A DNA stretch of 33,820 bases from Gammaproteobacteria bacterium. Lineage in GTDB: Bacteria > Pseudomonadota > Gammaproteobacteria > SZUA-152. Location: positions 1 through 33,820 of the forward strand of contig JAVVEP010000018.1 of assembly GCA_032250735.1 (NCBI GenBank), in the 5' to 3' direction. The first letter of the stretch is position 1; each line of letters opens with the position of its first letter. The translations under genes and the position numbers were made by a program. Under the pieces are notes generated by a model that ran no database searches, had not been told where the DNA came from, and was given only the letters and a program-made list of their open reading frames with translations. Positions 1-33,820 of the stretch are shown here, in pieces.

Positions 1-101
1 GAAAACCGGCTGACCGCAACCCGCCTTCAGACTCATTTATGGATTGGAAAATACTGCGTCGGGAGTTATTGGGCTGAGGGGTGAGTAACCACCACCATCC
101 T

Positions 102-132
102 GTAGGGCGCAATAACCGCAGGGCATTGCGCC
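102..132 (-). repeat. REP palindrome, family 1 (GTAG side at left)
   Basis: A 31 bp core begins with GTAG and is followed by GGCGCAAT, an 11-base centre and ATTGCGCC, so the 8 bp arms are perfectly complementary. It forms an inverted pair with the copy at 222-252. Single-stranded GTAG at the foot of a hairpin is the known signature of REP elements acted on by RAYT proteins. Confidence 0.9.
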
Positions 133-221
133 GTATGAACAATCCCAAAAGCCAGGTCTGCTTTGCGGGTTCTGAAAATTCACCGTAACGCAATGCATGG
201 CGGTTGCCCGACGAGACATGC

Positions 222-252
222 GGCGCAATGCCCTTCGGTTATTGCACCCTAC
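222..252 (+). repeat. REP palindrome, family 1, overlapping the vanZ stop codon
   Basis: Core GGCGCAAT, then a CCCTTCGG centre, then ATTGCACC and CTAC. One arm base is changed (G to A in ATTGCACC). The CTAC end (249-252) is GTAG on the minus strand, and its TAG is the stop codon of the VanZ-like gene. Confidence 0.9.
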
Positions 253-707
253 GCACTGAAATATCGCGCCAAGTACGCATCGACGGTCAACAGACTCCCG
301 GCCAGCCAGCGCCTCACCAGCCACCAGCCCAGCAACACACCCAGCGTGTTGGCGGCCATATCCGCGACATCAAAAAACCGATGCCCGCCCCAGCCCTGCG
401 CAAACTCCAGCGCGATCCCCATCAGGCAGAAGCCAAGCGCCCAAAGGAGTTGCTGCCGCAGCGACCCATAGAGCTGCCCAAACAGCCCCATCAACACACT
501 GTAGGCAAGGAGATGTTCCAGCTTGTCCGCAAAGGTAAAATCCAGCACCTCGGGCGGACTCGGCGTCAGCGAAAGAAACAGCACCACAGCGACCAACGCC
601 CAGCCGATCAGCAACCACAGCAGGAAAAACCGAAACCGGTTTATCGGCAACAGCGGAGCGGGCGAGTTTTGCCTCAACCAGGAATCCTTCTGAAAGGACG
701 AAACCAT
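249..707 (-). CDS. VanZ-like family membrane protein
   Basis: A small integral membrane protein of about 153 residues. Hydrophobic stretches near the N-terminus (FFLLWLLIGWALVAVVLFLS) and around HLLAYSVLMGLFGQLYG, LLWALGFCLMGIALEF and MAANTLGVLLGWWLV give about four membrane segments. The D-K-L-E-H motif before the second segment and the late F-D-V-x-D-M-x-A-N motif are typical of VanZ-like proteins. These are often found in polysaccharide loci, but most have no proven function. The open frame continues up to 773, but that extension is translated from the REP at 729-759, so ATG 707 is preferred. The Shine-Dalgarno is weak. The stop codon lies inside the REP at 222-252. It is probably the last gene of the glycan operon, 76 bp downstream of the WcaJ-like gene. 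Confidence 0.75.
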   Translation of the reverse strand: MVSSFQKDSWLRQNSPAPLLPINRFRFFLLWLLIGWALVAVVLFLSLTPSPPEVLDFTFADKLEHLLAYSVLMGLFGQLYGSLRQQLLWALGFCLMGIALEFAQGWGGHRFFDVADMAANTLGVLLGWWLVRRWLAGSLLTVDAYLARYFSA

Positions 708-728
708 GAAAGTGCCACAGATCACCCC

Positions 729-759
729 GTAGGGCGCAATAACCGCAGGGCATTGCGCC
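729..759 (-). repeat. REP palindrome, family 1
   Basis: GTAG at 729-732 followed by the GGCGCAAT/ATTGCGCC hairpin with a CCGCAGGG centre. It occupies most of the 76 bp between the WcaJ-like gene and the VanZ-like gene. Confidence 0.9.
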
Positions 760-782
760 GTATGTCTCAGCACTCAGCCCAA

Positions 783-2180
783 CTAATAGGCGTTTTTATT
801 GATAAACCCGGTAAAGATGGTGCGGACAATGATCTTGATATCAAACCACAGCGACCAATGCTCGATGTAGTAGAGGTCATACTCAATACGTGTCTGTAGG
901 TCAGTATCTCCACGCCATCCATTGACCTGTGCCCAACCAGTGATACCGGCCTTAACCATATGCTTTTTCATATAGTTTGGGATTTCATCCTTGAACTTTT
1001 CAACGAATATAGGCCTTTCTGGTCGAGGACCAACGATGGACATATTTCCTTTAAGAACATCAATAAATTGCGGGAGTTCATCCAAACTGGTTTTTCGGAG
1101 GAATGCACCAAACTTGGTTGCCCGGCATTCTCCTTTTTTTGCCCAAACCGCCCCTGTACTCGTTTCACAGTTCACAGGCATGGATCGAAACTTCAACATT
1201 TGAAATGACTTCCCATTCCAGCTGACGCGCTCTTGACGATAAAAAACAGGACCAGGCGAACTCATTTTCACCCCAATCGCGAGAAACAACATCAATGGAC
1301 TAATGAGCAACAAAATTGTTCCAGCAATGATTTTGTCTTCCAGGAACTTAATGCCCCTGTTAAATCCATACATAGGGGATTCACTAAGATTTAAAACCGG
1401 CAAGCCAGCAACTTCGGCCATGGAATGGTTGAGAAGCCTGAGACCAAAGATATCAGGCACAAATCTAATGGTCGCTGTACAATGACGTAATTCATGTAGC
1501 ATCTCACGAACGCGCTCTTCCGCACGAAGTGGCAAAGCAAGCCAGACCTCGTCAATACGACCCCGCTCTAGAAGCCGACTTAATTTTTCTACCGAACCCC
1601 GAACTTTCACACCAACAAAAATTTTTCCATGAAGCTCACTTTTATCATCAAAAAAACCTACAACATTAAGGCCGGCCCATTCAGAGAGTTTTATATTATT
1701 AGCGACCCTTCTTCCAAGGTCACCTGCTCCAACAATAACGATGCGTTTCTGATTAAAGCCGCTTGCCCGCATGATCCTCAGAAAGTGGTTTAACGAAAAA
1801 CGAAAAAACAATAATAGGCCCCAGCCTGAAACAGCCCAAGCACCCACCCATTGCCGTGAAAACAGAGCGCTAGTTTTAGTCGTAACCGCGAGAATAACCA
1901 GAACAAGAAGAACACAACCCCAAGCTACAGTTAGTACACGAGCTTGGTGCCACCAGCTTTGGCCACGCCATGACTTGTAAATACCAAAAGAATTAAAAAT
2001 AATAGCCGTTAGCAGGAGACCGATAAACAAGGCTATTGAGTAGTGCTGAAGCATAGGCAGCTGCTCAAATTTCCACAGATACGCCAGCATGCAACCCAGA
2101 AAGATGCAAATTATATCAATGCCTCGCGCCACGACAGATAAAGCACCTGAATACTCTCTCAACAAACCACGTGAAAACAT
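783..2180 (-). CDS. undecaprenyl-phosphate sugar phosphotransferase (WcaJ-like)
   Basis: This polyprenyl glycosylphosphotransferase should start glycan assembly by moving a sugar phosphate from a nucleotide sugar to undecaprenyl phosphate in the inner membrane. The 465 residues have the usual layout. Four or five N-terminal membrane segments come first, then a CoA-binding_3/Rossmann-like domain (IVIVGAGDLGRRVANN near residue 150). A further hydrophobic stretch (about 285-305) precedes the C-terminal bacterial sugar transferase domain, with MLKFRSM, RKTSLDELPQF, GNMSIVGPRPERP and a final GITGWAQVNGWRGDT motif. Length and order match the WcaJ/exopolysaccharide group. The first sugar could be glucose, galactose or another hexose and cannot be told here. 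It lies 22 bp after gmd in the same direction. Confidence 0.9.
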   Translation of the reverse strand: MFSRGLLREYSGALSVVARGIDIICIFLGCMLAYLWKFEQLPMLQHYSIALFIGLLLTAIIFNSFGIYKSWRGQSWWHQARVLTVAWGCVLLVLVILAVTTKTSALFSRQWVGAWAVSGWGLLLFFRFSLNHFLRIMRASGFNQKRIVIVGAGDLGRRVANNIKLSEWAGLNVVGFFDDKSELHGKIFVGVKVRGSVEKLSRLLERGRIDEVWLALPLRAEERVREMLHELRHCTATIRFVPDIFGLRLLNHSMAEVAGLPVLNLSESPMYGFNRGIKFLEDKIIAGTILLLISPLMLFLAIGVKMSSPGPVFYRQERVSWNGKSFQMLKFRSMPVNCETSTGAVWAKKGECRATKFGAFLRKTSLDELPQFIDVLKGNMSIVGPRPERPIFVEKFKDEIPNYMKKHMVKAGITGWAQVNGWRGDTDLQTRIEYDLYYIEHWSLWFDIKIIVRTIFTGFINKNAY

Positions 2181-2202
2181 CTTTATAGCCTTTAAATATG
2201 CA

Positions 2203-4063
<1,861 letters not shown>

Positions 4064-4064
<1 letters not shown>

Positions 4065-5215
4065 TAATCGACATTCTCCGAGCAAACTATTGACCGGCAG
4101 TGTTTTTCATATTTATCTTGGACAAAATTACTGAACTCGTTTCGAAACCGCTCAGATGAAAAACGCATTGCATTTTCACGACAAGCCTCTGGGGTGATAT
4201 TATTTTCCTCCTTCTCAAAAGCCTCTACCGCCAGCTGTATACTAGCAACAGTCTGTTCCCAAAAAAAAACGCCTGTAGGGAAATCGCTTCCAAGCCCTCG
4301 TATTGTCTCAGTAGCACCACCCTTACCAAATGCAATCACAGGTGTACCACAAGCTTGTGCTTCTACAGGCGCAATCCCAAAGTCCTCCTCTGCAGAAAAA
4401 ACAAAAGCTCTTGCTCGTTGCAGATAGCCACGAAGGTTATCAAACCCCTGATAACCAACTAACTCAACATTCGTGCCTGCCTTCCGCTGTATTTTTTTAA
4501 AATCTGGCCCACCACCTATCACAATCAACTTTTTTGATGGCATCTCCGAAAAAGCCTCAACAATAAGATCAATTTTTTTATATGGCACCATTCGTGAAGC
4601 TGTAACATAAAAATCATCTTTCTTACTTTTCATTAGAAATTCATCTACTGCCACAGGCGGGTATATAACTGTTGAGTTCCGATGGTATGCTTTAAAAATA
4701 CGCCTTTCTATAAAATTAGAAATAGCGATAAACTCATCAACACCATTAGCGGTACGAGCATCCCATATTCTCACTTTATGAAGTACCCACTTCGCTAACC
4801 ATGATTTCACACCAGCATCGAGCCCTGACTCCTTCAAATATTGATGTTGCAAATCCCAAGCGTACCGTATTGGCGAATAACACATACATATATGAAGCTG
4901 ATCAGGGCCGGTTAAAACACCCTTAGCAACAGCATGGCTGCTTGAAATCACTAAATCATATTTAGACAAATCAAACTGCTCTACCATAAATGGCATAAAC
5001 ATTAGATATTGACGATATTTAGTTCTCGCCAGCGGTAATCGTTGCAATATCGAAGTTGTAGTTTTCTTGTTTTGAATGAATCCTCTACCATCATCAGGAA
5101 TAAAATCTATCAGCGAATAAATATCTGCGTCAGGAAAACAAAGCAGCATTTGTTCTAAGACACGTTCTGCACCAGCGTATCCAGTCAACCAGTCATGAAC
5201 AAACGCGATTTTCAT
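4064..5215 (-). CDS. family 4 glycosyltransferase
   Basis: A GT-B retaining glycosyltransferase of 383 residues. The N-terminus (MKIAFVHDWLTGYAGAERV) is the classic GT4 start with a Gly-rich loop. The donor-binding half has YVTASRMVPYKKIDLIVEAF, IVIGGGPDF and the E-x7-E motif in EEDFGIAPVEAQACGTP (E277 and E285). Similar proteins such as WbaZ/WbpZ-type enzymes add mannose or rhamnose from GDP-sugars. As it directly precedes rmd and gmd, a GDP-D-rhamnose or GDP-mannose donor is likely, but the acceptor and linkage are unknown. It should act on the cytoplasmic face on the lipid-linked repeat unit. Confidence 0.85.
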
Positions 5216-5292
5216 AAACCTATTTCCTGGAAAAAATCACACAATTGAGAATTATCCTGATGTTGACCGTTCGCACAATTTAGATTCAAAAT

Positions 5293-5332
5293 CATCCCAT
5301 AAATCATGATACAGTCATACATTTATGGGATG
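5293..5332 (-). terminator. perfect 12 bp inverted repeat, possible terminator
   Basis: CATCCCATAAAT (5293-5304) is exactly complementary to ATTTATGGGATG (5321-5332). The 16-base loop can pair further (ATGA with TCAT). On the minus strand the stem is followed by ATTTTG, a weak U-tract. It lies in the 150 bp gap between the methyltransferase gene and the GT4 gene. The AT-rich stem makes a partial terminator or a protein-binding site equally possible. Confidence 0.35.
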
Positions 5333-5365
5333 AACAATACCTTGCTAAGGCAACCATTAACCAGA

Positions 5366-5920
5366 TCATTTTATTACCCGCAATTGAAACTGAATTTCTA
5401 CAGGAGGTAAAAAATACACAAAAAAACGTTCATATATCCTTGGAATTAGGTTAACTAAAGCTTCAATACCCAGCCATTTAAATGGGTCAAATCGAACATC
5501 TGGCCCCATAAATTTCAATCTCCTATGCAATATTTCAAACTTGAAGTCCGAATAAAAATCGTATGCTATGCGCTCATTGATAGAAAAATGATCAAAACTT
5601 CTATATCCAAACGCCACTTTATGCGTTAGGTCACTATGAAAGTTATCACTAGCATAGTGGGGAACCCGTACATTTACCCTTGCATTAGGTTTAGCAATAC
5701 GGTGAATCTCAGCCAACGTTCCTAAAATATCATCCACATGCTCCAAAAAATGATTCGAAAATAGCACATCAAACGAATTCTCTTTGAATGGCCATGGAAA
5801 TTGATCTAGATTATGGACTACATCAACCCCTTCTAATGAAACCCTATCCACACCAACACAATTGACCGTTTTACATTTTCCACAACCAATATCAAGGCAT
5901 TTCTGTTTGTCTGTAACCAT
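5366..5920 (-). CDS. class I SAM-dependent methyltransferase
   Basis: A short methyltransferase of 184 residues. Motif I is CLDIGCGKCKT, an acidic VGVDRVSLEGVD strand follows, then the FDVLFSNHFLEHVDD segment typical of the Methyltransf_11 family, which includes many glycan-modifying enzymes. Motif I lies almost at the N-terminus, so there is no extra domain. Within this locus it probably O-methylates a sugar or caps a glycan end, but the target cannot be read from the sequence. Gaps of 150 and about 200 bp on either side make it less tightly coupled than the other genes of the island. Confidence 0.78.
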   Translation of the reverse strand: MVTDKQKCLDIGCGKCKTVNCVGVDRVSLEGVDVVHNLDQFPWPFKENSFDVLFSNHFLEHVDDILGTLAEIHRIAKPNARVNVRVPHYASDNFHSDLTHKVAFGYRSFDHFSINERIAYDFYSDFKFEILHRRLKFMGPDVRFDPFKWLGIEALVNLIPRIYERFFVYFLPPVEIQFQLRVIK

Positions 5921-6122
5921 ACTTGTAGTTCCCTAGGATTTAATCAATATGTCTGCAATCGTTATTTGATACTTAGCCAAGCAAAAACTGTAACTTTACC
6001 CAAAATTGAAATAGTATTCTACGCAAACAAAATAAATGTAGGGGTAAAGATCGAACAACTGGAATCATAATTAATGACTATAGCCATCAAAAACACACGA
6101 AATAGATTTTAGACAAAAACAC

Positions 6123-7391
6123 TCATCTACGGGAAACCTTCGCACGCACATGTGCGAACACAAAGTAAAACCTAAGCATTAGAATAGATGCAATTGAAAC
6201 CAAAGTCGCAAATGCAGCCCCAATCATTTCGTATCTCGGTATTAATATAAGATTTAAAATTAGGTTCAAACCTGCCGCGATTACTACCGAGACCAACAAC
6301 GACCTATCTCGTTTTCTTACATACAAACTATAGTAAGGAATAAAACCAACCACATATAGAAACATTGCTGCTAGTAATAAATAAAAAACATACGTATTTT
6401 GAACAATTTCAGGCTTATTCGTCATCTTCGCAATCCATGGATATAAAATCACAAGCGCAGCTGATAAAATCGCACTAGTAACTAGTATCCCAATGGTAAG
6501 AAAGCGGTGATTTTCTTCATATTTTTCCCATTTTTCTTTAAGGTAAGCTTCAGTTATTTTTGGTGCGACAATCATAACGAGACCTGTCACAACAACTACC
6601 TGACATATCCCTGCAATATTTTGAGAAAATATATAAATTCCAACAATATCATTTCCATAATACGCCTTTAAAAAATACCTATCTGATAACTCAATGCTTT
6701 GAAGCCCCAACGTTGAAATAAAAAAAGGAAAGGCAACACGAATTCCATTTTTAATCCATTTTACATTCGGCTTCACTGAAAACGCATGCGCCCAATCCCA
6801 GCCTTGGACTTTTAATATTTCACGCCCACCAATGAATAAGGAAAAAACGGAACCAGCTACCCAAAATGCCAACAGCCACACAATTGTTTGAAACTTATCA
6901 TCTAACACTCCCGCAATGATGAATGCAACAATCCACAACCCGGTGCGGCAAAAAACTACGATGCTAGCCAATAAGGGTTTTGATAATGTCGTTAACAACC
7001 TGGTAGTTTCTTGTGATAAATGCTCAACAATGACAACGCAATAAAACCAGCCGACGATTTCCCATGGAAGGATTTCCGCCAAAAAAACACTAAGAAATAA
7101 AGGAAGGACTACGGCATATGACAAGCAATGAAAAATAACCTGATCTTTTACAAACAAGGGTTGGATATGGTTATCCGCCTTAAGAATTTCACGCGTATTA
7201 TAGACGTAAAAATCCAACCCCAATAATTGCATACCTAAAACCACACTGGTAGCAACTATGCCATACACACCCAATTCGGATAAACCAAAATAGCGGCCGA
7301 TATATAGCACAAGCGCAAATTTGCCGCCCATGCTCAGGCCTCTTAGTGCCATGTTAACGCCGCCAGTTTTTATTGTGGAAATTACATTCAC
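6123..7391 (-). CDS. wzx: Wzx-type polysaccharide flippase (MOP superfamily)
   Basis: A highly hydrophobic 422-residue protein with about 12 predicted membrane segments, starting with a GGKFALVLYIGRYFGLSELGVYG segment typical of oligosaccharide flippases. Two six-helix halves can be seen, ending in a basic tail (HVRAKVSRR). It should move the undecaprenyl-linked repeat unit across the inner membrane to Wzy. The frame starts with GTG 7391. ATG 7352 is a good alternative and leaves the first membrane segment intact. Its AT-rich coding sequence and low conservation are normal for Wzx. Confidence 0.87.
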   Translation of the reverse strand: MNVISTIKTGGVNMALRGLSMGGKFALVLYIGRYFGLSELGVYGIVATSVVLGMQLLGLDFYVYNTREILKADNHIQPLFVKDQVIFHCLSYAVVLPLFLSVFLAEILPWEIVGWFYCVVIVEHLSQETTRLLTTLSKPLLASIVVFCRTGLWIVAFIIAGVLDDKFQTIVWLLAFWVAGSVFSLFIGGREILKVQGWDWAHAFSVKPNVKWIKNGIRVAFPFFISTLGLQSIELSDRYFLKAYYGNDIVGIYIFSQNIAGICQVVVVTGLVMIVAPKITEAYLKEKWEKYEENHRFLTIGILVTSAILSAALVILYPWIAKMTNKPEIVQNTYVFYLLLAAMFLYVVGFIPYYSLYVRKRDRSLLVSVVIAAGLNLILNLILIPRYEMIGAAFATLVSIASILMLRFYFVFAHVRAKVSRR

Positions 7392-7447
7392 GCAATTTTT
7401 TTCATAAGCTATCTGCGGGATAGCAGACCTATACGATTAACTATCTA

Positions 7448-8608
7448 TTAGGTTACCGCAATACCTACAACTTCCTGGAGTTTATCTACCCAGTTAAACT
7501 CATACTCCGCCATCGTACTTGAATATCGTTTTCGCGTTACATTCGCTAATGAGTTAACTAACATCTCTCTATAGTTCATATTCACATCAACAATTTCGTG
7601 TTTGTATGGTAAGTTACCTCTAAAACAACGACTTCTAACTGCAATCGGCACTTTCCCAAGCAAGGCGGCTTCAAATAATACAGTAGAGTGTGCAGCGATT
7701 ACCGCTACACTCTTCGAAATACCTTCTGCAACGTCACTAGACTCATCTATTTGAACTAAACCAGATACCCCAGCATAACTTAGGCACCGGTTACACTCAT
7801 TTTTATCCCTGCCTGGATGAAACCGAACAATAACATTTATCTTCAAATCCTTAACTAAAATCATAATTAACGGGCACATCATTTCCATGAAGGCGTTTAA
7901 ATCACACTTTATTTCAGAACCTGGAACGCAAGCGGGCATTGCAATGAGAACGTTTTCTTGGTCCTGGGTTTCCACTTGATTTTTTAATGCTTTCTGGTAA
8001 CGATGCCACAAGTTACTTTTAATTAACTTAGGGCAGACATACACATTCTTATTTCCAGCATCTAGTAAAAATGTTTTTTCGCGCTCTCCGTAACAAAGAT
8101 AAACATCGAATCCTCCACGGCCAAATGCTAAACCAAAAACCGGGTATCCCGTTAAAACCCTGGAAAATGTATTAATCAGTTTCCTAGGAAACACTGACCA
8201 TTTTCCCTCTGACCATCTACGTACGAGAAGAAAAAAACCATGTTGTACGTTAACCGTGCAAGCCCTGATACCTCTTTTCATTAAAATAACTTTCAACAGC
8301 TCAGCCCAGACACCTTCATCTGCCAGATATATAACAACTTTCGCAGAATCAGGAATTTCCGAAACTACCTTACCAATATGCCTATCCAATTCCTTAAATA
8401 TTTTACGATAAAAAATTACCCTAATATATTTAAGAGATGAATATTCAATTTCACGGATATGTGAGTAGGTTTCTTGGTTAAACCGAATATCAATTATCTG
8501 ATGACAATCAATCGAATCATCAGTGAGTGAAGATTTAATACCTTCAAATGGATCGTCTACCCTAGATACAACATACAGAAACAAATGGTACACAACTGAT
8601 TTAGCCAC
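7448..8608 (-). CDS. putative GT-B transferase with sialyltransferase-like motifs
   Basis: I do not recognise an exact family for this 386-residue protein. Three short motifs stand out, in order: D97-E98-G99 (YLADEGVW), H264-P265 (VRFHPGR) and H307-S308-T309 (AAHSTVLFEAALLGK). A D/E-D/E-G motif, an HP motif and an S-S/T motif are shared by bacterial sialyltransferases and polysialyltransferases of GT-B families such as GT38, GT52 and GT80. The V-Q-H-G segment at 121-124 is also seen in other capsule and teichoic-type transferases. Since the locus makes a CMP-nonulosonate and no other transferase for it is visible, this is the best candidate. The start is GTG 8608, with AGGG upstream. There is no signal peptide, so it is cytoplasmic or membrane-associated. 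Confidence 0.6.
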   Translation of the reverse strand: MAKSVVYHLFLYVVSRVDDPFEGIKSSLTDDSIDCHQIIDIRFNQETYSHIREIEYSSLKYIRVIFYRKIFKELDRHIGKVVSEIPDSAKVVIYLADEGVWAELLKVILMKRGIRACTVNVQHGFFLLVRRWSEGKWSVFPRKLINTFSRVLTGYPVFGLAFGRGGFDVYLCYGEREKTFLLDAGNKNVYVCPKLIKSNLWHRYQKALKNQVETQDQENVLIAMPACVPGSEIKCDLNAFMEMMCPLIMILVKDLKINVIVRFHPGRDKNECNRCLSYAGVSGLVQIDESSDVAEGISKSVAVIAAHSTVLFEAALLGKVPIAVRSRCFRGNLPYKHEIVDVNMNYREMLVNSLANVTRKRYSSTMAEYEFNWVDKLQEVVGIAVT

Positions 8609-8639
8609 TTTTACACCCTAAATTACCGATTGATGAATC

Positions 8640-9878
8640 TCAAAACTCTGAAGGAGCTCTTATTAGCGCATAATTTTTTTTATCTCGAACAAATATGATC
8701 GCAATGATTACAACAGCAAACCAAAGCAGCTGGGCAGCCAGAAGATAAGAATCAAAAATCGCTCCTACTCCAAGCATCCAAATGAATGATCGTCTCAAAT
8801 ATGACCATGGCTGAGCTTCAAGATTGGCGCCAGACAAGGATTGCGTCATTTTGTAAAAGAGCGAAAAAAATGCAAATATCCCAAACAAACCATACCAATA
8901 GAGCACCGTGATAATTGAGGAATGAGCACTATTTACTATATGACCATCTCTATTCAAGTAAATACTACCGGGCCCAAACCCCACGACTAGGCTAATAGGA
9001 TGGTGAATCATTTCATATATCAAACTCGTCCAAATTTCTATTCTTCCCGAGCCGGCATCTGCGTTTTCATAATCAACCTCAGCATTGAACCTAGCCAATT
9101 GCTCTGTGGAATTGTCTGCTAACAGACCAGCAATTAATGGCAGTAAACCGACTATACAAACATATAACAATATCGTGCTATTTCTCTTCCTAGAAATAAA
9201 AATGACTAATCCAACTAAATATGTAATCAGCCCCCCCCTAGACTGCGTACCAATTAATGCAGCTAAACAAACCAGACCTACAAACAATAAAAATATTTTG
9301 AGCGAAATCGAATGAAACCTGCCAAAATTGTAATGGATCATAATAAGGCTAAATGACAAGACATATCCTAACGAATTAGGTGATCCGAATGAAGGTACGC
9401 CAAAACGATGTAAAAGCGTATCGTAATAATCCCATGCACTTACCACATAGGTGTAGCCTACAATTAAACTAACCATCACAGGCAAGACAACGGTAAGTTC
9501 CTTTAGCACACTCTGAGGAACCTGTCGTAATGCCATCACTCCAAATATTAAAAAAATTATCTTTATTCCGTCTTCTAGTAGACGAAAATTTTCCTCAGCA
9601 TCTATTAGAAGTTGGATAGGTAGCATTCCAATCATAAACACGATAATTAAAATCGGCCATGCAACATCTTTAGGCCGTAAGGACTGTTGTATTATCCAAA
9701 GATAAATAACCCATCCCAACAAAACTTGTGAGCCAACTACGTCGCCAACCAGTTTTGTGTTGAACAACATACATAGTGACAACCATATACACCAAGCCAT
9801 GGTTTTAATGTGCATTTGGTTTATACCGGCAAGGGTATACAAACCACCATCACGAATGTCTTTTTTATTTATTCGCAT
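8640..9878 (-). CDS. wzy: O-antigen polymerase/ligase family membrane protein (Wzy-like)
   Basis: A 412-residue protein with about 10 to 12 hydrophobic segments. The IGTQSRGGLITYLVGLVIF segment is the characteristic Wzy_C/O-antigen ligase signature, and a large hydrophilic loop (about 255-320, with GRIEIW and the HSSIITVLYWYG end) follows, as expected for the periplasmic catalytic loop. Its position next to wzx and a transferase favours a repeat-unit polymerase over a WaaL ligase, but the two cannot be separated by sequence alone. The start at ATG 9878 adds a hydrophilic leader; ATG 9815 is an alternative. Confidence 0.83.
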   Translation of the reverse strand: MRINKKDIRDGGLYTLAGINQMHIKTMAWCIWLSLCMLFNTKLVGDVVGSQVLLGWVIYLWIIQQSLRPKDVAWPILIIVFMIGMLPIQLLIDAEENFRLLEDGIKIIFLIFGVMALRQVPQSVLKELTVVLPVMVSLIVGYTYVVSAWDYYDTLLHRFGVPSFGSPNSLGYVLSFSLIMIHYNFGRFHSISLKIFLLFVGLVCLAALIGTQSRGGLITYLVGLVIFISRKRNSTILLYVCIVGLLPLIAGLLADNSTEQLARFNAEVDYENADAGSGRIEIWTSLIYEMIHHPISLVVGFGPGSIYLNRDGHIVNSAHSSIITVLYWYGLFGIFAFFSLFYKMTQSLSGANLEAQPWSYLRRSFIWMLGVGAIFDSYLLAAQLLWFAVVIIAIIFVRDKKNYALIRAPSEF

Positions 9879-10031
9879 TATTCATTGGCCACTATAAAAC
9901 AGAACGACCACATGCCGCATGCCAGCTGACACCTAGTCCGAGGGCAAAAGATTTCACCTTCATTAGTACAAAAACTTTTACATATTCGCACCATGAATAA
10001 AGCATATTTACCCAATCCGCACCAAACAGGA
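9879..10031. other. intergenic stretch upstream of wzy
   Basis: This AT-rich stretch is the first part of a 768 bp gap between wzy and the sulfotransferase gene. I see no gene in it. It presumably holds the promoter or leader of the wzy transcript, but no convincing -35/-10 pair could be assigned. The rest of the gap holds an octamer repeat and an IS30 relic. Confidence 0.4.
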
Positions 10032-10071
10032 CTACAGTGCTACAGTGCTACAGTGCTACAGTGCTACAGTG
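10032..10071 (+). repeat. five perfect tandem copies of an 8 bp unit
   Basis: CTACAGTG is repeated five times without a mismatch and is followed by CT. It lies about 160 bp before the IS30 relic. A perfect short repeat suggests recent slippage expansion. No frame reads through it into a gene. Confidence 0.95.
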
Positions 10072-10227
10072 CTTTCAATGAATAGTTAGTAAAGCATTGT
10101 AACTTATACGCAAACACTCTTAAGAATCTGGAATTCAATTAGTAAGTACAACACTACCTGTTTCTACCTGTTGTTAAGGTCGCAAGCTGCAGTAGTGTCG
10201 TGGCTTTCCCCAACCGACCAAAGCAAG

Positions 10228-10530
10228 GGGCGCACAGATGAACTCCAGACCATCACTTATGACAACGACCGTGAATTCACTGACTATGAAGGCATGGCCG
10301 TTGACCTAGATACCCGCATTCACTTCGCTCATCCTTACGCCTCCTAGGAACGCGGATTACATGAGAATACCAACGGTCTCATCCGGCAGAACTTTCCGAA
10401 AAGCTGGGATCTAACAACGGTGACCAAAGCAGAACTTGAGCACGCCATGGATAGATTGAATCTCCGGCCTAGAAAGCTTTGGGTTTTCGTACGCATTATG
10501 AGGAATTCATTAATACACGAATCACCTTTA
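10228..10530 (+). pseudogene. IS30-family transposase relic
   Basis: Forward-strand translation from about 10231 gives the C-terminal catalytic part of an IS30 transposase: TITYDNDREF, then IHFAHPYAS, then a stop where the family has Trp, then ERGLHENTNGLIRQNFPKSWDL and LNLRPRK. After RPRK the frame shifts and continues as LGFRTHYEEFIN, matching the conserved LGF.TP.E.F end. The N-terminal two thirds, with the DNA-binding region, is absent. In-frame stop codon, frameshift and 5' truncation make it non-functional. It is the only insertion-sequence trace in the glycan island. No terminal inverted repeats could be assigned. Confidence 0.88.
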
Positions 10531-10646
10531 ATTTACATGTGGAAAAAATAGCCGCATATATAACCATACTAGCAATCCGCCCCCTTCAATAGTCCAATAA
10601 TTAAAGCACAGATATTTCACGCTAATCGGCACACCTGTGCCCATAA

Positions 10647-11540
10647 TCATGAAGCATCTGAAAAGCAAATGACTTTTTCTCGATATTTTTTGCTAATCTT
10701 GTGAAGAATACTTGGGTCTCGTTTTTTAATTGTAGGTTTAATCTGGCCTACAATTTCAAGCGTTTTTTCTCCGAATTCGAGACCCAATTCTTCTGCAAAG
10801 TTATTTGCGACATCTAACGGGCTTGACAGCAAGGTGTTATAACTGATTTCAATTTTTCCCCCAACCTTTTCTAAGCCTTCATATACTCGTATATAATAAT
10901 ATGCACACCTATCAACTTCTGACATGTTAACCCAGTCCTCATCTTCCTCTTTTCGCACCCAAAAAGGGATGTGAAAATTTCGATGCACGCGAAATGGCCA
11001 TACCATATTCATCTGGCTTCTCTCGTTCGAAAACCATTTTTTTTCTAAGAGTGAATTAATCGTACCTACTGCGTCTCTTTTCATAATCACAAATTTTGTT
11101 TTTGGATAATATCTTTGAAGATCCGCGATATATGGCGTAATGTCTGGCATTTTAAATGCTATATTTCTAGAGATACCATTTTGTTCTAAGTCAGTCTTTC
11201 GTACTGACTTAGATAGTCTTTCAGCAACATCCAGCTCAGACTTTGCATTAAAAACAGAACTATCATCGGCAAGATTACAATTTATACGTCGCCCCGCTAT
11301 CGAATCTATAAAAAAATCTTCATACAAATAGCTCTCATATAATAATTTCCATTCATCCTTTCCAAGTATTTTTATCAAAGGGAGCAGTGAAAACAACATA
11401 GGTGGCTCAAAAGCATATTCCACACCTTTAAAGCTGTATAACATTTTCCCTAATATTGTCGTACCACTTCTAGCTGAACCAGAAATTAATATAGCCTCAC
11501 ATACTTTATTATGTGCTAATTCACTTAATCCAAGTTTCAT
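10647..11540 (-). CDS. sulfotransferase family protein
   Basis: A 297-residue cytoplasmic protein that opens with ILISGSARSGTTILGKMLY, the P-loop-like PAPS-binding motif of sulfotransferases. A second typical segment, FVIMKRDAVGTINSLLEKKW (about residues 150-170), corresponds to the 3'-phosphate-binding region. It should transfer sulfate from PAPS to a hydroxyl or amino group. Its place after the nonulosonate operon, 61 bp from hisF, suggests a glycan or lipid-linked sugar as target, but the substrate cannot be read from the sequence. PAPS synthesis genes are not in the window. Confidence 0.78.
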   Translation of the reverse strand: MKLGLSELAHNKVCEAILISGSARSGTTILGKMLYSFKGVEYAFEPPMLFSLLPLIKILGKDEWKLLYESYLYEDFFIDSIAGRRINCNLADDSSVFNAKSELDVAERLSKSVRKTDLEQNGISRNIAFKMPDITPYIADLQRYYPKTKFVIMKRDAVGTINSLLEKKWFSNERSQMNMVWPFRVHRNFHIPFWVRKEEDEDWVNMSEVDRCAYYYIRVYEGLEKVGGKIEISYNTLLSSPLDVANNFAEELGLEFGEKTLEIVGQIKPTIKKRDPSILHKISKKYREKVICFSDAS

Positions 11541-11601
11541 ATCACCACTTCTTCAACCAAATATTATTAGGATTTATTGTTGATGGATAATCTAATCCAT
11601 A

Positions 11602-12417
11602 TCAGCATAAATTTTTAACGCTTCCCTTAAGATTATCCAATAATTCAACATCCCAGTGTGGCAGACTAAAGCCTTCCCCAATCAAAGACTGTCGCGCAGT
11701 CTTTAGGCCATCTCCAACAAAATTAAAGAGGTGGGCTGTCGCAACAGCATCTACCCTGTCATCCCTAAGCCCTTCAGAAAAGTGATTATACTTCCCCGCA
11801 CCGCCAGCTAGAATAATGGGCTTAGTCACATTGTTAGGAAGCAAATCTAACAACTCCATAAAATATCCTTGTCCTGTGCCATCACGATCCATCGAATTGA
11901 GGTAAATTTCTCCCACAGGAAATTTTATCAATTTTTGTAGCCATTCCACTGCTAACACCGCTAATCTAACTGTTCCATTTTCTATCCAGACTTCATATAT
12001 ATCACCAACTTTTTTTACGTCAATTGATGCTATAACACACTGACTTCCAAATTCCGACACCATTTCTTCAACTATTTCTGGCTCAGAGTGAATTAACGTA
12101 TTAACTATAATTTTGTCTGCCCCAGAGTGAAGCAATTTTCTCGCTTCTTCAACTGAACGAATGGCTCCACCGGCTGAAATTGGAACAAAACATCCCTTTG
12201 TCAAAGCCTTTACACAAGCACAAAACTTACTCTCATCTCTGTTATTCCTTGATACGTCCAATATAATTAATTCATCAATAGAAAATGCAATACTTGAAAA
12301 ATCGTAATTTTTTTGGAGCCAGCTTAGGTCACCAACTTTTTGCAGCCTAAAATTGCGACTAAGCATAAAATAACCGTCATCGTACAACAGGGTGAAAATG
12401 ACTCTTTTTTTCAACAC
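11602..12417 (-). CDS. HisF-like cyclase subunit of a sugar amidotransferase (WbuZ-type)
   Basis: A HisF-fold barrel of 271 residues. Aligned to Thermotoga HisF, the catalytic Asp130 region is kept (NSMDRDGTGQGY) but Asp11 in the conserved C-L-D-V start is replaced by Leu (RVIFTLLYDDG, L11). This indicates that it does not make imidazole glycerol phosphate. In O-antigen loci, HisF/HisH pairs channel ammonia from glutamine to a WbpG-type amidotransferase that converts an N-acetyl to an acetamidino group. The gene order here (amidotransferase, hisH, hisF) fits exactly. The start is GTG 12417, 7 bp after the hisH stop. Confidence 0.85.
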   Translation of the reverse strand: MLKKRVIFTLLYDDGYFMLSRNFRLQKVGDLSWLQKNYDFSSIAFSIDELIILDVSRNNRDESKFCACVKALTKGCFVPISAGGAIRSVEEARKLLHSGADKIIVNTLIHSEPEIVEEMVSEFGSQCVIASIDVKKVGDIYEVWIENGTVRLAVLAVEWLQKLIKFPVGEIYLNSMDRDGTGQGYFMELLDLLPNNVTKPIILAGGAGKYNHFSEGLRDDRVDAVATAHLFNFVGDGLKTARQSLIGEGFSLPHWDVELLDNLKGSVKNLC

Positions 12418-12424
12418 GGGAGCA

Positions 12425-13045
12425 TTACCCCACTATAAAATTACGGAGAAGGACAAGGCCATTTGTCTGACTTTTTTCAGGATGAAACTGTGTGCCACAT
12501 ACATTGTTTACCTCAAATGCTGCGAGAAATTCTAAGCCATACGAACATAAACCTACGTGGCCTTTTAGATCTTCTCGAATCATCCGATACGAATGGGTAA
12601 AATAAAAATCCGCACCACCATGCAGTCCTTGAAAGAGACCCGGTTCATCACTAAAGTTTACGGTATTAAATCCCACATGAGGAATTTTACCTCCCACACC
12701 CACATCCTTCTCGCTAAACCTTTCGACTCGATTAGTTATTAGCCCTAAACCTTCAGTCTTTCCATCTTCTGTTCCATGGGATCCAAGAAGTTGCATTCCA
12801 AGACAAATGCCTAGTATTTTTGTGCCACGCTTACTTACTGACTCAATAATAGCTTCGTCAACGCCCCTTTCATGTAATGCGATCATTCCTTTTCTGAATG
12901 AACCCACTCCCGGGAGAATAAGATAATCAGCGTTGACAATCTTTTCCGGATCTCCTGTTAAATCAGTCTTACTACCCAGATACTGTAGCGCACTTAAAAC
13001 AGACCAGACATTCCCCATTCCATAATCTATAACAGTTACCATCAC
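12425..13045 (-). CDS. HisH-like glutamine amidotransferase subunit (WbuY-type)
   Basis: A class I glutaminase of 206 residues. It shows VIDYGMGNVWSV at the start, the oxyanion region LPGVGSF, the nucleophile Cys in GICLGMQLLG and the His-Glu pair in TQFHPEKSQTNG, so the catalytic triad is complete. It should release ammonia from glutamine for transfer through the HisF-like partner. The first codon is GTG 13045, with ATG 13042 right after it. It is 18 bp from the amidotransferase and 7 bp from hisF, so the three are co-translated. It is not a histidine-operon gene: no other his gene is near. Confidence 0.88.
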   Translation of the reverse strand: MMVTVIDYGMGNVWSVLSALQYLGSKTDLTGDPEKIVNADYLILPGVGSFRKGMIALHERGVDEAIIESVSKRGTKILGICLGMQLLGSHGTEDGKTEGLGLITNRVERFSEKDVGVGGKIPHVGFNTVNFSDEPGLFQGLHGGADFYFTHSYRMIREDLKGHVGLCSYGLEFLAAFEVNNVCGTQFHPEKSQTNGLVLLRNFIVG

Positions 13046-13063
13046 ATATACTCACAACGCATA

Positions 13064-14176
13064 TTATTCGACAATAAAATTCGGCTCCCAAATTCCATTT
13101 TTTTTCTCAAAAAGGCTTTTATTCACCCATTGATCCAGGACAGAATCAAATTCATGCTGCGTCATCTGGTAATAATCTAAATAGAGATCAATAAATTCTT
13201 CCGGATAATGCCCATCATAAAGGCGAACAAGATTTACTGCCTGCTCACGTGTCATTGCCCCACGGCGAATTTCAATACCGGCATCTTGTGTTGCTCGGCC
13301 AAAACCAAATTTTAGATACATAATATACGCATGTAAGGAATATAGAGCTTGATCGTTTTGAGCAAAGTTAGTAAACGTACCTACATTATTTTCATCTGCT
13401 TCTTGCAAACCACAGTGTTCTTTCGCAACAAGATAATTACGATATGGGTCCCATGATTCATAATAGGACCAATGAGTGATATTCAGCTCTGTCTTTTCAA
13501 GTTCTTTTTCAGTAGGAAACCGAAAAAAATATAGTTGTGATTCTTTCAAACCAGATGCCTTTAGTATTTGCTCGTGCCCCCCTTCCAGATATATACGTCG
13601 CATATATTCTATATTATACATTGAGTGAGTGTTTGACTCTGTTGAACCGCCATATTCAACTTCTCCGTCTTCTCCATAAAAGATTAACGGTATACCTAGA
13701 TTTACCGTCATCCGTACAACCGCCGCTTGCATTGCAATTAGCCATCCATAATATGGAAACCCCTTCTCAATAAATCCAGTTTTATTAAGTATACGCATGG
13801 CTTCGGCATCGGGATTAATTTGGACATGGTTGTATCCGCTCTGAACAAAGTTTAGTAAGTTTTGATCGCCCAACTCAAGACTCAGTGCTGGAGTAACGGT
13901 GATCGCAAGAGGATTCATTCCATACTTGTGTTTCAATTGATATGCTACATAAGAGCCATCCTTGCCACCGCTTACTGGGGCAACACAGTCAAACCCTCCT
14001 GAGTCTGAGCGATGCTGGTCTAGCAGCTTCTCCAGTGCTGCCTGCCTAGGCACCCAATCCATAGATCGCTTTGTTTCCATCCACTGACAAGCATTACACC
14101 AACCTCTATCATCAAAGGCAATCCGAGGTCGAGTCGACATATTGAGACAATTCTTACACCAAAACACATTACTCAT
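13064..14176 (-). CDS. N-acetyl sugar amidotransferase (WbpG/PseA family)
   Basis: A 370-residue ATP-PPi-loop enzyme. An N-terminal Cys cluster (CKNCLNMSTRPR and then WCNACQW) probably binds zinc, followed by the PP-loop PVSGGKDGSYVAYQLK. Members of this family (WbpG, WbuX, PseA, LegA-type) use ammonia from HisH/HisF to turn an acetamido group into an acetamidino group. The locus makes a legionaminate-type sugar, so the likely product is a 5-acetamidino form, either before or after CMP activation. 19 bp separate it from the SDR gene upstream. Confidence 0.87.
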   Translation of the reverse strand: MSNVFWCKNCLNMSTRPRIAFDDRGWCNACQWMETKRSMDWVPRQAALEKLLDQHRSDSGGFDCVAPVSGGKDGSYVAYQLKHKYGMNPLAITVTPALSLELGDQNLLNFVQSGYNHVQINPDAEAMRILNKTGFIEKGFPYYGWLIAMQAAVVRMTVNLGIPLIFYGEDGEVEYGGSTESNTHSMYNIEYMRRIYLEGGHEQILKASGLKESQLYFFRFPTEKELEKTELNITHWSYYESWDPYRNYLVAKEHCGLQEADENNVGTFTNFAQNDQALYSLHAYIMYLKFGFGRATQDAGIEIRRGAMTREQAVNLVRLYDGHYPEEFIDLYLDYYQMTQHEFDSVLDQWVNKSLFEKKNGIWEPNFIVE

Positions 14177-14195
14177 ATTAATTCTCTTTTAATTG

Positions 14196-15017
14196 TTACC
14201 AAACCGTCCATCCACCATCTACAATGAGGTTCTGTCCAGTCATATACGAAGATAAATCACTAGCTAAATAAACAATAGCGCCTTTAAAATCTTCTTCTGT
14301 TGCCATGCGACCAGATGGTGTGCGTGAAACATATCTTTGTACAAATTCTTGTGGTTGCTCCCGAAAAACTCCACCTGGTGAAATTGAATTTACGCGCACA
14401 TTAGGCGCCAACGTCGTTGAAAGCCAGCGAGTTAATTGTAACAACCCGCCCTTAGAAGCTGAGTATGCTGCAGGATTACCCATTTGCGTGCCTTCATAGA
14501 GCCGATAGTCTGGTGCACTTAACCCATAAATTGAAGATATATTGATAATCGAACCACCCATACCTGCCTTTAATAAGGGTGCACAACCCTTGCATAAATC
14601 AAACACTGCCGTTAAATTGACTTCGATAGCGCGCTTCCATGTATCCACAGTTTGTTCTTCAAAAGGCACTACCCATCCCTCGAGATTACTGGTTCCAGCA
14701 AATGCCGCATTATTAACCAGTATATCCACGCTTGGTAAAGAATGGAGATATTGAATTAGCTCATTACGTTCAGATTCTAATTCAAGATCACACGTAATAA
14801 TTTCAACAGAAACACCCCACCTAGACATAATATCCTGAGCAGATTTATTGAGTTTTGCTTCATCAATATCAACAAGAACAATATTTGCACCTATTTCTGC
14901 TAACGCGTCACCAAAAGTAGCCCCAAGAAACCCAGAACCCCCTGTGACTACAGCGCGTCGACCAGATAAATCTATTAACTGTTTAACATTTTTCAATTTG
15001 TTTCTACACCGCATCAT
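14196..15017 (-). CDS. SDR-family oxidoreductase (PtmA-like)
   Basis: A classical short-chain dehydrogenase of about 273 residues. It has VTGGSGFLGATF (cofactor site), LVNNAAFAG, ISSIYGLSAP and the catalytic YSASK, ending with IVDGGWTVW. SDR genes next to legF occur in Campylobacter ptm loci (ptmA), where they belong to the legionaminate pathway, but its exact step is not certain. It could also epimerise or reduce a position of the nonulosonate. Codons TTG 15020, ATG 15017 and ATG 15014 are all possible starts. They overlap the legF stop, so translation is coupled. Confidence 0.8.
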   Translation of the reverse strand: MMRCRNKLKNVKQLIDLSGRRAVVTGGSGFLGATFGDALAEIGANIVLVDIDEAKLNKSAQDIMSRWGVSVEIITCDLELESERNELIQYLHSLPSVDILVNNAAFAGTSNLEGWVVPFEEQTVDTWKRAIEVNLTAVFDLCKGCAPLLKAGMGGSIINISSIYGLSAPDYRLYEGTQMGNPAAYSASKGGLLQLTRWLSTTLAPNVRVNSISPGGVFREQPQEFVQRYVSRTPSGRMATEEDFKGAIVYLASDLSSYMTGQNLIVDGGWTVW

Positions 15018-15690
15018 CAATCAAACATTGGGCAATACTAAAATCTACTAGAGTATCGATATCTAGCGACCGCTCTTGTGGAATTACTACAGCTTTAACC
15101 ACACCATCAAATATTCCTGTCGCCTGTAAAATAAAATTTTTTCTCGCAACATAGGCTACTGTTGTCATATTATAAGCACTTGGTACATCCTGTCGTCGTA
15201 TATAGTGTTCCTTTTCTGCGCAGAACAATCTAGCGCGCCCCGTATCGTCAATACGCACCATATTAAAATATGGGTTGTTGTGAGCTTCACTAACAGTAAC
15301 CACAATATCAGTATCATCAGTCAAAGCTGCCAAACACATCTCCATATCTTCTATGGAACGTAACGGAGCGGTCACCGGAATACTGACAAAAACATCAAAC
15401 TTCCCATACTTTTTCTCAACATATTCCACAGAGTGTTGCCAAGCCAACCACTCAGGGGAATGATCATCAGCAAGCTCCGCTGGCCGGCTAATAACTTCAA
15501 CCCCCAATGTTCGAGCAACTTCAGCAATTTTTTCATCATCAGTTGAAATAAATATTCGTTCAACTTCACTCATTCTTTGCGCTATTTCAACGGAATAAGC
15601 CAGCATAGGCTTACCACCAAGCAACTTAATGTTCTTGCCCGGTACGCCTTTGGAGCCACCTCGCGCGAAAATAAACGCATGTGTAATCAT
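15004..15690 (-). CDS. legF: CMP-legionaminate (acylneuraminate) cytidylyltransferase
   Basis: Activates the nonulosonate with CTP. The 228 residues begin with ITHAFIFARGGSKGVPGKNI, the RxGSKG nucleotide-binding motif of the NeuA/LegF/PseF group. ISTDDEKIAEVA and the later DIDTLVDFSIAQ end are also typical. Length matches LegF and PseF rather than bifunctional NeuA. The assignment to legionaminate rests on legB, legC, legG and legI in the same operon. ATGA overlaps with the oxidoreductase gene upstream. Confidence 0.87.
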   Translation of the reverse strand: MITHAFIFARGGSKGVPGKNIKLLGGKPMLAYSVEIAQRMSEVERIFISTDDEKIAEVARTLGVEVISRPAELADDHSPEWLAWQHSVEYVEKKYGKFDVFVSIPVTAPLRSIEDMEMCLAALTDDTDIVVTVSEAHNNPYFNMVRIDDTGRARLFCAEKEHYIRRQDVPSAYNMTTVAYVARKNFILQATGIFDGVVKAVVIPQERSLDIDTLVDFSIAQCLIDDAV

Positions 15691-16679
15691 TGAAAAACCT
15701 GCTTCCGGCCTGTTTCATTGGCAATTTTTGCTGCCTCAACCAGCGCCAAGGCCTTAGCACCATCCTGCAGAGACACAAGAGGTTTGTCCCCCTCCTCAAT
15801 GCAGCGGATAAAATGTCGTAGTTGGCATTGAAATACTTCATCACGACTGTAAGAAAAATCTTCTGTTTCAGACGCACCATTTACAGGGCGCCATGTAACT
15901 TGGTTGGAAATTGCATTCCATGTTGCTGTACCCTCGCTGCCCTCAGCAACACAGAGTCTAGCAGGATGTCTCCTATGAAAGTCTAAATGCAATGAAACGG
16001 GTATCCCATTGTGATTAGTAAGTATCAAATCAGCACATTCTTCCACCTGTAATTCAAGATAATTACTGTTATACAAATTGGCAACGACTGAAGTCATTTC
16101 ACCAAAAAACCAACGAATGTAATCAAACTCATGGCTTAATTCTAATAATACACCACCACCTTGATCGGCCTGCGCTGAGACAGTTTGACGATAATCCTGT
16201 TCCGGCCGCCAATCAGGTAAACATGAACCTGTCTCTACGCGAACATGTAGTAATTGCCCCAACTTGTCATTCTCCAACAGTTTTTTATATGCGCGTGCTG
16301 CCGGATCATAGCGCAGAATGTAGCCTGTCAGTGCAGAAATACCACTCTGATTAGCTGCAATAAGCAAGTCATCAACCCCAACGGAGTTATGTGACAATGG
16401 TTTTTCCACCAAGAGATGCACACCTGCTCGAGCCAATATCGTGGATTGTTCAACATGCAAGGTTGCAGGACTCGAAATTATCGCAGCCTGAATACCAACA
16501 GCTATTGCATCATGCAGCGAAAAAACGATTCGATCAGCCAAAGCTAGCTCTGGCCACTCTTCTCCGTGTCCGGATCGAACAAGCGTTACCTCGATTTCGG
16601 GACGTATTGCTTTTAAATTGCGAAGGTGGCGTCGTCCAATACTACCCAAGCCAACAATTGCTATATGATCAACGATCAT
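15687..16679 (-). CDS. Gfo/Idh/MocA family oxidoreductase
   Basis: A 330-residue NAD(P)-dependent sugar oxidoreductase. The Rossmann motif IVGLGSIGRRHLRNL is at the N-terminus and the conserved EKP is in LLVEKPLSHNS. A typical C-terminal beta-sheet domain follows. Such genes are found in legionaminate (ptm) clusters between legF and the nucleotidyltransferase, with no settled reaction. It may oxidise or epimerise a sugar precursor or a side-chain position. It is joined by 4 bp overlaps to both neighbours (ATGA), so it is clearly part of the same operon. Confidence 0.83.
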   Translation of the reverse strand: MIVDHIAIVGLGSIGRRHLRNLKAIRPEIEVTLVRSGHGEEWPELALADRIVFSLHDAIAVGIQAAIISSPATLHVEQSTILARAGVHLLVEKPLSHNSVGVDDLLIAANQSGISALTGYILRYDPAARAYKKLLENDKLGQLLHVRVETGSCLPDWRPEQDYRQTVSAQADQGGGVLLELSHEFDYIRWFFGEMTSVVANLYNSNYLELQVEECADLILTNHNGIPVSLHLDFHRRHPARLCVAEGSEGTATWNAISNQVTWRPVNGASETEDFSYSRDEVFQCQLRHFIRCIEEGDKPLVSLQDGAKALALVEAAKIANETGRKQVFQ

Positions 16680-17728
16680 ACTTGCCCTTTGGAGATCGTA
16701 ATTTGCGCAAGCTCAAAATCTTCCGTTCGTCCTATATCAAGCCAGTATTCATGTACAGGAAACATATTAACTTGCTTACTTCTCGTTATTTGATTCTGTA
16801 GTAGATCTGGCATATCCAAAAACTTGCTACCGCTGACATCGCTATATAATTCCGGGTTTATGACATAAATTCCTGCGTTGACAAAAAATTTATGGATTGG
16901 CTTTTCAACAATGTCTATAACACGGTATTCATCTGCGGTAACAACACCATAAGGTACCTGGAAATCGTACTCACGCACACACATAGTCGCAATCCCACCA
17001 AATCTCTCGTGATATACCAGAAGATCTTCAAAATTTACCTTTGTAAGTAGATCTCCATTCATCATTATAAGTGGCTTATCAGACAAGTCGTCAGGCAAAA
17101 GCCCAAGTGCACCGGCAGTACCAAGCGGCTCATTTTCGTGAACATATTCAATCTTGACGCCCCAGTTATCCCCATTTCCAAAATGATCACGCACCATATC
17201 AGCTTTGTAATGAGTTGATATGTAAAAATTATGGAAACCAGACTTAATAAATGATTCAAGGATAGTTTGGAGTATCGGTGTATTGCCTACTTTCAACAAA
17301 GGTTTTGGAGTATCTAATGTCAGGGGTCGCAACCGTTTTCCAAACCCTCCTGCCATTAGAAAGACAGGATTATCATGGCAAGCTTTTGAAGTCAGATGCT
17401 GTATAGTTTCCATGCCAACCAAGCAACCATCTTTATCCAACAATGGCACATGAAGCAAATCACTGGCAGTCATGATCTCAAGAATAGTTTCGCGGTCATC
17501 ATCCACTGAGGCAGTCCTAGGTGCTTTATACATAATCTCTCTAACTGGTTCATCCATACCCAAGCGATTGATCAAACCCCGCCGTATATCCCCATCCGTA
17601 ACTGTACCAAGCAATTGGTTTTTATTATTTATTACCAAAACAATTCGTTGTGCTTCTTTGTCCAGAATTTCTATGGCACGTGAAATAGGCTCCTCTGAGC
17701 CAATGAGTACATTGCGCCAATTATGCAT
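16676..17728 (-). CDS. ptmE: CBS-domain sugar-1-phosphate nucleotidyltransferase (PtmE-like)
   Basis: Two parts are visible. Residues about 1-120 are a pair of CBS motifs (VLVINNKNQLLGTVTDGDIRR and the later DLLHVPLLDKDG). From about 125 a nucleotidyltransferase follows, with FLMAGGFGKRLRPLTLDTPKPLL and NGDLLTKV. In Campylobacter, PtmE has this fusion and makes GDP-glucosamine from glucosamine-1-phosphate, the entry to the GDP-linked legionaminate route. That makes a GDP- rather than UDP-linked precursor likely here. It overlaps the acetyltransferase gene by 8 bp. CBS domains often sense adenylates, so activity may be regulated. Confidence 0.83.
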   Translation of the reverse strand: MHNWRNVLIGSEEPISRAIEILDKEAQRIVLVINNKNQLLGTVTDGDIRRGLINRLGMDEPVREIMYKAPRTASVDDDRETILEIMTASDLLHVPLLDKDGCLVGMETIQHLTSKACHDNPVFLMAGGFGKRLRPLTLDTPKPLLKVGNTPILQTILESFIKSGFHNFYISTHYKADMVRDHFGNGDNWGVKIEYVHENEPLGTAGALGLLPDDLSDKPLIMMNGDLLTKVNFEDLLVYHERFGGIATMCVREYDFQVPYGVVTADEYRVIDIVEKPIHKFFVNAGIYVINPELYSDVSGSKFLDMPDLLQNQITRSKQVNMFPVHEYWLDIGRTEDFELAQITISKGQV

Positions 17729-18407
17729 CCTTCATTTCCTTACCATTTCTGCTACGTGTAATTTCGTTTCGAACCTGAAACATCGTGACCCTATCCTCCA
17801 CATCCTTAAGCACCACACTGCCTGCGCCAACTACAGAGCCGCATCCAATTGACACGCCCTGAATAACGCAGGCTCCTGTACCAATGTGCGCACCGTTTCT
17901 AACATGAACTTCACCACTAAGTGTCACACCGGGAGCGATGTGACACTGCCTCCCAATCACACAGTCATGATCTATGGTTACCCGAGTATTGATAATAGTG
18001 TCTTCATCGATTTTAGTTCCTGGCTGGATCACTACGCCGGCCATAACCTGAACCCCCTCTGCCAACTGTACATCACTAGCCATCGTGGCTGTAGAATCTA
18101 CAACTGTAGAAAAATGATATCCAAGGCTGCGAAAATGGTCTGCAAGCGCCCAACGTGATGTTTTTTCGGGCAATGCGCCAACCCCATTCACAAGCAGCAC
18201 TTCATCTATCGAATACTTTGAAACCACATTATCTTTTCCAAGTATTTTAATACCCATAAATTGATCACCGACACTTTTTGCCAGATCTATGATTCCAATA
18301 ATCGGCACCTCATTGCGCTTCAGCATTTCGATTAGTACCTTTGCGTGTCCACCCGCACCAATAATAATGACCGGGACTCGCTTTACATTTGATCGATTCA
18401 GTGACAA
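17721..18407 (-). CDS. NeuD/PglD-type sugar O- or N-acetyltransferase (candidate LegH)
   Basis: A 228-residue left-handed beta-helix acetyltransferase. An N-terminal Rossmann-like lobe (VIIIGAGGHAKVLIEML) is followed by hexapeptide repeats (about 95-205), including the NTRVTIDHDCVIG segment with the usual catalytic His region. PglD and NeuD share this layout. In the legionaminate route an acetyltransferase must acetylate the 4-amino sugar made by LegC. No other acetyltransferase is in the operon, so this is the natural candidate. A 56 bp gap separates it from legI. Confidence 0.82.
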   Translation of the reverse strand: MSLNRSNVKRVPVIIIGAGGHAKVLIEMLKRNEVPIIGIIDLAKSVGDQFMGIKILGKDNVVSKYSIDEVLLVNGVGALPEKTSRWALADHFRSLGYHFSTVVDSTATMASDVQLAEGVQVMAGVVIQPGTKIDEDTIINTRVTIDHDCVIGRQCHIAPGVTLSGEVHVRNGAHIGTGACVIQGVSIGCGSVVGAGSVVLKDVEDRVTMFQVRNEITRSRNGKEMKDA

Positions 18408-18463
18408 GGCTGACTCTTTTCTAAATATGCAAGAATTATAATCATGGAAACTGGTGTCATTTG

Positions 18464-19528
18464 TCAGACTTGTTCATCATAATCAATATTTTGATCGCTA
18501 ACTTTTCCAAGCAATGACCAATATTCCATAGGACTACGACCAGTGCCCGGTCGTTTCAGCGCAAGATTTTCCTTCGAAAGGACATCACCCTTATTTATAT
18601 GGGTTGCAGCCACTAGACTCTTACGCGCAATATCCCGGTTATTCAACTCTGATGGTCGCGGTCCTTTTTTTCCATCCCCAAGAGATTTTTCCGTATCTCG
18701 GATTGCCTGCACCATTGCTTTAAGCTCATTCGGCTCTAAGGATGCTTTATGATCGGGACCAGGTAGAGTTCGATCCAGTGTAAAATGTTTTTCAATGATA
18801 GTCGCGCCGCGCGCAACTGCAGCAATCGGCACAGTAATCCCGTTACTGTGATCAGAATAGCCAACTCTTAATCTAAATGCCTGCGCCATCGTATCCATAG
18901 CACGCAAATTAATATCTGTCATTGGTGCAGGATACTCTGTTGTGCAATGAAGCAAGGTCACCTTTTCCTGCAAACTAGCAATTCCTTTATCAGAATAGAA
19001 AGCCGACTGAAAAGCATTCATTGAAGGCGCCCCAACTCCAATATACCCATATGCAATAACACCAAGGGCAGTCTCAATTTCGCCCAATGTCGCCATACCA
19101 GTAGATAAAATAATTTCTTTTCCAGATTTAGCATGAGCCAATAGAAGTGGCCCATTTGTTAATTCACCCGATGGGATTTTAAGCATCTCAAGCTTCATCT
19201 CTGACACTAAAAATGCAAGGCTATCAAAATCAAAAGCTGTTGAAAGAAATTGTACGCCCTTGTCCTGGCAGTACTGTTTAAGCTTGTAATGCATTTCATG
19301 CGATAATTCTAACCGCATAAGCATTGCTAGCTGCGTTTCCCTAGAGTCGGTAGTTTGTTTCTGGTAAGAAGCCTTATCGGCCCTACTTGTAGCAAGGTTC
19401 TCGGCCTTAAAAGTTTGAAATTTTACAGCATCAACGCCAGCTGCTGCCGCAGCGTCAACCAACTGAAAGGCCATTTCAGGGTCACCATTATGATTCACCC
19501 CTGCTTCAGCGATAATAAACACACTCAT
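18464..19528 (-). CDS. legI: N,N'-diacetyllegionaminate synthase
   Basis: Condenses a 6-deoxy diacetamido hexose with phosphoenolpyruvate to make the nine-carbon acid. NeuB-family features: FIIAEAGVNHNGD at the start, VDAVKFQTFKAE, KIPSGELTN, ILSTGMATLGE, HCTTEYPAP and GYSDHSNG. A C-terminal SAF (antifreeze-like) domain follows (ARKSLVAATHINKGDVL, about residues 285-350). 354 residues is the usual size. LegI and NeuB cannot be separated by motifs; the company of legB and legC decides. ATGA overlap with legG. Confidence 0.9.
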   Translation of the reverse strand: MSVFIIAEAGVNHNGDPEMAFQLVDAAAAAGVDAVKFQTFKAENLATSRADKASYQKQTTDSRETQLAMLMRLELSHEMHYKLKQYCQDKGVQFLSTAFDFDSLAFLVSEMKLEMLKIPSGELTNGPLLLAHAKSGKEIILSTGMATLGEIETALGVIAYGYIGVGAPSMNAFQSAFYSDKGIASLQEKVTLLHCTTEYPAPMTDINLRAMDTMAQAFRLRVGYSDHSNGITVPIAAVARGATIIEKHFTLDRTLPGPDHKASLEPNELKAMVQAIRDTEKSLGDGKKGPRPSELNNRDIARKSLVAATHINKGDVLSKENLALKRPGTGRSPMEYWSLLGKVSDQNIDYDEQV

Positions 19529-20706
19529 GCGGTTACATCCAAATCAAAAAACTGTTTCTTAATGATCTCATCAAGCGGAAAACCACATAACACCTCAGCG
19601 ATTTTTTCTGCTGTTCCACCTTCTCCGTAAGGATTTCGCACCTGCTTTAAACTTTCCTGAAACTCAGGAGAATAAAGTCGTACCAATGCTTTTTGAATGG
19701 AGTCAACATTAGGGTCACAATCTATAACGCTCTTTGCACAAATTCGCCCACGTTGGCGATCACCAATATTAACTGTACCAATCCGAAAGGATGGGGCTTC
19801 CAGCAGGCCGCTTGATGAATTACCAACAACGCCATCGACGTATTTCATTGCAGATAAATAACGCAATTGTCCAAGAGAAGCGAAGGAGATCGCCTTATCC
19901 ATATGTTCAGAAACAAACTCATCAATCAGTTTGTTAATGATACGTCCATCAGTATCCGCATTCGGTTTTGTAAATATAAAATGTGTGTCTTTCAGGTCAC
20001 TTAACACATTTAATAGAGCTTTAAACTGTTTTCCAGCCGTCGCATTTTCCAGAGTAACCGGATGAAATGTAACCATGAGATTTTGTTTAGCAAGCCTCAA
20101 GCCAATTGCTTCCTCAAAAGACTTTCGGTCCAGCAGCTTTAATCGCTTAATATTATCTATACCCACGCCACCAACATTAAAAACGCGGGTTGGATCTTCG
20201 CCTAATTGAATAACACGGTCACGATATTCTCCGGTTGCAACAAAATGGAGATGGGCCATCTTTGTAATTGAATGACGCATAGCCTCGTCAACTGCACCCT
20301 CTGTAGTTTCACCACCGTGAATATGCGCAATAGGAATACGTGCAGTCATGGCCGTGCTTGCAGCGGAAAATATCTCATATCGGTCGCCCAGCACCACTGT
20401 GATATCCGGGTTTAATTCAGAAAATGCATCTGCAAAGCCAATCATGGCGAGGCCCATGGATTTACTGATACCAACAGGCGTGTCAGACGAAAGAAGCATT
20501 TCAACCTTACGATTGATAACAAATCCATCCTGTTCTATTTGCCGCCATGTCTCGCCAAATTCAGGAGAAAGATGCATACCTGTAGCAATTACCTGCAACT
20601 CCAATGAAGGGCTTTCCTGTATCTCTTTCATCAACCAATATAGCAGCCCATATTCGGCACGAGAGCCGGTAACTACGCATATTGTTCGATTGGTATTTAT
20701 AGTCAT
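19525..20706 (-). CDS. legG: hydrolysing UDP/GDP-sugar 2-epimerase (LegG/NeuC type)
   Basis: A GT-B-fold 2-epimerase of 393 residues. It has ICVVTGSRAEYGLLYWLM at the start, VLGDRYEIFSAA, IAHIHGGETTEGAVDEAMRH and GNSSSGLLEAPS, all standard for the hydrolysing NeuC/LegG/NnaA group. It should release the nucleotide and invert C2 of the diacetamido sugar, giving the substrate for LegI. It shares one base with legC (TAATG) and four with legI, so it is translationally coupled on both sides. Confidence 0.9.
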   Translation of the reverse strand: MTINTNRTICVVTGSRAEYGLLYWLMKEIQESPSLELQVIATGMHLSPEFGETWRQIEQDGFVINRKVEMLLSSDTPVGISKSMGLAMIGFADAFSELNPDITVVLGDRYEIFSAASTAMTARIPIAHIHGGETTEGAVDEAMRHSITKMAHLHFVATGEYRDRVIQLGEDPTRVFNVGGVGIDNIKRLKLLDRKSFEEAIGLRLAKQNLMVTFHPVTLENATAGKQFKALLNVLSDLKDTHFIFTKPNADTDGRIINKLIDEFVSEHMDKAISFASLGQLRYLSAMKYVDGVVGNSSSGLLEAPSFRIGTVNIGDRQRGRICAKSVIDCDPNVDSIQKALVRLYSPEFQESLKQVRNPYGEGGTAEKIAEVLCGFPLDEIIKKQFFDLDVTA

Positions 20707-21857
20707 TACACAATTGCTAATTTTGCGACGCTACTTGGGATATTAACTATACATCCCATAGCCCATTCGGTATTTTCCAATGAGCCATGATGACACTTTG
20801 CATACATAGATAAACAATGCATTGCCTGCCATGCGGGCCGGGTCATGACAGCATTGTTATTGGTATATTCAAGAAAGGCATCTCTCTGGTCACTATCCTC
20901 GAGGAACAAAGTATTCAGCCAATAATTAGAGTACGCATTATCCGGCTCATGGAGCATTTTAACCTCATGTTTCTCACACCAACTTTTATAGTGCTGCGCT
21001 AATACGCGCTTAGCGGCGACAAACCTAGGTAATTCTTCCATCTGCGCCACGCCTAAGGCTGCATTGATATTGGGCATCCTGTAGTTATATCCAATTTCAT
21101 CATGAACAAACTCCCACTTGTGAGTAACTTTGGCGGTTGTCGTTAAGTGTTTTGCTCGCTTTGCCGTTTCCTCACAATTGGTTAGAATCATACCTCCACC
21201 GCCTGTGGTGATAATCTTATTACCATTAAAACTCAGCACGCCAATATTCCCCAACGTTCCAGTATGGTGGTTACGCCATTTGGAACCAAGAGATTCAGCC
21301 GCATCCTCAACAACAGGAATAGTGTATTTTTCACAGATTGATATGATTGAATCCATATCAACAGAATGCCCAAATGTATGCATAGGTACACAAGCCGCAA
21401 TACGTCGACTTGTTGTCCGATTCCAGGCCTGCCCTTCTCGAACCTCTGCATGTTCATCAAGATAGGCCTGAAGGTGCTCTGCTGAAAGCCCCAAATGGTT
21501 GCGATCCACATCAACAAACACAGGCTCACCACCACAGTAGGCAATAGCATTACATGTGGCCACAAAGGTCAGAGACTGAGTAATCACCTCATCACCTCTT
21601 TCCACACCAGCTAGCAGTAACGCCGCATGCAAAGCAGCCGTCCCATTCACAGTGGCGACAGCATATTTTGCACCAGTATAACTAGCGACATCTTCCTCAA
21701 AGCGACTCACGTATGCGCCAACGCTAGAAACGAAAGTGGAATCAATCGTATCAAGCATGTACTCCTTTTCGCGCCCATTAAATAATGGCTCATGCAGAGG
21801 TATGAAATCATTCGTCTGGTATGCATCGCGAACAAACCGTACAAAGCAATCAAACAT
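20706..21857 (-). CDS. legC: LegC-family PLP aminotransferase
   Basis: A DegT/DnrJ/EryC1-type aminotransferase of 383 residues. FIPLHEPLFNGREKEYM near the N-terminus and TFVSSVGAYVSRFE are typical of the LegC subgroup. The PLP site is complete: VEDAAESLGS (Asp185) and SFNGNKIITTGGGGM, with Lys214 as Schiff-base lysine. It should transaminate C4 of the keto sugar made by LegB. Its ATG lies inside the end of legB (8 bp overlap). Confidence 0.9.
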   Translation of the reverse strand: MFDCFVRFVRDAYQTNDFIPLHEPLFNGREKEYMLDTIDSTFVSSVGAYVSRFEEDVASYTGAKYAVATVNGTAALHAALLLAGVERGDEVITQSLTFVATCNAIAYCGGEPVFVDVDRNHLGLSAEHLQAYLDEHAEVREGQAWNRTTSRRIAACVPMHTFGHSVDMDSIISICEKYTIPVVEDAAESLGSKWRNHHTGTLGNIGVLSFNGNKIITTGGGGMILTNCEETAKRAKHLTTTAKVTHKWEFVHDEIGYNYRMPNINAALGVAQMEELPRFVAAKRVLAQHYKSWCEKHEVKMLHEPDNAYSNYWLNTLFLEDSDQRDAFLEYTNNNAVMTRPAWQAMHCLSMYAKCHHGSLENTEWAMGCIVNIPSSVAKLAIV

Positions 21858-22833
21858 TATAGATATCGGCCTTATACTTACTCAAATTTTCCGGAAGAAT
21901 AATCCAATTAATTGTACGTTCCAATCCTTCACGAATACTTACCTGCGGATTAAACCCTGTCAGGTCTCGTATCTTGCTATTATCACACCAAAGCCGAAGA
22001 ACTTCTGATTTTTTCGGGCGTATGCGCTGTTCCTCGGTAATAAAATCGACATCACTTCCCATCAACTCTTTAATAAGCTTCAAAGTTTCGTACACCGATA
22101 TTTCGTAATTAGAGCCAATATTTACCGTTTCACCAATGGCACCATCGGACTCAGCCAAGGCAAGAAAACCTCGGCACGTGTCCTCAACATAATTGAAGTC
22201 GCGTGTCGGCGTAACATCTCCAAGCTTAATTTGTTTCTTACCACTTGCAATCTGCGTAATAACCGTTGGAATTACTGCACGTGCAGATTGCCGAGGTCCG
22301 TACGTATTAAAGGGCCTCGCAATAGTAATTGGCAAATCGAATGAATTATAAAAACTCATCGCCATTGCATCAGCAGCAATTTTAGTTGCGCTATAAGGTG
22401 ACTGTGGTTGCAATGGATGCTTTTCATCAATAGGTACATACTGGGCAGTGCCATAAACTTCGCTAGTAGATGTGTGTATGACACGTTTCACACCATTCTC
22501 CATAGCCGCTTGGCAGATGTTGAGAGTGCCATTAATATTTGTATCTACGTAACTATTTGGTGCCACATATGAATATGGAATAGCTATCAAGGCGGCGAGA
22601 TGGAAAACCACATCTACATCTTTTGTTATATGCTTACAATAATGCGGATCCCTTACGTCACCTGTCAGCACCTCGACGCCATGCTCAATATTTATATCTT
22701 CCAACCACCCCCAGTTATTAAAGGAGTTATACTGAGATAGTGCTTTCACCTGATAGCCATTATTCAGCAGCATTTCTGTAAGATGCGATCCTATAAACCC
22801 ATCAGCACCAGTTACTAAAGCTCGAGCTCCCAT
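21850..22833 (-). CDS. legB: NAD-dependent 4,6-dehydratase LegB
   Basis: The first gene of the nonulosonate operon. It is an extended SDR dehydratase of 327 residues: ALVTGADGFIGSHLTEML cofactor motif, HLAALIAIPYSY, TSTSEVYGTA and the YxxxK pair in SPYSATKIAADAMA, followed by RPFNTYGPRQSARAVIP. The IAIPYSY stretch is typical of the LegB group that dehydrates GDP- or UDP-GlcNAc to the 4-keto-6-deoxy sugar. The PtmE-like gene in the operon favours a GDP-linked substrate. GGAG is about 11 bases upstream of the ATG. The 174 bp before the gene should hold the promoter, but no clear consensus could be assigned. Confidence 0.9.
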   Translation of the reverse strand: MGARALVTGADGFIGSHLTEMLLNNGYQVKALSQYNSFNNWGWLEDINIEHGVEVLTGDVRDPHYCKHITKDVDVVFHLAALIAIPYSYVAPNSYVDTNINGTLNICQAAMENGVKRVIHTSTSEVYGTAQYVPIDEKHPLQPQSPYSATKIAADAMAMSFYNSFDLPITIARPFNTYGPRQSARAVIPTVITQIASGKKQIKLGDVTPTRDFNYVEDTCRGFLALAESDGAIGETVNIGSNYEISVYETLKLIKELMGSDVDFITEEQRIRPKKSEVLRLWCDNSKIRDLTGFNPQVSIREGLERTINWIILPENLSKYKADIYNV

Positions 22834-23007
22834 TTACACGTTTCTCCAAAGTATTCGGCAAAAATCTTTACAACCAATTTAGGTACGCTACGCCAGCCAA
22901 TCTTAATACACTGCTAACCTTATCGTTAATTAAGCCTGCTCCACAGCTGCACTAGTGGGCCTGCCTTGTTCATGCTATTAGCATGAAAGATTATAGTTTC
23001 CCAATCC

Positions 23008-23859
23008 TCAACTCTTCAGCAGCAACTCACGCCAAATAACCTGTGTAGGCTCCACCCTGTTCATACTATAAAAATGCAACCCAGGCGCGCCTTGCTTAAG
23101 CAGGGTTTTACACAGTTGGATGGTGACCTGCTGGCCAAAATCTCGCAGTGAGGCGGCGTCATCACCAAAGTTTTCCAGGTGTTTGCGTAGCCAGCGGGGG
23201 ATTTCGGCGCCGCACATGTCGGAAAAACGGGCCAGGTTCTGGTAGTTGGTGACGGGCATAATGCCGGGCACAATGGGGATATCCAGACCCATTTTTTCGC
23301 AGTCATCGACGAAGTGAAAATAGGCGTCGGCATTATAGAAGTATTGCGTGACGGCGCTGTTGGCTCCGGCTTCCACCTTTCGTTTGAAGTTGTCCAGGTC
23401 GGCCCTGGCGCTTTTGGCCTGCGGATGGGTTTCCGGGTAGGCGGCCACTTCGATGTGGAAGTGATCGCCGGTTTCGGCGCGGATGAATTCCACCAGTTCA
23501 TTGGCGTAGCGTAGCTCGCCCATCTCGCGCATGCCGGAGGGCATGTCGCCACGCAGGGCGACGATGCGGTGTATGCCTTTGTCGATGTAGGTTTGCAGCA
23601 GCTCCCGGATATTGTCTTTTGTGGAGCCTACGCAGGTCAGGTGGGGGGCGGCGTCGATGCCTGCCTCCTTGATTTCCAGCACTGTGTCGAGGGTTCCCTG
23701 CTGGGTGCTGCCGCCGGCGCCGTAGGTGACGGAAATGTAGGCGGGGTTTAATCCGGCAAGTTCTTCACGGGTTTCACGCAGTTTGGCCTTTCCTTCTTCC
23801 GTTTTGGGCGGGAAGAATTCTATGCTGAAGGTGGGTTTGTACTTTTTTTGTGACTGCAT
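23008..23859 (-). CDS. metF: methylenetetrahydrofolate reductase
   Basis: Reduces 5,10-methylene-THF to 5-methyl-THF, the methyl donor for methionine synthesis, using FAD. The 283-residue TIM barrel shows FSIEFFPPKTEEG at the start, ISVTYGAGGSTQQG, HLTCVGSTKDNI, IVALRGDMPSG and the FFYNADAYFHFVDDC stretch. This is the standard length of the bacterial enzyme. It belongs to the same methyl cycle as ahcY and metK but is separated from ahcY by a 3.3 kb toxin-antitoxin and REP block. Its GC content is clearly higher than in the glycan genes. Confidence 0.96.
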   Translation of the reverse strand: MQSQKKYKPTFSIEFFPPKTEEGKAKLRETREELAGLNPAYISVTYGAGGSTQQGTLDTVLEIKEAGIDAAPHLTCVGSTKDNIRELLQTYIDKGIHRIVALRGDMPSGMREMGELRYANELVEFIRAETGDHFHIEVAAYPETHPQAKSARADLDNFKRKVEAGANSAVTQYFYNADAYFHFVDDCEKMGLDIPIVPGIMPVTNYQNLARFSDMCGAEIPRWLRKHLENFGDDAASLRDFGQQVTIQLCKTLLKQGAPGLHFYSMNRVEPTQVIWRELLLKS

Positions 23860-23888
23860 GAATAAAATATTGCTCAGTGGTTAAAAAT

Positions 23889-23977
23889 TAGTGCTTAGTA
23901 AAATCTAGTGCTTAGTGTTTAGTCATACGGCGCAATGCCCTACGGTTATTGCGCCCTACGTGCTTAGTGCTTAGTCA
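23889..23977 (+). repeat. heptamer-like TTAGTGC repeats beside REP copies
   Basis: Degenerate seven-base units of the type (T/C)TTAGT(G/C) recur before the first REP (TTAGTGC, TTAGTGT, TTAGTCA) and again between the two REPs (TGCTTAGTGCTTAGTCAT at 23961-23978). The same class of heptamer occurs at 29022-29036, at 29151-29167 and inside manC. Confidence 0.6.
23929..23959 (+). repeat. REP palindrome, family 1
   Basis: Full 31 bp core with perfect arms and a CCCTACGG centre, ending in CTAC. It is paired in direct orientation with the next copy, 52 bp away. Confidence 0.92.
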
Positions 23978-23980
23978 TTC

Positions 23981-24011
23981 GGCGCAATGCCCTGCGGTTA
24001 TTGCGCCCTAC
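23981..24011 (+). repeat. REP palindrome, family 1
   Basis: Full core with perfect arms and a CCCTGCGG centre, ending in CTAC. It ends three bases before the stop codon of the YgiT-type gene. Confidence 0.92.
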
Positions 24012-24014
24012 GTG

Positions 24015-24248
24015 CTATGCCACCATATCGATAACTTCTAATTGACGTGCATGGGTTTTCGCTGCCTGCACAAGCGCCTCAAGTTTCTCCGATTGTTCAT
24101 CTTCAATCCATGCTTCCCCACATTGCGCACATACGAGTGCTGGAACATGCCTAACAACAATTACACCCTTCTCATAATCCACAGTAAACGTTGTCGTTCC
24201 GTTAATCATGGGTCCACTACAAAGTGGGCAATTGTCATCTTTACTCAT
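24015..24248 (-). CDS. YgiT-type zinc finger antitoxin (MqsA family)
   Basis: A 77-residue protein with two CxxC pairs (CPLCSGPM and CAQCGEAW) around a short beta segment, the YgiT-type zinc finger. The ending EKLEALVQAAKTH resembles the short C-terminal helix of these antitoxins; the DNA-binding HTH domain of MqsA itself is absent. Such genes usually lie just after a DUF4258 (RelE-like) toxin gene. Only the end of that toxin remains here (24245-24316), overlapping by ATGA, so this is an orphan antitoxin. Confidence 0.82.
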   Translation of the reverse strand: MSKDDNCPLCSGPMINGTTTFTVDYEKGVIVVRHVPALVCAQCGEAWIEDEQSEKLEALVQAAKTHARQLEVIDMVA

Positions 24249-24316
24249 TTCTCTCTCCTGCGTGTTACATGATCTGGTCCAAAATGCGCGACATCCGGTT
24301 CATAGGCAGTAATCGA
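24245..24316 (-). pseudogene. 3' remnant of a DUF4258-type toxin gene
   Basis: Minus-strand translation reads ITAYEPDVAHFGPDHVTRRR followed by EK and TGA, and the TGA overlaps the antitoxin start as ATGA. A terminal (V/I)T.Y.PD....PD..TRR motif is typical of DUF4258 toxins paired with YgiT antitoxins. Everything upstream is missing. The break lies at a 17 bp tandem duplication (24314-24347). The toxin must be inactive. The match is from recalled family features, not a search. Confidence 0.7.
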
Positions 24317-24347
24317 AGATAAGGGGTCAGCGAAGATAAGGGGTCAG
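24314..24347 (+). repeat. 17 bp perfect tandem duplication
   Basis: CGAAGATAAGGGGTCAG occurs twice in direct succession (24314-24330 and 24331-24347). It joins the broken DUF4258 gene to the end of the HEPN gene and supplies the HEPN stop codon (TGA in the second copy, minus strand). Confidence 0.95.
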
Positions 24348-24766
24348 GGCCCTTTATCCCCTTTTCCACCCCAGTTATCACTTAAAAAATATCTCTTTAT
24401 CAATTGTCTCAACAAATAACTCAGCCTGTTGCAGTGACCAATCTGCCTTTCAAGTTCAATTTCTTTTCCTAGGTAATCTGCCATTAACCGGATATCCTCT
24501 ACTTTATTCAAAGACCGGCCCAGTTCTATTGGCAATGATCCGCTCTTTACTAGGTGAAGACTAAACGCAGAGATCAAGCCCCCATGTGTTTTAGTTGTTA
24601 TCGCAAGCTCTTCATAACCTGCTTTGATGAGTGCGGCACGTGATGCGTCATACATGGCGTAATAAGCTCTATTACAAGCACCACCTGAATCTTCAGCGGC
24701 TAATAACAACCGCGAAGAGGCAAGCGCTCGCCTGGCTTTTGTCATTAATTCGTCTGCCGTTATCAC
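24344..24766 (-). CDS. HEPN-domain protein, putative toxin of a HEPN/MNT pair
   Basis: A 140-residue all-helical protein. CNRAYYAMYDASRAALIKAG near residues 30-50 and KTHGGLISAFSLHLVKSG are typical of the HEPN family found next to minimal nucleotidyltransferases. The Rx4HxY motif of HepT is not seen, so this is a different HEPN class, and an RNase role is only inferred. The GTG start at 24766 overlaps the MNT stop by four bases (GTGA); ATG 24745 is an alternative. The C-terminal DNWGGKGDKGP is encoded by the duplicated 17 bp repeat region, so the native end may be lost. Confidence 0.8.
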   Translation of the reverse strand: MITADELMTKARRALASSRLLLAAEDSGGACNRAYYAMYDASRAALIKAGYEELAITTKTHGGLISAFSLHLVKSGSLPIELGRSLNKVEDIRLMADYLGKEIELERQIGHCNRLSYLLRQLIKRYFLSDNWGGKGDKGP

Positions 24767-25095
24767 AATGCAACACCCTCCCGTTGTATATTCTTAATCA
24801 GATACGGGTTGCTGTATTGTTCAGGGTTCTGCCACTCGTCTTGCCAAATCGGTAAAGCTTGTATTCTGGCACCGGTTTCCAGCAGGATATCGTAGGCTAG
24901 ATCATCCATCGCCAGTTTGAGCGCAAAGAAATCACCACTTGGTTCAGCCAACAATATGGCGAGATCAATATCGCTTTCAGCATGATAGTCGCCGCGGGCA
25001 CGGCTACCAAACATAACCACACGCTTTACTGGAAACAGCGCAGCGACTTTTTCCATAAACAGTTTGGTTGCTTGTGTTGTTGAATTGTTGGTCAT
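24763..25095 (-). CDS. MNT-domain nucleotidyltransferase, partner of the HEPN gene
   Basis: A minimal nucleotidyltransferase of 110 residues. VVMFGSRARGDYHAESDIDL is the GS-x10-DxD motif with both metal-binding Asp residues, followed by a third acidic segment further on. Proteins of this type act as antitoxins, AMPylating or otherwise silencing the HEPN partner. It comes first in the pair and is coupled by a GTGA overlap. Confidence 0.85.
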   Translation of the reverse strand: MTNNSTTQATKLFMEKVAALFPVKRVVMFGSRARGDYHAESDIDLAILLAEPSGDFFALKLAMDDLAYDILLETGARIQALPIWQDEWQNPEQYSNPYLIKNIQREGVAL

Positions 25096-25255
25096 TGGGT
25101 TTTTATGTAAAATAATCTTTAAGGATCAAAGTGTTACGCTTTAAGTTGAAAATATCGTGTACTGTTTAGGTGTTAAGCTCAATATAATTTCATTTTTAGC
25201 AGTACAGCTTTCCCACAACTTTCCACATGCCATCTTTGTAACGTTAAGTCGTGTT

Positions 25256-25366
25256 CTAATGACTCAAACATGAACATCGGTCACACCAATATAACACGCG
25301 TTGCACATCAGCTTCAGCAAGCAGGGCCCGCATTGCGAGTCCTGCGCATGGCAGGTCGATCAAGTC
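25256..25366 (-). pseudogene. relic of an MNT nucleotidyltransferase C-terminus
   Basis: 47 of 50 bases (25317-25366) match 26121-26170 inside the MNT gene at 26009-26449. In the minus-strand frame it reads DLIDLPCAGLAMRALLAE, the same peptide as the intact gene (DLIDLPGAGLAMRALVAE), and then continues as ADVQRVLYW to a stop at 25256. A G.vLY ending is normal for the family. The N-terminal GS-x10-DxD part is absent. It is most simply a remnant of a third pair. Confidence 0.65.
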
Positions 25367-25406
25367 CACCCTACATGGCTCGACAATTTCACCAACCCGA
25401 CCTATC

Positions 25407-25428
25407 GGCCAGGGGGCTGGCCTCCTAC
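25407..25428 (-). repeat. GTAG hairpin of a third type
   Basis: On the minus strand GTAG is followed by GA and a perfect 6 bp stem, GGCCAG-CCCC-CTGGCC. This is REP-like in design but differs in sequence from the other two families. Only one copy is in the window. Confidence 0.5.
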
Positions 25429-25454
25429 ATGGCACAATCGTTACCCAGTCATGC

Positions 25455-25485
25455 GGCGCAATGCCCTGCGGTTATTGCGCCCTAC
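25455..25485 (+). repeat. REP palindrome, family 1
   Basis: Full 31 bp core with perfect arms, CCCTGCGG centre and CTAC end. It lies between the HEPN/MNT pair and the first HepT/MntA pair. Confidence 0.92.
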
Positions 25486-25593
25486 GTACCTTGTCCATTA
25501 CGTATCAGCATTGCTCCATTGTGTTCACATCGTCATAGCGGATTTATTCCGCCATCCAGAAACAGTAAAAAACTGTATCCCGCCCTTTACCTC

Positions 25594-26019
25594 TTATTGA
25601 TGATCGTTATTATTGATAGGCGCCAATAAAAATTCGGTGACGAACCTGTGCTGATCCACCTGCACAAGCTCAAGCACTCTAGCGAGATCAATATTCATAT
25701 ATTCATGCACGATCCGGTTTCTCAATCCGATGGCGGCATTCCATGCTGGTAAATCATCTCTCTCAATCACCCCTATACGCGCAAGTGCTGCGAAGGCGTC
25801 GTATGCAGAGACTGGCACCGGTTCTTTATTCGCTTTCAGGATCTGCTTTGCCTTGCCGATCGCATTTTCAATCAGCATTTGTATGGCATGCAGCACACCG
25901 TTTTCTTCCAGCCGCGAAAGCTTTTCGCCTTTCAGCAAATGTTGCCGGGCCTCGTCAAGCAGGGAACTCTGTTGCTTTGCGAGTTGCGCAGTTTCTGCCT
26001 GATAAAGATCAACCCGCAT
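25594..26019 (-). CDS. HepT-like (DUF86) toxin
   Basis: A DUF86/HepT protein of about 141 residues. The motif RNRIVHEY (R-x4-H-x-Y) near residue 105 is the HepT RNase motif, whose Tyr is the known AMPylation site. ATG 26019 is preferred because it overlaps the MNT stop by 11 bp, the same arrangement as the pair at 26513-27134; ATG 26037 is the alternative. It is probably an RNase toxin kept inactive by the upstream MNT. Confidence 0.86.
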   Translation of the reverse strand: MRVDLYQAETAQLAKQQSSLLDEARQHLLKGEKLSRLEENGVLHAIQMLIENAIGKAKQILKANKEPVPVSAYDAFAALARIGVIERDDLPAWNAAIGLRNRIVHEYMNIDLARVLELVQVDQHRFVTEFLLAPINNNDHQ

Positions 26020-26449
26020 GTTGCTTTTCCCATTCATAGGTCTCTAGCTCGCGCCAGGTCCGTCCGAGAAAATGATTCCATGCCAGGGTGTTTTCTCCCT
26101 TCAATGGCACGCCATCTTCGGCAACCAGGGCTCGCATTGCGAGTCCTGCGCCTGGCAGGTCGATCAAGTCAATTTGGCTTTCCTCAACCTTTAGTGCGGC
26201 TGCCAGCAAGCGGCGCAGGGTTTCGGTTTTCGCCAGATTATCGAGCAGCGGCATGTCACGCTGCCACTGAATGGCGATATCCCAATCACTGTCAGGACCC
26301 GCACGGCCCTCTGCCTGGCTCCCAACGAGCACCGCCAGCTCAAGCTCGTTCTGGGTCTCCAGCGCATGTTGCAATTGTGGGAAAACCATACTGACTCGCC
26401 TCAATACTTCCCTGCTCAATCCCGGAACACGCCGCTTGCTGTGTTCCAT
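26009..26449 (-). CDS. MntA-like nucleotidyltransferase antitoxin
   Basis: A 146-residue nucleotidyltransferase. The motif is LVGSQAEGRAGPDSDWDI (G-S-x10-D-x-D, both Asp kept), and the third acidic strand is IDLIDL. In the HepT/MntA system this protein transfers AMP to the toxin Tyr. Residues around DLPGAGLAMRALVAED fit the family without a gap. The same DNA (26121-26170) is found as a broken copy at 25317-25366 and can fold into a hairpin (CAGG.CTCGC/GCGAG.CCTG). Confidence 0.86.
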   Translation of the reverse strand: MEHSKRRVPGLSREVLRRVSMVFPQLQHALETQNELELAVLVGSQAEGRAGPDSDWDIAIQWQRDMPLLDNLAKTETLRRLLAAALKVEESQIDLIDLPGAGLAMRALVAEDGVPLKGENTLAWNHFLGRTWRELETYEWEKQHAG

Positions 26450-26485
26450 GGTGCCGCATTACGTTTGCCCCTTACCCAGCCATAC

Positions 26486-26516
26486 GGCGCAATGCCCTGC
26501 GGTTATTGCGCCCTAC
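26486..26516 (+). repeat. REP palindrome, family 1, overlapping the HepT stop codon
   Basis: Full 31 bp core with perfect arms. CTAC at 26513-26516 is GTAG on the minus strand and provides TAG as the stop codon of the HepT gene at 26513-26851. It also separates the two HepT/MntA pairs. Confidence 0.93.
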
Positions 26517-26851
26517 GTACCAAACTGCTTTTGCAGGATGGTTTTCAATAAACCTAAATCATTATTAATTGTTCGCCACAATATTTCATGATCGACGGCA
26601 AAATATTCATGCGCCAGGATGTTGCGGATGCCTCGCATTTCATCCCATGGAACATCATCATATTGTTTGCGCACTTCATCGGGAACATGCGCAGCCGCTT
26701 CTCCAATAATTTCCAGATTGCGGACCACAGCATCAATGGTTTTTTCGTCATTCAACCAATGGGCGAAATCTAAATCCGCGGTGTATCGCTCTATCCGCTC
26801 AATGGCCTCAAGTATGTCATCTATCCGAAAGCCCCATTCCCTAGGCGGCAT
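26513..26851 (-). CDS. HepT-like (DUF86) toxin, second pair
   Basis: A 112-residue DUF86 protein. IRNILAHEYFAVD carries the R-x4-H-x-Y motif, with the Tyr that MntA AMPylates. The N-terminus DDILEAIERIERYT and VRNLEIIGEAAAHVPDEVR are standard for the family. The last residues (QFGT) and the stop come from or abut the REP at 26486-26516. It starts 11 bp inside the end of the MNT gene. Confidence 0.88.
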   Translation of the reverse strand: MPPREWGFRIDDILEAIERIERYTADLDFAHWLNDEKTIDAVVRNLEIIGEAAAHVPDEVRKQYDDVPWDEMRGIRNILAHEYFAVDHEILWRTINNDLGLLKTILQKQFGT

Positions 26852-27134
26852 GTACTAAATCCTTTAGGATGTTATCGCGCAGCTGAGGCTTCAGTGCCTT
26901 TTTCGTTACCAAGTCCACTTTGCATGACAAAGCATCTTCCAAATATTGCTTCAGTTGCACAAAGCCGAAGAGACCTGGGGTCTCCTCAAACGCAACCAAT
27001 ATATCGACGTCACTATCCGTACCGGCTTCGTCTCGTGCGACAGATCCAAAGATATCCAGGGATGATACGTGGAAACGTTTGCGCAACTCCTCAGAGTTCG
27101 CCTTCAGTATTTGCATAACCTGGGTGCGTTTCAT
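26841..27134 (-). CDS. MntA-like nucleotidyltransferase antitoxin, second pair
   Basis: A 97-residue minimal nucleotidyltransferase: LDIFGSVARDEAGTDSDVDILV has G-S-x10-D-x-D, and KVDLVTKKALKP is the third acidic strand and following helix. GGAG lies just upstream of ATG 27134. It is the first gene downstream of ahcY in the transcription direction, 109 bp away. It should silence the HepT-like partner by AMPylation. Confidence 0.88.
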   Translation of the reverse strand: MKRTQVMQILKANSEELRKRFHVSSLDIFGSVARDEAGTDSDVDILVAFEETPGLFGFVQLKQYLEDALSCKVDLVTKKALKPQLRDNILKDLVHAA

Positions 27135-27243
27135 CCTGTTTCTCCATGGAACACATCGATTCCAGTCAAGCTGTCATGGCCTCTTTAGTTACCAACTGCA
27201 TCTATTGCAATGTTTGCACGTCCGTGTGTACCACCTCTTTATC

Positions 27244-28665
<1,422 letters not shown>

Positions 28666-28674
28666 ATTTCATTT

Positions 28675-28697
28675 TCCTTTTTGCATGATCTAAAGGA
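28675..28697 (-). promoter_or_regulatory. Shine-Dalgarno-sequestering hairpin of ahcY
   Basis: In the leader RNA UCCUUU (28697-28692) can pair perfectly with AAAGGA (28680-28675), the ribosome binding site of ahcY. The loop is 11 bases. This is a possible translational expression platform for the SAH riboswitch upstream. Confidence 0.5.
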
Positions 28698-28734
28698 GAC
28701 CTGGTTAAGTTCTTTATCGTCACTCTGATGACAA

Positions 28735-28787
28735 CCAGAATCCAATCGCATTTAATTAGCTTCCTGGATTCTGGCATGCGCCAGAAT
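28735..28787 (-). promoter_or_regulatory. competing hairpins in the ahcY leader
   Basis: ATTCTGGC and GCCAGAAT (28768-28787) form a perfect 8 bp stem with a 4-base loop. The segment GGATTCTGG (28766-28774) can instead pair with CCAGAATCC (28735-28743), 9 bp, so the two stems exclude each other. A GTCA/TGAC stem follows. It may be a dispersed repeat that has inserted between aptamer and gene. Confidence 0.5.
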
Positions 28788-28815
28788 GACGGATACAGGT
28801 TTCCTAAAAGGTTGA

Positions 28816-28893
28816 ATGAGCACCGTTACTATTTGTTAATGACATCTTCTGAGCCTCGCGGTGGTAATAAAAAAACCGCTGCAGCGCTCCTCA
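28816..28893 (-). promoter_or_regulatory. S-adenosylhomocysteine (SAH) riboswitch
   Basis: On the minus strand GAGGAGCGCTGC is followed by a GCGG/CCGC hairpin, then GAGGCTCA and, further on, AACGGTGCTCA. This matches the SAH aptamer consensus (GAGGAGCGCUGC, AGGCUCG, AACGGCGCUC), including the pseudoknot pairing of GAGCGC with GGTGCTC and of TGAG with CTCA. SAH riboswitches turn on ahcY when SAH builds up. The aptamer ends about 150 nt before the ahcY start, which is further than usual. Confidence 0.87.
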
Positions 28894-28908
28894 CAAGATA
28901 TATAAATT

Positions 28909-28975
28909 GTAGGGTGGGCACCGCCCACCTTGCAGGTCTAACTAAATTTTGATTGGTGGGCGATGCCCACCCTAC
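28909..28975. repeat. inverted pair of REP family 2 hairpins
   Basis: GTAG is followed by GGTGGGC-ACC-GCCCACC, a 7 bp stem with a 3-base loop. The right half is the same element inverted (GTAG then GGTGGGC-ATC-GCCCACC on the minus strand). Together they form a BIME-like unit with a 25-base AT-rich middle, 16 bp upstream of the SAH aptamer. Confidence 0.9.
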
Positions 28976-29021
28976 TCACTAAGTAAAACCTTCAGCCCGG
29001 GTTCTTAATCTAATCTCTTCG

Positions 29022-29036
29022 CCCAGTCCTTAGTCA
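29022..29036 (+). repeat. two heptamer units CCCAGTC and CTTAGTC
   Basis: CCCAGTC and CTTAGTC lie in phase directly before a REP. The same two heptamers occur within manC on the coding strand. Confidence 0.6.
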
Positions 29037-29039
29037 TAC

Positions 29040-29070
29040 GGCGCAATGCCCTGCGGTTATTGCGCCCTAC
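29040..29070 (+). repeat. REP palindrome, family 1
   Basis: Full 31 bp core with perfect arms, CCCTGCGG centre and CTAC end. It lies between the two family 2 inverted pairs, so two REP families are interleaved here. Confidence 0.92.
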
Positions 29071-29084
29071 GGGTTGAGTCTTCT

Positions 29085-29149
29085 GTAGGGTGGGCACCGC
29101 CCACCATGTTATGTTTTAGCGATTTGCTGGTGGGCGATGCCCACCCTAC
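29085..29149. repeat. inverted pair of REP family 2 hairpins, second copy
   Basis: The same design as 28909-28975: GTAG-GGTGGGC-ACC-GCCCACC on the left and its ATC version inverted on the right. The middle sequence differs, so the arms are what is conserved. It lies 22 bp after the metK stop and may also end metK transcripts. Confidence 0.9.
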
Positions 29150-29150
29150 A

Positions 29151-29167
29151 CCCAGCCCTCAGTCCTT
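29151..29167 (+). repeat. degenerate heptamers CCCAGCC, CTCAGTC
   Basis: A short run of the same heptamer class as at 29022 and in manC, between the family 2 pair and the end of metK. Confidence 0.5.
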
Positions 29168-29171
29168 TCTT

Positions 29172-30332
29172 TTAAATCCCCGCAGCGTCCCGCAGGGCGT
29201 CTGCCTTGTCGGTGACTTCCCAGGGGAAGCCTTCGTCTTCTCGTCCGAAATGGCCGTAGGCGGCGGTGGCGGAGTAGATGGGGCGCAACAGATTGAGCAT
29301 TTTCACCAGGCCACCGGCCCGCAGGTCGAAGTGCTCGCGCACCAGCTCGACGATGCGGCTGTCTTCCACCTTGCCGGTACCGAAGGTCTCGACGCTGATG
29401 GAGGTCGGCTCGGAGACGCCGATGGCGTAGGAGACCTGGATCTCGCAGCGGTCGGCCAGTCCGGCGGCGACGATGTTCTTCGCCACGTAACGCCCGGCAT
29501 AAGCGGCGGAACGGTCTACTTTAGACGGATCTTTGCCGGAAAAGGCTCCACCGCCGTGGCGCGCCATGCCGCCGTAGGTATCGACGATGATCTTGCGTCC
29601 GGTCAGGCCGCAGTCGCCCACGGGGCCACCGATAACAAAGCGGCCGGTGGGGTTGATATGGTATTTGGTGTCGGCCGTCAGCCACTCTGCCGGCAGCACG
29701 GGTTTGATGATCTCGTCCATCACCGCTTCGCGCAGCGTGGGGGTGTCAATCTCTTCGCTGTGCTGGGTGGAAAGCACCACGGCGTCGATGGCGACCGGGC
29801 GGTTGTCTTCGTAACGGAAGGTCACCTGGCTTTTGGCGTCCGGGCGCAACCAGGGCAAGGTGCCGTTTTTGCGCACCTCGGCCTGACGCTTCACCAGGCG
29901 GTGGGCGTAGGTGATGGGTGCGGGCATCAGCACCTCGGTCTCGTGGCTGGCGTAGCCGAACATCAGGCCCTGGTCACCGGCGCCCTGCTCGTGGCTGTCG
30001 TATTCGTCCACACCCATGGCGATATCGGCGGACTGCTTGTCGATGGAGGTCAGCACTGCGCAGGATTCATAATCGAAGCCCATGTCGGAGCTGTTATAGC
30101 CGATGCGCTTGACGGTTTCGCGTACCACCGCCTGCATATCCACCCAGGCGGAGGTCGTGATCTCGCCGGCGATGATGACCATGCCGGTGTTGACCAGGGT
30201 CTCGCAGGCTACGCGGGCAGCGGTGTCCTGCTCCAGGATAGCGTCGAGGATAGCGTCGGAAATCTGGTCTGCGACCTTGTCGGGGTGTCCCTCGGAAACG
30301 GATTCGGAGGTAAATAGATGTGAACTCGCCAT
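29172..30332 (-). CDS. metK: S-adenosylmethionine synthase
   Basis: Makes SAM from ATP and methionine. The 386 residues have all main signatures: [18 protein letters not shown] near the start (His and metal Asp), [31 protein letters not shown] and [18 protein letters not shown] (P-loop). Length is normal. AAAGGA is upstream of the ATG. No SAM riboswitch is seen in the 104 bp between it and manC. Together with ahcY and metF it forms the methyl cycle. A family 2 REP pair follows the gene. Confidence 0.97.
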
Positions 30333-30374
30333 TATACGTTTAATCCTTTATTGCCAATCATGTAAGGTGAATCG

Positions 30375-30436
30375 AAAAAACAAACCATTCTACCCGCTGG
30401 CCCGCGGCCTTTCAATTCGCCGCCACGCCAGAATGG
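30375..30436 (-). terminator. rho-independent terminator of manC
   Basis: Directly after the manC stop, CCATTCT (minus strand, 30436-30430) pairs with AGAATGG (30391-30385), with an inner GC-rich GCGGC/GCCGC pairing. The stem is followed by TTTGTTTTTT (30384-30375). It separates manC from metK. Confidence 0.65.
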
Positions 30437-31942
30437 CTATTTCTTGTCGAGATCGCTGCCTTTACGGCCATATCGGTCTTCAAAGCGGACGATATCGTCC
30501 TCACCCAGGTAGCCGCCCGACTGCACCTCGATAATCTCCAGCGGCACCGCGCCGGGGTTTTCCAGGCGGTGTTTTTCGCCAATGGGGATGTAGGTCGACT
30601 GGTTTTCCGAGAGCAGGAATTCCTTGTCGCCACAGGTGACCCTGGCCGTGCCCGTGACCACGATCCAGTGCTCGGCCCGGTGGTGGTGCATCTGCAGGGA
30701 CAGGGCCGCGCCGGGTTTGACCACAATGCGCTTGACCTGGAAACGGGGGCCGGCGTCCACCCCCTCATAGGAGCCCCAGGGGCGGAACACCTGGCGGTGC
30801 ACCAGACATTCACTGCGCCCACTGGCCTTGAGCTGCTCGACGATTTTTTTGACATCCTGGGCCCGGTCCCGGTGCGCGACCATCACCGCGTCCGCCGTCT
30901 CCACCACCAGCACGTCGTCCAGCCCGATGCCGGCCACCAGCCGGTGTTCCGAATACAGCAGGCTGTTGCGGCAGTCGTGTGACAGCACGTCGCCCTTGCT
31001 GACATTGCCATTGGCGCAGGCCTCGCCCACCTCCCAGATGGCCGACCATGCCCCCAGATCGGACCAGCCGGCATCCAGCGCGACCACTGCCACCGCGGGC
31101 TGCGGGTTACCGGCCTCGGCCACACCGCCCAGTTTCTCCATCACGGCGTAGTCGATCGAGTCGCTGGGGCAGGCCTTGAAGGCGTCCGCATTGAGGCGGC
31201 AGAAATCCAGATCCGCGTCCGCCTTCTCCAGCGCCTCGCGGCAGGCCGCCAGCATGGCGGGCTGCAGGCGTGTCAGCTGCTCGATCCACACCGAGGCCCG
31301 CATCACGAACATGCCGCTGTTCCACAGGTATTCGTCGGACGCCACATAGGCCGCCGCCGTCGGGGCGTCGGGTTTTTCCACAAAGGCGTCTAAAAGATAG
31401 GACTGGGGACTAAGGGCGGAGGACTGAGTAACTTCATCAGCAACTGGAGCGCCTTTGCGGATGTAACCAAAACCGGTTTCAGGCGCAGTGGGAACGATGC
31501 CAAAGGTAACCAGCGCGCCCTGCTGCGCCAAGTCAGCAGCGGTTTTGACGGCGGCGTGATAGGCGGGCGCATCGGCGATCACGTGATCCGCCGGCATCAC
31601 CAGCAGCACGGGGTCATCGCCCTGTTTGAGGCTGGCCAGCGCCGCCACCGTCAGCGCCGGGGCGGTATTGCGACCCACCGGCTCCAGCAGAATGGCCGCC
31701 GGTGGATGGCCGATGGCGCGCAGCTGCTCCGCCACCATAAACCGGTGTTGTTCATTGCAGACGACGATCGGCTCGGCAACCTGCCCCACCAACGTCGACA
31801 GGCCATCCAGACGCCGGACGGTCTGCTGCAGCAGGGTGTGCTCGCCCTGGAAGGCCAGCAACTGTTTCGGATACTGCTCGCGGGACAGCGGCCAGAGCCG
31901 GGTACCGGCGCCGCCGGAAAGGATAACGGGTTGAATATTCAT
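30437..31942 (-). CDS. manC: mannose-1-phosphate guanylyltransferase / mannose-6-phosphate isomerase
   Basis: A bifunctional enzyme that supplies GDP-mannose. The N-terminal nucleotidyltransferase (1 to about 345) has ILSGGAGTRLWPLSREQYPKQ, VMPADHVI and FVEKPD. The C-terminal cupin isomerase domain has RPWGSYE, ALSLQMHHHRAEHW and PIGEKHRLENPG. At 501 residues it is longer than the usual 475-485. The excess maps to residues about 166-184 (ADEVTQSSALSPQSYLL) and is encoded by an intergenic-type heptamer repeat. It is distant from gmd but gives its substrate. Confidence 0.94.
   Translation of the reverse strand: MNIQPVILSGGAGTRLWPLSREQYPKQLLAFQGEHTLLQQTVRRLDGLSTLVGQVAEPIVVCNEQHRFMVAEQLRAIGHPPAAILLEPVGRNTAPALTVAALASLKQGDDPVLLVMPADHVIADAPAYHAAVKTAADLAQQGALVTFGIVPTAPETGFGYIRKGAPVADEVTQSSALSPQSYLLDAFVEKPDAPTAAAYVASDEYLWNSGMFVMRASVWIEQLTRLQPAMLAACREALEKADADLDFCRLNADAFKACPSDSIDYAVMEKLGGVAEAGNPQPAVAVVALDAGWSDLGAWSAIWEVGEACANGNVSKGDVLSHDCRNSLLYSEHRLVAGIGLDDVLVVETADAVMVAHRDRAQDVKKIVEQLKASGRSECLVHRQVFRPWGSYEGVDAGPRFQVKRIVVKPGAALSLQMHHHRAEHWIVVTGTARVTCGDKEFLLSENQSTYIPIGEKHRLENPGAVPLEIIEVQSGGYLGEDDIVRFEDRYGRKGSDLDKK
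31401..31428 (-). repeat. four in-phase heptamers inside manC
   Basis: On the coding strand CTCAGTC, CTCCGCC, CTTAGTC and CCCAGTC follow each other without gaps, and CTATCTT continues the phase. They encode part of TQSSALSPQSYLL, an insertion ahead of the conserved FVEKPD motif. The same heptamers occur in intergenic DNA at 29022-29036. Confidence 0.85.
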
Positions 31943-32008
31943 GTCTGCGTGGGATCAGTGGTTATATCAATTAATAGTCGATTTTTAATTCTGTAGGAAA
32001 AACCCTAC

Positions 32009-32030
32009 ACGGCTGTATGGCCGTTTTTAT
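32009..32030 (+). terminator. possible terminator hairpin
   Basis: ACGGC (32009-32013) pairs with GCCGT (32020-32024), followed by TTTTT in the forward direction. No forward gene ends here, so it may act on antisense transcripts or be incidental. Confidence 0.35.
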
Positions 32031-32150
32031 CCTGCAACTGTCGGCCGTCCATGCCCAGGAGTCTTCGCACCGAAGACTGCCGCGCAGTGTACCACCTTCC
32101 GCCTCTCAGACCATTACCTGCCCCCGGCCCGCCCGCTTTATACGACCCCC

Positions 32151-32213
32151 AAAAAAATTTCACCGGAGGCATGCGGACATTCAGATTTCAAATGCCGGCA
32201 CACATCCGGTGAA
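32151..32213 (-). terminator. rho-independent terminator of the ComEA-like gene
   Basis: On the minus strand CACCGGA (32213-32207) pairs with TCCGGTG (32167-32161), with inner GGCAT/ATGCC pairing. It is followed by AAATTTTTTT, whose T-run covers 32157-32151. It lies 45 bp past the gene's stop. Confidence 0.6.
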
Positions 32214-32258
32214 GACGGTTTGCCGTGCGGGCGCACGGCGATTTGAGCCAATAGGGTC

Positions 32259-32555
32259 TTACTGTGGCGCCTTGATCAGCAGCAGCGCACGATTCATCTC
32301 CAGGGTCTTTTCACCCACCCCTTTGACCTTGAGCAGATCCTCCACCTGCCTGAAGGGACCGTTGCTCTCCCGATAGGCGACGATGGCCTCGGCCCTGGCG
32401 GCACCGATACCCTTGAGTTCCGCAGCCAGGGTATCCGCATCGGCGCTGTTGATATCGATCGGCCCGGCAAACACACCCACCGAGGCCAACAGTAACAACA
32501 TGGCAAAACTGCCGGAAACAACTAAACGTGATAAACGCTTCGATAGCATCGACAT
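32259..32555 (-). CDS. ComEA-like helix-hairpin-helix protein
   Basis: An exported 98-residue protein. A signal peptide or anchor covers residues 1-31 (basic start, LLLLASVGVFA, probable cleavage after VFA). One HhH DNA-binding domain follows: IDINSADADTLAAELKGIGAARAEAIVAY with two G-x-G hairpins (GIGAA and GVGEK). ComEA-type proteins bind incoming DNA in the periplasm during natural transformation, but short stand-alone homologues are very common and many have no proven role. GGAAAGGAG stands 8 bases before ATG 32555. Confidence 0.85.
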   Translation of the reverse strand: MSMLSKRLSRLVVSGSFAMLLLLASVGVFAGPIDINSADADTLAAELKGIGAARAEAIVAYRESNGPFRQVEDLLKVKGVGEKTLEMNRALLLIKAPQ

Positions 32556-32741
32556 GACAAGACTCCTTTCCTGTTATTTAGGTTTGTAGATTAGTTTTGT
32601 CTAACACGAAATGTAACGATGGGTGCGACAAGCTGATCTCTGACATCACGACCCTAACGGTAATTACATTGCGGGCACCAGCCTAAAATCTGCCGGCCAG
32701 CGGGTCAATCAGATATGCGCGGCAATATTACCGCTTAGTGC

Positions 32742-32772
32742 GTAGGGCGCAATAACCGGAGGGCATTGCACC
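32742..32772 (-). repeat. REP palindrome, family 1, upstream of the RAYT gene
   Basis: GTAG at 32742-32745 and the hairpin GGCGCAAT/ATTGCACC, with one arm change. It is inverted relative to the copies downstream of the RAYT gene, so the gene is bracketed by opposite REPs. Confidence 0.9.
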
Positions 32773-32800
32773 GCATGAAACATCCACCGATACTCGCCTG

Positions 32801-33328
32801 ATGGATTACAGACGAGCCTGGCACCCAGGTGGTACCTACTTCTTTACCGTCAACCTGCTGCAGCGGCGTGATAATGATTTATTGATACGGCATATAGACG
32901 CCTTGCGTGCCACAGTCCGTTCGGTCAAATCACGACATCCATTTGTGATTCATGGATGGGTCATTCTCCCCGAACACCTCCATTGCATATTTGAATTGCC
33001 AGCGGGCGACACCGATTTTTCCACCCGCTGGCGTCTGATCAAATCTGATTTTTCAAAGACGCTGCCAATAACAGAAAGAAGATCAAAAGTGAGGCAAGGC
33101 CGAGGCGAACGGGGCGTATGGCAAAGACGTTTCTGGGAACACCTCATTCGTGACGAGCATGACTATCGTGCCCATATGGATTACGTACACATCAATCCCG
33201 TGAAACACGGATTAGTGAAGTGCGTACGCGACTGGCCGTATTCAACATTTCATCACCTGGTTAAGCAAGGCATGTATCCCATTGATTGGGCAGGAGGCCA
33301 CGAAAAGGGGTTGGGATATGATGATTGA
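32801..33328 (+). CDS. REP-associated tyrosine transposase (RAYT, Y1_Tnp)
   Basis: A full-length IS200-like single-strand nuclease of 175 residues. It starts with [22 protein letters not shown], carries the HUH motif in [12 protein letters not shown] (H-x-H) and the catalytic Tyr in [31 protein letters not shown] is also typical of RAYTs. Such proteins bind and cleave GTAG-hairpin REPs. It lies 28 bp after an inverted REP and 13 bp before a tandem REP array, so the matching substrate is next to it. It is one of only two forward-strand genes. No frameshift or stop is seen, so it may be active. Confidence 0.95.
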
Positions 33329-33341
33329 TACACGACCATGC

Positions 33342-33820
33342 GGCGCAATGCCCTTCGGTTATTGCGCCCTACGGAGGGAGCGATTGGTCTGTCTTGACGA
33401 TGTCGCTTTGGGGCTCAAGCGGCGCAATGCCCTTCGGTTATTGCGCCCTACGGAGGGGAGCGATTGGTCTATCTTGACGATGTCGCTTTGGGGGCTCATG
33501 CGGCGCAATGCCCTTCGGTTATTGCGCCCTACGGAGGGGGCGATTGGTCTATCTTGACGATGTCGCTTTGGGGCTCATGCGGCGCAATGCCCTTCGGTTA
33601 TTGCACCCTACGGAGGGGGCGATTGGTCTATCTTGACGATGTCGCTTTGGGGCTCATGCGGCGCAATGCCCTTCGGTTATTGCGCCCTACGGAGGGGAGC
33701 GATTGGTCTATCTTGACGATGTCGCTTTGGGGGCTCATGCGGCGCAATGCCCTTCGGTTATTGCGCCCTACGGAGGGGGCGATTGGTCTATCTTGACGAT
33801 GTCGCTTTGGGGCTCATGCG
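33342..33820 (+). repeat. tandem array of 79-81 bp REP units
   Basis: Family 1 REP cores start at 33342, 33421, 33502, 33581, 33660 and 33741, and a seventh begins at the last base of the window. The spacings are 79, 81, 79, 79, 81 and 79. Each unit is a 31 bp REP with a CCCTTCGG centre plus a conserved spacer (GCGATTGGTCTATCTTGACG then ATGTCGCTTTGGGG). Unit 1 is the most diverged. Units 2 and 5 share the same length variants, and the fourth core (33581) has ATTGCACC. Confidence 0.95.

Follow-up and report, generated by a model that had tools for sequence, protein, structure and literature searches.

The window, by which we mean the whole 33,820-nucleotide stretch of DNA analysed here, carries an S-adenosylhomocysteine (SAH) riboswitch aptamer followed by a long leader and ahcY. 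The initial annotation, made from the letters alone, had proposed that this leader holds two candidate switching layers and a hairpin segment, apparently an inserted repeat, that may have joined the control. The locus thus raises the question of whether the repeat has become part of the control of ahcY or is carried along by an ordinary switch.

The SAH aptamer and the length of the ahcY leader

The genes and the aptamer on which the analysis rests are the following:
27244-28665, minus strand: ahcY, S-adenosylhomocysteine hydrolase (PF05221, 4.8e-154)
28811-28898, minus strand: SAH riboswitch aptamer (RF01057), full-length covariance-model match by cmscan
29172-30332, minus strand: metK, upstream and in the same direction (Pfam PF00438, PF02772, PF02773)

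The order on the minus strand is metK (30332-29172), a gap of 273 nt, the aptamer (28898-28811), a leader of 145 nt and ahcY (28665-27244). The cmscan match to RF01057 covered model positions 1-78 of 78 and scored 47.5 bits against a gathering cut-off of 37, and it is placed in the leader of ahcY, which starts at 28665 and encodes a PF05221 protein. By sequence and position the element is thus assigned to RF01057, as had been proposed, and is predicted to bind SAH; as a riboswitch it is ordinary. A search of the source genome, a draft of 61 contigs, found this single SAH riboswitch. The closest named relatives of AhcY include uncultured Gammaproteobacteria, Chromatiales and Ectothiorhodospiraceae MAGs. 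The normally constant CCAGGC of the aptamer reads CGAGGC here, and a G at the second place also occurs in two loci of the same family (L027 and L029).

Leader length, counted from the aptamer end to the ATG, was compared with three partly overlapping sets of loci, and the 145 nt of the window exceeded every leader in all of them, which upheld the earlier description of the leader (about 150 nt) as unusually long. Leaders of the same family measured 15-64 nt (n = 18 with a readable start, from 20 loci after setting aside the window and L011, whose contig ends before the ATG). Those of named genomes measured 14-82 nt (n = 65; 80 loci were fetched, 67 had the aptamer near ahcY, and L137 and L141 were dropped for having no start 3' of the aptamer). 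Those of the class sample measured 11-114 nt with a median of 21 (n = 129 among the matches listed, left from 136 aptamer places of which 7 had no ahcY within 400 nt; in one source search 154 of 369 genomes matched). Start codons were assigned by script without individual inspection, so that single distances may be off, for example the three longest of the class set (112-114 nt). The commonest length among congeners is 52 nt, 93 nt shorter than the leader of the window. Three congener leaders (L014, L019 and L030) are identical, and two of them (L014 and L030) come from different contigs of a single genome (G004), where one ahcY riboswitch locus appears twice, probably as an assembly or binning duplicate.

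A CGTC REP pair in the leader

The DNA by which the leader exceeds those of its congeners contains these elements:
28718-28791, minus strand: CGTC-tagged REP inverted pair (REPIN-like), 74 nt, identified by alignment with 13 other pairs from the genome and its relatives and by family counts
28764-28791, minus strand: REP 1, 8-bp stem and 4-nt loop, the hairpin initially reported at 28768-28787
28718-28745, plus strand: REP 2, inverted and diverged, its 8-bp stem kept on the mRNA strand via G-U pairs
28687-28717, minus strand: additional leader DNA on the 3' side of the REP pair, about 31 nt, missing from the aligned congeners and partly like the flanks of other REP pairs (GTTAAC...); likeness and borders by eye

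Alignment with eight congener leaders placed the insertion point between 'GTATC' and 'ATGCAAAAAGG', the exact borders being set by eye, and the insert was absent from all 10 congener genomes that have the SAH riboswitch-ahcY locus. The copy as a whole had no close second match in the genome (31 bits for the runner-up, against 141). The REP pattern itself matched 12 times in the same genome (6 times with a narrower pattern) and was present in all 11 congeners searched, with 3 to 172 matches each (172 in G005, 109 in G011), counts in which both strands of a near-palindrome can be scored apart; reversed-pattern controls gave 0. The 13 other REP pairs that align with the insert have the tag, the short stems and the spacer in common with it.

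According to the available text of Di Nocera and colleagues (2013; PMC3733652), CGTC REPs are defined by a CGTC tag, a stem of 8-9 bp, a loop of 4-5 nt and a 3-nt tail, and occur mostly as HH dimers without a dedicated transposase. The insert of the window has the CGTC tag, an 8-bp stem, a 4-nt loop, the 3-nt tail and an inverted (HH) arrangement with a short spacer, and its family is dispersed and multicopy; it is a member of this kind. It differs in its place, since the window pair lies between an aptamer and its Shine-Dalgarno sequence (SD) whereas the published REPs, in the same text, lie predominantly downstream of coding regions. The earlier suggestion that a repeat had inserted into the leader is therefore supported, and the repeat can now be named as a CGTC REP inverted pair of a family known from this genome and its genus. 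The mobile unit may have exceeded the REP pair, since the flank on its 3' side resembles, by eye, the GTTAAC-containing flanks of other pairs. A loose motif search for a CGTC REP pair in the stretches of the named-genome and class sets (the latter among the matches listed) flagged 5 entries, none of them real by eye, and reading the family-set leaders by eye revealed none.

The pair also resembles the REPINs described in 2011 (PMC3116915) as inverted REP doublets, for which either a single long hairpin or a fold with two hairpins is predicted. In the available part of that paper REPINs are associated with RAYTs that neighbour the same class of REP; here neither of the two RAYT homologues checked, out of five, had a CGTC REP at its flanks. 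These two (C18 and C8), the close ones beside three distant homologues, were flanked by GTAG-type REPs. The RAYT in the window, at 32801-33328 (REP-associated tyrosine transposase, NCBIfam NF047646, 208 bits; no Pfam family at 0.001), was considered as mobiliser of the CGTC REP and rejected on the ground that its flanks carry the different, GTAG-type REP. The flanking repeats are of the GTAGGGCGCAATAACCG type, with a tandem array at 33342-33771; those beside the second RAYT, on C8, are of the GTAGGGTGGGC type.

Two mutually exclusive stems had been proposed for this segment, one at 28768-28787 and one joining 28735-28743 with 28766-28774. The former is exactly the 8-bp hairpin of REP 1, and the latter, a perfect 9-bp complement, is part of a long hairpin between REP 1 and REP 2; REP 2 (28745-28718) also keeps a local 8-bp stem with a 4-nt loop, which the initial annotation did not include. 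The pair folded at -39.5 kcal/mol when unrestricted and at -24.1 kcal/mol when pairs were limited to a span of 30 nt, so that the long hairpin is favoured by about 15 kcal/mol. For comparison, 20 stretches were fetched around other REP matches, and the 13 that gave a pair by the motif of the script were folded. The long form was better in 13 of 13, by 10 to 30 kcal/mol, and both single hairpins also formed in 12 of them under the restricted fold, the exception being L166, where the first hairpin failed. The 2013 paper on CGTC REPs (PMC3733652) states, in its available text, that dimer partners may fold separately or as one large stem-loop. The exclusivity of the two stems is real, and it is a property of the repeat. 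The two pairings thus exist and exclude each other as proposed; their role as a switch was rejected, because they are generic to such pairs and of very unequal energy, and because removal of the pair had no predicted effect.

The stem at the Shine-Dalgarno sequence

A 6-bp stem hiding the SD had been the other proposed element of control. The segments that bear on it, with their partners, are:
28815-28819, minus strand: UCAUU, outer part of the platform stem, sharing bases with the pseudoknot strand at its 3' end; possible partner AAUGA at 28673-28669 (from the duplex and the relatives; 0.13 probable in the window ensemble)
28806-28811, minus strand: CCUUUU, anti-SD strand, pairing with 28681-28676 (mean probability 0.81; same geometry in congeners)
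28796-28805, minus strand: 5' arm of the inner stem (AGGAAACCUG), pairing with 28703-28694 with one mismatch (minimum free energy, MFE, fold)
28694-28703, minus strand: 3' arm of the inner stem (CAGGUCUCCU), in DNA missing from the eight aligned congener leaders (MFE fold)
28676-28681, minus strand: AAAAGG, SD side of the 6-bp stem, 10 nt upstream of the ATG

Throughout the genus, with small variations, GAAUGA and AAAAAG around the SD are opposed by UCAUUC and CUUUUU, which follow the pseudoknot strand directly on its 3' side. Genus leaders combine UCAUUC...CUUUUU with AAAAAGGAGAAUGA, or have close variants, and it is between these two arms that the insert lies. In a covariation test the 5' segment of each leader was paired with its own 3' segment or with that of another leader. 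Own segments bound at -11.4 and swapped ones at -8.2 kcal/mol (67 distinct leaders), and in the class sample, among the matches listed, the values were -10.46 and -7.44 kcal/mol (109 leaders of 12-45 nt) or, after dereplication, -10.35 and -7.37 kcal/mol (70 leaders). In each case 0 of 20000 permutations reached the observed mean, in tests that take the two segments out of their context and from which relatedness is only partly removed. Several betaproteobacterial leaders (54-82 nt) fitted poorly in the named-genome pairing test and may use another arrangement. The arms of the window paired at -8.2 kcal/mol, more weakly than those of all 8 distinct congener leaders (-8.3 to -12.7), and 44 of 66 swapped partners bound better than the native one. 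The MFE fold of the window pairs the pseudoknot strand with the start-codon region rather than forming the outer UCAUU:AAUGA duplex.

The predicted stem of CCUUUU (28811-28806) with AAAAGG (28681-28676) bears out the earlier proposal of a 6-bp stem over the SD. It predates the insert and is part of the ancestral platform, since in relatives the SD and start region is paired by the strand at the 3' end of the pseudoknot.

The effect of the insert was then followed in silico, all folding being done with equilibrium models without pseudoknot energies. Leader and aptamer together folded better than 200 of 200 shuffles (z -3.86), and the REP pair accounted for about half of the folding energy (MFE -78.3 kcal/mol with the pair, -38.7 without). 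The SD stem had a probability of 0.81 in the native leader; deleting the REP pair alone gave 0.83, and deleting all of the insert gave 0.75. Accessibility of the SD and the AUG stayed at 0.34 and 0.31 upon removal of the REP pair and came to 0.41 and 0.31 upon removal of the whole insert. The proposal of two switching layers is consequently not supported, and no evidence was found that the repeat has joined the control.

Replacing the insert by 200 dinucleotide shuffles lowered the mean stem probability to 0.28, and 16 of the 200 equalled or exceeded the observed 0.81. With 200 other stretches of the window, drawn from positions 1-27000 on either strand regardless of genes, the mean was 0.26 and 11 reached the observed value. 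By SD accessibility, 19 of the shuffles and 23 of the window stretches hid the SD as well as or better than the real insert. Since most replacements of the same length open the stem, the self-folding insert is predicted to keep this long-range stem closed where most such sequences would not, a capacity that is not unique to it.

When the aptamer was constrained by barring its pseudoknot strands from pairing elsewhere, with P1 and P2 left free, the start codon of the window responded, with AUG accessibility rising from 0.31 to 0.75, and the SD hardly did (0.34 to 0.41). The 6-bp stem was still 0.64 probable in this state. Across 19 family leaders, three of them identical and the window included, the same constraint raised AUG accessibility in 17, left it equal in 1 and lowered it in 1, whereas SD accessibility rose in 11 and fell in 8. 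The anti-SD and anti-start pairing is kept in relatives and predicted in the window, with a modelled coupling to the ligand that is clear for the AUG and not for the SD. That SD accessibility alone fails to separate the ligand states in the family perhaps comes from the missing pseudoknot energies.

Passenger or part of the control

We consider it likely that the locus is an ordinary SAH-responsive translational ON switch of ahcY that tolerates a self-folding mobile REP pair as a passenger, with no second switch. The ON direction follows the title of the original SAH riboswitch paper (2008) and the general view of this class. Without SAH, UCAUU...CCUUUU, which lies at and just 3' of the 3' half of the pseudoknot, would pair with the SD and start region, and the pseudoknot strand itself could pair with the start codons; bound SAH would hold this strand in the aptamer and so free the start region. 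In the lineage of the window a CGTC-type REP inverted pair and its flank entered the loop that separates the anti-SD strand from the SD. Self-folding of the insert would still let both halves of the SD stem meet, and by prediction the switch works much as in relatives despite the insert. The aptamer match, the identity of the repeat, its place of insertion and the platform pairing conserved in relatives come directly from the comparisons above; from these we infer the ON direction, the translational mode and the tolerance of the insert.

Compared with other members of RF01057, the window thus has the full aptamer match before ahcY and, as in relatives, a pseudoknot strand that overlaps the anti-SD and anti-start strand; it is unlike them in having a 145-nt leader with a REP pair in the platform loop, where the comparison leaders have 11-114 nt and no such pair was seen by loose motif search or by eye. 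A partial precedent is the BOX element of the pneumococcal trp operon (PMC3049150, 2011), likewise a dispersed repeat inside a riboswitch leader, which the available part of that paper describes as thought to fold largely independently with control retained. That element lies between two whole T-box riboswitches, whereas the REP pair lies inside the loop of an expression platform. Judged from titles and the openings of abstracts, the listed papers on riboswitches with REP or transposable elements described no such insert beyond the BOX/T-box case, and no paper treating both REPINs and riboswitches was found; within these sources a REP pair in an SAH riboswitch platform is a new combination. 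The locus offers a clear natural case of a mobile hairpin that landed in the control loop of a riboswitch, and sister species that lack the insert can be compared with it. The case suggests that repeats able to fold on themselves may persist in leaders because they hold remote pairing partners near each other, and it allows a direct test of how leader length affects the kinetics of a translational riboswitch.

The REP pair might instead have been co-opted as a second control layer, by its two folds or by an imposed pause or delay that, for example, gives SAH longer to bind ahead of SD synthesis. The two exclusive folds do exist, the extra 93 nt of leader delay the SD, and both departures of REP 2 from perfect complementarity are G-U pairs on the mRNA strand (by eye), a weak hint of constraint at the RNA level. 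We nevertheless hold co-option to be quite unlikely, given that the folds are generic and unequal, that predicted accessibility is the same after removal of the pair, and that 0 of 10 congener genomes with the locus have the insert. It is more doubtful still that the pair has been built into the platform, joining anti-SD and SD over a distance, delaying SD synthesis and giving SAH a longer decision time than in the sister species. A passenger role is thus the most likely one, and a kinetic role is possible. Damage to the switch by the insertion, leaving ahcY constitutively low or high and the aptamer decaying, is unlikely as well. The aptamer has the lowest score within its genus (47.5 bits, next 50.2), the SD is weakened (AAGGAA in place of AAGGAG) and the platform arms are weaker; yet the aptamer still stands 10 bits above gathering with a pairable pseudoknot strand, and the SD stem is still predicted. 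Moreover, the C-to-T change in its pseudoknot strand also occurs in L025, which has no insert, and L029, a family member from another genus, scores lower still (43.9 bits). The weaker arms, the AAGGAA and the CGAGGC of the aptamer make a partial decay of the switch possible.

Least probable, and in our view very improbable, is that the leader is not transcribed from upstream and that ahcY starts inside or 3' of the REP pair. In 20 of 20 family loci, among them the window, metK is found no more than 600 nt upstream of the aptamer. The distance between its stop and the aptamer is 26 nt in 7 of the 11 other loci of the genus (L008, L009, L012, L014, L019, L020 and L030), that is, in 6 of 10 other congener genomes with the locus, as L014 and L030 come from one genome. 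A transcript shared by metK and ahcY is therefore probably a frequent setting for the switch. Two GTAG-type REP pairs lie in the 273-nt gap of the window, together with one REP of a third family, and the pairs may reduce read-through from metK, which speaks for an internal start. Against it, the aptamer is kept, and 0 sigma-70-like sites were found on either strand of 28640-29200 (0.8 expected), a result that gives no promoter site for the long leader either.

The GTAG-type inverted pairs of the gap lie at 28909-28975 and 29085-29149 (57 pattern matches in the genome), and the REP of another GTAG family at 29040-29070 (102 matches). A terminator in the leader was rejected, the only such site in 28640-29200 sitting in a GTAG REP on the other strand (1 found, 0.5 expected). 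In three g3 relatives (L010, L016 and L026) other palindromic repeats were seen by eye just upstream of the aptamer. According to the available text of a 2014 survey (PMC4239095), SAH riboswitches do not control metK. In eight loci (L093, L103, L104, L106, L115, L140, L141 and L146) the SAH aptamer lies directly upstream of metK, followed by ahcY, and in L250 it lies directly upstream of a metK called by eye. In L222, L252 and L261 the aptamer is followed by an apparent metH, again by eye.
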